Origin: Tetraselmis striata | Lineage: Eukaryota > Chlorophyta > Chlorodendrophyceae > Chlorodendrales > Chlorodendraceae | Direction of reading: 5' to 3' | Assembly: GCA_006384855.1 (NCBI GenBank) | Contig: VCJN01000570.1 | Coordinates: 62,001-126,000 of the forward strand | Length of the DNA: 64,000 nucleotides | Part shown: positions 1-64,000 of the stretch, one piece after another | How positions within the stretch are numbered: position 1 is the first letter of the stretch | Layout: each line of letters begins with the position of its first letter | Translations under genes and position numbers: made by a program | The notes under the pieces: generated by a model | Told to the model about the DNA's origin: nothing | The model's database searches: none | The model's input: only the letters and a program-made list of their open reading frames with translations

Positions 1-125
1 CGTTCCGACACCAATGGGACAGTGAGCAACCACGTGCTCGACTGGGTGTCTTTCGACCACGAGTTGGTATAGGTCCGTAGTGACCCCGGCAGCCTGGGCA
101 TCACACACGCTGAGGTCGTCCTCAT

Positions 126-3051
126 TCACCACTCGCCGCTGCTTTCGGTCGTCCAGCTGGAGTCGTCGCTCCACTCCCGGGCGTTGTCGCCCCTGGAGCT
201 GCCGCTGTGCCCGAGGGCAGTCAAGGTCACCGGCGCCACCGACGCCACGACGCGGCCAGACGGCAGCCGCTGCGCGAGCTGGGCGATCGCGCCTGCAGTC
301 ACCTGCGGTACAAACCCCCATATTATACATACAGAATGAGAACGGTCAGTCTTGGCACGCACCATCAGGTGCACTGCACTCCGCACTCTGCAAAGAGAAG
401 GGAGGTAAAACAGCGCCCCAGAGGAAGGCCGGCGCCTTCGCCCTGAGCGGCGCGGGGGGCTCGGACACCCACCCACCACCGTGCACTCCACGCGGCAGCC
501 TACCTTGGGGCACCATTTGAGGTCCAGGCGGCGCAGGCGGGCGAGGGCGTGCAGATGCGCCGTCCCAACGTCCGTCAGCTCGTGGCAGCCGCTGAGCCTG
601 AGCTCCCGCAGGTGGGCGGCCAGCGGCGCCAGCTTTTGCAGAGCGTCGTCGTCGAGGGACGTGCAGCGGCTCAGGTTGAGGCTGGTGAGGGCGGCGCAGT
701 CCGGGTTGCAGCGCGGCAGCGCCAGGGCGCTGAGCCCACGGGCTGTGACTCGGTCGCACTCTGTGAGGTTGAGGGCGCGTAGCGCCGGCAGCTGCACCAA
801 CAGCCGCAGCGCGGCGTCGCACACCAGGCTGCACTCCTGCAGGCTGAGCTCCTCCAGGGCGAGCAGGTAGCCGGCGCAGCGCAGGCCGGCCGCGGAGACC
901 TGGCTGCACCCGCGCAGGCTGAGCCGCCGCAGGGCCGTCAGTTGCGCCAGGTGCTGCATGCCTCGGTCGGTCACGCGGTCCAGGCCGCGCAGGTTGAGGT
1001 GCGTGAGCCGGCGCATGGCAGCCAGCGCCTGCAGCCCGCCGTCCGACACCTGCGGGGCACCCACCGGCACATGCGGCTGCGCGCGTGAGAGAGGTGTCCG
1101 CCGGGTGCAAGAGGCTGCACCCTTGTAAGGCCTCGACACTTTGCCTCCCCTTCGGCAACCACGCTTTGGGTTTGCTATATGTCACCGTGTTTGACCTCTT
1201 CACCGAACATAGGAATCACTGTACACTTTTTTATTAATCAAAAATAATATTCGGCCTCCCACCTGGCAGCTGGCCAGGTTGAGCTGCTCCAGCTGCGAGA
1301 GCGCAGCGAGGGGGCGCAGGCCGGCGTCGGAGATCTGGGTGCACCAGGCGAGGCTGAGGCTGCGCAGGCCGGTGAGGGCGCACAGCTGCGCCACGGCGTG
1401 GTCCGTGGCGGACTGGCACCAGGAGAGGTCGAGCCGCGTGAGCGCCGGCATCGCCGCGAGCTGCGCGAGGTGGCGCTCCGTCAGGAGGGCCTCGCTGAGG
1501 GAGACGTCCGCCAGTGCCGGCATGGCCGCCAGCGGGGCCAGGGACTCCACCTCCACCTCCTGCAGGTGCAGCAGGCGCAGCGCGGGGAGGCCTGCCAGCG
1601 CCGCCAGCCCCCGCTGGGACAAATTGGGACACCAGCCCAGGCGCAGCGCCGTCAAGCTGGGCACCCTGGCCAGCGCCAGGAGGCTGCTGTCCGTCACCTG
1701 ACGGCAGCCAGGAGGGCAGGGGAAATTTGCATGCGGGAAGAGAGGAGCAGCAGCAGAGATGGCCCGTGGCAGAGGCAGCCCCGCAGCAGCGGAAGGCGAC
1801 TCCTGCCCATTTGTACCGCCGCCGCGTCTGCCACCCCATCAACCTGTCCCACTATCAGGTCCTGCTACCCAGCCATCAGCGGCTATGGGCAGGCCACATG
1901 ACGCACCTGGCTGCAGTACGACAAGTCCAGCCGGCTGAGCTGCGTGAGGGCCACCACCGCGCTCAGGTCCTCCACCCCCTCGCACCCGCTCAGGCTCAGG
2001 CTGGTCAGCCACGGCAGGCGGTCCACGCCCCGGCCGTCCACCTGGGCAAAAAGTTGGGGGTGGGGTGCGCAGTGTCAGCGCCGGTTTCATTGTGGTAGTC
2101 CAAAAGGGCTGATGGGGAAGCTCGGACTCCGCTGCAATTCCTGTGCCCCATCTGAACGGCCAACATCGCTGTCCTCCTCTGCCCTTTGCCCTGTCCCCTC
2201 CTGACCTACAGGACCGAATTAGTGCTGCGGCTGAGGCACTCGGCATGCAGTGGCCGCACTACCTGGCAGCAGTGCGATACAGCCAGCTCGCGGAGGGAGG
2301 TCAGCTTGCTGAGGTGCGCGATGCCCTCGTCGCTCACACCGCGGCAGCTGCGCAGGTTGAGCGAGGCCAGCTGAGGCAGGCACGCCACATCGCGGAGGCT
2401 GTCGTCCCGCAGAGGCAGCTCCGCCAGGTGCAGCTTGATCAAGGCCTGAGTTGGGGGGTCAGTCCGCAACTCGGTCGGTGCAGTTGCCAGACTGGTTGCG
2501 GAGGGATGCTGAAACTTCAGTAGTGACCATCTGCACTTCTTGCCACCACCAGCATACCGCAGTGCCGCGCCGATGTTATCAAGGTATTTCATATTCACAA
2601 AATAATAATAATTTCATGGTTGCGCCACCAGCAGCCGGCAGGGTGCCCTCCATGCCCGCTGCGCTGCGTCGACACATCCTGATGGACACAATGATGCATA
2701 GCCCCATGGTCCCCACAGCCCCGTGTGCGCTTGGCGCGCACATGTGGGGCGCTCAGAGCCTATCCTTGCCTGCCAACGATGCAGGCCCGCGAGGCCGCTG
2801 CGGGGCCACGCCGACGGCCCACTGACGCGCAGATGCCGCCAGAAGGCGTCTACGCTGGCAGCCCAGGCGCAGCAAGCCGACCTGGCTGCCATCGTAACGC
2901 CCCCATCCAGGCCGGCGGCAGCCAGCACACCCGCCAGTATCTCTGGCGGTGTGGTGCTCCAGCCCCCATTGGCCTTGTCGCCGCATTCCTCAGCCGCCGC
3001 CGCCTCGCCCATCGCCGGCACTTGAGGCGGCAGCCCACATGCGTCCGCCAT
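126..3051 (-). CDS. F-box/LRR-repeat protein, six exons
   Basis: Predicted substrate receptor of an SCF ubiquitin ligase. Minus-strand coding exons: about 2680-3051 (3' end uncertain), 2263-2445, 1907-2041, 1263-1697, 504-1049 and 126-302. The last five begin after AG, the first four of these end at GT, and all are in phase 0. Exon 1 starts at the ATG at 3051 and carries an F-box-like stretch (PPEILAGVLAAAG, then an FWRHLRV end). The other exons are cysteine-type leucine-rich repeats of about 25 residues with motifs such as LNLTECDRVT, LRLSGCHELTD and LSLAWCTQISD, as in FBXL and AMN1 proteins. The tail after the last repeat is Ser-rich and ends at TGA 126-128. No good phase-0 donor was found for exon 1, so a small further exon may be missing. 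The family call is firm; the substrate is unknown. Confidence 0.82.
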
Positions 3052-3218
3052 AGCGCTGGCCTAGCAGCCTGCTCCTCACGCTTCAGTTACAGGCGGTTGG
3101 TGGCCTCCAGCGCTGTAGTGCGAAGGTGCGCATCGGCGCTGGCGCGTGGAGCGGCTGCTTTCCAGTAGGATCGGACGTGTCGTTATACAGCAGCCGAGGT
3201 CGGCGGACGAGCCGGAAA

Positions 3219-3232
3219 CCCCCCCCCCCCCC
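3219..3232. repeat. C14 homopolymer
   Basis: A pure C run just upstream of the F-box/LRR gene. It is one of the shorter members of the G/C-tract population in this window. Confidence 0.9.
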
Positions 3233-3414
3233 TTCAGTAAGAATCGCGTCCATGTGGTATAGCGACTATATAGCACATTTATGGGTTAGCAGCACATTTA
3301 AAAGGGTTATTCGCTGCACACCATTGGAATATGTCATGTGGGTCGACATCGTCTAAGGATTAAGAGCGGGCGGAAATAAGATTTTATTTGCCATTCCTGT
3401 AGGGTACAGGTATG

Positions 3415-3757
3415 GTAAAAGTAAAGTTCGCCCCGGACATCGGCCGAAGCCGCCCCAGCAGCACCTGACCTCATGCGCCAACTGCAGTCGTAGGTCTGGC
3501 ATAGCCCGTCGCCCATTGCCTCATTAATTCTTTTTGGTTACAGGAAGAGCGTCAAGAGAATGCACGGAAAGTACTGAGGAAAGCCCATTGCCTCATTCGA
3601 ACCCCGATGGGCTAATGCATCAACCATCATCCGGAAACCCAGGACACTGGGGACGAAATTGCCGGGTCCCAGGAGACCCCGGGACTAAATTGCCGAAAAT
3701 GCATCTGCCAGGATTCGATTGCCGGACCTCTCGCGTACGAGACGACCGCTCAACAGA
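3415..3757 (-). mobile_element. tRNA-derived SINE, copy A
   Basis: Reads on the minus strand. The tRNA-like head lies near 3757, with a pol III B-box-like sequence at 3711-3723 (reverse complement GGCAATCGAATCC). The body and the 3' end (GGGGCGAACTTTACTTTTA) match copies at 14345-14620, 34205-34305 and 61705-61950. The body is interrupted by about 73 bp lying between two direct repeats of GCCCATTGCCTCATT (near 3511 and 3584), which looks like an insertion or a local duplication. No intact tRNA is claimed. Confidence 0.65.
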
Positions 3758-3904
3758 GGTTTTGAAACCCTAAAACCCGAGCGGACAAGGGATGTACGGG
3801 TACCTTATATGGTAGTCAGACGGCATACCGGTATATTACCGGTTTATATCACCGGTGAACTCTTATCTGTAGCCTTTTTGTAATTCACACCAGTCGTAGC
3901 CTTT

Positions 3905-4090
3905 TTGAGGAGCTTGGCCACACTACTCAATGGAGATGTTAACACAATACATGACAGTCTTTGCTTGAAGTGGCCCGTGCCGCACGGGTTTAATTAGCCA
4001 GTAAGATGAGGTGCCGGCTCTAGCTTCATCGATATTCGATACTGTGTATATTGTCGAAGAGCAGCCAAGGCCGTAGACCTGACTCCGACA
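3905..4090. repeat. Direct repeat, left copy
   Basis: A segment of about 180 bp that recurs in the same orientation at 4480-4655. Shared blocks include GGTGCCGGCTCTAGCTTCAT followed by CGATATTCGATA. The intervening 390 bp encode nothing recognisable. It could be a pair of degraded long terminal repeats or a simple segmental duplication. Confidence 0.6.
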
Positions 4091-4479
4091 GGTACTCCTC
4101 TAGCTTCATTCGTGCGGGGCGAGGTGGGAGAGATTAAAAACTAACAGCTGAGCCGGATCTTGCAGGCCTCCTAACAATTTGTAGTGGGATAGTCGAGGCT
4201 CCTAAGACCCCGCGGCCCACTACACCTTGACATGTCTTGATGTCGCTTGATCTTCCTCTTCCGTCACTCCGACCTGCGTTTGTATGCCCCTTGGAGGGCA
4301 ACGCTTCTTCAGTTGGTGCACCTGTCGCAGCAGTACTTGTTGGGAGGCGTTAATTCGTAACGCCGCTTGTAAAGCGGAGAGAGCGCGAGGCGCGCGGCCG
4401 CGTGCCGCCCCTTCCAAAAACATTATTTCGCCGCCACTGGCACCATAGCTCCGAAGTCGACAAAATATACCTTTACTTT

Positions 4480-4655
4480 GGAGGGGCTTGGCGGCCACAC
4501 CCAATTGAGATGTAAACACAGTACATTACAGTGCGTGCTCGAAGTGCCAGCCCATGCCGCACATCAGCTTTAGCTTGTCTGAGGTGCCGGCTCTAGCTTC
4601 ATCGATATTCGATATTATCGAATCAAGAGGCAGCCAATGCCTTGTATCTGACTCC
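4480..4655. repeat. Direct repeat, right copy
   Basis: Second copy of the repeat at 3905-4090, with many substitutions and small indels, so the duplication is old. Confidence 0.6.
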
Positions 4656-5668
4656 CAACACCCCATCACTCACAGACTTTTAGGTTTCGCCCTAGATAAC
4701 GGCGCCCCACTAGGTCAGCCAAGTGTGCGCCGAGGTCGACGCAATTGCGTATTACGTAGCGTCATCAGCAGCGACGTCGGATAGCATATTCTTGTTGTAT
4801 GGCAGTCAACCCCGCAGTGGGGTTGTCGGCGGGCATGGCAAAGAGCAAGGCAGTTGCGGTACCCCGTCGCACAATGAAAGGTCAGACAAGCTTCCGCAGA
4901 ACCCTAAGCAAAGGGGCAACGAAGCGCGCACTTCTCGCACTCATACCAACCACCAAATCCATATCAACAGGAGGCGGGGGCATCAGCAGTCAGCAAGAAA
5001 TCAGAATCCGCCTCCACACGCACTGCTGATCCCCGCCATTAAAAACCATCGCGCCCCGGCCTCCGGTCCATTGCCAGACTAGCGGCCAGCAAGGAAAAAG
5101 CATCCGCAGCAGACGGCTCACTCCTCCTCCCATCCCACCTGACGGCCTCCCCCTCTCAGGCGGCATCCACATGCCACAACCAGGCCGCCCTACTTGCCGA
5201 TGAATAGTAATCCCCTGCCCCCCTTCCCTCGTCCTCTCTTATGTAATCAGACAGTCCCGTTCCCCTCCCAAAACGCCAATCGACCTTGCCCCCGAACACT
5301 GCCCAGTGACCCAACCGCTGCCAACAACACCCCCTGCCCAATGAACACATGCCATCCAGCACGGTCCAACTGGTGCCACCTTCTTAACTATGAGGCAGAC
5401 CCTAGCGAACTTTCGCAGATCGCACAACTGCCTCCCTCAGCCCCCATCAGCACCCCAGCGGGGGAGTTCATTGTAGACGAATTGCAAGCATTCTACCCGG
5501 GCCAGTACCAATACTCCACAACACTAGGCCACACACGCACATATCCTATGGACAATCGTTGCGCAGACCGCAGGACACACTATTTGGAATATATCGCCGG
5601 ATATACTACAAACCCAGCGATATCACCCCGGCGGGCTTCCATCACAGTGGACGCGCCGGGATCACTCG

Positions 5669-5689
5669 CCCCCCCCCCCCCCCCCCCCC
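5669..5689. repeat. C21 homopolymer
   Basis: Uninterrupted C run in intergenic DNA. Confidence 0.9.
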
Positions 5690-7186
5690 ACTTGTCCAAC
5701 TACCGACACCCACAGAACCCTTATTCCGTTATGGCAGGACCATAACCACTTCGGGGTAGTATCCCTCACCGCCACGGCGTGGACATGGTTGGACCCCCTC
5801 GACACCCCTCCCCCACCATGGCTTCTCCCCACAATTCGCCAAATGATCCAAAATTTTCACCGATGGCAAAATACCCAAAATACCCAATACGGCTGAGTTG
5901 CGCTAGATTGCGTCGGTCGGTCGTGCTGAGTAGGTAACTTGCGGCAATTTTGGCCGTAGGGGGTCGAGATATGCAGACTTGGTCATCGATCTCCATCTGG
6001 ATGGCATGAGCGCGACGGGTGTCGGCTTCGATGTCCATTGGTGAAGCCAGGGTGCAAGCGGTGGCGGCACGGTACGGGCGAAATCGTGAGAGCGGCGGGT
6101 GGTGGCGGGCATGAAGGAGGTATCGGCCGGAGATTGCAATGCCAATGTAAAGTACTGTAATACGAATGCAACGGAGAGGCAAAAATCGCAACAAGAACCG
6201 AATATTACAAATATGTTGCATTGCATTGGCGTTTATATTTAGCGACATGGCTAAATATATGTTCTATCGGTTAGAACATAGCAGACGCACTAGCCGTGAC
6301 AGATTGTCCAGAGCAAAAGCCGTAGCCGTGGCAGATTGTTCGGAGGTCTTACGGATCTTCGGGCTATATCGCATATCAGCATTCATTTGTCATCATCGTC
6401 AGCACAATTAGTCGGTTACTTGCAAGCATTATGTATTCGTACCCGCAAACGTGTAGTTGTACAATACAGTCGCGTCATCATATAGTAGCATGTATACGTA
6501 TCCGGCAGCAGACAGAAGGCGTGTACAATGGATGGAAAGGCCGTACGATAGTAACGTGGAGACGGTCGTATGATATCTAGGGAATGCCGTACGCGGATGT
6601 CATCATGATTTAGCGGTCCTTATGGAGTAATGTGTATGCGTACGCGGTATATATAGTGCGGTATAGAGGTGAGTGGTGCAGTGAGGGTTACGAGCGTAAC
6701 CCTAACATAGCGGGCGCGGGTGCGAAATTTAAATTGAATTACAACGTGCTGACTTGCTGCTCTCCACTGCCCAAGTCGAGTTGCTTTTAGGACATGCTTT
6801 ATCCCACCGCTGAGGGAACCCTATCGCGCTAGGTATTACGGATGCAATTTCCGACCTCCCTCCGTTTCGCCCATGCCCCTCCTCCTTTTACGCAGCTTGA
6901 TATTGGTCCCCTCTGCCATAGCGATGGTCTCGTGTATGGTGATCTTCGGAAGCGTGTTTGTTAGGTTTGAGGGATTGTCAGGGATATGTGGAGGAGTGCA
7001 TGCATGTAGCCATATCCGATTGAGAGTGCGTGTAGCCATATCCAACAAGTGGTGCGGGATCGCAGTGGTCGGTGCTGTGCTGGCGGGGGGCTGTCTTGCC
7101 AGTTTGACATATGGTTGTGCCCTGGTGAGGGGGCGGTCCAACGGCGGAGGGAAGGCGGAGGCAGGTGTCGGCTTGTCTCCGGGGAA

Positions 7187-7207
7187 GGGGGGGGGGGGGG
7201 GGGGGGG
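7187..7207. repeat. G21 homopolymer
   Basis: Uninterrupted G run, only 110 bp from a second G21 run. Confidence 0.9.
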
Positions 7208-7316
7208 CACGTCGGTCGCCCAGCCGCTCCACCGCGCCCGCATGCCCGCAAGAACCGTATGCGCCGCTGCCCGGGTAGCGCAGCTTCTTGCGGAGGAGCA
7301 TGGGGAAGGGCGGAAA

Positions 7317-7337
7317 GGGGGGGGGGGGGGGGGGGGG
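7317..7337. repeat. G21 homopolymer
   Basis: Uninterrupted G run, the same length as its neighbour at 7187-7207. Confidence 0.9.
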
Positions 7338-8329
7338 AGGGAGGTAGGGAGCTACTGCTTTGGTGGTAGTCGTACGAAACTCAACATGATACATAACGAC
7401 CTCATAGTAGTACCGCGTTTGTTACATCCGTACGTAAATCGGCTCAAGCATCTCGTCATCTTCAACGAGATGAGGCGAGCATCAAGTTGAATTCGTTACT
7501 AGAGATCATCGCATGCCGTGATGGAGCGCCCCACGACATTTTCTTAATATGCACATGAGTTCGACGATTTTGTTATCAAGATCTCGTCAAGTACTGTCTA
7601 ATGAACTTAGGTATTAAGTTTACTTAAGGACTCAGTCATCCCGGCACAACATCATTCGTTTTCTTACGGAAGAAAAGCGAAAGTCTGTCGACAGTACTAT
7701 CGATATAATGGTAGCCCACTGTAATGGTCTTATCAACGGTAATCGATCTCTCGGCGAAAAGGCCAAGCAAAGCCAAGAAACGGCCGTACTCCCGACAACG
7801 GCGACTCGAGGATGTCAGGGTTTTAAGTTTCCCACAGAGGCGGGTTGCAATGGTGGTGAGGGGTGGAGGGGTTTGTCCGGAGTAAGTTTCTTCTTAGGCG
7901 GAGGGCCGGGAGGCTATGGATGGCTTCGACTGTGAGTTTGTGCATGGTACCGCTGCGGCTAAGGGTGACGGAGATGATTTCAATCGGACACGTCCAACCT
8001 TGTTGACGTAGGGCGTCCACCATGCGTTGGTATTTTTTATGGATGAGAGCACTTGAGTTCGATTAGTTGTATTTGTTGGACGGCTCTAGGGTCGCTGCTG
8101 GGAGATATGGTCTCGGTGGCCAGGTCCTACTCAAATCCGACGATGCGTACTGGGTCCGGCTTGCTTTTTGTTTTGGGCGGAGGCGGGGGGGGGAGGGGGT
8201 AGCATGGTCGTGGGGAGCAGCATGACGATGGGTGCTTGGGTAACTCTGAGGACTTTCGGTTTCCCCTGCTCGGGAAGTCCGTTAGGCGGTGGGGGTTGGT
8301 ATTGCGCGGGACTACTGTGTGCGATCATG

Positions 8330-9018
8330 TCTGTTAGGTCGGAGATGAGGAGTCTCTATTGGGGGAGGAGAAGTCGGCCACATGTGTTTTGCCCGCGTCC
8401 GTGGACAGTATGTTATTCAGGATTTCAAGCTCTTCGAGGAGCAGTTTTAGCGTGATGTTGTGTCGGTCTATCTCGATGCCGGCCATTGAGGAACATTTAT
8501 CTGCCATGTGGTCGTTGCTGATGAGGTGCCGTCCGCATTTTCCACATGTGAAGGATGACTGGCATTTGCGTCTCATTTGGCTTGAGTGAATTCCACACAG
8601 GAATTCCAACTTGTGAATTCTTTCCGAGGTGGTGATGTCCGAGGGGTGATGAGGTCCGGCATCGCACCTGTAGCCAACGCCTTGTCTATGAGGTGGGTGT
8701 GTAGGGTCTCGTCGGAGGCGTCACAGCCCATAGAATAGCGTTGGCGTGCTTCCGGAGAGCGGGTTTCAGGTTGTGGGGGGTGTGAGTGGTGGTCGGCACG
8801 TCTCGGCATGGGGTCAGCCACACGTCATCGGCCGGTTTGGGAGTCGCGCCTATGGTTACGGTAGTGTCTGGTGGGATAGTGCCGTTGGCTACGTACTTCG
8901 TTGGCGGTGGTGTCGGCTTGTTCGTTGCCTTCGACCCCCATATGGGCTTTGACTTTTTGGAGGATGGTTCGGAGTCCAACATCCGCTGGGTTTCTGAGTT
9001 GGTGTACTATGTTTTCTG
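8330..9018 (-). pseudogene. Non-LTR retrotransposon 3' fragment (RNase H + CCHC)
   Basis: On the minus strand, 8895-8970 encodes an RNase H end motif (KVKAHMGVEGNEQAD). About 350 bp downstream, at 8493-8546, is a zinc knuckle of the CX2CX8HX4C type (CGKCGRHLISNDHMADKC), as found at the C-terminus of many LINE polyproteins. The two motifs sit in different frames, and no reverse transcriptase precedes them. At 9018 the similarity switches abruptly to a plus-strand LINE tail. It is a dead 3' fragment of a LINE with RNase H, clade unassigned. Confidence 0.7.
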
Positions 9019-9215
9019 AGTTCCGCCGTCACCTGTCGCGCACACGGCGGGGGCTGTTGCAGCGGGTCTCGGCTTGCGTGCATGGTACCCAAGGCGGCAT
9101 TCTCTCTGCCGGTGTGCAGATGGCCAAGTCTGATGCGTGGGCTCGTGCCCATTTTGCGTCTTCTCATGTTACTGCTTCCACCTCGCAGTCGCAGTAGAGG
9201 ACCTTTCTGATTGTC
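9018..9215 (+). mobile_element. REL-type LINE tail fragment
   Basis: About 195 bp nearly identical to 48597-48795, the 3' end of the restriction-like-endonuclease LINE fragment. The plus-strand frame (RRHLSRTRRGLLQRVS, later GVQMAKSDAWARAH) is shared. Only the C-terminal tail is present here, joined head to head with the minus-strand LINE fragment on its left. Confidence 0.7.
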
Positions 9216-10330
9216 CCCCGCCCTTTTTTGGTGATTTCCTGGTATCGCCTTCTGCTGCTAGCTCATGTAAAGAATTTTGTGAGCGTGGCGTCGTAAGGTG
9301 ACTGGGCGGTACATCATGCGTTCTATTAGGTGAAGACGCGGGTGCGACTAAGTACCGCACACAGTTTACAGCCCCACTGTGACCTCATGTATTGCAAGCT
9401 TATATTGCGAGTTTTGCGCATTTTATTGCTGACTGGTAGTTTCCGTTTTTCCGCCGCGCACTATAGCGGGCGGGTATCGCGCTGATTTTTGAAGCGCATA
9501 CGCCTAGCGAGGCCGTAGGTGGGCTCGCGACGCAAGATAGCCACAACATGACCCCGCATGTTTTCAGAGTAGGGCATGGAAATACCCCAGATAACCCCAG
9601 ATGCACACCGCGAACATGCGATGTAACATTTCACCAATGCTAGATGTAAACGCGTATATGTCCACCATATGCCATCGCATTGATTGTGCGACTACTAGGG
9701 GCGGCTAGCTCGAGGAAAAGTGATGATGTATGCCACCGGGCGGCAATCAGTCTGGCGATATCTGGCGTGTAGCCTGCGCACGGATTAAGACCCAACCGTT
9801 CATTACTTTTGACGCATGTAGTGCGCGTGTGATCACCGGGCCGTTAAATACACTAAACCTGCACTCGTAGCATTGATGAAGAATTGGCACCGCTGTACGG
9901 GAACATTAGGAGTCGGGCATTATTATGCCCGGTAGAATAGAGGCTTGGCCTTGCTTCAGAGGGATGAATGGTACGGGCTAGGGCCGGCCTTATGCGGGTT
10001 CATGCAGCCGGGCCGTGTGACGGCTGTCGTGGTACGCCTGGGGATAAAGTTGATATAATTTCAAATTTCAAGATACGAATATGTCGATATGGAAAGCGAG
10101 AGAGGGGGGGAGGTAAGCTGTCCTACACTGCTACTAGAATGGAGCCGTAGGCGGTCTAAAAAGAGCGTCATATATACAATTGAACATCATCTAAGCCCTT
10201 CAACGACAGATTTGCGTACTTGTATATGTATGTCATTAATCAATGTTACACACGTTCTAATAGGAAACTAATCAGGAACGACGGGCCATGTAGATAAACA
10301 CGGAGTCTCGGGGCAATGGAATTCCTGTAC
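9216..10330. other. Intergenic, nothing recognised
   Basis: Short frames only. No domain, tRNA or repeat copy was recognised. Confidence 0.5.
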
Positions 10331-10332
10331 TA

Positions 10333-11580
10333 TTATGTGATGCGGCTACAATACGCAGAACTCGGGTTTCCAATAGGGTTGCGCCTGCTCTTCTTCGATT
10401 TACCTTTGAAGTTCTCGTTCTTGAACGCTTGGTGCCAGAATGTGCGATCGGTTCCTATTGCTTGCCATGGGGTGTTGATGCCAAACACCTTGAGGGCCTT
10501 CTGAACCGGCCATAGGTCATGTTGGGGCTGCCTATAGTGTCCTAGGAGCTCATATGTTGACAACATGCGGCGGGGTACACGCTTAAAGTCCGTTGGGCTT
10601 ACTTGTCCAAGCCAGACGAGCTGCCGCCGGGCTATGCAGTAGTGGTGAAATGAAGTAGACTCCCAGCTCCTTGCACATTGTCTCCGAAGAGATTTGGCAT
10701 CTCTAGGTGCCCCTGGGTGTGACCTGTGCCATGACTCGCATGCATTGAGCATGATAAAGCCAAGCACAGCAGTACAAAGCCTCAGCTCTACGTGAGGATG
10801 GAGAGGACGAGGTCCTGAGGGTGGTGTAGACGGGTCGCTTGGCACACAAAGAGATGCTCCTCGATGCGAGCAAGCACCGGTGCAAGCTCCCACTTTCTTT
10901 ACATGCCGACCCAAATCATGTTGATGACATCACCGATGTCGCTGCAATCACGCGCCAAGAAGCTGCCCAGACTTGCTAGATGCATTGGTTGGTGAGCCGA
11001 CATGCACCTCTAGACCGCATTGTTCAAATTATTGAATCAAAACGTATGGGGCCGTCTTCACCAAATCAGCACGGGAGGCAAAAATCACAACCGTGACATC
11101 TTAGTATGTACCCCGAATCGATGACTCTGAACTCGTTGCCACGTGTCTGGAGTCTGCGGCCGGTCATGATAAGTTCATACCAGGTGCGGAAGACACTTGA
11201 GGCGTGCTCCGCTTTAGTGCCGGCACGCCATGTTTTCATCACAAACCCCATGAAGAATGTGAACACCTCTGGTCCCAATAGATCTCCCTCCTCAGCGCCG
11301 ATGATGGAGTCGATGACGGAAGTGACGCCATCGACCTGAAATTGCACCTTGACGTAGTGCGAGTAGCACGGAGACAAGCTTGGGCGGGACTCCATGCCTC
11401 TCCATTGTCAACCGTTGGAGCTCACGTGGAACGCGGTCGAAGGCCTTCACCAGACCAATGAGCAGAAGCAAGGTCTCCAAGCTGTGCTCACGGTGCTTCT
11501 GGATGCCATGCTTGAGAGTGAAGAACAACATTTGACAACAGGGACACACTACACACACACATTGTTTTCCAATTCTCATG
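10333..11580 (-). pseudogene. Non-LTR retrotransposon RT and C-terminal fragment
   Basis: On the minus strand, 11292-11579 and 11066-11395 encode LINE reverse-transcriptase motifs: LVKAFDRVPRELQ, RHGVPPKLVSVLLALRQG, then GAEEGDLLGPEVFTFFMGF, where LINEs usually read QGD. Then 10333-10914 encodes the usual LINE C-terminal block (RRQLVWLGQVS ... RRMLSTYELLGHY ... GTDRTFWHQAF). The parts lie in different frames and the segment between them (10915-11065) is degraded. There is no intact YxDD motif or 5' endonuclease. It is a dead copy. Confidence 0.75.
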
Positions 11581-11599
11581 AATCAAGGTGACGTGATGC

Positions 11600-12104
11600 A
11601 CTCCTATCAGTTGACTTGTAACGGGTACGTATTAACTGAAGCGCCATCTGTAAGGACCGGTCAGCATATTCAGACAGGTATCGAAGGGCACCGTCCCGCT
11701 ATAGCGCCAGGGAAGCGTTTTTCAGACTTTATTCAGGCTTGAGCAGGACAATGCCAAACTAGGAATGAAACAGATCGGTCACTCCGGCTGTTACTCACAA
11801 GCAAGCGGTGTGCATACAGTGGCATGGGGACTCCTGATCCTAAAGATTTGCTCCGGAGTATCTGCCAGCACCTCTGTCGTTCAGGGAGCTGCCTGACGCC
11901 ATGAAAGCCGCGCCATCGGGTTCCCGCGAAAGGCGCCGCGATGAGCTGCAAATGCGGGGCACGATACTGGGCAGCAAACAAGCAGGAAAGCAGCGAGTTG
12001 TAGCCGCCTCTCTCCACAGTGTTCGCTACCCACAGTATATCGCTACCCACAGTAAAAAAAGCCCCAATGGTATGTTGGCGTGTTCGTTGCGTGTGGGTAG
12101 TGAG
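11600..12104. other. Intergenic 3' of RPS19
   Basis: No gene, RNA or repeat recognised. Confidence 0.5.
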
Positions 12105-12109
12105 TTACA
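12105..12109 (-). terminator. UGUAA polyadenylation signal of RPS19
   Basis: TGTAA on the minus strand, 32 nt past the RPS19 stop codon. This is the usual green-algal poly(A) signal at a usual distance. Confidence 0.6.
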
Positions 12110-12140
12110 CGAGTGATAGAGCAGCCTGCATCAGCGGCGT

Positions 12141-13627
12141 CTACTCCTCATCCTGAGCCATGGCAGCGGCAATGCGCCCGGCGATCAGGTCAAGGTCGCG
12201 CTGGCCCGAGGGAGTCATCTTGCGGCCACCCTTTGGCCCGGTGTGCTTCTCCATCAGGTTGTTGGCCTCAAACTGCTTCAGGATGTGGCGGATGACGCCG
12301 CCGGAGGCGAGGGCGTGCTTCTCGGGGATGGTGCCGCGGTTGGTGTTGCGGCAGCCAAAGTTGCGGCGCAGGGCACCGGTGCCGAGACCCTGGCGCAGGT
12401 ACACCCGGCGAGCGATGGCGGCTGCACACAGCAAAAAGGCATAGGGCCGTCAGACACAGCCGTGGCGGTCAACCCAGGTGGATTCCATGAGCACACCGCC
12501 ATTGGGCCCCGGAAAAAGTCTGGAACGGGGATTACATGGTCTCGTGCGTATCCCCGGACATGCAGCACTGCACAGCGGTGAAATTTGCACGTTGTTTGGT
12601 GTTGCGATTGCCAGAGCTGTGTGCCAGGTAATCTGCTCCAGCGTGCGGAAAGCAGAGCAGGAAGAGAGAGGGGGTGTGCGGGTGGGGGCAGGGTGGAGTG
12701 GCGTGTGGAGGTCAATCACCTGCCCGGATGTAGTACCAGTCCGGGTCGTAAGGGGCCAGCTCCTTGTGGGGGCCGGTCTTGACAAGGTCCACCCAGGTAG
12801 GCACCTGGAGCTGTGGGCGGACAGCGCAGCGGGGAGATTGACGGGTCAGTGCTGTGACGCTGTCAGCCCTCACAGCAGCAGGAGCAGCGCAGTGCGCCCG
12901 GCGCCTCCGATGGCAGGTTGGAACTGCGTATCCGCCTTTGACTCAAGCTACGAGCAGAATGTCCACGTAAAAGTGCATAGTATCTGCACCCCTACAGACC
13001 GCAACTCACCTCCCCCGCAACCACCACCCCCCAAACACAGACGACGGCCTGCTGAGGGAGGAGGATGTCGTAGTGCCGGCAACACCCCACCTCCAAGCCC
13101 CTGTATGTGCCCCATTTGCCCAGCCATGAGAGAGCACATGATCCATGCAAAACCAGGATGAAGAAGAGTATGTCGCCGTACCCGAGTGTCACGCAGATGG
13201 TATACCCTTTTCCCCTTGCTGGCCAGGCCAGGGGGGCTGCCAGCCCGCACGCCGGCAGATGGATCCACTGCCTAAATATATTTCTTGGTGGAATATTACC
13301 CCTGATTTTGCGGGGCCCCTTCGTGCGGCAGCCCCTGAACGGCTGTCCCCACGGGTGCCTTAGGTGGCGGCGCGAGGCTACAGCGTCGGTAAAAGTGCGC
13401 CGTGCCCGCGCGAGCGAGGCTGCTTGGCGCCCGGCAGGAGCGCGGGGGAGTGGCAGCCAGGCCGGCCCGCGCGCGTTCGCCGCGCGCCGCCCCGTAGCCG
13501 CCGCCAGCTCGCGCCGCCCAGGGCACTCCAGCGCCGGCCGCCTCACCTTGTCGTTAGCCTTCAAGTGAGCGGCATACTCCTTGATGAACTGGTCCGCGGG
13601 GACGTCCCTGACCTTAGCGGAGCTCAT
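12141..13627 (-). CDS. RPS19: 40S ribosomal protein S19 (eS19), three exons
   Basis: Component of the small cytosolic ribosomal subunit, needed for 18S rRNA maturation. Minus-strand exons are 13547-13627, 12720-12810 and 12141-12421, with GT-AG introns. Phases match: exon 1 ends in phase 0, and exon 2 leaves one base that completes a GCC codon. The product is 150 residues, a normal length. Recognisable blocks are [28 protein letters not shown] followed by [27 protein letters not shown], and the C-terminal [20 protein letters not shown]. The stop is TAG 12141-12143. The ATG at 13627 was chosen because [10 protein letters not shown] aligns with the family start. Intron 1 (736 bp) is long and contains no second gene. 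Confidence 0.95.
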
Positions 13628-14190
13628 GGTGGCACGCTGAGCAGGGGTGGCGGCGAAGGTGGTGGCGGCGGTAGGAAGGGATGATGCGTAGGCGGACGCC
13701 GGCACTTTCTCGCGCTGGCGAGGCGCCGCCGGCCGGGCGCGGCGGGGTGGGAGCGGCGAACAGCAGCGCAGCCGCCGCGCGCCGCCACCCACGTTCTTCA
13801 GTGTATACCGTATATGAACAGAAATGTTCGCGTCGTTCAGTACCTGGTACGAGTATACTGCTTGTGATGATCACGCGTGAGCGTGGGCAACCAATACTGT
13901 ACGAGTGTACGGGAGAACACTCGTATTGGACCACCGGCGGGCGCGGGAGTATTAAATGGACACTACGCGCTACTGCTGCGCAACGACGCGCGCTCGTCGA
14001 AGATTAACGAGTCCAGTACAGTATCGCCAGGTCGTCTGGTTTTAAATAGAAGGTTTTTCACAGGTTTTGAAAATCATTGCCAGGTCTCACTGATGTACAG
14101 GACGGTAAGGATCACAGGTACTGAAAATCATTATTTATGGGAAATCCCGCCAGGCTGACAAACAAACAAACCACAAAGAGGGGGGAGGGC
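13628..14190. other. RPS19 upstream region
   Basis: No coding region recognised. The first ~170 bp upstream of the RPS19 ATG are very GC-rich and probably hold its promoter and 5' UTR. No TATA box or other site could be assigned. Confidence 0.4.
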
Positions 14191-14195
14191 GGGCT

Positions 14196-14335
14196 GTGGT
14201 GCGCTCGATGGAGCGTGCCACAGCAATGGAGAGTGGACCGGTCGGCCGCCGTGAAGGTAATTTATGTCCTTGATGGTGCTGGCTGGTTCCCGTAGCATGC
14301 ATGCCCGCGCACACGCGCACTATGAGCCCCGCGTG
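14196..14335. repeat. Direct repeat flanking the DIRS-type RT remnant, left
   Basis: Similar in the same orientation to 17250-17395. Shared blocks include GTGCGCTCGA, GGAGCGT, GCCACAGCAA, GCCGCCGTGAA and CGCGCACACGCGC. Both copies are followed by an AACCCCATAAA motif (near 14626 and 17428), which also ends the other tyrosine-recombinase elements here. A SINE has inserted between repeat and motif on this side. Confidence 0.6.
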
Positions 14336-14344
14336 CACAAGAGT

Positions 14345-14620
14345 AGGAGAAAGATGCCTCGTTGTCTGCCCGCTCGGTACAGCGGTAGTCTCCTAGTTAG
14401 GAGGTCTCATGATCGATTCCCGGCTCTGTCATTTCAGGGCAATATCGTCCGAACCCGTGTCGCGGGTTTTCCCGGTTGATCCACAAGCCCTTCGGGGTTC
14501 GGATGAGGCAACGGTCTAATGCCTATATATGCCAGACCTACGATTGAAGTTGGCGCTCGAGGTCAAGTTTTGGGTGGCTTTGGCCGATGACCCGGGGCGA
14601 ACTTTACTTTACTTTTACGA
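14345..14620 (+). mobile_element. tRNA-derived SINE, copy B
   Basis: The most tRNA-like copy. A box region is at 14371-14390 (GCTCGGTACAGCGGTAGTC), an anticodon-stem-like inverted repeat at about 14389-14404 (CTCCT/AGGAG), and the B box at 14410-14420 (GATCGATTCCC). The unrelated body and the 3' end (GGGGCGAACTTTACTTTACT) match the other copies. It sits inside the left end of the DIRS-type element, so it inserted later. Confidence 0.72.
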
Positions 14621-14877
14621 TGGTGAGAACCCCATAAACTATTCAGAATATTTATTCACAAGGAACGGGTGCTTTATTTTCAGGTTTGAGTTCGTAGCGC
14701 CATGCATCGTCGCGGAGAGGCGCATGGCGTCGCCGACGTCGCACCGCGAGACACGCCAGCGGGCGTTGTAGCATGGCAAGAGGGCGTTTTCGAACGTTGT
14801 GAAGCGGCCGACGGTGCAGACGCCCCACTTAGCAGTTAGCGATCATGCGAATCGATGCGGGTTGAACTCTCAATCGT

Positions 14878-16942
14878 CGCAATCAATTTCGAAACTGAGG
14901 CGGTCAGCCCAGATACTCTCCGATGACGAACGGACGATGTAGCGCACGGACATAGTAACACCGCGCGTGTCCATGAGGTACCAAGTTTTGCGCAGCTCGG
15001 CCATGAGGCGCGGGTAGCGAGAGGTGAGGTTGGTGAGGACGCCGAAAACCGCCCGGTTATTGTCCTCGTGCATGCGACTGTGATGGTTGTGGAGCATATG
15101 GGGAAGAATGACTCAATAGCCAGATGGACGGCTTTGAGCTATTTCATGATAATGTGCTCAGAGCGGTCATCGTCGTACCAAAAACCCTGAGCCTCATGGT
15201 GGTCATTCGCCTCACCCGCATTTAGAATGCCCCCCTGACCACACGTACGGCGAGCTGTCGACGTGTAGGTTACCGGTCTCGACATGGCGATTGATGGGCC
15301 GGCCGTTGAGTTAGATGGGCACGCCAACCCATCATTGCACGTCACGCTCGAGCTGGTGAATAGGATTGACGCGACAGGGCCAAGAGTCGCGAGTGTTGAG
15401 CACATCATGCAGCTCACGGAGGTAGAAACCGGTAGGGGCGATGTCAAGTAGCTAGAGGAACTGGCACTTGCCTGTGAGGGCGTCCGATTCGCGAGCAGGC
15501 AATCGCCGGCGGTCGCCTTTCGCATGCATGATCAAGCGCTTATCCGTACGAGCAATGACGGCGGGTTTTTCAGCTCGCGCCCGTAGGGTAGGCGAGCCTG
15601 ACATGTCAATTTCTAGCCCCAACTGCACGAGCTCTAGGGTGGGCCCCTTGTCCCTCTTGTTGGGGTTTTGCAAGAGGCCAAACCGCCGTGAGAGGTGGCG
15701 TCGATGTAGTCGCGCTGCTAAATGGCGGCAGCCTGAGTCCGAGCTAGGAACATGAAATCGTCCATGTAGGGCAACATGCGAAGATTAAATCGGCGCCGGG
15801 GAACTGGCGACATGGCGTGCCGTCTGCTTCGGGTTAAGCCGCAATGCCCTAGCGCGAGGATGTTGTTGGGCATCTCGAGCATGGAGACCGGCGCGGTTGA
15901 CGCGCTCCGGTGCTCGAGCGCCCGCTGGCGGTGTCTGCTCGGGGTCCGTTATGCGGCCCCTGCCCGTCGGCAGGTCACCAGGGGCGGCTGCTAATGTATG
16001 TTTTGGCATCAGTTGGCTCTTCTCGGTACGACCAACAAAAGAGGGGAAGGCCAGCCAGTCGGGGTATAGTCGTGCCACGGTAATCGACAGTGAAAAAGCC
16101 CATGTCCATGTGGGCGATTCCAACGGCGTAAGCCCAACCCGCGGGTCCATTTCTAGCATGTAATCTCCGAGGCGCGCCAAGATATTGCGAAAAATTAATG
16201 CGAGAGCGTCTCGAACGAAAGATCGCACGTCTCGCTGCAGCGGTTCGGGGGGCGAAGGTCGTCGATGAGCCTCCATTTGTTTGGTCCAATCTTAAAAACC
16301 AAGAATATACGTATCACCCATTTAGCGCAGTGGTCTCGCTCCCATGCCCCAACGGCCGAGAAGCGAGCCAATTCACCGTCCATAAACTTCTGTTGGGCTG
16401 GACTAGCACCCTCCATTGACACCCCTTGATGGAAAGACGCGGGGTGAGGGGGGGGAGGGGGGGCAGTGAGCTCATCCAAAAACGGAACGCGTACACTTAT
16501 AGAAATCCAGTTGAGAACTCGGCGATTCGCAACAACGGCTTGCCATCTGCCGAAATAGTACGACGGACGCGATGTGTCATAAAGGGGGAGTCGGGGGTAA
16601 GGCGGGGGAATCGCGGGAGGGGGATTTGGGGGAATCGGCGCGCGATGGATGTCGCAGGAGGGCCTCACGGAGCGCCATTTCGATCTCATCGCCCTTTCCA
16701 TGTCGGCGTTGGGATCCACGACGGTGCGCGGGACAGTAAAGATGCCGCGGCGTGGGATGGAGTATATAGCCATGTGCCCATTCGGCGATGGCTTGGCCAC
16801 TGGCAATGTAGTGTGACGTTAAGCGCTTGTATGCGCTAGCAGCCGACGGGCATGCGTTGGCATGCGCCCGGAGCGCATCTCGGCACCGACGCCGAGTAGG
16901 CGCTAGTATAGATGGAGCTATGCCCGCGGGAGGGGCAACCAC
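14878..16942 (-). pseudogene. DIRS/PAT-type reverse transcriptase-RNase H remnant
   Basis: Minus-strand polymerase of a tyrosine-recombinase retrotransposon, scattered over several frames. In order: a pre-RT region (16577-16942); RT entry motif FKIGPNKWRLIDDLRPPN (about 16230-16290); LARLGDYMLEMDP and YAVGIAHMDMGFFTVDYRG (about 16050-16170); the catalytic YMDD box, intact at 15757-15768; thumb LGLEIDMSGSPTL (about 15600); then RNase H pieces FYLRELHDVLN (about 15400), HVDSSPYVWSG (about 15250) and EDNNRAVFGVLTNL ... LMAELRKTWYLMDTRG (14885-15085). Frameshifts make it non-functional. No recombinase ORF follows; the DNA passes directly into the end repeat with its SINE insertion. Confidence 0.82.
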
Positions 16943-17151
16943 GGGTCATTGTTGGTCGACACTGGTCGAAGGGCTATAGGCGGCTTTTCCGCTGCCTCGC
17001 TGAGTTGCGAAGCGTTGTGGCTTAGTCCTCCCCTCACGTTTGTGAGTAATCAACAGCTCGTCTGCAAGTAGTAGTAAGTTTGGCGTCGCAAGCGGCGCAC
17101 ACCATCCTGCAACCACATAAAATCTAACGGGTTTCCTCCAAGGGGTGGGGC

Positions 17152-17177
17152 GGGGGGGGGGGGGGGGGGGGGGGGGG
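17152..17177. repeat. G26 homopolymer
   Basis: Uninterrupted G run just outside the pre-RT region of the DIRS-type remnant. Confidence 0.9.
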
Positions 17178-17249
17178 AGGCTGCGCTCACTGTACATGGT
17201 GCGATGGCAGAAGACCGGGACCCTCTTGCGCGGCGAAATTGCCGCGACT

Positions 17250-17395
17250 TTGCTGAGGTGCGCTCGACGATGGAGCGTAGTGCCACAGCAAAGAAAAGTG
17301 GATCGGTCAGCCGCCGTGAACGCATGTAATGGTCATGACCGACTCCCGCCGTGAACAACATGCGCGCACACGCGCGCTACGGGGCCGCGCTCGGG
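17250..17395. repeat. Direct repeat flanking the DIRS-type RT remnant, right
   Basis: Partner of 14196-14335. Direct rather than inverted end repeats fit PAT- or Ngaro-like split direct repeats better than DIRS1-like inverted ends. The assignment is by inference from these two copies only. Confidence 0.55.
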
Positions 17396-17769
17396 CTGTC
17401 GGACATCCGCTGGCCCGTAAAGTGGGAGAAACCCCATAAATTGTTAAAAATGTAGAACAATAATCGTACACGTATACGACCGGTACGGTACATGTAGAGT
17501 ACATGAACCTACAGTACTCGCTAAAAAGGTTTTCATGTACATCGGTAATGCACCGGTACCGCGCAAATTTCAGTCGTCGTGTTGCGTTTTGGCTCCCTCC
17601 CGCCATCGCTGAAAATATCTCCCAATAAGTCGCGGCGCTGATCGCCCCACCGCGCCGGGTGTGGCGGTCCGCCGGCCTCGGCCTCGGTCCGCCAATGTTG
17701 CCCCCATCTTGCCCGCCTGAGCTCTTGCGGTAGGATACCCAAGGGGGACCGGAGGGATAAAGGCGGGCA

Positions 17770-17791
17770 CCCCCCCCCCCCCCCCCCCCCC
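17770..17791. repeat. C22 homopolymer
   Basis: Uninterrupted C run in intergenic DNA. Confidence 0.9.
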
Positions 17792-18194
17792 GTCCGCGCG
17801 CGTATCGTCGCGTCGTGGTCCTGCTCGCCCGCGCGCCGCTCGCCTCCGCGCCTTGTCGTTGTAGCTGCCCATCCAGGGTCGGACCGAGATGGCCGTCGGA
17901 CTCCTCCCGCTGCATGGCCTCGACTTTCTCATGGCACTCCGGCTCCTGTCTCTTGGCCTTTGATGAGTTGTTGCCATGCCCGGCCTCTCGAGGCCCCGAA
18001 CGCCCGCCCCGCCTATAAGTGCCGGGCTTCCGTCTCCTCGCGCTCGCCGCCCTCGCCCGTTCTCACGGGATGGCTGAGGATTTCCCGAGTGTTCCCAACG
18101 GATCGGCTTCAGGCCGCCGCCGAACACTCCGTTGTACTCAGCCGGGATTCGAGTGATTCACAGGTGGAACACATACAGGTTGGGGGATGGGGGC

Positions 18195-18216
18195 GGGGGG
18201 GGGGGGGGGGGGGGGG
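18195..18216. repeat. G22 homopolymer
   Basis: Uninterrupted G run in intergenic DNA. Confidence 0.9.
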
Positions 18217-18689
18217 TAACGCCAGATCTTTTGCATGTCGGTCGCGAGCCGTACCGAGGTACGAGAACACGCTTTATCATTTCAAACCACCCTCGAAGGT
18301 AGGCTGCCCTTGTCCGACTCGCTTACCCCGCCTCCCCTCCCGTAGGCGGATCTCGGAGAGGCCGACGCAAGGCCGAGCTCGTAGATAAATTATCTTTATC
18401 GCAGCCCCATGTACATGGCCGCTGCCCGGCGGCACATGCAAGCGCTACCGGGACTACGAGTATCATTTGAAAAGCCCCCCGTTGGGCTCCTTCGGTCGTC
18501 GTCGCATGATCCGAGGAGCCGCCACAACCGGCCACCCCGCTCAGCCCTCTGCCGCACCCAGCCGGACACGGGTCTTAGGGGTTACCAGCGCCCTCCAAGT
18601 GGATGGAGGTGGGGGTGATGCCGCCGGGCCTGCCGTACCCAAGATCCTCCGCTCCTGGTGGGCCGCTACCTGGCGGCGGGCGCCTCAGC

Positions 18690-19250
18690 AATGCACAAAA
18701 AGGCGGCCGCCAGCCCGGCAGTGGCAAGTAGGGGGAATGGCGGCTCATTTATCTTCACGGGGTTGGCGGGTCCACGGCTTGCAGAGAGCAGACGACCGGG
18801 CGCACAACATGGCGGGCGGCGGGGCGCGGCGCTGCTGGTTAGCTCGGGCCGCGCGTAGGCGCATCGCGCACCGGGATCAGCAATCGGATGAATCGCGCAA
18901 TACCGCAGGCGGCCGATAGCACGGAAGTGGCGGGGCGTGATGGCGGCCTTACTTTCATGGAGATGGCGGGGGCACGACGTGTGGAGAGCACACGACGGGC
19001 CGTAGTGCAGCAGGGCGGGCGGCGGGGCTCGGCACTGGTCACTGCGGCATGCGGGAAGGCACATCGCGCGGCGGGAACATCGGCCAGAACCGCGCAAAAA
19101 CGCAAGCGGCGGCACGGCAGTGGGGAAGGGCACTCAGCACCACTTCGGTTTCGACGGGCCGTCGGCGGGCGGGAAGCGTGAGCGGAGTAGGGGCAGATAA
19201 GGCGCACATCAAGGTGGGTGGCGGGGCGCTGCGTTAGTAGCCACTGCGGC
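18690..19250. repeat. Imperfect tandem repeat, three units of ~190 bp
   Basis: Three diverged units in tandem. Each has a GGCGG-rich start, a GGCAGTGG or GGAAGTGG block, a middle with GGCGGGCGGCGGGGC, and an end near CACTGCGGCATG. The third unit runs into a TA-rich microsatellite. Confidence 0.6.
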
Positions 19251-19335
19251 ATGTATATACATATACATATACATATATATATATATACATACATATATAT
19301 ATATGTATATATATATATGTATGTATATATTGCAC
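19251..19335. repeat. TATATACA-type microsatellite
   Basis: About 80 bp of alternating TATATA and CATA repeats that start where the third ~190-bp unit ends. Confidence 0.9.
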
Positions 19336-20679
19336 GTACCATCAGCCATTTTGTCCGGGGCTGTCAGGCCTCCCAACCGCCTAGATAGTATGGGTAGTCT
19401 TGCCACGCCGAAGCACTGGTCGCGCCGGAGCGGCCGCTGCGCGGGACCACGAGGCAGATAGAGAGTGGTTTCGACGAGATCGGGCCTCGGATCGACAGTG
19501 TTAAACTGCGAATGCTCCATAGCGGAGCGGCTGCCCCGAGCGAGACTACAAAGAGCGCACGTGCGAGGCATGGTCGTGACGGCCGCTACGCGGGGCGGCA
19601 TGGATACGAGTACCAACAGTGGGCGTGGTACGGACAAGGTTGCGTGATGGACTATTGGGGGAGACACGTGGAGCGTTGGTGGCGCAGAGCTGCAGCAATG
19701 ATTTTACGGAAAGAAAGTAAGTGCAAGTGTCGTTGGGTTATTGAGCCATTTATACCCAATTGAAAGCGCAAAACATGCGCCACGGCAGGGCGCGAGAATC
19801 GATATTGAGAGTAGTTTGCGCTACTACTACTCTAGAGGGGGCTATATTCGCCGTTATTCAGTCACACTGAGGCGGTTGCGTGGGGTCCACGGGTCATCAC
19901 TATGGGGACATTGACAAGGTGTTGATCTGTTCAAGTGGTGATGTAGATCCGCGATGTTGTTAGAAGTCCATTGCGCGGGCGGAGCTGCATGATTGGATCG
20001 ATGTCAAAGGTGATACAAAACTGCGCTGCTAAGTCCGTTGCACTACGACGGGGCTGCATGGACTGATGTGACATGGTGAATGCACGAGTCATAATCTATG
20101 TGCCCCGCTGCACGGGGCTACATGGTTGTATAATGAGAGTAATGTGCGGTCGCGGGGCTGGCCTCTTAGCGATAACATGGCGCGGAGCTCAGCCCCGGGG
20201 GCTCCAGCATGGATCAACAAGTGCCGTTAAACATGTCGCTGTTGATTCGCCGCGACGTTGTGTTGTTGCTTGGGGACTGGGTGCAATATCTAGTGAAATT
20301 GGCCCGATTGCGCAACACGGAAAATATATTATATGGGGGTTCAAAACGGCGCTTAAAAGGGTCACAATATATCCAGTGACGTTTTGTTCTATACCAACGT
20401 AATAATGCAAAGATATGAAATATGTTCATATTACAAAGGTGTTGCGTTGATGTCATCGTACGAATGGACTGATGGGTAGCGGCGTTTTTGTACGATGTAC
20501 TACGTTCCATAGGGACTCGACTTATAGATGCCGCGTCGGCGCCGACATCTAACGTTGCAAGTGGCAACAGATGCGGGCGCACCCGTAGTGGGGCCACTTG
20601 CCCCGTCCATACGACACATCCTAACCGCAACCGCGCGCTCTGTCCCTGCCGGCCTCGACACCCATAACACGGGCATGTC

Positions 20680-20700
20680 GGGGGGGGGGGGGGGGGGGGG
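20680..20700. repeat. G21 homopolymer
   Basis: Uninterrupted G run in intergenic DNA. Confidence 0.9.
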
Positions 20701-21143
20701 TCTGTCAAATAGCGAGTAGTACAGCATCTATCCGCGGATGCGCACGGCGGGCCGCCATGATGGTATATGTACTCTTAACGATACTCGGCTGCCCGTGATC
20801 GATACTCGTACCGCGCCATGTGTAATGCGTGTACTAGGCTAACGACGACCGTGTGATATAAAGAATACGTCCGTAGGTGCGGCCATACATGGGGCAGGCC
20901 TAATAAGCCACAAGCAAGGACAGTCTCGTAATATCGATGCGAAGCATACTCTTACACCGACGAATAACGGCGTGGTATAGTCATGACGCGGTCGTGTAAC
21001 ATCTACTAAGCGATATAATACCACGCCCGTGCGGCTAGATTTTCAACCACCACCCACATCTATAGCCATCTTTGCACGGCCGACGAGCATATGCGCGGGT
21101 AACAAGAGGCACACGGGCCGGCCGGCCGGCCGGCCGGGTGGGA

Positions 21144-21164
21144 GGGGGGGGGGGGGGGGGGGGG
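21144..21164. repeat. G21 homopolymer
   Basis: Uninterrupted G run directly after the (GGCC)n stretch. Confidence 0.9.
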
Positions 21165-22579
21165 CAGGCGGGCGGGTATGTTAACATAGATAGGGATTAC
21201 GCCGCAAAGCCGTAAATACGGCAGCAAGGCCGGCACCACCAAGGGCGTCATCATGATATAAATATACTGCGGTGTATGTGGTATATTTGCCACAGTCGTA
21301 AAGCATATACAGAGCCGTATAACACACCCGTGCGGCCGGATTGTCAGCTGCCAACCCCGTATATAGCAATCTTAAAAATATATAAAAATAGATAAATATG
21401 TAAATGTAAATACATGTTATGAATAATATATTTATATTTATTTATATCTTTATCCGTATGTAACTATATGTAAATATGTAAATATGTATAAAATATGAAT
21501 ATAGTGTTATTCATATTTACATATATATTTATGAAAAATGTATATAAAATCTAATACATTTGTGTGGCGGACGGTAGACCCCTGAGCTACGTGTACCCGG
21601 CCGCCCTGGCCGCCTAATGGTAATAGAATTAAAATAAAATCCTTACAAATTTGAAATGTCTTACATCTTCGTTCCTGCCCAGTCTTTGATGCTGAAAATG
21701 CCAAATGTCTTACGGCCCGGCCGAACGAACCCGCATAAAATGCACTTATTAAAGTGCGTAGCGTGCAACATTCTGCATGCCATTTAATCTTTCCATTATG
21801 TCAGGATTAGGCCATCTCGAGTTGATTTGTAGTTCTAGGTGCCCCCCTTTTTGAGCGCCCCCTTTTTTCTCCCGTTGCATCCCCATGTACTACAAAGTGT
21901 TATCAAAAGCACTGCAAAGGATGCAATGGGGATATTATCTCAACGTTGATAATAAATGCTTGGAAGTACACATTGGCCAGTAAGCTAATGCCACATGCCA
22001 TATACGCACAAGAGAGGATAATTATGAAGAAACCCATATGATTATAGTGTGGAAGTGTTAACCCCTTGCTCTCCCGGCTGAATAAGCCTACCATACTATG
22101 GATGTGTAAGGATGGATGGACGAATGCTATGCTGTGCACTCTGTCACATAAGCTCTCGGACACTGCGCTTGGCTATGTTGCGCATGGACGGTGCTATGAT
22201 GCGCCGCGCATGTTCGCATGGTGGCACCGCTGAGGAACTATTGGCTGCTACTAAGTTGTTGCCCTATCGGTGCGCATGACCGTCCTGCTTTGTTGCCGCA
22301 ATGTTAGTTGCGCCTGCCGTTCTACTCCGTCCTATATTGTTGCGCACATGTATGTTCGGTTTAGCTCCGATCCCATGTTCTTACATGCAACACAATTATC
22401 CTCGGCATGGTCAATCAATCTCACTGACGGGCATGGTGGAGGTGGGTGTTGCGATGCCCAGTTGCGGCCCGCGGCCATGATTGTGCGGCGGGGGTGTCGA
22501 AAGCTGCCTATAAATAAACCGGCTTAGGGGCGCCGCCAAGGATAGCGAGCAAGCAGCCGTGGGGCGAGAAAAGCGCAAT

Positions 22580-22650
22580 ATTATAGCGTAAACGGTAGAG
22601 GCCACTATACTTCACTTTTGACTCACTGAAAATGGGACAATTTACTAGCT
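22580..22650 (+). repeat. Left arm of 71-bp inverted repeat around satellite domain
   Basis: Starts ATTATAGCGTAAACGGTAG and ends CAATTTACTAGCT. Its reverse complement is at 28640-28710 with three mismatches in 71 bp. Weaker similarity continues inward for another ~50 bp. The two arms enclose 6.1 kb that contain all copies of the ~185-bp satellite. Confidence 0.8.
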
Positions 22651-22996
22651 CACGCGCCAAACAATGTACTACAGACATACATATACAGCGCAAAGTACTG
22701 TACTCGCCGTCGCCGCCGCCATCCCTTATCCCGCCCACTCGAGTGGAGGGGGGGCTGCGCAGTACTACTAGTCGCTACTAGTATTACCTTTCCACCACCG
22801 CCAAGGCTGCGCAGAACCCAAACCGGGCCGTGGCAGACAGTTAGCGACTATTCATAGGAAAGGATCCCACGCGACACAAGCATGCATGGTCTTAACTTAC
22901 ACAAAAAGGCGCGAACGCCCGGATCCGTGACATGAATGGACTCCGCCTACCTTCGGCGTAGGTCTGCACGGCTGGTGAGTAGGCAGCTATAGAGAC

Positions 22997-23517
22997 TTGC
23001 AGCTCACGCTATCGGTTACTGCCATGCAGGCTGGGGTAGGCCCCATCGCGATGGAGGTGCCTAGCAACCCCCCCCCCCCCCCCCCCCCCGGCACGCGGCC
23101 ACCCTCTCGAGAGTCTGCCAGCCGGTCCGCCCGACCCGCTCGACCAAGGGCTGCGTCTGCTCGACGTGCCCCCACCCAACGCTCTCGTCGCGTGGCGGCC
23201 CTTGCCGTTGGACCTAGCCGGGCCGATACGCAGTCAGTGGCGGGTCAGGGGCAGGGCCCGCCAGCGGCAGACATGTCGCCGAGCTTGGCTGTCGCTGGCG
23301 ATGCGGGCGAGGGCTGGCCTACGCATAGCGATAGCCAGGCTGGGGAGAGCGGCGGGCAGGGAGCCGGCGCGTCGGCAGCCACACCCTGTGGACTTGCGCT
23401 CGCATTAGGCGGGGGTGGGGGCGTACCGGATGCCAGCGGCTCGGAGGCTGGTAAAGGCGCGACAACCACCATGCTCACAGTAAGAGCTGTGGAATAGGCG
23501 GGACGGAGGGCGGGGGG
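22997..23517 (+). other. Ala/Gly-rich open frame, duplicated block copy 1
   Basis: Open frame at 22997-23497 (166 codons) of low complexity, containing a C22 run (23068-23089) that would encode polyproline. From 23178 on it is nearly identical to 25657-26000. No domain is recognised and no start context or splice site supports a gene. Whether it is coding is uncertain. Confidence 0.3.
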
Positions 23518-23559
23518 CGGGGGGGGGGGGGTGAGGTTGTGGCCGTGCTGTGATGTAAT

Positions 23560-24625
23560 GCTGTGGTAGTGTGGTGCACCTTTGCATTTTTATACGGCTT
23601 GCTAATTATGTCGCCATTATACGTTCGACTGACAGCCCCCGACTCCAAAAACTAGCACGAGCAACGCACTCCCTGCCCCCGCTGCCGACGAGTTGCAGCC
23701 GGCCTCAAAAGAAGCAACGCCAGTCGCCAAGGTGGGCGGCCTTGCTGCGATGTAATGTTGTTGTCCTGGGCTTCTGTTGTTTTCGGCTTGCTAATTATGT
23801 CGCCATCGCGCGCTCGACCCACAGCCCCCGATTGCAAAGCACGAGCGACGCACCCCATTGCCTTGCTGCCGACGAGTCGCAGCCGGCCTCAAATGAAGCG
23901 ACGCTAGTCGCCACGGTGGGCGGCCTTGCTTCGATGTAAGGCTATGCTAGGCTGTTTTAGTTTTCGACTGGCTAATTATGTTGCCATCGCACGTTCCACC
24001 CACAGCCCCCGAGTGCAAAACGTGGCACAAGCGACGCACCCCCTTCGCCTTGCTGCCGACGAGTCGCAGCCGGCTCGCATGCGCCACCAGTCGCAAGGGT
24101 GGGCGGCTTTGCTGCGATGTAAGGTTAAGCCAGGCTTTTGCAGTTTCCGGCTTGCTAATTATTATGCCGCCATCGCACATTCGACCCACAGCCCCCGAGT
24201 CCCAAACCTTGCACGAGCGACGCATCCCCTCGCCCGATGCTGACGAGTCGCAGCCGGCTTCAACCGAGGCGACGCACGTCGCCAAGGCGGGCGGCCTTGC
24301 TGCGACATAATGATGTTATCCACCTTTGCATTTTTATGGCTTGCTAAATATGTCGCCATCGCGCGTTCGACCCCCCCCCCCCCCCCCCCCCCCGACTGCT
24401 AGCTACACGAGCGACGCACCCAATCGCCTTGCTGTCGGCGAGTCGCAACCGGCCTCAAAAGAAGCGACGCCAGTCGCAAGGTGGGCGGCCTTGCTGCGAT
24501 GTAAGGCTATGTTGGGTTTTTTTAGTTTCCGACTTGCTGATTATGTAGACGCCATCGCACATTCGACCCATACCTCCCGACTGCAAAATCTGGCACGAGC
24601 GACGCACCCGTTGCCCCCGCTGCAA
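23560..24625. repeat. ~185-bp satellite array, block 1 (6 units)
   Basis: Units start at a GCTAATTATGTCGCCATCGC-like anchor at about 23601, 23790, 23971, 24154, 24343 and 24537, a spacing of 181-194 bp. Each unit then has CGTTCGACCCACAGCCCCCG, GAGCGACGCACCCC, CGACGAGTCGCAGCCGGC and AAGCGACGCCAGTCGCCAAG. The fifth unit carries a C23 run at 24371-24393 where other units have a short mixed sequence. Confidence 0.9.
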
Positions 24626-24639
24626 AAGGCCCGAACGAC

Positions 24640-25330
24640 CCTCACAGTTTGCTCACAGTTGCGGCAATCCTTTGGTGAAGCCTGTGCAGGCCGGGAGAAG
24701 CAAAAAGGGAGAAAAGGCAAGGGCAAACGCGGGCACGGTGGTGCTGGCTCCAAGCGCGACTGTGAGGAGCGATCCCGCCGCCGATTATTGCCACTCCCGT
24801 CACTTCCTCTTCACCCACCTCCCCCGGAGCACCGCACAAGTCCGTCCCATCCGCTGCAGTCAAGCCGCCGCGGTCCTGGTCCATCGTTCCCCAGGACGTG
24901 AGGAAGAGGGCGGAGCGCAGGATCGCCAGCTCGACTATGGGGTGGGCACCGCTGAAGTGGTGCCGGGCGCAGCGGAGCCTGAGACCCTGGTGATGTATGC
25001 AAAAGTGCCCGCCATAGATAAAGGTGGATGCACTGCCGGCACCTTCTGGACTCGTCGCAGTCGCAGGAAACCCCATTGTCGCCCGCAGAAACGCACTTCA
25101 GTCGACAACAAACTATGTGGACGGCTTGCAAGAAGCGACAAGGTTGGGGCAGCAATCCTCGCCTACTGTTGGTATACGCGACAATGCGCGCCTGGTGACC
25201 TGGTACTCGGAGTGGCAGTCGTGTTGTATGGCAGTCGTGTTGACGCACCCCCTCGCGTGCCTGCTGCCGAGCCGCAGCCGGCCTCGACAAGGGCGACGCG
25301 AGTCCTCAAGGTGGGTTGGCCCCGTTGCAC
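24640..25330. other. Non-satellite insert between array blocks
   Basis: About 700 bp without satellite units. Plus (24672-25370) and minus (24642-25076) frames are open but carry no domain I recognise. The plus frame has a Lys-rich start and a passage reading ETLVMYAKVPAIDKGG. Confidence 0.4.
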
Positions 25331-25339
25331 GTGTTGCCA

Positions 25340-25640
25340 TTGCGCACCTATTACTTTTACGGCTCGCTAATAGAGTCGAAATCGCACGTTGGCCCCGCAT
25401 ACCCCGAGCGCAGAGGCTTGCCCGAGCGACGCACCCCCTCGAAGCGCTGCTCCCGAGTCGCAGCCGGCCTCGACAGGGGCGCCTCATGTCGCCAAGGTGG
25501 GTTGGACCCGCTGCACCTTTGTTGCCGTTGCGCACTTGTTACTTTTACGGCATGCTAATTGAGTCGCCATCGCACGTTGGCCCCCGCAGACCCCAAGCGC
25601 AAAAGCTGGCCCGAGCGACGAACCCCCTCGCGGCGCTGCT
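25340..25640. repeat. ~185-bp satellite array, block 2 (2 diverged units)
   Basis: Anchors at about 25366 and 25554. These units are the most diverged (TTACTTTTACGGC before the anchor, GAGTCGAAATCG or GAGTCGCCATCG after it). Confidence 0.8.
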
Positions 25641-25656
25641 CCTAACCCGCATGCCA

Positions 25657-26000
25657 AACGCTCTCGTCGCGTGGCGGCCCTGGCCATTGGACCTAGCCGG
25701 GCCGATACGCAATAAGTGGCGGGTCAGGGGCAGGGCCCGCCAGCGGCAGACATGTTGCCGAGCTTGGCGGCTGCCGCTGGCGATGCGGCCGAGGGCTGGC
25801 CTACGCCTAGCGATAGCCACGCGGGGGAGAGCGGCGGGCAGGGAGCCGGCGCGTCGGCAGCCACACTCTCTGGACTTGCGCTTGCATTAGGCGGTGGTGA
25901 GGGCGTGCCGGATGCCAGCGGCTCGGAGGCTAAAGGCGCGACAACCACCACGCCCATTGTAAGAGATGCGGAAAAGGCGGGATGGAGGGCAGGGTGGAGA
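25657..26000 (+). repeat. Duplicated block copy 2
   Basis: Near-identical copy of 23178-23517, again lying directly before a satellite block. Relative to copy 1 it shows one 3-base gain (near 25762) and one 3-base loss (near 25931), plus substitutions, one of which creates a TAA in the frame open in copy 1. A G16 run follows at 26001-26016. Confidence 0.85.
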
Positions 26001-26029
26001 GGGGGGGGGGGGGGGTTGGCCGTGCTGCG

Positions 26030-27870
26030 ATATAATGTTGTGGTGCACCTTTGTATTTTATACGGCTTGCTAATTATGTCGCCATTACACGTTCGACTGA
26101 CAGCCCCCGACTCCAACAACTAGCACGAGCAACGCACTCCCTGCCCCCGCTGCCGACGAGTTGCAGCCGGCCTTAATAGAAGCAACGCCAGTCGCCAAGG
26201 TGGGCGGCCGTGCTGCGATGTAAGGTTATCCTGGGCTTCTGTTGTTTTTGGCTTGCTAATTATGTCGCCATCGCACGTTCGACCCAACAGCCCCCAATTG
26301 CAAAAGCTGGCACGAGCGACGCACCCCCTTGCCTTGTTGCCGACGAGTCGCAGCCGGCCTCAAATGAAGCGACGCCAGTCGCCAAGGTGGACGGCCTTGC
26401 TGTGATGTAAGGCTATGGGTTATGGGCTCATGTAGTTTCCGGCTTGCTAATTATTATGCCGCCATCGCACGTTCCACCCACAGCCCCCGAGCGACGCACC
26501 CCCTCGCCTTGCTGCCGACGAGTCGCAGCCGGCTCGCAAGAGGCGCCGGGAGTCGCCAAGGTGGGTGACCTTACTGCGATGTTGTAAGGCTATGCTAGGT
26601 TGTTTCGTTAGTTTCCGACTTGCTAATTATGTCGCCATCGCACGTTCGTCCGACGGCCCCCGAGTGCAAAAGCTGGCACGAGCGACGCACCACCTCGCCT
26701 TGCTACCGACGAGTCGCAGCCGGCTTGCAAGAGGCGCCGCGAGTCGCCAAGGTGGGCGGCCTTTCTGCGAGGTAAGGCTATGCTAGGCTGTTTCAGTTTT
26801 CGGCTTGGTAATGATAATGTCGCCATCGCACATTCGACCCACAGCCCCCGAGTGCAAAAGCTTGCACAAGCGACGCATCTCCTCGCCCGCCGCCAACGAG
26901 TCGCAGCCGCCCTCAAAAGAAGCGACGCACGTCGCCAAGGTGGTCGGCCTTGCTGCGACATAATGTTGTTGTCCACCTTTGCATTTTTATGGCTTGCTAC
27001 TTATGTCGCCATCGCACGTTCGACCCACAGCCCCCGAGCGACGCACTCCCTCGCCTTGCTGCCGACGAGTCGCAGCCGGCCTCAAATGAAGCGACGCCAG
27101 TCGCCAAGGTGGACGGCCTTGCTGTGATGTGAGGCTATGGGATATGGGCTCATGTAGTTTCCGGCTTGCTAATTTTGTCGCCATCGCACGTTCCACCCAC
27201 AGCCCCCGAGCGACGCACCCCCTCGCCTTGCTGCCGACGAGTCGCAGCCGGCTCGCAAGAGGCGCCGGGAGTCGCCAAGATGGGTGACCTTACTGCGATG
27301 CTGTAAGGCTATGCTAGGTTGTTTTAGTTAGTTTCCGACTTGCTAATTATGTCGCCATCGCACGTTCGTCCGACGGCCCCCGAGTGCAAAAGCTGGCACG
27401 AGCGACGCACCACCTCGCCTTGCTACCGACGAGTCGCAGCCGGCTTGCAAGAGGCGCCGCGAGTCGCCAAGGTGGGCGGCCTTTCTGCGAGGTAAGGCTA
27501 TGCTAGGCTGTTTCAGTTTTCGGCTTGCTAATTATAATGTCGCCATCGCACATTCGACCCACAGCCCCCGAGTGCAAAAGCTGGCACAAGCGACGCATCT
27601 CCTCGCCCGCCGCCAACGAGTCGCAGCCGCCCTCAAAAGAAGCGACGCACGTCGCCAAGGTGGTCGGCCTTGCTGCGACATAATGTTGTTGTCCACCTTT
27701 GCATTTTTATGGCTTGCTACTTATGTCGCCATCGCACGTTCGACCTACCCACATCCCCCCGACTGCTAGCTGCACGAGCGACGTACCCCCTCGCCTTGCT
27801 GCCGCATAGTCGCAAGCGGCCTCAAAAGAAGCGACGCCAGTCGCAAGGTGGGCGGCCTTGCTGCAATGTA
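26030..27870. repeat. ~185-bp satellite array, block 3 (10 units, higher-order repeat)
   Basis: Anchors at about 26068, 26255, 26446, 26622, 26807, 26996, 27168, 27342, 27527 and 27716. Units 26446-27167 and 27168-27870 form two copies of a four-unit, ~720-bp higher-order repeat: corresponding units are nearly identical, whereas neighbours within a set differ clearly. Both sets end with the same variant (GCATTTTTATGGCTTGCTAC). Confidence 0.9.
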
Positions 27871-27930
27871 TCCGTTGGTTCAACCGCAGGTGACTGCTAC
27901 CTGCACGCGGAAATTTTTTGAGGAGGGGCA

Positions 27931-28330
27931 TCATACCTTTGTAGCCGCCCAGGCATACAAGAACCGCCAATTAGTAGAGAGGCCTGAGATTACCGACTTG
28001 ACCGCTTTGTAGTCGGCATATTCAGTGTGGCCGTCTTCGGCAGGAAGCCAGTGACCGATATGGTGTGGCTGTACCTCAGCCCCAGCCGGGGTGGGCCGTG
28101 TGGCCCCTGCAACTGCCGTGTCGGAACGCTTAGCGCTGCCTTGCATACCGGGGCTGCCTGCGGCACCCTCTTCAGACGCCACTACTTCGGCCAAAGACGC
28201 AGGGGGGCGCTGGCCACCCCCCCTTAACGACTCTTCCAAGGTCGCAACATCACGCAAGGCTGCCCCACGCGAGGAGACGGGCATACCCGACGGCAGACCC
28301 GATACAACTTGTTGCCATCTCGAGAACTTC
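27931..28330 (-). other. Open frame, possible element remnant
   Basis: Minus-strand frame, 28284 to 27931 and open further upstream, ending at TGA just inside the array edge. It includes PHHIGHWLPAEDGHTEYADY and ISGLSTNWRFLYAWAATKV. Composition is less biased than in neighbouring shadows. It may be part of a retroelement structural protein; I do not recognise it. Confidence 0.3.
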
Positions 28331-28639
28331 CCTACTCAACATTCCCTCATGATCTTGAATGAGTTCCCGCACCTCCCCAAGTGCAGCGCGAAGTTCGTGT
28401 ATAGTCCGCAAGGGGGAACCCATACTGACCCCGCAGCCCTACTTCCTACTTGTTTCAGCGAGAACTGTTAGACAGGTGTGGGAGGCGGAGAACTGCCTCG
28501 ACTTCGCGGCAACCTACCTACCTACCTACCTTCGGAGAACCTGCCTCGACCCGCCGCCTTTGCCTCGTTCCGCCGCCACCAAGTGATCATGTACTTTGTG
28601 CCAGTACACGCGAACCCTAAAAACCTGCACAGGGTTTAA

Positions 28640-28710
28640 AGCTAGTAAATTGCCCCATTTTGAGTGAGTCATAAGTGAAGTATAGTGGCCTCTACCGTTT
28701 ACGCTATAAT
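28640..28710 (-). repeat. Right arm of 71-bp inverted repeat
   Basis: Inverted partner of 22580-22650 (68 of 71 bases). No clear target-site duplication is visible outside the arms. Confidence 0.8.
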
Positions 28711-28970
28711 CTTGTCCCATTCCCCCGTGGGGCTAGGCGCGGCCGTACGCGTCGCTACGGCTTCTCCAGTACAGCAATAAGTACGCAATACTGTTTGGGA
28801 TTCAGCATTTTTTTCTGCGGACATCCGATAACCCCCCCCCTTTAGGGAGGAACAGGCGCCTAACATTATCAGGCCGGCATGCTTCGCTTTGTTCCTTTCG
28901 CCGTTTCCGAGTTCGGCTCGCTGGTCCCGCACGCTGAGGCCTTCTTTGTGGAGCTCGCGAAAGCTAGACA

Positions 28971-28973
28971 CAA

Positions 28974-29008
<35 letters not shown>
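28971..29008. repeat. (CA)n microsatellite
   Basis: About 17 CA units in otherwise unremarkable intergenic DNA. Confidence 0.95.
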
Positions 29009-29011
<3 letters not shown>

Positions 29012-30024
29012 CAGAAAGTCAGCCAGCTCTTATTGTCTGTGTGGCGCCGCCGTTTCTCCTTGCTCATCAACATGGCACATGCAGACAACGTTCTCGGTAG
29101 GGTGGGGTCGCGGCGGCGCGCGCGGCACGTGATGGTGCTCCTACGCCTACGTCGCGTCGCTCGTCGCCCTGTGTTGCTATGACCCGGGTCATTGGCTGCA
29201 AGGTCGTACTCGCCGCGGCTGATGGCCTACCCAGTAGCGGTGGTCCCCATTGGTTTCGTGTTCCCCTTTCGGTCTTTCTGGTCGTTCCTTGGCTTCAGTG
29301 CTTCCCTTGACCCTTTGGTTCCTAGCAACTTGGCGACTTCGTGGTTCCCTTGCCTCTTCCTTGGTTTTTGGCTCCATGGCCTCCTGCTCGACCTTGGTTT
29401 CAGGCTTATACCTCTCTTTTGCTGGCAACCTTTCGAAGTTGCTGTTAGTTCTGTTTGTAGTGCGCATATATATGTTGAAGCCCTGATGTAAAAATTCCAA
29501 AATTATCACGACAGATCAGTATTATTTAAAAATTATTTATCCGCCCATTCACTTTAGATGGGCTTCGCGACCGGATCGATACGGGTACGGGTCCGCTGCA
29601 ATCGCAACGCCTACAGGTACTAAGCTACAAATGCGGAGGAGTCGACCATTCTTAGAGATCGCGTTCCCGCCGGAAATTTCGAACTGGACGTCGCCGGTGC
29701 TGCCACGTCGCAGTCTCGATACAACTTTGCCGGGCTGGGTACAGGCTCCGAAGCTTTGACCATCAAGCGTCCACCATCGCGCACGCCGGCCGCCGGAATA
29801 CAACGCGCAAACTCTTCGTCGTCTGCATGCTGCGGCGGGCGGCGGTATCACCGCAGCATTTGCCCATAAACCCAACACAACAACAACAATCCGTTGCTCG
29901 TGGCTCACGCGGGAACCCAAATCAGCACGGGGTCGCACATAAGCCCCGCGCACGATTTTTATTTTCACTGTTCGGATACGTCACTCTGCACCTGTAGCAG
30001 GCTCACCAAAAAGCCCAGGGCGCC
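29009..30024. other. Intergenic, upstream of nocturnin-like gene
   Basis: No gene recognised. Open frames on both strands around 29190-29510 and 29549-29968 have no domain. It contains the short repeat at 29441-29490. The promoter of the gene starting at 30025 must lie at the right end, but no motif can be assigned. Confidence 0.45.
29441..29490 (+). repeat. Short dispersed repeat, copy 1
   Basis: GCTGTTAGTTCTGTTTGTAG ... GAAGCCCTGATGTA. The same sequence is inserted at 58267-58321 with a 10-bp target duplication. Confidence 0.65.
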
Positions 30025-32101
30025 ATGCGGGCGGCGCGCTTTCTCAGGACGTTCGAGGAGCTGCAGCCGCCAGGCGGAGGGGGCGCGATGGATTCCCCCT
30101 TTTCGCGTCAAATTTCTCCTGGCACTCGACGGCTCCGGGTGCTGCAGTTCAACGTGCTGGCGGATGGGCTGGCGCAGCATGGCAAGTTCGTCAAGGTTGA
30201 TGCCGCCTACCTGTCTGAGATAATATCCAACTACTGCGTGGTCAGACACTGGACGTGTCATGCGCCCCTCTATATCAAGCGAAACACCGCGCCGCTGGGT
30301 CTGATGAGTTACCTGCATGCCTCCATTTGCACGGCTGCACTGCACAGACACCTCCCGAGGCGTTGGAGTGGGAATTCCGGGCGCCGCTGCTTCTACAAGA
30401 GGTGCTGTCATCGAAACCAGACGTCATTTGCCTTCAGGAGGTCAATCGTTATGGTAGGGTACCCGCAGTGGCTGCCACACGCCTTCTCCTGCGGGAAATC
30501 GAGATACTGACCCTCTCAGCGCATGACAGCGCTGGGTGGCCACTGACCAACTGTCATGACGGCGTCTCCTGGCTTATCCGCCATGAACCACCTTTACACA
30601 TGTACTGTGGCATGGGCATGCAGGAGACAGTTTCCAGCCCAAGCTGGAGGCTGCAGGATACCGTGGGGTGTTTGCGCCAAAGATTCCCTCGCCCGCAGAA
30701 CGATATGGCTACCCGGGGGACGGATGCTGTATTTTCTACTCCTTGGACAGGCTCGCACCTGTAGCCGAGCCAATCAGTACGCGCCTACATCATCCAAAGC
30801 TGTCATTTCATATACGCTCTTCATTCTCTTCTGTGGTCTTGTTGTCGCTCTTCACGACATGCATGCATGCCAGTACGCTCACTTCCTGACCTGAGAACCG
30901 CTTCCCCAGGCAGGCGATACCTTGACGAGGGCGGACAGAGCACAAGCCAGGTGAGAAGTGTGCCATCCATCAAGCTACTGCGCTGTGCCATTGTTGCGTG
31001 TCGTAGTCTTTATAACAGTCTTCCAGGGTGTAACGCAGTTGTTGGGCGCGTGCAGGGATTTCTGGCATGGCCTTTACGCGATCGCGCCACAGAGTCCACG
31101 ATGCTGATTGCCACCACACACCTCAAGGCCAAACTGCCAGGCGAAGCGATTCGGTGCCAGCAGGTATACTATCGGACACGCTTTGCATAGTCAAACCACC
31201 CCTGGGTCCAGTCTATTAATGCATGATATACCGTAGAGTTGCATACAATCCACGGGGCCAAAACATAATGAATTGTTTTGCACCTTCGCGTCGGAGTATT
31301 CATGCTGTATTTGTGCTGAATTCTGACTTATTTCTCCATTTTAATAATTTCCTCTCCCGGGGGGGGGGAAGGGTCGATGTTATTTATCCGCAGACAGTTT
31401 GTGTTTGTACGGTATGTGATGCGCACGAAAACATCGATGAACTGACAGGCCAAGCAGCTCATGGAGCAGCTAAAGGAGATTCAGGCAGACTTGGTGGCTA
31501 CTGGCCACCTCAATGGGGCAAAGCCGCCAGGCAACACATCGCCTTGCCATATGGTACTGACAGGCGACTTCAACACAACTGAGGAGTCGGAGGTCTTTCA
31601 GGTGGTTTGCCCCCTTGCCCCTGCCTGAAGTTGAGTGCTGGATATTGGGGTGATCCGCCTGGAAGAAGCTCACCTTTCCCTTTGGGGGTGTTGTTATTGG
31701 CAGAGCCTTCGGGATGTGGGGCTGCAAAGTCTGTGGGACTACAAACCCACCAAGGGAGCATCAACAAATTTCACCACATGGAAGTTCCGCCCAGTGGATG
31801 ATGGCAGCATACGCGATGTAAAGCGTGTGATAGACTACATATGGTATGGACCACCAGACATGCTGGTAACACTGTCATACACTGATGTCATGAACGCGCC
31901 AATCGATGTGAGAGGCTGCTCTGACAATTTGGTTGTGGATTGTTGTGCAGGTTCTCGACAGGCCTGACCGCTGTACGGCGATGGGCTCCCCTATCCTCTG
32001 AGACCATTGGCGCAAAGGCCTTGCCATCGCCAAACTATGCCTCTGATCACATTGCAGTATGTTGCGACCTAATGGAAGTTGGCAACGATGAGGAGGCTTA
32101 G
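30025..32101 (+). CDS. Nocturnin/CCR4-like EEP-family nuclease or phosphatase, eight exons
   Basis: Endonuclease/exonuclease/phosphatase-fold enzyme, closest in motif order to nocturnin (mRNA 3' end or NADP(H) phosphatase activity in that family). Exons: 30025-30195, 30348-30453, 30624-30776, 30910-30950, 31056-31163, 31458-31601, 31704-31865 and 31951-32101, about 345 residues, with all introns GT-AG and phases consistent up to exon 7. Catalytic motifs in order: LQFNVLADGLA, PPEALEWEFR, CLQEVNRY (metal-binding Glu), GDGCCIFYS, ATTHLKAK, LTGDFNTT, FTTWKFRP, IDYIWYG and LPSPNYASDH (catalytic Asp-His). Exon 4 is only 41 nt. In exon 8 the frame must change by one base between the GSPI codons and the ALPSPNY motif, so either a splice is misplaced, there is a base error, or the copy is frameshifted. 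Confidence 0.85.
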
Positions 32102-32439
32102 TGGACGCCCTGTGACACGCCGTGATACACCAGGCTACAGGTACATCTTCTCATCAGGATATTGGTCGCAGCAGTCATGAATATAGTTTTGACGCTTAAC
32201 AACTCGGATTATTAAGATCTCTTGCGATTTGATATACATGTATAACGCCATACATAATGTTTCAGCATGCGCAAGCAACGATATGTGGCACTGTTGCTGT
32301 CAAAGTGAGGGTGCCAGCATTAGTTTTTAAGGCTAAAGAAAATTGTTTCCCTCAATGATGAGTGGCTTGCGCCCGCTGACTGGACCCTGCCATTTGCTCC
32401 GAAGCTGGCGGAATGGGGTGGGTTTTAATACCCTGCCCT

Positions 32440-33010
32440 GCAATTTGATTGATTGATTTCGCGTGCGTGTCCTGAACCCCCCGCTTCTGCATGGGGGAAT
32501 GGACCCTGGTGGCGCGTCCCGGGGATTGCGGCTACTGAGGCCGAGAAAGACAAGTTGCGGTAGGGTTGTGCCTCTTCCCTGACGTTTCGTGATCCCTTTG
32601 TGCTGGAGGATCGCGGCCGGCGAGGGAAGGCCGGTTTGACCGTGGTCGAGTCTTTGCGGTGCTATTTGCCATGCGCACCTACCCCGGGGACCTTTCCGCT
32701 TTCGGACGTGCTTCCTCCATGAACATTCCGAGTAAGGTCTAGGCAATTACCATGCCAATCGTCCGTGGATTTCCGTCAGTACATGTTGCGGTCTCGGCGA
32801 GTGTTGTTGCAAGGCGTGTATGCTTGATTATCAGTGATGTTGATAATCCCTTCTGCATGGTAGGGATTATCTCTTCGGAATTCTCGCTACGAAGGTGCTC
32901 AGAAGATTATGTGAGGCTCCCGCATGCTGTGCTGCCCGAGCGTTCTCATCTTCCTCTTCTGCTACCGGTGCTGCTTCGTTCTCACTCGCGCAGTCGCTGT
33001 AGCGACTGAC
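32440..33010 (+). pseudogene. Degenerate REL-type LINE fragment
   Basis: Diverged copy of 48250-48777. It retains LIDFACVS at about 32449-32472, followed at once by a stop, then blocks matching GTGGTCGAGTCTTTGCGGTG and the terminal CGCAGTCGCTGTAG. Heavily mutated and non-functional. Confidence 0.6.
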
Positions 33011-34204
33011 CCCTAGTGGGCATTTATTTAGCAGGGTTTCACGTCTCTTAATTAGGTAATCTTCTAATTACCTATACCTTCCAGTCTTCTGGCAGATGCG
33101 CTCATTATGTTATTGCAGTCTTTTACGTTACAGCGTGCGCTAATATAATAACTACACTTAGCTCAGCATGTACTCATAAATATACCCTACCACATAGGTC
33201 CCATACCCTTAATTTGTCGGAATTCGGATTCCACAGCGGTAGAAGCTCATAACCTGAACATAGGGTTTATGACCTGAAACCCTGGTATGTTATACCTTTA
33301 TGTTCAGTCTTTGTCGTCATAGGATTAAATGATGCGCGAAGGTCGTTCAACCCGCGTGCAACGGGATTGGCCATACTGGCCGGCGTTTCTGTTTCGCTCA
33401 CAATGCAGGGGTTGGCACCCCACACGTGCCGCCGCACATGCACCTACAAGCAGACTGCCTTATGGCGGGCGGATGGCCATGGATTGTTGAAGTAACATGC
33501 CGGCAGGGGCCTTGGCTAGTGGTGGTGGGTTGGATCATTCGGTGGAATAATGCACTTTTGACCCTTGCTTGACAACAACGAACAAGGAAACAGTAACCTT
33601 GCTTGACAACAAGTGAGTGCTCATGCCGTCGCGAGGAACGCTCTGACGAAATAAGTATCGTTAAAATTCCCATTTTAATGGACAGCCGGAAGCTCTGCCC
33701 CAAGCGGGTCCGCCATATGGACGTCTTGGCACCTAAAACCTGCCCTAAGATAACGATTGTAAAAATGCTCGGTTTGGATCGTATAGTACGAGCAGCCACA
33801 TTTACCAGCACCCACCCGGCCACTAGGCTAGGCCCCACCTGGCCACCAGGCCAGTACCCACCTGGCCGGGCCCGCCCACCATGGCCTGCAAGCAATGTGC
33901 GTCTCATTGCGCAGCAATCATCGAGGTTGTGATAGCGTGTTGGGTGCACTTCAACAAACACCACTCATATTTGGGACAGGCTCCCTTCGAGCGGCGATAT
34001 GCATGAACACATGCTGATGTGTGCCACAGTGCCACGCTTTCTCAATGTCGTTTTCGCATCATGCCTATAAACGCAACATAGGGAGAGTATTAGAATAATT
34101 TGCAATTCACGCCATTCCCAGCTCGCGACGCCGCGTGCATTGGGTGCTGTTGGCATGCATTTATGCGTCACCATAAAATGGGTACCATCATAATACGGCA
34201 AGGG
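33011..34204. other. Intergenic, nothing recognised
   Basis: Open frames on both strands at 33398-33964 have no domain. The 16-mer CCTTGCTTGACAACAA occurs twice near 33563 and 33597, and a GGCC/CCACCTGG-rich stretch lies at 33825-33880. Confidence 0.45.
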
Positions 34205-34305
34205 GGTCGTAGGTCTGGCATGCAGTTGGCGCAAGGGGTCAAGTGCTGCAGCGGCTTCGGCCGATGTCCCCGGGGCGAACTTTACTTTTACTTTTACGGC
34301 GAGGG
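34205..34305 (+). mobile_element. tRNA-derived SINE, copy C (3' part only)
   Basis: Matches the 3' ~100 bp of the SINE: GTCGTAGGTCTGGCATGC, GCGGCTTCGGCCGATGT, then GGGGCGAACTTTACTTTTAC. The head is missing, as expected of a 5'-truncated retroposed copy. Confidence 0.65.
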
Positions 34306-35562
34306 GGTGTGCGCGAACACTCTACTCATGCCTGGACAGGCAACGACTTAGTATTGGACCATAAAATACTCCATCATAGTCAATTATTATATTATTCATA
34401 ACAGGACGAAAACAGCGGACGAATCGAGACTACATAAGGCTTGTCCCATTTCGTCCTAAATGGCATATGTCAATGCCCCGGACGCTCGCAGTCGCTGCTA
34501 CCCGTATACGATTCGTACCAGGTACTCGCCATCCCGTCGCAGCGCTCTCAACTACTGCGCACCGCGATCAGCACCGACTCCGTGCCTAGGGTTGCGTCCA
34601 ACTCCAATAGCAGCGTTGTGTTCAGCATCGCCTCCTGAGTGAGCTTCCGCCTGGCACTGTTCCGGGCGAGGAGAAATCTTCCCGTGGAGAAGTCTGTGGA
34701 AGTCCCCGTGCGGCGGCGACTAGCAGCAACGGACGACGCGCGCGGTGCCCCCGCTACTGGACGGGTATTTCAGTCGAATAAGAACCAGAGGATGTTTCCA
34801 GAGCAGGCAGCCAGCGCGCCGTCACCTCGACGGTCCAGGGACCAAAATGACGCAGCGGGCTCGCACAGTGTAGATGTCGCCTCCCCTGACATAGGCGTGG
34901 ATGTAACGGTGAGGACGAGTAAGGGGCAGCAGCCAGCAACAGGTACCGTACCCGTGGAAACAGCTGATAGTCAGATAGTGCATGCTGCTGCTCATCCGCC
35001 CCACCTTGAACGAGTACGGGTAGTCGCTACCCGTACACGCTCGAACGGCGGATAGCAACCACCCGCGCTGTCAGCGGTGAGGATAGCCAAGCCGCTGCAC
35101 GGGGTCCATGATGGCCCAGACGGACTCGCTACTTGGGATAGATGTCCTGATAGTCGGACGACTACAGGTAGCAGCCGCCGGGCCGCCGGGGGGCGGTGCC
35201 GCGTACTGGTACCTATGTCGTAGTCTCCTGCTTCCGTTATTATTTCGTACCGGTAGGACATAACCTGTTTCTTGTCGCACCACTGTCCGGCGGGGCGCGG
35301 TTCGACTCTTGGTCACGGAATTCGGCACAGCAGCAACTGCCACGTCCTGCTTCTCTCATCCTTTCGCTCTGATCCGAGGGAGCGCCGCAACCCGTCCTCG
35401 AACACCCCCCCCCCCCCCCCCCCCCCACCTCCCTTGTGCGACAGCCCTGTCCGCCTGTCGGCTATCTCCGTTATGACCGTCCCAGTCGAATATGTTGAGC
35501 TATGTATGGTTTTCGCCTGGTCTGTTTTTTTAACTCCTTTTTTTGCTCTGGTATCTGCAGAG
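34306..35562. other. Upstream region of TRP channel gene
   Basis: Open frame 34639-35055 (138 codons, Arg/Ser/Ala-rich) has no domain and could be a 5' exon or noise. A perfect 10-bp hairpin lies at 35014-35036. A C22 run lies at 35405-35426. A pyrimidine-rich tract ending CTGCAG at 35556-35561 looks like a 3' splice site just before the chosen ATG, so the channel gene probably has a 5' UTR intron. Confidence 0.45.
35405..35426. repeat. C22 homopolymer
   Basis: Uninterrupted C run 140 bp upstream of the TRP start codon. Confidence 0.9.
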
Positions 35563-38500
35563 ATGACGCGCTCCAGCAGGAGTGCAGCGTTATCTCCTGC
35601 GAAGTCACCGAAACGCGCCGAGGTGGAGGCGTCGCAGAGCAGGCTAAGGCAAATCAAGACGAGAACCACGCAGGCTGCAGACACAACAGAACAGGTGGTG
35701 GGAGTTCGACGCTCCAAGAGTGCAGCGCCACCTGGAGGGTTGTCTCCTGTGCTCGGCAGCCCGGAGAAGTCACCGACACGCGCCGAGGTGGAGGCGCCGC
35801 AGAGCAGGCTAAGGCAAATCAAGACGAGAACCACGCAGGCTGCAGACACAACCGAACAGGTGGTGGGAGTTCGACGCTCCAAGAGTGCAGCGCCACCTGG
35901 AGGGTTATCTCCTGTGCTCGGCAGCCCGGAGAAGTCGCCACAACGCGTGAGACTGGAGCCGCTGTGGAGTAGGCACGGGCAGAGCACGAGCCCGCACGCA
36001 CAGCCTGCAGGTACGGCGGAGACCGCCGTGGTTGCGCGCTCCAGGAACGAGGGGCCGACCAGGATGCTGAGGCCTACGGGCAAAGAGGCTTATGGCCGGG
36101 TGCTGGACAACACTTTCAGCCTTGAATCAGAGCGGCTGCTCTCGGAGCTATCGGCGGAGGGCAGGCAGGAAGACGAGTCGCTTTTCTCCCTGGCTGCTGC
36201 CAAGAACCTTGTCTGCATCACCAAGGAGAACGCATGGCAGAGCGAGAGGCGACACAGTCAACTGGCCACGCTGTTCAGCCGTGGGCGCAGGGTGATGTCA
36301 GCTGCCAGCCACTTTGTGGACGACGAAGAGGACAGCCCGATTGACAAGCAGTCTGTCCAGCACCAGTCCGAGCCGCCATGGAACATCATCTGCAATCAGG
36401 GCAAATCCGTGAAGGATATCCAGGAGTTCATTGAGGCTACGCCTGAAGCCATTCACACAGATTCTGGCTTTGCCAGGGACGCCGCCGGCGCAACTGTGCT
36501 GCACATTGCTGTCCTCAACAGCAGGCTGGATATGGTGAGGTACTTCATGGAGAAGTACGGCGCGGAGCTTATCAAGCTGGTGAGTGCCGCTCGCTACTTG
36601 CCACACGGCAGGTACCTATCATTTTATGGACAGGCTGAATGAGTTGGTGCTGGATGTGCGGCCAGGGCTATGACTCGTGGGGAAACGAACTGGGGGGTTT
36701 CTACGGCGAGACTGCGCTCCACATGGTCATTGCCAAGTGGGGCCAGGAGCTGACGCGGCTGCAAGAGGTGGACAGCGCTACTCAGCAGGCGCAGATCTTG
36801 CAGAAGGTGCAGGAGTGGCGTGACGTGATGACCCAGATGATAAACACTGTGCCAGGGCTGCTCCAGGCTCGTGCCATCGGCCACTTTTTCCAGCAGGGAG
36901 GCGACTGCTACTACGGGGAGCTGCCGCTGCTGTGGGCCACGAGCTTTGGCCATCCAGAGATCGTGGAAATGCTGCTCAGTGGAGAGGAGCTGGTGGCGCA
37001 TGCAGACCTGGTGAACGACCATGACCAGCATGGCAACACTGCGCTCCATATGACAGTCGTACACAGCCTGCCCGGCATGTACTCGCTCTTGCTGGACAAG
37101 CTGAGGCGGTATGGGCAGAAGGAGGGCTGCATCAGGGCAGAGCTCTGCCTGCGGGCTATACTCGCTCCCCAGAACGTGGATGGGCTGTCTCCGCTCACAT
37201 TGGCTGTCAGCCACAACGACTCCACGATGTTCCAGCACATTTGCAGTCATGAACGCGTGGAACTGTGGACCTTCGGACCGGTGACGTGCTGCATGATTCC
37301 TCTGGTGAGTTACGCAGCTCCATTTGCAGTTGTCTGTCACCAGCTGACTCGTACGACTGCAAACATTGGCGCTGTCTGACCTCTGATTCCCCGCCTTCTC
37401 CGGCTGTCCCCTCGCAGGATGAGATCGACCTGTACTGCTCCTTGAGCTACCAGACCGAGCATCAGCGCAGTGACCCACTTGTCTGCTCGGCGCTGGCAGT
37501 TGCAAGCCAGCAGGGACACGCAGAAATCCTGGAGCACGTACGCCCATACTTGCTTGCAATGCTCGGCGGGCAGCTGCCTTTGAGCGTCCCACGAGCCGCG
37601 CTTCATTGGCGCATACTAATTATGCGCGTTCCAATTCTTGCAGGCCTTCATCAATAAGATGCTGCAGGAGAAGTGGAAGAAGAGCGCAGTCATCCACTTC
37701 TACGTCACGGCCGCAGCCTACTTTGCACTCATGTTGACGCTGTCCGTGCTCGTAGCACATCACGCACAGCAGAGGCATGGTCCCCTGACGACACTGCTGG
37801 AGTATGTCATTCTGGCTGGTGCCACCGCTTTTGGTGCACTCGACCTGTACGACCGCTTTCGTTTTGTCTACGTGGAGTGCAACCACTACCGCTGGGTCCA
37901 CACGCGCTGGGCGGGGACAGGATCAAAGTCAAGAAAGCTGACTCGTGCTACAGGTCTTACCGCATCGCGCACCAGGCACGACAGCTTTCTTGCATATGGC
38001 ATGCACAAGCTCCAGACCATGTCCCTGAAGGAGCCATTCACAATGTGCAAACATCTGAGTGGTCTCCTGGAGCTCAGCCTCTGGTGCTTCATCGTCTGCA
38101 TGTGGACGCATGTTCTGTATGGCCGTGGGTCAGCCAACAACCTGGAGAGGACCCTCCCACTGGCTATGGCGGCGCTCTTTGGCTGGGTCTACATGTTGTA
38201 CTTCGCTCGTGGCTGGCAGGGGCTAGGCCACCTGGTGGTGACAATTGGCTACATGACAACCGACGTATTCAAATTCATGTTGATCTACACAGTGATCTCC
38301 ATTGCTTACGCCGAGGCACTTCTACTTTTGATCCGGGAGGTAGGTGAAGCCCTTGATGGTTGACCACACTTGCACCATGCGCCACCTTGGCAATATGCCT
38401 GCCAATGTCTCACTCCTCAAAGTGTGTTACATGTTACATGCACTGAATAATCCGGTCCCCTCGCCGCTTCTCGCAGGAATGCATGGAGGGTGAGGCATGC

Positions 38501-39502
38501 CCCTGTCAAGTGTCAGAGGACGGCGGGGGATGCACCCTGTGGTTTGCTTGGCTGTCGCTCTTAAGCTTCAGCATCGGTGCTGTCAGCGAGGAATATTTCT
38601 ACACAATCAAGACCCCCATCTACCTGACGTTCAGCATCATCTCCAATGTTCTCATGCTAAACCTTCTCATTGCGCTGATGAACAACACCTTCGAAGACGT
38701 GTCCCGGGAGGCGGACAAGATCTGGATGCGCCAGTGGGCTCACTACATTCTCCGTGTCGAGCGCCGCATGCCACGGAGTTGGCAACGCAAACTGCGCCTG
38801 GGCATGCCTGATCAGGACACCCGTGTGCGGCGGCATTTCGCCAAGCAGCTGTACATGCAAGGTCTTGTGCACCAAGGGCAGAGACCAGAGGACATTATCG
38901 CATCGGGCTCCCTGCTGAAGCGGGCAGTAGACTCCAACCTGTTCAGTATCAATGCGGACGTCTCTCTGCCTGAGCTACTGAAGGAGCCTGAGCGGTATCA
39001 GTATGTGTGGTATGAGGTGAGGAGGCTCCCACGATGTTCTCTTCGGAGTGCTGTGTGTCTGTGTCTGTGCACTTCCAACACAATTCTGTTGCGTCCAAAT
39101 GGGCGGCCGAGCACCGTGTTGGCGCCTTCATGGGTTTTTATCCGCCATTGTACCAGCATTGATGTTAATGTGTATCCAATGCAGACCACCCAGGTTGGAA
39201 GATTGGATACATCAACAGCCGAAGCGTCAACAGAGGCTCCCGTTGACCTTGTTGGAGATGACTCCAAGCCCAGCGTGAGCAAAGGCAAGCAGGGTTTGTT
39301 CAAGCCAGGTCATTCCAGACAAGGGCGCCGAGAATATGCTTTGGACAACACCAACGGGACGCCCGCCTCAGTGTTTGAGGCGTTTGGAGGTAGCAGAGAT
39401 CCCTCGGTCTACTTTGAGAGAGTGCCAAGCATGGTACCCAGGCTGCCAAGCAGGGAGCTTGCAAAGGTCGTGACGTTTAAAAAACCAAGCCGGGTGCCGT
39501 AG
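35563..39502 (+). CDS. TRP-family cation channel with ankyrin repeats, six exons
   Basis: Predicted tetrameric plasma- or ciliary-membrane cation channel, about 1109 residues. Exons: 35563-36579, 36666-37304, 37418-37537, 37644-38339, 38477-39016 and 39185-39502, all phase 0; the exon 2 start is the least certain. The N-terminus (to ~residue 280) is basic, Ser-rich and carries a 55-residue tandem repeat. Next come about six ankyrin repeats (GATVLHIAVLNSRLDMVRYF, YGETALHMVIA, LLWATSFGHPEIVEMLL, HGNTALHMTVV, LSPLTLAVSHND). Then six membrane segments follow, starting at VTAAAYFALMLTLSVLVAH (~605). The pore loop lies in exon 5, S6 is SIISNVLMLNLLIALMNNTF, and a TRP box follows (IWMRQWAHYI). The layout is TRPV-like. 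The C-terminal ~100 residues are unconserved. Selectivity and stimulus cannot be inferred. Confidence 0.9.
35605..35934 (+). repeat. Intragenic 165-bp tandem duplication
   Basis: Two nearly identical 165-bp units inside TRP exon 1, each encoding 55 residues (KSP..RAEVEA ... GLSPVLGSPE), followed by the first residues of a third, diverged unit. The length is a multiple of three, so the frame is kept. Each unit has several SP or basic-Ser sites that could be phosphorylated (inference). Confidence 0.9.
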
Positions 39503-41100
39503 GTTTCAAAAGCGATTTTATTACGTGACAATGTGTACTTAGCTACAATGCTTTTAAATCTACACCTGCTCAATCTAGAATGCATGCGTCACGATTGTAC
39601 CTGGCGCGACAGCGGAGCTTCGCCAATTATAAAGGTGCAGAGTACCCGAAGGCGCTGCTCACCTTGTCATCCGCACATATTTATATATCTTGCCGGTCAT
39701 GTGTTCAGCGCGATATTTCGCTCCGGCATCATTCTATTGACGTGCATCAATTATTGCCCCCGTCATCCAATGTGCGCTGTGCTTCATATTTCTTGTGCCG
39801 GCACTATTGCTGTGCAGTGTGTGCCGCTGATGCATACAACAAGCGAACAACGCCATAATAACACTGTGCACTATGAACCTGCAGTAGTCTCAGACATCAT
39901 CTCCAACTGCGCAGCCTGCCAATGGACGTACCAACTGCTTGGTGCAATGATGAGAGAACATAAGCACAACACTTCATCACCTGAATTTCGGACAAACTGA
40001 TCCTACCATATTAGGGATACCCGTCCTAGTGGAGGTGTAATGCGAACAAGCAGTCTTGGCAATATGTTATTACGAGTCTTGCTTCAGGGCAAGGTCCTAC
40101 ACTCGCACTGCCAGATGGTGCTGTGTGATGGCACAGTGAATTACGGTGGAAGAAACGATGCAGAACTATTGCCGCTACATCGGCGGTTGACGAACAGCCT
40201 GATAGAACGTATTTTAACACTTGCTACAAGTACAAAGGACTGGTAGTAGAACCAGTGCCGTTATTTTCATCATCATTGTCCCGCACATTATTGTCAAAGT
40301 TGTATTGTATTACTGTCAGTATTGTGTTGTGCCATTATTGTCAGTTGCCATCATTGTCTCATTGACTCCGCACGCACGGTCGGCTGCGAAGTTCACTTAA
40401 ACATTTCAAATATTCCAACGTCGTCAAATGACCGTGCGTGACAAGAAGCGTTGAGGATTATAATTCATGTTGAATTCGTCTTTTCCGGTACTACACAACT
40501 ATCACGGAGCGTCCCCATCAGGGCTTCTGGTCAAAAAACCCTATCCGGGCTTCCGGTATTAATATTTAACTGGATTGCTGCCCAAAAAACGATTAATATA
40601 TACGTCCTTGAAAGGCCGTATAGCGACTAGTGGTATATTATCCATAGAGAGGCTGCAAACATTTCAGCCCTGCCTAATGGTGCCAGTCCTGTCGTCCAGG
40701 GGCGGCGAAAAAAAACTTCAATAAAGGGAGGTAGGCCAGGGGGATTAGCCGAAAAGTGCGCAGACTTACATGGAAAGGGCGAGGGGGGGGGGGGGGGGGG
40801 GGGGGCTTGCGGCAAGAGAGCGACAGAAAGGGGAGGGAGGATGGGTTGTGCAGGTAGGAGGCCATCACAAAACCAAGAGAATGGTTCCGTCTAGCGGACG
40901 ATGGTTATTTTATAAGATTCGGGTGCTGGAGTGACCGATGTTTTCTGCCGAGTGCGGCACGCGCAAAGCAATGCCGTGCCGCGGCATTACTGCCAAAGTA
41001 CCAAGACGGCCCATGCAGGCGTGCATTGCTTTCTGACCGCCAAGTCAAATTGATGTGGCGGAGAGGACGCGGGCAGCCGGTGGCGGCACCCGCATACCCT
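39503..41100. other. Intergenic 3' of TRP gene
   Basis: No gene recognised. It contains a degenerate CATTATTGTC-type repeat at about 40265-40370 and a G22 run at 40784-40805. Two short similar blocks (AAAGGGAGGTAGGC near 40726 and 41157) also occur. Confidence 0.45.
40784..40805. repeat. G22 homopolymer
   Basis: Uninterrupted G run in intergenic DNA. Confidence 0.9.
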
Positions 41101-43372
41101 AGGTTTAGGGTAGGGAAAGGAAACCCCAAGAACACGACCGCTCTAAACATTTATTCAAAGGGAGGTAGGCAAGGGAGGTTAGCCACCTCCGTCTTCATGA
41201 CTGCGGAGGGGGCGGTACGGCGCCCGATGGAGCTAGGTCACTGCCGAGAAGGCTATGGAGGGCCACCGCGAGAGGAAGCCAGCCGAACAAAGGCGCGGCA
41301 GGGCGGGTAGGAAGTATAGCCGGGTCGATGTATGTATGTAGTCGTTGATTACAACAGAATTGCGGGCCCAACCGCCCCAGTGGGGGATTTGTCCAAACTT
41401 TAAGGTACCTTTAAGGTACGCCGCCTGCGTTTGAGCCCTTCCGTGAGGAGTGCGATGTCCACACAAAACCTTCGGGGGGCGGGGGGGGGGGGGGGGGGGG
41501 GGGCTGCTCGATTGATGCGGCCGACGGCACATTTGAGCCAGTCGCCAGGGATAGCGGCGTTCCATGTGAGGGGTGGGGTGGCACCGTCGCCGGGGAGCGT
41601 CCGGAATCGGCCAGGTTGCTTGCTTGGCGGAGGAGAAATCCCGGAATGCGGCGTCGCGGTCGTCGGTGCCGAAGCGGCGCATGAGGGCTGTCGAAACGGG
41701 CACGGCGGTAGCAAGGATTTTAAATAGTAGGTGCTTGAACCTGTCTCGACGCTTGCGATGACCCACCTTTTCACGGTTGACGACGCGAAGAGGGTGACGT
41801 TGTGGGCTTCGACGGCCATGTCGTAAGCCGGCAGGAGACGCTAGACTGACCACGGGAGTAGAACATGGACGTCGAACATGCGGCCGCACCGGCGCGAAGG
41901 ATGTTGCCGTAGTCGGTGATAGAGGTTGTAAGGGCAACAAGCTCGTCGAGGAGGTCGGTGATGACATCGCAGGGGGGCGCACGGGGACAAGTGTAGCACG
42001 AAGATGATGCCATGAAGGTAGAATGATATAGCCGCTGACCTCGTAGTGGGCGTTGCGCGAGTACCTAGCTCGACAGACCGCGCGCGCGAGGGCGCTATTC
42101 GAGCGGCGGGCAAAGGGTGTTAGCGCGGCAGGTCGAGATGAGCGCGCCATAAAGGGGGAGTCGGTGTAGACTCGTGATGTAGAAGGACAAACTGAAGCTG
42201 AGTCAACCCCTCCAGCTTCAGTCTGAGGGGTTGACTGAGACGACGGTAGGAAAAGGACGACGACCCATGTAGGGGGGTCCGTAGTGAGGGAGTCCCGCTC
42301 GTGCCGACAACTCCGGTGCATTATTGTTGCTTGGAAGGCACGCCCGGAGGCATGTCCTCGAAACGATGTTGAATGGGGTTGGCACAGCGGAGCATCCGCC
42401 CATCATTCGGCCATGTTAGTCGTCGAGGCCTCGGCCTTCGTCTTACCCTTGCTAGAGTCCTTGACGGTGTCTCTGGCGAAGGTGATGGTTCGTGGAGCTG
42501 CCGTCTCGCGTGCCAGTCGCGCGGTCTTGAAGTTGTCGCGGTTGCTGCCGCTCTTGTCACGGTTGCGGTCGTTTTGATGATTGCCACTGCTGCCGAAGCG
42601 CTGGCCGGCCGACATCTTCGTGGCGCTCGCGTTGTAGACCCTCGTCGTTGTAGAGCGCAAGCACCTCAGTGAACTCAGGCGACCCCACGTTCTCGCTGCG
42701 CGCCGGGACGGGGGTAGCTCAAGCACACCATCGTAGAGGGCGAAGGTGTCGCCGTACGTTGTGCATTTGCTTTTGCGTGTTCCAGTGCTTGCAAAAGTAG
42801 GCCAAGCGGAACCGATGACCGTATTCGACGGCCTGCATATTGTGGACGACGGCCTCGAGCAGCTGATTAAACGCTGGTCTAATCACATCGGTGGCTCACG
42901 CCGCAGCTAGCAGCTTATGCAGCTCGATGGCAAGGCCGGCGATGTAGGCCCCGTAGCACGCGGCGTGGTAGTATTCGTCCGCTGCCGGCCGAGGACAGGG
43001 GATACCAAGCACGTACTCGAGCACGCGGTCGAGGGCGATGGGAAAGAGCCCCGGACGTCGCAAGCTGTCGGGAGGCATCCCATCTCGAAACTGCGGGCGG
43101 GGCAGTAGCGAGGGCGGTTTTCCAATCAAGGTAGTGGGGTGCACTTGAGGGAGCGAATGTCGCACATACATACGTTCTGGTCCTTACCACCGGCGCGGGA
43201 CCACGCCAAGTCGTTAGTTCCCGCCCGGAATGGCGTCCTCTTCGCCGGCGGCAGCCGGCGGCATAGGAGTCTCTTGGATAGCTGCGATGAAGCGGGAGAG
43301 TTGCTCTTGGGTGAACTGCTTCTTCCTCGCGTCTTCCGCCTCACGACGCGGGAGAGCTGCTCGCCTGCTTTT
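41100..43372 (-). mobile_element. Tyrosine-recombinase element 2 (gag-like + YR, broken)
   Basis: Minus-strand element without reverse transcriptase. The gag-like region (42403-43434) includes GLFPIALDRVLEYVLG and AACYGAYIAGLAIELHKLL, which align with GLFRLSTDPTNDYLKQ and GAHMAALFVALDELLPY of the 62.3-kb gag. The recombinase region (41320-42321) ends with the catalytic-domain motif HWGGWARNSVVINDYIH and has the upstream REKVGHRKRRDRFKHLL-type block. A G23 run (41481-41503) interrupts the recombinase frame. The lower end near 41100-41160 resembles the end motif of element 1 (GGTTTAGGGTAGGGAAAGGA, then AAACCCCAAGAAC). It is diverged from elements 1 and 3 and therefore a separate lineage. Confidence 0.65.
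42191..42235. promoter_or_regulatory. Two interleaved perfect inverted repeats
   Basis: Arms in order A (42191-42199), B (42202-42211), A' (42214-42222) and B' (42226-42235). A pairs with A' (9 bp, ACTGAAGCT/AGCTTCAGT) and B with B' (10 bp, GTCAACCCCT/AGGGGTTGAC). The two stems exclude each other, or could form part of a pseudoknot. They lie between the gag-like and recombinase regions of element 2. A role in expression or recombination is only inferred. Confidence 0.5.
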
Positions 43373-43505
43373 ATGTCTACTCGTGCTGGACCCCAAAAAG
43401 GGCGTAACGACAGGTGCCTAGTAACCCGTACCACTTAGCGGCAACGGTAGCCGGAAAAGCGGTTAGGGAAAGGAGGAAACCCCATAAGCAAGTTTAGAAC
43501 ATTTC
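43373..43505 (-). repeat. 133-bp direct end repeat of YR element 1, 3' copy
   Basis: Same length and orientation as 46352-46484, with about nine mismatches (93%). It contains ACCCCAAAAAGGGCG, CGACAGGTGCCTAGTAACCC and GGAAACCCCATAA. A third, inverted copy forms the left end of the element at 61959. Confidence 0.9.
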
Positions 43506-44730
43506 AAAGTTGAGTCTGGTTTTGCCAGTGATGAGCCAACATAGAGAGCGGTAGATTAACGGAGAAGGGGTAGCGCCATGTCACGAAGGGGGCACCGGAA
43601 AGGCCACCGCTGCGGAGTATTGCTGGACGTGGAAGTGGCGGAGGCGGGGCGCGATGTGACCGAAGAAGAACCACTTGCCAGGCGAAAAAGAACCACGTGC
43701 CATACATTGGGGTCGATGTAGTCCAAAACGACGTGGGAGTTGGTTGCCCACCCACCTTGGTAGCGGATGTGAGACAGTGGGACTCCGATGGCGCTAGCAC
43801 CTGATGTTGCATCTTTGCGAAGGCTGTGCAAACTCGAGAAAGTGCCGGTGAGAGGGGCAACACCCACGAGACGAACGGCCGTAGAGCGCCATTCCGACAT
43901 TGTAGCGGCAGCCCAAGACATTTGGAATGCTCGCTCGGGGTGACCGCCCAGAAGTTAGTTTCGGCCAAGGCAATAGGAGCCAGGGGGCAGACTGTACGTT
44001 GTCGACGACGCGGTGCGAGGGACGCGCAACGTGGGGGTGCTCCGACAATTGAATAAGCAGTACGCGTAGGTCGTTGGGGCCGCGCTGTCCGACGCGTCCC
44101 TTACTTCTCGCGGTACACATCATGTAGGGTGATGTTGTAGGCGTCGACGTGCACGTCCCGCACTCGGCATGACACGCTAGTAAGTCCTCCGTTGGCAAAG
44201 AACATGAAGTTGACAACCGAGGCCATGAGGGCTCGGAAGACGTAATGGTATTCGAGGGAGAGAGCAGATGCAATCAACTGGACCCGTTCAACAAAGTTGT
44301 AAGCGATATCAATAGGCAGAGGAACTCGCAAAGGGGCAGCCCCATGCGGCGTTGCCGTAGCGCAGCAAGCCACGACGCGCGGCGGTGAGGTACATGCTAT
44401 CCTTAGCTATCGGGTCGAGGTCGTGTAGCTCAAAGAACGTGTTGATTGCTGATAGGTAGGGCTGTAGTGACTTGGCTTCGATGTGACCCCTCTTACCAAT
44501 CCAAGCGACATACCGCACGACAAAAGCAATGGTCGCCTCCAGCGGACTGAAGTTCTCGGAGTCGTGGCAGAACTCTGCGAACCGAGACAGCCTGCTAGCG
44601 TAGCTCTTGAGTGTCTGAGCGGTGAGGGAGCTGGAGAGCAGTTCGAGGGTCCGGACCTAGCTCGTCTGAGCCGAACGCTTCATGCATGCGAGACCGGAGT
44701 GAAGCAGCCCCCGGGGCGACAGCTTCGCGG
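43506..44730 (-). pseudogene. Tyrosine recombinase of YR element 1
   Basis: Minus-strand recombinase of the DIRS-related kind. Core-binding domain: YVAWIGKRGHIEAKSLQPYL then SAINTFFELHDLDPIAKDS (about 44310-44480). Catalytic-domain start: SVVNFMFFANGGLTSVSCRV then HVDAYNITLHDVYREK (about 44101-44240). C-terminal motifs: SLHSLRKDATSGASAIGV and IRYQGGWATNSHVVLDYIDP (about 43690-43830), which carry the His-x-x-Arg and the catalytic Tyr. The parts lie in different frames and an in-frame stop occurs near 44650, so it is a pseudogene. The same core domain, still open, is encoded at 63660-64000. Confidence 0.85.
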
Positions 44731-45329
44731 GCTCGTCACTTATATAGGTATGGCGCTTGACCGACGGAGTAACATGGGGCCGGCTCATTGTAGCAAGGTA
44801 CTCGGCCGCGGCGGTTAGGTTGCCAACGGTTGGTCAATAGTAGTTGTTGGACGGATTGGTGACGGCACCGGTACGGGTCTGCGGGGCTAGGTTCATGTAA
44901 GAGGGCTGCCCGCGCGCCCATCGCGCTCGTAGCGGCTGTCACGCGCGTAACGTACACGCGCGAAAGTTGGTCGTTGCGAACCAGCCGTAACACGCAGGGT
45001 AACAACCGACGGACGCAATGATGACATGGTACGGGAGGCGGATGGTTGAGCCGCCATGTACATGTGTGCGGATGGTTGAGCCGCACTCGGTTGTGGTTGT
45101 AAGAAGCGCCGAACCTTCTAAAAGGGGTCTTAAAGAAGTCTGTAACGTGGGAGGGTCCGGTCCGGACCCATGACGCTCATCTCGCCGTTGAGCTACTAGG
45201 GTTCGCCGTGCAGCAGTCATCGAAAGGTGACCTCGCCATGCGCCAGCAATTCCGACGAAAGGCGCCCCACACCGTCACTCGTGCTCACCTTCGCGGCCAC
45301 GCCTGCGACCGCCGCCACGCCCACGTCCA

Positions 45330-46176
45330 AGCCCACGCCGCGGCGCGTCCAGCGAGCGTTGTTGTTGCCCGAGCAATAGCGGTAGCCTTCGCGCTGCTAG
45401 CGACGCCTCGAAGACACGGCGCTTGTAGTCATCAAGTCGCAATTATTCATCATGTCCCTAAAAATCGCAGAGCCTAGGTGCTCGGTAGCTGGCTGAAAAG
45501 CTGAGTCGGCAGTACGTCCAAAACACGTTGGTCACCGTGTACACACTTGATCTCATTAAGCCTCCGAAGGAAGGCTATACGAAAGCGAAACATCTTGTCG
45601 ATGGCCCCGGCGTGATTCATCCGAGCACGAGCGAGGTGGGGGTGAAGCCTTGATTAGCAGGAGGGACATATAGGGTAACAGCTCGTCGAGGGCCACGAAA
45701 AGAGCAGCCATGTAAGCTCCAAAACACGTCATCCAAAGGAACTCCTTGTGGGCAGGCAAAGGCCGGTCAGCCTGCTTGAGGTAGTCGTTCGTTAGGTCGG
45801 TGCTCACGGAGAAGAGCCCAAACACTCAGTTGACCGGTCGAACGGCCTCGTAATCAGGCTCTGCTCATTGCAGTAGCTCTGGCACCGCGAGGTAGTCGTC
45901 CTCGTCACTCACTACGGATTTTGCTCCGACACGGCCGCTCTGGGCTAGCACTAGCAAGTCGGGGGGCTATGCGGCTCCTCCGCTGCCTGTCGGTTGTCCC
46001 GCAACGCGCTGCCCGGAATCAGAGCCATGTGCTCCGCCTCCACCAACGACAAGGTCACGAGCCGTCAATAATTGAGCTACCGTTGTTGCAAGCTCGCGCA
46101 ACAATGTAGACTCGGCCTTCATGTCTGCTTGCAGCGATTCGAGCGTCAGCTCAACGACGGGGTCTTCTCCATCAAA
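45330..46176 (-). pseudogene. Gag-like ORF of YR element 1
   Basis: Minus strand. Starts near 46176 (MFDGEDPVVELTLESLQADM) and matches the ORF at 62254 along its length: STLLRELATTVAQL, LAQSGRVGAKS with SDEDDYLAVPEL, and TNDYLKQADRPLPAHKEFLW. Then comes GAYMAALFVALDELLPY, and finally a Gly/Arg-rich tail. Several stops and frameshifts are present. Function is inferred from position and the RG-rich tail; no nucleocapsid zinc knuckle was seen. Confidence 0.7.
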
Positions 46177-46351
46177 CATGGTAACGCACGGACGTACGGA
46201 TGAGAATCTCACACTGACACGGATGGTGAGCCGGGTGTGGTCTTGAACAACCTAGGGTGACCTTGCTTGCAACATGTTGCGAGACAATTAATCGCTGCTT
46301 TTCACGCAGAGAAACCGGAAGATGGCAGGCTCAATTGTTACGGCTGCTATT

Positions 46352-46484
46352 ATGTCTACTCGTGATGCACCCCAAAAAGGGCGCAACGACAGGTGCCTAG
46401 TAACCCGTACCACTTAGCAGCAACGGTAGCCGAAAAAGCGGTTAGGGAAAGAAGGAAACCCCATAAACAAGTTCTGAACATTTC
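46352..46484 (-). repeat. 133-bp direct end repeat of YR element 1, 5' copy
   Basis: Partner of 43373-43505. The ~175 bp between this repeat and the gag start are also conserved in front of the 62254 ORF, so they are the element's leader. Confidence 0.9.
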
Positions 46485-46489
46485 TGTTG

Positions 46490-47780
46490 CTACAAAGTAG
46501 CGACTAAACTTCCCCAAGCGCCGCACAATTCTGATGAGAAACAGCTAATGAGATATGGGCGATAAATTTCAAGTCATCGGATCAGCCTCATTCCAACCTT
46601 GTATATGAGGTGTGGCGGGCAGTGAGGCGCACCCTAGGTGGCCTACGTCATGTCGGCGCAAACTTTCACCGAGACATGGGGCCGCTGTGGCTCCACATCG
46701 AGGCGAGGGAAAAGCAAGAGCATCAGCGGGCGACTGCGGTGACGCAGCGCGACGGGGAGCACAAAAAGCGGGCGAAGCGAAGCCGTCCATCTTGACCTTT
46801 GCTTGCATGTTTTTTGTGTGTGTTTGCCTTAGTATGTGTATTGCGCGAGGATTCGTGTAAGTGTGTGCTCCTTGACTATGCTATGCCCCTTGCCCTCTAC
46901 TCATGCCCATGTTCAACCTTTTCTCTCGAGACTTCGGGGACCCGCCTGCGGTGCGGGGGGCCGCACCGGATCCTGGCCAGTGGAACCCCACGCCCCCCTC
47001 CCCACGCATGGAGTAGGGTTGCGTGTCCGATATGGCCCGAGCTGGTTTACATCCCCCCGCTTGCAACCGAGGGTGCACCCCTCCCATTGCGGCAGCCGGC
47101 TTGCCCGGCGTGCGGCAGAGGGTGCGGCCGTGCGTCGGGGTCAAACCTTGCCGTCAAGTCCACTCAGCTCGAATCCCTGATGGAGCTGTTTTTCCAGGGC
47201 CAGACTCTCAAATTGCGAGGAAGCCCCTTGAGGGCCCCGCTCCCACCCTCCAACACAACATTGGAGGTTCCGAGAGGTTGAGCAACTCGGGTATGGGCAC
47301 AACGCGGGAGAGGGGCACGGAGATACACTTATGTGCAGCGCCTGGTTCCCCAATTACCAGCGCCACCCCAGGATCGGGTCTCACGCAGCCAAGCCCCTCC
47401 ACCTACTGCCGAGTGTAGAGCCGTGCCTGGCTATGATACGCAAGATGCTCGGAGGGGAAGGTTCAGAGACTAGACGGGAGCCGGTGCGGCGGGGCACCGC
47501 CGTGCTCAAGATATAGTCCCTCACCACCTGAGAGGGTGCATGTAGTGAGCTCCCCAGGGAGGGGTGAGCTACAGGGGCTGGGCCGTTCCCAGCTATGTGA
47601 GATCGTATAATATGGAGCTAGTATGGGAGTGAGCTCCGCGGCTCGGGGGTTGGTGGAACGGCATGCCGCCCTCGTGACTGCCCATGTTTGTAAATATATG
47701 ATCTCGAGGTGCGATTCGCTTGCGTGACTTCGTAGCCCTCGATCTCAGCTTCCAACGTACTGCTTGGTGCAGCGGCCTCG
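46490..47780. other. Intergenic, possible LINE 5' remains
   Basis: No clear domain. Open frames in 46800-47420 are Pro/Arg-rich and may be upstream remains of the LINE whose endonuclease follows. No RT motif was found. Confidence 0.35.
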
Positions 47781-47789
47781 CGACTTGAT

Positions 47790-48777
47790 ACCCTGCGCAT
47801 GTACAGCGCGTGCGGGCCGGGCTCCCTATCCCTTTTCCAATCGGATCACGAGTCCGCCCGCAAGATTCCCCATGCTGCTTATTCGGCCGCCGCTGCGCGG
47901 GTACTGGGCCTTTGCCCGCGCGGAGGTTCCGCGCTTGTCACTTGCCCTGGCCCCACGTGTGGTATTGATCCCTTATGGCTTCGCTCTACGGATGGCTTGA
48001 ACCGGAGCGCTACGGATTTCATCGTGGATCATCTACCCATATGCCCCGTAGCGAACTGCAAGCACCGCATGCATACCGCTTTGAAGAATCTGTGGGCATA
48101 TGTGGCAATTGATGCTGGGGGCGGTGCTTGACCGGGACCGTTCGGGAGCCGGCGACTTGACCCTTGAGACGAGTGGGCTGCGCCCAACGGACCGCTCGCG
48201 GCCGTCGGACCTGACGCTGGCGGGGTGGGGGGGGGGGGGGGGGGGCGTGCGATTACATGATCGACTTCGCGTGCGTGTCCTCCACGACCCCCACTTCGAG
48301 CAACGACCCCCGCTGGTGCATCCCGGGAATCGCGGCGACCGAGGCGGAGCATGCTAAGTTGGCAGCGGACCGGGCGTCTTCCGCCCCAGTGCAGGGTGTT
48401 CACCGACCGGTACTACCCTTTTATTTGTGGTTGAGGACCGCGGCCGTCTCGGGAAGTCCGCTTTGACGGTGGTCTACATCTTCGCGGTGTTGTTGGCTGT
48501 GCGCAACTTCCCTGGCGGTCCTTCCGCCCCGACCTCTTGCTTTCTTCGTGGTCAATCCGTTCAGGCACTTCGGAACTTTGTCGCCAGCCAACCTGCTGAG
48601 TTCCGCCGTCACCTGTCGCGCACACGGCGGGGGCTGTTGCAGCGGGTCTCGGCTTGCGTGCATGGTACTCTAGGCGGCATTCTCTCTGCCGGTGTGCAGA
48701 TGGCCAAGTCTGATGCGTGTGCTCGTGCCCACTCTGCGTCTTCTCATGTTATTGCTTCCACCCCGCAGTCGCTGTAG
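47790..48777 (+). pseudogene. Restriction-like endonuclease end of a LINE
   Basis: Plus-strand C-terminal part of a non-LTR retrotransposon of the R2/NeSL/Dualen kind. In order: CPRGGSALVTCPGPTCGIDP, HLPICPVANCKHRMHTALKNL (Cys/His-rich), RPSDLTLAGW (PD motif of the PD-D/ExK fold, ending at 48226), YMIDFACVSS (48254-48283), YYPFVVEDRGRLGKSAL (about 48412-48462), and the tail FRRHLSRTRRGLLQRVSACV, stopping at TAG 48775-48777. A G19 run at 48227-48245 separates the two catalytic halves into different frames. Fragments of the same family lie at 9018-9215 and 32440-33010. Confidence 0.75.
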
Positions 48778-48799
48778 AGGACCTTTCTGATTGCCTGTT

Positions 48800-49153
48800 T
48801 TGGTGATTTCCGATATCGCCTTCAGCTGCTAGCTCATGTAAATAATATGAGATAGCCTTCCCATTGCCTTTTCGGGTGGTTTCCTGATCGCCTTTTGCAG
48901 CTACCTCATATATTAAACAAAATATGAGATAGCGACTACCGACCATACGCGCGCCGGCGGGCGGTCAAGTGCTGCCCCCGCTGCTCAACAGTACGGCGTG
49001 AAGGGTCCGGTTTGAGTGTCTGGAGCCTTGCTTGGAATTTTTGGTCTTGCTTGGCTTGCTTGGCCTGTAGTAGTTTCGCTGTCCCACAGGAAACTCAGGG
49101 TGGTATCTTCTCTCGGCCGCGTTGCCGCTGCGTAAGGCTCGGAGGGCTACCAC
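48800..49153. other. Upstream region of the E3 ligase gene
   Basis: Contains the end of LINE-related DNA and two short repeats around AATATGAGATAGC (48841, 48919). The promoter is presumably in 48950-49150, with no assignable motif. Confidence 0.4.
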
Positions 49154-50729
49154 ATGAGGGACTTCGGACGGTCCACTGGGAGCCCGGCCGGCGGCGAGGG
49201 GCTGGCGCTGCTGCTGGGGGGAGACGGCGAGGGGGGCGAGGGGGGCGATCGCGGGCGGGGCGGCTCCTCCCCCGCGCCGGCCACCGGGCGCGGCATGCGC
49301 TTTGCGGCAACCTCGGGCGCCGCCGCCGCGGGGCGCTGGGACTCCGCGGACGTGCTGCGCCACGCACTGGACCTGCCGGGCAACCCTACGGGCGGCGATG
49401 GCGGCGGCGGCGCGCCGCCCGCGCTGCTGGACGCGGCGGGCGAGGTGGACTTCACGGCGCTTATGGCCCAGGTGGACGGCAAGCTGGCGGGGCTGTCGGT
49501 GGCGCCTGCGGAGGACGACGCCGGTGAGGGCAAGATCGGCACAAAGGTGATCCCAGCATTCCCCTCCGCCCTGCCCTGGGGGGATAAGGTAGCGGGGGCA
49601 GCAACCATGCGATTGGTACCCAGTCATCTAGCGCTGGAGAAGGGGCCATCTATATGTTTTGCCCTTGGGGAGGGTGTGGGGGAGGGGAAGGAGAGCCTCG
49701 CCTATGTCATGTTGGCGGGCCCGGCAGATAGAGGGGCTAGCGGTACAGGTAGAGTGGGCTTGGCTTGGCACTCACGCCAGGTGGCTGCGCGGCAGCGGTG
49801 TGCGGCAGGCTAGAAACAGTAAGCCTGCCGGCTCCTGCTGGCTGACCGCCCGCCCCATTGCGCTTCCTTTGTGGGGAACCACGTTGCCCAGGTGGTGACC
49901 ATGGACGCGGCGTCGGCGGCAGGCAGCATCCGCTTCTCAGGGAACCACCTGGCGATAGAGAGCCTGAGCAACTTCAGCAGCGCGCGCGCCACGGCGGCGG
50001 TGTACAAGGGGCGTTGGCTGTACGAGGTGACGCTGGGCACAGCGGGCATCCAGCAGCTGGGGTGGGCCACGATGTGGTGCCCCTTCACCAACGAGGAGGG
50101 CGTCGGCGACGCGGTGGACAGCTACGCGTACGACGGCAAGCGCCGCAAGAAGTGGAACGTCAACTGCCAGCAGTATGGCGAGAACTGGGCGGCGGGGGAC
50201 ATCATCGGCTGCGGCATCGATCTGGAGAAGGGCGAGATCTCGTTCTTCCGCAACGGCGACCCCCTCGGCGTGGCGTTCAGCGCCGTGGCACGCTTCAGCC
50301 CCGGCATGGCCTATTTCCCCGCCATCAGCCTCTCGCATGGCGAGCGCTGCGAGGTCAACTTTGGCTCTCGCCCGCTCGCGTACCCGCAGCCCGACTACGC
50401 GCCCCTGCAGGCGCCGCCGCCCCCGCCGGAGGCCGCGGCAGGGCGCTACCTGATGGACAGCCTTGCCCGCTTTGCGCGCGTCACCGGGGGCGGTGGGGAG
50501 CCGGGCACCAGCGGCGTCGGCGGCGCGCCCTTTGACGAGGACGAGGCGGTGCTGTACGCAGGCACGCTCGCGTGCCGCCTGGGCCCGTTGCTGCGCCGGG
50601 AGTACATCGCGGTGGACGCGCTCGTGCCCTGCCTGCTGGACCTCCACCGAAAGGTGGGATCCCCCTGCCCGGCTCCCCGGGGCACTAGGAGGCAGTGTTT
50701 TTATTCGCTTGACAAGGGTGGTGCCGGGG

Positions 50730-50764
<35 letters not shown>

Positions 50765-53700
50765 CTGGGTGCGATCATACTGCGGAAGGATGAGCGGGGA
50801 AAGGAGCAGGTGGCAGGGGATCGGGGGCAGCTGGAAGCGGCGCGCTTTGTACACCCTGGCGAAGAGGGACGGTCAGCGGACCGCAGTGGGCCGGCGCATG
50901 GGCAAGCGCGTGCAGCACGGCTGGCAGCGCAGCAAGGGACGTTGATGGCTGTGCATGTGTGTGATTCCACGATTGCAGTTCACGGTTGTTTTTGGGGAAA
51001 TTGTGCGCTGGTCCGAGTGAGAGGCTGGGGCGAGGTACTGGGTGATGGTCGCGCTGTGAATGGCACCGTGGTAGGGATGGGTGAGGGGGGCGGCCCTGCC
51101 CTGGGCTGAGCCCCCACCTGTCGGCCCTGGCGCTGGCTGAGCGCAGTCCGAGACGCACGACCAGGCGTCCCTGCTGCGGGCGGTGCGCCTGCTGGAGGCG
51201 GCGCTGGAGCCGGAGGAGCTAGCGGCGGCCACGCAGCACGTGCTGCGCGAGCTGGCGCGATGCTGCCGCACCGCCAAGTTCTCGCCCGCGGACTTCCCCT
51301 GCACCGCCAGCTACCCCTTCCTCGCGCTCGCGCAGTGCCTGCTGACGTACGTGCCGGCGGTGCAGCGCGCCTGGCTGGACATGCCCGACCTGTGGGCCAA
51401 CCTGGAGAGCTTCCTCACGCGCAAGCAGCCCACCGCCAAGGACCTCAAGGCGCTGCTGCCCAGTGTGTGGTGGCAGAGCAAGTACGTCGACGAGGAGTGC
51501 TGCAGCGAGGAGCGCATGAAGGTCCCCCCCCCCCCCCCCCTCCTCCCCTCCCCCCCGGGGGAATGAGATACGGGAGGGGGAAGGCGGGCGTCGAGAAAGG
51601 GGGTGGCAGGGCCCTCCTCCCCCCCCCCCCCCCTGTGGGGGATAGGATCCGGGAGGGGGAAGCGGGTTGTCAACCTCCGGCAGGGCGAAAAGCTGTTCCA
51701 GACTGAGGCTTGTACTACTTCCACTCGAAGCTAACGGTGTAAAAGGAAGCAGTGTTAGTAGTGCTTCAAAGGGGGGAGGCGCATGTCGAGTCCAATCATA
51801 GCTTGCAAGCATGGGCACACAGTGATACTTCATATTTAGCATTACTTTGCTTTAAATCCTTACATATGTAGTTTAGTGTTACGGGTGCCGAGACGGTAAT
51901 GAGAATCCTTCAAACAGGAACCTGCACTGCCTGCCAGAGGTCAAATGTAGACGACAGACACAATATAGCGCAACTAGAGCGCTTGTTCTTGTAGGTTTCT
52001 AGCCACCTCAGTGTGATGCTTGTAGTGAGGGTTCTTGCAGGTGCGCCGGCACCGTAGTTACCGGTACTTGAATACCCGTAGTCGTTAAAACTGATTATTA
52101 CTCTGAATAACTTAGTCATTTAGGACACTGTCTAAATGTTTCCTTCACGTACATATATATGTGTGTACATATACATATATATGTACATATATATACGTAT
52201 ATATGTATATATACATATATATTATACAGTGTGGTTGATGGAGGCGGCGATGCGCCACAGCTCTTGACCGCAGGTGCAGCGCGCCTGACGGTTGTTGTCT
52301 GGCTGGGTGCCCCTCCACCGGCTGGCGCAGAGCATGAAGAACGCGCTGCAGCTGGCGGTGGCAAAACTGGAGGAGCACCAGTTCCGGCTGTGCTGCGTGC
52401 TGGCGGCCGTGCCCGCGGAGCGCGTGGCAGGCAAGGTGGACCTCGCGAGTGGCACGGGCCGGCAGGTCGAGCAGACGGCGCAGCCGACCGGCTTCTCCGT
52501 GTTTGTGCGCCACCTGTGCGCCAAGAACCGCGGCGCCACGCGCAACGTGCAGCCGCCGGGGCTGTCGGACAACAGCGTGCTGCTGTCGGCGTACTTTGTG
52601 CTGCTGCGGATGTTGAAGCCGCACCTGGACGTCGCGCCCAGCGCCGCCTCGGGCCTGGCGACCTTTCCCGCCCGGGAGCTCTTTCTGCGCGGCGCCCAGC
52701 CGGGCGAGTCGAACATGTACGCGGACCTGCCGCGCCTGGGGGGGACGCTGGGCCACCTGCTGAAGGAGCTGCCGGTGCCGGTGGGTGAGCTGGGGCTGCT
52801 GGAGGTGACAGCGGAGGGGGAGGGCGCCAGCTGCTCCGAGCCGGCGGGCAGCGTGCTGGCCGCGCCGGAGGTGCCCTACATGCTGGACGCGCTCATGGTG
52901 CTGTACCACCTCGGCATGGCCTCCAACTTCAAGGCGTACAGCTACCAGCAGCAGAACCAGCTGCAGGCGGTGCAGCAGCTGGAGGACGCGGAGCGCCGGC
53001 TGCAGCAGGCCAGCGCCGCGCCCAACGACCAGTGGGTGCGCCACCTCAAGGAGGCCAAGGCGCTGTTCCGCGAGGACGTGACGGAGAGCGTGCGCCACAC
53101 CACGTGGTACAAGGTGCCCCCCCCCCCCCCCGCCCAACCCCCAAACATGCCGCACAAGCGCTCATTCAACACGCGGCCCTCTCTCCCTCTTCCGCTGCGC
53201 CGCCCGGGCCCTGTCCTGCGCTGCCGGTGCCGAGCGCTCATGATCCCCCGCCCACCCGGCCCCGGCGCCGCAGGTGATGCTGTTCAGCGCCTCCAAGCGG
53301 GACGCCATCTTCCAGGCATGTGTGCACTGCGTGCGGCTGCTGCTGGTGCTGAGCCAGCGGCGCGTGCTCTTCTCCTACGTGCCGGAGTTCTACCTGGAGT
53401 CGCTGGTGGAGGCGTTTCATGCGCTCCGCCGCAACGGGGACTACGGCACGCTCTTCCGGCTGATGGACCAGGGGCTGCAGGAGGTGCTCACCTTCCTGGT
53501 CACGCACTTCAGCGACGCCCGCATCATCAACCCCGACCTGCGCGACGTGCTGCTGCAGAGCATCTCGATGCTACTGCAGTACCGCGAGTACGTGACCGCG
53601 TTTGAGCAGAGCCCCGTCGCGCGGGAGCAGCTGATCAGCAGCCTGCTGGCCGCCTTTGACGGCCGCTTCTGGATCCCCATCTCCACCATCCTGCTGCGCA

Positions 53701-56317
53701 TCATCAAGGGCCGCGGCTTTGGCCAGAACACACCCAAGGTGAACCTCCCCCCGGCCCAACATGCCCAGGGGCGCGCTCCCCTTGCCTCTTCCAGGCGTTA
53801 CGCCACAAGAGAAGCTGAAATCCTTGTAGCTATAGTAACGTACGTCAGATTCTAGTAAATACTTGTCTGGCCAACTGAAGCGTTGCCCTGAATTCTCGGC
53901 GCAAGCCTAAACCGAACCCCTTACGCCCTAGCTCCTGACTAAATGCTTGCACCGGCGCCCTAAACCCCAAATTTCATCCCTCAAGAGCCCCACGCTCATC
54001 CCTGGAATGAATCGGCTTCCGGTACCGGGAGTGCACTTGGCGCCAGGGTGCACTTCTCGTCCAGTCGCTCGATCGGCCCCTGCAGCTGCAGCTGCCGAGT
54101 GCCGTGCCGCAAGCGCGGCGGCGGCAGCGCTGACCCCCTTCCCGCCCGTCACGCCGCCGCCGTCCTGCAGGCGGCGGAGCTGGCGAGCCCGGTGTACCAG
54201 CGCCTGCTGCAGGAGGTGTGCGCGACGCAGCCCGACGTGTTCGACGCCTTCCTCAACCGCCTCTTCAACACGCTCAACTGGACCATCACCGAGTTCACCG
54301 TCGCGTGCAAGGAGCTGCGGGTGAGCCGTGGCGTGTAGTTGCCGTGCCGGGCGGTGCCGCGCACCACACCCCCAACCAGAAACGCACACGGATTAGCCAC
54401 CTCGCTCGTCTCCGGTGTTGCTCGGAGGGCCGGCCGGTCAGCTGCTGCGGAGGACTTACATGTGCGCGGGTGCCAACCCAGGAATACAGACACCGCAAGT
54501 TAGCCCACGCGACGCGTGCTCGAGGTCAAATATAGCGGAACGTCAGCAAATGTTCTGAGAGCTGGCATGCACGCCGATCGGGGCTAACCAATATGCCGGG
54601 TTGTTGCGGGTGTGTAGGCACCCGTACGTGGCTGCCGACGGATTCCCAATTTGGGCCTAGGAACCCCCCCGGGCTGCCGTCCCCCACCAGGCATCACGGG
54701 TGCCGACGCACATATAATATACCTTATAAGTTGGGCTTGCGTGCAGCCTCTAACGACGACATTCGCTTTAGTTCCCCTGTTGTAGTTTGGTCTATGTTTG
54801 ACCTCTGCCAGGCAGGGCAGGTTTCTTATTCGCAGTGACCTTAGTACCATGTCCGCACCCGTAGTAGCACGTGGGTGTACCGGCGACCACTGCCACCTTT
54901 AGGCCCAACATCCAACAGCTGTGTTGGGCCGAAGGGCATTGCAGTGCTTCACTCCCAGGGGAGGGCTGCCAGGTAGCATGCCAACTAGCGTGTCATCCGG
55001 GCTGCGGGCAATTCTGCGCCATGGGCGACTGACCATGGGCGACTGACCCGGCTGGCTGACCTCCCTGGCGTGGACCTCCTGGCCGCACAGGACATCAGCC
55101 AGGCGGGCGGCCGCCGCGTGCCCGACCTCCAGCAGCACCAGCGCAAGTGCACCATCATGTTTGAGCTGAGCGTCAACCTGGAGCGCATCCTGGAGTTCAT
55201 CAGCCTGGAGCTGCCCGCCGTGTTCCTCAGAGGTGAGGGAGGCTGCCTCCCCCCGCCCCGTGTCGTCCTCTCCTCCAGCTTTCAACTGAGCTCACGCCCT
55301 GTCGTGCGCCCCCCCCCCCCCCCCCCCCCCCCGGCCCTGGCAGGCTCGGCGCTGAACCTCACGCGCCTGGTGGAGCTGCTCGGCTTTGTGCTGAGCCACA
55401 CCACGACCGGGCCGGACGCGCACCTGCTGGACGCCACGCTGGCGATGGGCCCCGTCAACCTGGACAAGATCAGCCGGCCGGTGATCCTGGCGCCGGTGGT
55501 GGGCATCCTGGTCAACCTCTGGCGGGCGGGCACCTCGAAGGAGGGGCCGCGCGGCGCTGGCGGCGCAGGCGCGGCAGCTCGCGCCCGGGGCGCGGGAGCA
55601 CACCCTCACCGCCGCCCTCCTGGAGGCCGGCATCAGCTGCGGCACCGAGCCCTTCCGCTACCTCGGCCGCATGCAGTGGGCCGAGGCATTCCCCGACGAC
55701 GCCAGCCTGCCCGGCAGCCTGGCGGCGCTGAGCGGCTTTGTGGAGGTGCTGGAGGAAGCGCGCAGCGCAGCCGAGGCAGAGGCAAGCGGCGACGGTGAGA
55801 CCCCCCCCCTTCCCCCCCTAGCCCACATTGGTCGCCCTATCCTTTCCTCTCCCTGTCGACGCAAGCCTATGGGATAGATACGCTCCTATGGGATGATCCG
55901 CTCTCGGCCTCAATTTCTGCACCCGCGCTGGTGATTTGGTACCCTTCCCCTCTGCCCCTGGCCCACGGTTTTAGCTCTATAGGAGCTGCGCTGCCCGCCT
56001 TTTTACGGCACAGGCTGGCAGCGGTTGACCGGCAGCGGGCCTGGTGTTGGCTTGCCGCAGGCGGCGAGGACGGCAACGAGCCGCCCGACGAGTTTGTGGA
56101 CCCCATCCTGGCGTGCGTGATGCAGGACCCGGTGATCCTGCCGGACAGCGGTATCACCGTGGACCGGAACACCATCGAGCGCCACCTGTTAAGCCAGGAG
56201 ACCGATCCCTTCAACCGCTCCAAGCTCACGGTGGACATGCTGAAACCGGACACGGAGCTAAAGGCCAAGATCGACGCGTGGCTGGCCACCCGCCGCAGAC
56301 CTGGCCGCACCCAGTAG
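49154..56317 (+). CDS. KPC1/RNF123/RKP-family E3 ubiquitin ligase with C-terminal U-box, nine exons
   Basis: Large cytosolic E3 ligase. Family members target cell-cycle inhibitors. Exons: 49154-49523, 49923-50653, 51147-51521, 52331-53113, 53274-53738, 54171-54320, 55091-55232, 55344-55794 and 56061-56317. All introns are GT-AG with matching phases; about 1240 residues, the usual family length. The SPRY domain is ~126-278 ([20 protein letters not shown] ... KGRWLYEV ... [20 protein letters not shown]). The conserved KPC1 core is in exons 4-8 ([86 protein letters not shown]). The end (~1163-1232) is a U-box like that of UFD2/UBE4 ([20 protein letters not shown] ... [13 protein letters not shown]) where homologues have a RING. 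Exon 8 needs a one-base frame correction near 55543. Introns contain G29, C17, C15, C15 and C24 runs. Confidence 0.9.
50733..50761. repeat. G29 homopolymer in intron 2 of the E3 gene
   Basis: The longest G run of the window, 80 bp inside intron 2. Confidence 0.9.
52146..52235. repeat. TATATACA-type microsatellite in intron 3 of the E3 gene
   Basis: Same composition as the microsatellite at 19251-19335. It lies about 100 bp upstream of the exon 4 acceptor. Confidence 0.9.
55309..55332. repeat. C24 homopolymer in intron 7 of the E3 gene
   Basis: It lies 11 bases upstream of the exon 8 acceptor (55342-55343), where it takes the place of a normal mixed pyrimidine tract. Confidence 0.9.
56061..56317 (+). 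other. U-box-encoding last exon of the E3 gene
   Basis: A single exon holds the whole U-box and the stop codon (TAG 56315-56317). The domain has only one cysteine, so the RING zinc ligands are absent. The exon starts in the same phase (1) as the neighbouring exon ends, so the reading frame passes in cleanly through the spliced GGC codon. Confidence 0.85.
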
Positions 56318-56348
56318 CAGCCCTTGTGCGCCCAGAGACGCTCGGCAT

Positions 56349-56353
56349 TGTAA
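56349..56353 (+). terminator. UGUAA polyadenylation signal of the E3 gene
   Basis: TGTAA 32 nt past the stop codon, the same spacing as in RPS19. Confidence 0.55.
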
Positions 56354-56519
56354 GCATGTTGATCATTGGCGCCGTTGCTATATGCAACGACTTACCTCCA
56401 CCACAACGATGCACGCGTAGGGGGGCAGTCTCACAGCACATCGCGTGGCTGTCCTTCGCCTGCTTGCTCTCTCCTCAAATGCCATTGTTGAAGAGATCAT
56501 GAGGCAATGTGTTGGTAAC

Positions 56520-57120
56520 CTCACAGGGGGCGGGGGCGCTTCCAGGGGTGTGCAGGAGAAGTCGTGCCACAAAGTAACGGCAGTGTCTACTTGACGGACT
56601 CTCAGAACATCACTGAGGCAGATATCAGGCGCATGCGAGGCGGACCACGGGTGATTCACACGGTCTGCGAGATGTGCAAGCTCTGTCTCACGCGCGACAT
56701 CGATCTGCAGATCAAGTGGCTGCCACGTGAACACGCCCTCACGCAGTGTGCGGATAATGATTCCAAGGAGGAGGACCCACCGCGATGGGCGCTCAGCTCG
56801 TGGCATACCGAGCTCATCACGCAGCGCTGGGCAGGAGCAAACCTCGCGTTCCAGCAAAAACGGATTCTGGACGTATTCGGCGACGAGATCACCGCCAAAT
56901 CTAAGCATTCTTCTCACGAGTACTCTGCCCCGGCACATCGGGCATCGACGGGTTCACACAAGCATGGTTCACGGCAGCGGTTCCGAAGCCACTCTGCTGG
57001 GTCAACGGGCCGTTTACCCACAGGGCACGCGTCATCCAAAACATCATGGACGAGCGCGCCGGCGCGGTGCTGATCATCCAAGACTGGGTGGCGGGATGAC
57101 GGGCCATGCTCAGCGCCCTC
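56520..57120 (+). pseudogene. YR-retrotransposon RNase H and C-terminal fragment
   Basis: Plus strand, beginning within ~200 bp of the E3 gene's 3' end. RNase H-like motifs: SVYLTDSQNITEADIRRMRG, DIDLQIKWLPREHALTQCAD. The downstream block usual in DIRS-related polymerases follows (DVFGDEI, then in another frame GIDGFTQAWF, WVNGPFTHRA and MDERAGAVLIIQDWV). No RT precedes it. It faces the minus-strand recombinase at 57300-58760. Confidence 0.7.
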
Positions 57121-57299
57121 TCAATCCGCGACGCATTCACGCTGTCCGAGTAGGAGGTTGAGGGCACATCCCAGATGTTGTTCAGGCCAGGCTCACGGGT
57201 CCAGCGCAAGGCGCGCGAGGCGGGACTCAAGTATCAGCCGAACTATAACAACCAGACATCGAGGTTATCGCGATGTTGATCATTTGGGGCAACAGCGAC

Positions 57300-58760
57300 T
57301 AGATTTACGGTATGGCGCCAAGCGCACTAAACATCACAAATCTAGGTCTAGCAAACGCGTAAAAAAACTCATCCTCGGCATCAGAGATAGCCTCATCATC
57401 TGACCCCAGATCCGCCATCTGCACTAACCGATCCTGATGGCGGGCAGCATGGTGCACATAGCCAAAGGCCGTTTTCACATGGCGATGGCGCCCACGGGGA
57501 GGCCCCAGTAATGCTCTCACCTTCCGCCACAACATCATGCTACAAACGGCCGCGCTTCACGCCGTGCAACGTGTGGCCTTTATACATGCCAGCGGCACGC
57601 AGGTGATGACCCTTGAATCGGAGGTTCATAGCGGCACTACTGCTCATGCCATGGGCCCGAGATCCAGCAGGGCACCCATCCGCTAGGGGACGGAATATAA
57701 AGTCGACCAAGGGCCATCAGGCATCAGCCATGGCGGGCCGCATAGCGGTTCAAACGACGGGGCAGGCAAAGCGACTTGCTGACTGGGGGCAGCAACGGCC
57801 ATAACGCTGTTGTGCGCGGTGAGGTTCCCCTTGGTGCCGTAGCGGGGTTGCTGGGCCAAAACACGGGCTTCTACGGTCAAACGACCAGCGACAATGGCAT
57901 CCCACGCCGTCAACAGATCCACACCACGCATCAGGAAATTTGCCAATTCCATGGTGCCAGCCTCGAAGCCACGGGCGGCGGTTTCCGACAATAAATACAG
58001 CACGATGCAAACGTCGCGATGCACCGCAGCAATGATCACCCTGCCCAGTACTTTGCGTGCATTCTCCGGACGCTCTCCCTGTAACCAAAAAGTTCAATGA
58101 TCACCGTGTTAGTGGCGGCCCGCGAGATCAGTCCGTCCATAAACTGGACTAACCCCGCCAAGGTCGCGTAGTCCAAAGGCACGGTTCCACACTCCACGTA
58201 ACCCTAGCTTAGTCATGCCACGTTTGTACCCCCTCATGTACTTAACGACGTTCACAATAACATACAGCGCTGTTAGTTCTGTTTGTAGTGCGCTTTTGTG
58301 GAAGCCCTTATGTAATATATTATAACATACACCGGATTGGCGTGCTTGGGCACTCCCACCTCACGCAGGACTGTCGCCAGTTGCGACACTGCTTGCCGCA
58401 CATTTCCCGGGGGCGCAGGTCGGCTCCCGTCACGCATCGTCTTGCGCCCATGATGATGGCGATGCCAATATTCATCAAAGAAAATTAGCACGTCCCACTC
58501 GGCACATGTCTCGGGGGTAAGAGTCAACGGCGGCGGCACGGTGCTCGCCCAAGTCTCGAACTCGCGCAGAATCCCGCGACGGCGCTGGGTGGTCACATGC
58601 CTCTCGCAACGAGAAACCACCCGCACGGCGGAAGCCAGAGCAGCAGCCGAGCGAAGGGCATATTGCTGCACAGAAGCAGGGGCAGCCGCCACCTTAGAAA
58701 GCGCAAAACTGCCACCAGCACCGCGACCCCAATCACTCACACCCTGGGGCGCCAAGACAG
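57300..58760 (-). pseudogene. Tyrosine recombinase in inverted orientation (Kangaroo-like)
   Basis: Minus strand. The N-terminal core-binding domain is at 58335-58755 (RRRGILREFETWAS, ETCAEWDVLIFFDEYWHRHH, GNVRQAVSQLATVLREVGV). It continues as KYMRGYKRGMTKLG (about 58195-58245), then a helical region (57683-58039, ARGFEAGTMELANFLMRGVD), then a TLHGVKRG motif near 57560 at the place of the recombinase His-x-x-Arg. Frameshifts and stops are present. A 65-bp insertion (58267-58331) also splits the ORF. Converging orientation with the RNase H fragment on the left resembles Kangaroo of Volvox, whose recombinase gene is inverted relative to its polymerase. Confidence 0.65.
58267..58331. mobile_element. 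55-bp insertion with 10-bp target duplication
   Basis: The sequence ATAACATACA occurs at 58257-58266 and 58322-58331, flanking 55 bp that match 29441-29490 (GCTGTTAGTTCTGTTTGTAG ... GAAGCCCTTATGTA). Taking out 65 bp brings the recombinase frames on both sides into register, which confirms an insertion. It may be the 3' end of a retroposed RNA or a very short non-autonomous element. Confidence 0.75.
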
Positions 58761-58769
58761 CGCTGCGTA

Positions 58770-60130
58770 TAGTCTTGATCGCCCGGCTTATTATCGGCGA
58801 GGATCGGCAAATGGCAGTGACACCCAGACACTGTCATTTGTTAATTAAATTGTTAATTAAATACAAGGGTTACCTCATGTCTGTCTGTAGTCCGGCAAGC
58901 CCAGCCACGAGGCAAGGCAGGCGATTGGGAATGTACGGGAAGATTACTCCAAGCAACATCAATGCCGAAATACGCACCAGCAATAGCGGTGAAAGCCTAC
59001 TTTAGGCATATATGGGAAGATCAATTTACATGTCAACAAGAATCGTCATCAGCAGCAGGAAATAATAACCCAGATAACTGCACTATGCCCTTTTCGATGC
59101 AGCATCGGCCTAGGGGGGAGAACAGCAGCAGCTGAGGGTAGGGTTCTAGGAAGGGTTCCACACCACCCCAGCCAACTAAGTCAGGAGCCAAAACCAGATC
59201 AAGCTCGGAATTTTTTTATTAAATAAATAAGGATTAAATGTAGATCCCCACAGGGCAAAAACGGGAACCGCGAGGGAAACAGTGACAGCCGAGGATGAGA
59301 ATAGAACATGGGGTTTAGCAGACTGCGCAAGACCGCCGGAAGGAAATACGTTTACAGAGAAAGTATCGGGGACGCGGATCATTCAAACAGGGACAACTCG
59401 TGGCAGGCAAGGCATCTGCAAAAATTATGGTCGGAGACAAATGAAATTTAGTCCGGAATTACAGAAATCTCCAGTTTTGGCAATAAGGGGATGCACGGAG
59501 TTATCCAAACGTTGCTCCGCCAAGGAAAAATGTCTGGATAGTACCTGCACATACCATGTCACCGGACTACGGAGGGCACCAAATCCGGAATTTATAGCAT
59601 TTAACCGAGGCAACGAAGGCTGCATCAGGATTTTAGTGCAAAGTTTCCGGGAACCTTATAAACCGTAAAGGGAAGAGCACCGGGCATGCCGAAAGAGGGC
59701 AACCCGGATTACAAAAGGAACCGCCGGAGTAGGGCGGAAACAAGGATCACAACGTACAACAATGACCACGACATGCTAACCTCCGTCCTATATGAGATAC
59801 TAATAACCCATTCGTGATTTCGACACCGCTATTCGCGCGTACGAGAATTGGGTGCAAAAATGTATCCGATCATACCAGATAGGATACATTCAAAATAGCG
59901 GGTTGTACGGCATTTGAATCATCATATCCCCCTCCTCGATAGTCCAACGCGTGCCCAAGGTCACTGCCGAATGGGTGCACACCAGGTAAAGCTTCCGGAG
60001 ATGTAACGGCCGCGGAAGCTCCCGCCGCGCCGGGCCGTCCGCCCGGCGAGATCGGCCTTGACAATTGTCCGCCACGCCTCACCACTCGCTACACGTCGCC
60101 ACCCAACCCACCCCCACCGAAACGTCCAAA
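58770..60130. other. Intergenic, nothing recognised
   Basis: The open frame on plus 59282-59668 (128 codons) has no domain, and its composition mirrors a similar minus frame. TTAATTAAATTGTTAATTAA lies at 58841-58860. No RNA gene was recognised. Confidence 0.45.
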
Positions 60131-60144
60131 CTCGTGACAGTACC

Positions 60145-61065
60145 ATGGCAGCCCCAAGATCGTGTACCGTGAGGCGCCTTGCCGAGCACTTGTCAAAGCG
60201 CAAGCTCGCGCGCACTGCACATACAGTCGCGATTATTACCCTCATGGGCGCCACATTGCGCAGACAACGGCGGCGGAGAGCTGCCGCCGTCGCGAGCGCT
60301 CGGTCGCGCGGCCGCCAAGTACCGGGATTGGGCAGTCCAATGGGGTCGTGGAGACAAGGTCATCAACCGCAACCCCAGCGTTCAGCGCAAGCGCATGGAC
60401 TGGGAGGCGCGGGTGGCTTACCTGACGGAGGGCAGCAATTCTCGGCCGTGGTTGAAGCGCTACAAGGTGTCGCTACCGCTTTTTAACATGATTGCGACGG
60501 CAATCCGAAGCAGGGTGAAGAAGTCGGATAGCCACCGGCGCGGATAACGCAACCTGGACGGAAAGCTGCCGCCGGTGTCAGCTAAGGTACAGCCCTCAAT
60601 GTTGATTCGTTATATGGCCGGCAATCATTACCTGGACATCGCGGACATGCTCGGCGTGGTAGAGGAGACGGTGTACCCGACCATTCACCTTGTTGAGGCA
60701 GCCGTAAACGCCGAGTTCGCATGCCAAGTTAGCTTCCCTCTCGACGATGAGAGCGCCCTCTAGCATGTAGCGAGGGAATTCGAGGCGGAGACAAAGAGGC
60801 ATTATTCAGGGCTTGTCGGCGCTGTGGACGGCATCGCGTTGCCCACTGCCAAGTTGTCGGTCCAAGATCTCGACAACCTTGTCTATATGTGAAACTACAA
60901 GGTGCACGGGTTTGCCATCGATCGGGTGCACGGGTTTGCCGCCGTCGTGTACCAGGCGCCGGCGGATGCCAAGCTGCGCATCCGGTGGTTTAGCACCGTG
61001 AACACATGCAACATCACCAACGACTACGCGTTAGCGTGGGATTGCTTATTAACACCGCTACACCA
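60145..61065 (+). pseudogene. PIF/Harbinger-type transposase remnant
   Basis: Plus strand, several frames. N-terminal part: YRDWAVQWGRGDKVINRNPS (about 60320-60380), LKRYKVSLPLFNMIATAI (about 60452-60505). Helix-turn-helix-like part: IRYMAGNHYLDIADMLGV (60605-60658). Nuclease start: SGLVGAVDGIALP (about 60808-60846), where the Asp is the first catalytic residue. Then NYKVHGFAIDRVHGFAAVVY (about 60893-60952), with a local tandem duplication of 24 bp. In-frame stops at 60761 and 60889 make it a pseudogene. No terminal inverted repeats were identified. Confidence 0.7.
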
Positions 61066-61319
61066 CGCACCTACATTGAGTTCAGTGATTCACAGCCAAG
61101 TGATGACTTATCAGTAATCCTAAATGATATCATGTCGGTGATGAAATGTGTGAGTTGCATGACAATGCAGCCAAGCAGTGATTAATTCTGGCCCATTACT
61201 TTGATGAACGAGTAGGGTTATTTCCGCCTTGCTCACTCACAATGGCGCCGTAATGTAGATAGTGGGCATCGGCGGTGACAATGTAGTGTATTGTGTAACG
61301 AAATTTGTGGTAGTATCAC

Positions 61320-61565
61320 AGCTACGCCAGCGCCATTGTCGCATATTGCCATGCAGCACTAGCAACAATGTCGCGCAATGCGCAGCTACACCAGTGCCAT
61401 TGGCGCATATTGCCTTGCAACACTAGTAGCATTGTCGTACAATTTGCAGCTAAACTAGCGTCATTGATGCATATATTGCCTTGCAACACTAACAACATTG
61501 TCGCGCAATGCGCAACTACACTAGCGCCATTGACGAATATTGCCTTGCAACACTTGTAGCATTGG
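61320..61565. repeat. ~64-bp minisatellite, 3.8 units
   Basis: Units start near 61321, 61385, 61449 and 61515 with GCTACACCAGCGCCATTG-like sequence and share ATATTGCCTTGCAACACTAG and CATTGTCGCGCAATGCGCA. Spacing is 64-66 bp. Confidence 0.9.
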
Positions 61566-61704
61566 GACTTCATATCGCATATATGATGCGCGCTGTCACT
61601 GCTAGGGACGCGGTATTATATATATTGGTACCGGACTACCTGTACCTCGATATATGGCGACTGGATTTTGCCGTACCCGTAGTACTGTACGACGTAATAG
61701 TGAA

Positions 61705-61950
61705 AGTACTTCGCGCCCCGGGACATGATCGGCCAAAGCCGCCGCCCCAGCAGCACTTGACCTCTTGCGCCGACTGCGGTCGTAGGCCAGGCATAGCCCT
61801 TGGACCGTTACTTCATTTTAACCCCGAAGGGCTAATGTATCAACCGGGTAAACCGCCCAAGACATGCCGGGCCGATGTTGCCGAAATACATCGTCCAGGA
61901 TTCGAACCCATGACTTCTCGCATATATGGTACGACGTCTTCCGAAAGATC
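61705..61950 (-). mobile_element. tRNA-derived SINE, copy D
   Basis: Minus strand. It has the best B box of the family, GGGTTCGAATCC (61898-61909 on the minus strand), and a body matching copies A and B (GGTTGATACATTAGCCCTTC, GGCTATGCCTGGCCTACGA). It ends directly at the left end of YR element 3. Confidence 0.72.
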
Positions 61951-61958
61951 CCTATTAC

Positions 61959-62079
61959 GAACTTGTTTATGGGGTTTCCTACTTTCCCTAAACCGCTTTT
62001 CCAGCTACCGTGTTGCTCAGTGGTACGGGTTATTGGGCACTTGTCGTTTCGCCTTTTTGGGTGCAGCACGAGTACACAT
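61959..62079 (+). repeat. End repeat of YR element 3 (5' end)
   Basis: Reverse complement of the 133-bp repeats at 43373-43505 and 46352-46484: GAACTTGTTTATGGGGTTTCC to CACGAGTACACAT. More diverged than those two are from each other. Confidence 0.85.
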
Positions 62080-62253
62080 GAAAGCAGCCATAACAACCGA
62101 GCCTGCCATCTTCCAGTTTATTCGCTGCGTTACACGCATCGATTAACTGTCTCGTAACCTGATGTTGCGAGCAAAGCCTCCCAAGGTGGTTCAAGACCAC
62201 ATCCGGCTCACCACCGGTGTGTAATATTCTCATCCGTACGTCCGTGCGTCATC

Positions 62254-63127
62254 ATGTCAGATAGAGAAGAACCCGTCGTGGGGCCGACACTCAAATCGCT
62301 ACAAGCAGACATGAAGACCCAGTCTACATTGCTGCGCGAGCTTGGAACAACGTTGGCTCAATTGACGGCTCGTGACCGTGTTGTCGGAGACGGAGTACAT
62401 GGCTATGGGTCCAGGCACCGCGTCGCGGGACAGCCGACATGCAGCGGGGGAGCCGCAGGGCGCCCCGATTTGCTAGAGCTAGCCCAGAGCGGCCGTGTCG
62501 GAGCAAAATCCGTGAGTGACGAGGACGACTACCTCGCGGTCCCAGAGCTAGTGCAGCGAGCAGAGCATGGTTACGAGGCCGTTCGACCGGTCAGCCGAGT
62601 GCCTGGGCTCTTTCGCCTGAGCACCGACCCGACGAACGACTACCTCAAGCAGGATGACCGGCGTCTGCCGGCCCGGGAGGAGTATCTCTGGATGGGTTTC
62701 GGAGCTCACATGGCTGCTCTTTTCGTGGCTCTCGACGAGCTCCTGCCCTACGTCCATACTACCACCCAAGACTTCACCCCCTACCTCGCGCGCGCTCGGA
62801 ACCATGCCGAGGCCATCGACAAGGCGTTTCGTTTTCGGCTAGCCTTCTTGCGGAGGCTTAACGAGGTCAAACGTGTGCACGGTGACCACGGTGTTATATA
62901 TGGACGTGCTGCGAGCTCAGCATTTTCAGCCCGCTGCTGAGCATCTCGGCTCAGCGATTTTTGAGAACCTTATGAGGGACTACGAGCGTCGCGTCTTCGA
63001 GGCGACGGTCGCTGGCAGCGCGAAAGCTACCGCTACTGCTCGGGTGGCGGCAGCGGCCGCAGGACGCGGGCGTGGACGTGGGCGTGGCGGAGGTCGCGGC
63101 CGTTGCCGCGAGTGTGAGCACGAGTGA
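62254..63127 (+). CDS. Gag-like ORF of YR element 3
   Basis: ATG at 62254 (MSDREEPVVGPTLKSLQADM). An open frame runs to 62940. A one-frame change near 62885 then leads into a second stretch (62880-63127) that continues the homologous protein (RAQHFQPAAEHLGSAIFENL, MRDYERRVFEATV) and ends in a Gly/Arg repeat tail with CRECEHE. At the switch this copy has TATATAT where element 1 has a 4-base-shorter sequence, so the lesion is specific to this copy. Function as a structural nucleic-acid-binding protein is inferred from position and the RG tail. Confidence 0.6.
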
Positions 63128-63251
63128 CGGTGTGGGGCGCCTTTCGTCGGAGCTGCTAGCGCCTGGCGAGGCCACTTTGTGGTGACCGCCGCACGGCGAA
63201 CCCTGGCAGCTCAACAGCGGGATGAGCGCCCTGTGTCCGGACCGGACTGGA

Positions 63252-63274
63252 CCCCCCCCCCCCCCCCCCCCCCC
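63252..63274. repeat. C23 homopolymer in YR element 3
   Basis: Lies between gag and recombinase. The corresponding place in element 1 (about 45147-45160) has no run, only CCTCCC on the same strand. Confidence 0.9.
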
Positions 63275-63654
63275 ACCCACCCTACAGACTTCATTTAGAC
63301 CTTCCTCGGTGCGGCGCTTCTTACAACTACAGCCGAGTGCGGCTCAACCATCCGCACACCTGCACATGGCGGCCTAACAATCCGCCTCTCAAACCGTATT
63401 GCTACGTCCGTCAATTGTCACATTGCGTGTTACAAGTTGTTCGCAACGACCAAGCTTCGCGCGTGTACGTTACGCGCGTGACATGCGCCACGAGCGCGAA
63501 GGGCGCGCGGGGCGGCCCTCCTACCTGAACCTGGCCCCGCAAACCCGTACTGATGATGTTGCAAACCCGTCCAACAACTACCGGCCAGCCGCCAAAAACC
63601 TACGTGCTGCCGCTAACTATTTTGCTCATATGAACCGGCCCCCTGTTACTCCGT

Positions 63655-64000
63655 ACTTACGTACTTGACGAGCCCGAGACCATCGCCCCTTGGGCTGCTT
63701 CACTCCGGTCTCGCTTACAAGAGGCCTTCGGTTCAGACGAGCTAGGACAATGGACCCTCGACCTACTCTCCAGTTCCCTCACCGCTCAGACACTCAAGAG
63801 CCACGCCGGCAGTCTGTCGCAGTTTGCGGAATTCTGCCACGACTCCGAGAACATCAGCCCGTTAGAGGCGGCCACTGCTACTGTCGTCATGTACGTTGCA
63901 TGGATTGGTGAGCGGGGGCACATTGGGGCTAAGTCGTTACAACCCTACCTGTCAGCAATCAACATTTTCTTTGAGTTGCACAACATCGACCCGATCGCCA
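63655..64000 (+). CDS. Tyrosine recombinase of YR element 3 (5' part, runs off the window)
   Basis: A frame open from about 63655 to the window end encodes the recombinase core-binding domain: ETIAPWAASLRSRLQEAF, DELGQWTLDLLSSSLTAQTL, YVAWIGERGHIGAKSLQPYL and SAINIFFELHNIDPIA. It matches element 1 (44310-44700) without the stops seen there. The catalytic domain would lie to the right of the window. The start codon is not clear. Confidence 0.75.

Follow-up and report, generated by a model that had tools for sequence, protein, structure and literature searches.

As far as the accessible text of the reports goes, human RNF123 and fly KPC1 combine an N-terminal SPRY domain with a C-terminal RING, the SPRY domain binds KPC2, and RNF123 deprived of its RING end is ineffective in HP1alpha degradation (PMC3471868, PMC7802972). 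The fly protein is given a length of 1332 amino acids (PMC7802972), and the numbering of the human constructs runs up to 1314 (PMC3471868). The Arabidopsis counterpart, RKP, is a RING-finger E3 according to the title of Lai 2009, an entry in the reference list of PMC8148538. The proteins of the UFD2/UBE4 family are described, in the portion of the text available, as a Ufd2P_core followed by a C-terminal U-box (PMC3087547). In the green alga Chlamydomonas reinhardtii, the accessible text of a 2015 survey names SPRY as one of 13 domains that occur together with the U-box in 30 CrPUBs (PMC4378952); a SPRY and U-box protein is already on record in a chlorophyte, with no link to KPC1 in that text. 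Among the matches listed in our search of the open-access literature, as far as their text was accessible, we found neither a description of a U-box KPC1/RKP nor a relation between the KPC1 core and the UFD2 core.

The window analysed here is the whole 64-kb stretch of Tetraselmis striata DNA at C448:62001-126000, in an assembly of 224,097,584 bases and 2903 contigs. Compared with PDB sequences, the rbcL of this assembly is closest to 1gk8 and similar chains, which are from Chlamydomonas, and thus probably comes from a chlorophyte. It contains, at 49154-56317 on the plus strand, a KPC1/RKP-type gene that we rebuilt as nine exons from open reading frames and splice sites. All eight introns in this model are GT-AG, and the exons show coding-type third positions (GC3 0.91-1.00). 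In our judgement, this is probably the KPC1/RKP (RNF123) orthologue of the alga, no other having turned up in the assembly, with the C-terminal RING replaced by a UBE4-type U-box. Its features, in window coordinates, are the following.

49154-49546, plus strand: exon 1, with the ATG, the N-terminal low-complexity part and then the start of an RKP_N-like stretch
49892-50653, plus strand: exon 2, containing the SPRY domain (about 50012-50368); GC3 0.93
51147-51521, plus strand: exon 3, GT-AG and in frame; GC3 0.98
52331-53113, plus strand: exon 4, in which the Ufd2P_core-like region is entered from about 52907
53274-53738, plus strand: exon 5, Ufd2P_core-like, with a PF10408 match of its own
54171-54320, plus strand: exon 6, in which the TPR_RNF123 domain begins at about 54246
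55091-55232, plus strand: exon 7, TPR_RNF123 domain, phase-1 end
55344-55794, plus strand: exon 8, in which the TPR_RNF123 domain ends; phase-1 end (GACG/GTGAGA), with a frame shift inside
55511-55568, plus strand: segment of exon 8 in which the frame breaks, or else a possible GT-AG intron of 58 nt
56061-56317, plus strand: exon 9, the U-box exon (AG/GC...TAG), with the U-box domain at 56084-56296; GC3 0.91
56349-56353, plus strand: TGTAA, a candidate polyadenylation signal directly 3' of the stop

Two details of this model differ from an earlier note on the same DNA. For exon 1, that note had used the donor at 49523 (GTGAGG), which breaks the frame; we prefer the donor at 49546, which is in frame with exon 2. 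Exon 8 had been treated as a simply open frame; in fact, the frame changes between about 55511 and 55568, which reflects either one extra base or a 58-nt GT-AG intron at 55511-55568. Taking out these 58 nt yields a fully open frame of 1239 amino acids (hereafter, the 1239-aa model). The TPR_RNF123 profile gives 162.0 bits with the 58 nt removed and 164.9 bits with an X at the one-base break, and therefore cannot separate the two possibilities. Past the break, exon 8 still reads the TPR_RNF123 domain, followed by an intact U-box (GC3 0.93 and 0.91). Runs of 15-29 G or C are present in the introns of the gene (50733-50761, 51524-51540, 51619-51633, 53117-53131 and 55309-55332), three of the five adjoining a splice site or lying at most 12 nt from one; such runs could accompany assembly indels of the kind suspected in exon 8. 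At the level of sequence, the U-box KPC1 is real, with a moderate dependence on one predicted splice.

The gene is flanked by other sequences of note. At 44312-44656 on the minus strand, 4.5 kb upstream, there is a match to the N-terminal SAM-like domain of tyrosine recombinases (PF02899, 26.8 bits), a possible mobile-element remnant. Just downstream, an open frame on the plus strand (56519-57073) has no Pfam match; we take it to resemble a retroelement RNase H stretch.

The classification of the gene as KPC1-type with a SPRY domain, proposed in the earlier note, is borne out by two Pfam domains encoded on the same strand. SPRY (PF00622) scores 97.2 bits in the 1239-aa model (E 9.3e-28), and TPR_RNF123 (PF25576) scores 162.0-164.9 bits over profile positions 2-198/200, against a cut-off of 27; on exons 6-8 alone, the latter score is 162.1 bits. 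The RKP_N profile (PF19322) reaches 15.9 bits in the 1239-aa model, under its cut-off of 27, and the N-terminal 304 residues gave no match in the NCBIfam scan. A sub-threshold UreF match in the same model (17.1 bits) was taken as chance. All three TPR_RNF123 matches listed for the genome (E up to 0.001) belong to this gene, and the only match of exon 3 DNA in the assembly is exon 3 itself; the gene appears to be single, no second copy having been found in the assembly. Scans for other eukaryotic KPC1 sequences, with the KPC1 core (exons 4-8) and SPRY in collections of genome contigs and viral contigs and with the U-box in the viral contigs, matched 16, 42, 1, 3 and 5 pattern stretches, none of which was confirmed as a relative. 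The cell-cycle role would be borrowed from animals and Arabidopsis by analogy; KPC2 binding and turnover of Kip/KRP inhibitors are further traits of the KPC1/RNF123/RKP family.

Exon 9 encodes an 84-residue stretch with one cysteine, and its identification as a UFD2-like U-box stands. It matches the U-box profile PF04564 with 103.5 bits (E 6.6e-30, positions 2-72/73), the top score among the U-box places listed for the genome, which number at least 58; within the 1239-aa model, the Pfam score is 97.2 bits. When the exon 9 U-box was compared with PDB sequences, UBE4A was the best match at 98.3 bits, followed by UBE4B (68.4-69.4 bits) and UFD2 (64.3-64.9 bits), with CHIP (28.9-35.5 bits) and PUB12 (28.1-29.1 bits) far lower; judging by these scores, the U-box is of the UFD2/UBE4 subtype. 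In the alignment with UBE4B, the DPFNR motif is kept and the DPL motif has isoleucine for leucine. We take the arginine of DPFNR to be the linchpin, and the isoleucine of the DPL position to be an E2 contact.

Where the members of the KPC1/RNF123/RKP family have a C-terminal RING, the algal protein ends in this one-cysteine U-box. When all six frames of the window were searched with one strict C3HC4 spacing pattern, no uninterrupted occurrence was found; the test is blind to intron-split RINGs and to RINGs of other types. The genome-wide profile searches covered the best-scored candidates and matches with E<=0.001, so that the 58 U-box and 54 C3HC4_3 places are lower bounds. Among the matches listed for the at least 54 C3HC4_3 RING places, one is on contig C448, at position 212993, on the other strand and 94.7 kb from the KPC1 gene.

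These searches also recorded U-boxes at other loci. Another U-box (C448:59674-59859, plus strand, 42.9 bits) lies about 2.1 kb before the window start, outside the KPC1 gene. On C2725, eight U-box places are spread over 82120-151422 with a spacing of about 5.5-11 kb and one TAG inside each match, a pattern suggestive of tandemly repeated copies of a U-box gene or element; U-box matches with one TAG are present also on C1568 (two), C655 and C990. Several U-box and RING places occur twice with equal scores, on two contigs (C70/C2729, C1810/C2372 and C2283/C2681 are examples), as would happen if both haplotypes had been assembled in part. Unlike these paired places, exon 3 of KPC1 is not doubled.

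A check for a separate UBE4 gene, suggested in the earlier note, found one. Of the eight Ufd2P_core matches listed for the genome, seven are on contig C880 and one is in exon 5 of the KPC1 gene. The C880 gene, with approximate exon edges, joins a Ufd2P_core of 586.7 bits over the whole profile (1-628/628) to a U-box of 97.6 bits, features by which it is recognised as the genome's own UBE4, separate from the KPC1 gene. We rejected the reading of the window gene as a plain UBE4, given its partial Ufd2P core (45-48 bits) and the separate UBE4 at C880. Among the matches listed, the UBE4 U-box is the closest in the genome to that of KPC1 (60% identity over 50 residues and 56% over 55 residues); the other two matches beside the 56% one show 41-42% identity. 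Over 74 residues, the KPC1 U-box shares 42 with the alga's own UBE4 and 45 with human UBE4A, and the own UBE4 shares 43 with UBE4A.

The phase-1 boundary of the U-box exon, pointed out previously, is present and is matched at nearly the same place in the alga's own UBE4. In KPC1, exons 8 and 9 are joined in phase 1 across a 266-nt GT-AG intron, and the U-box exon opens with AG/GC GGC and reaches PDEF after 8 residues. In UBE4, the U-box exon starts at C880:52016 (AG/GC GAG, phase 1), with PDEF 11 residues past the split codon, and the preceding donor is CAG G/GTGCGG, the last exon base being C880:52514. With about 9 introns in 1239 codons, a rough estimate puts the chance of agreement in both position and phase near 2%, and the shared boundary supports exon replacement from a UBE4 gene. 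The U-box of UBE4 is split by a second intron, in phase 0, after NRQPLK (C880:51838/51412), which the KPC1 U-box lacks; hence the exchange, if any, was old, or else the introns changed later. This intron, together with the greater proximity of the KPC1 U-box to human UBE4A (45/74) than to the own UBE4 (42/74), makes a recent copy unlikely, so that the donor would be an ancient one, and the 42 of 74 residues shared by the two U-boxes likewise suggest an exchange long ago.

The core of the protein bears on its origin as well. Exons 4-8 match Ufd2P_core (PF10408) with 48 bits (E 8.7e-13) in two stretches, best over positions 174-388/628; in the 1239-aa model, the score is 45.1 bits and the best stretch comprises residues 703-899. 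Taken alone, exon 5 matches positions 286-388 (29.9 bits, E 2.6e-7) and exons 6-8 match positions 420-542 (17.9 bits, E 0.0011, under the cut-off of 20.4), so that the core segments follow the UFD2 order; the stretch in exons 6-8 overlaps the TPR_RNF123 domain, and exon 4 alone has no Pfam match. The match is thus partial, at 45-48 bits against 586.7 in the own UBE4. When the cores of KPC1 and of the own UBE4 were aligned locally and directly, the score was 91, a value reached by none of 500 shuffles (mean 39.5, s.d. 4.8, maximum 59); BLASTP aligned one stretch significantly (69 residues, 30%, E 2e-4) and three others without significance. Because a phmmer search with the KPC1 core matched no chain in the PDB (E up to 10), not even Ufd2, the evidence for the relation consists of the Pfam profile and the pairwise comparison. 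By these sequence comparisons, the KPC1 core is a remote relative of the UFD2 core.

The central claim of the earlier note, that the E2-binding module of this ligase was exchanged, holds in part. The UBE4-type U-box at the C-terminus, the separate UBE4 gene and the matching phase-1 boundary support it, but the cores are related, which makes retention of an old U-box a real alternative. SPRY, the RNF123-type TPR and the U-box are ordered on one strand, and the exons are phase-matched except inside exon 8. Since KPC1 carries a RING in both animals and land plants, replacement in the chlorophyte line is favoured on grounds of parsimony. Under this scenario, the RING exon(s) would have given way, early in that line, to a phase-1 exon derived from an ancestral UBE4. 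The swap may have been tolerable because the KPC1 core would itself be of UFD2 type, though diverged, and in UFD2 the core already bears such a module C-terminally.

The serious rival, although on balance we consider it unlikely, is that KPC1 and UFD2/UBE4 descend from an ancestor with a core plus U-box, so that chlorophyte KPC1 kept the U-box whereas the KPC1s of animals and land plants took the RING. Such descent would account for the match of the KPC1 core to Ufd2P_core in the UFD2 order and its alignment to the core of the own UBE4 at a score far beyond that of shuffles, for the C-terminal position of the U-box relative to the core in both proteins, and for the equal intron phase at nearly the same place; moreover, the KPC1 U-box is about as distant from the own UBE4 (42/74) as the latter is from human UBE4A (43/74). 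However, with a RING reported, in the text accessible to us, for animal KPC1 (PMC3471868, PMC7802972) and, by title, for Arabidopsis RKP (Lai 2009, in PMC8148538), retention would require that the RING was gained twice or that further losses occurred. Furthermore, the U-box stayed near UBE4 while the core strongly diverged (45-48 versus 587 bits), a disparity that a later import fits better.

Much less probable is the possibility that the U-box exon is part of a different transcript, or that the contig is misjoined, the true end of KPC1 lying elsewhere. The frame anomaly in exon 8 does reveal a flaw in the assembly or in the model at this place, and the join of exons 8 and 9 is predicted. However, the two exons are on the same strand, with matching phase across the 266-nt GT-AG intron and coding GC3, and TGTAA lies right past the stop. 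TGTAA is the usual chlorophyte poly(A) signal; on the plus strand, it occurs twice within 49000-57500 and 55 times in the whole window, and in the own UBE4 gene the first one comes 218 nt past the stop, so that the TGTAA at 56349 is supporting rather than strong evidence. The own UBE4 already has its own U-box. Between its flanking stops, the frame of exon 9 offers no ATG upstream of the U-box, the first Met (56120) being within it, so that a separate gene would need another upstream exon. The window also lacks an uninterrupted C3HC4 pattern, although an intron-split RING would escape that search. We give slightly less credence still to a decaying copy whose protein would lack the U-box, as the frame change between 55511 and 55568 might suggest if real: no other KPC1 gene turned up in the assembly, translation past the break still runs through the family domain and an intact U-box at GC3 of 0.93 and 0.91, and removal of the GT-AG segment opens the frame.

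If, as we favour, the RING was replaced by a U-box, the protein would act as a single-chain E3 (or E4), in which SPRY and the core would bind a substrate or adaptor and the U-box would dock a ubiquitin-loaded E2, probably of the UBCH5/UBC4 kind, with the DPFNR arginine kept. The RING and the U-box have a common fold, stabilised by zinc in the former and by salt bridges in the latter. A natural exchange between them in an otherwise conserved ligase would, if true, imply that the E2 module is interchangeable on the KPC1 scaffold. The relation between the KPC1 and UFD2 cores would help to explain this interchangeability; it also recommends Ufd2 structures as templates for models of KPC1 and prompts the idea that KPC1, too, elongates chains in an E4-like manner. 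More tentatively, and with somewhat more doubt than confidence, we propose that KPC1/RNF123/RKP and UFD2/UBE4 are sister families sharing one ancient core with a C-terminal E2-docking module, and that this module was traded between them in chlorophytes as a phase-1 exon. Were this so, one scaffold that occurs with a RING and with a U-box would provide a natural test of whether the core or the module sets the chain type and the choice of E2.

Compared with the described systems, the algal protein resembles KPC1/RNF123 of animals and RKP of Arabidopsis, with which it shares SPRY near the N-terminus and the RNF123-type TPR adjoining the C-terminal module; its length of about 1240-1250 amino acids can be likened to that of KPC1/RNF123, for which the accessible text gives 1332 in the fly and human numbering to 1314. 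It differs from these proteins in having a U-box for the C-terminal RING and only a marginal N-terminal RKP_N match. With UFD2, UBE4A and UBE4B, it shares a C-terminal U-box of the same subtype and a remotely related core, but it possesses SPRY and the RNF123-type TPR, and its core scores 45-48 bits against 587 in the own UBE4. The SPRY-containing CrPUB(s) of Chlamydomonas likewise combine SPRY with a U-box; they are known from a domain list, and the accessible survey text does not name which CrPUB has SPRY and reports the combination with no mention of KPC1/RKP (PMC4378952). If the Chlamydomonas protein is the same protein, the joining of a U-box to KPC1 would be older than the split between Chlamydomonas and Tetraselmis striata.
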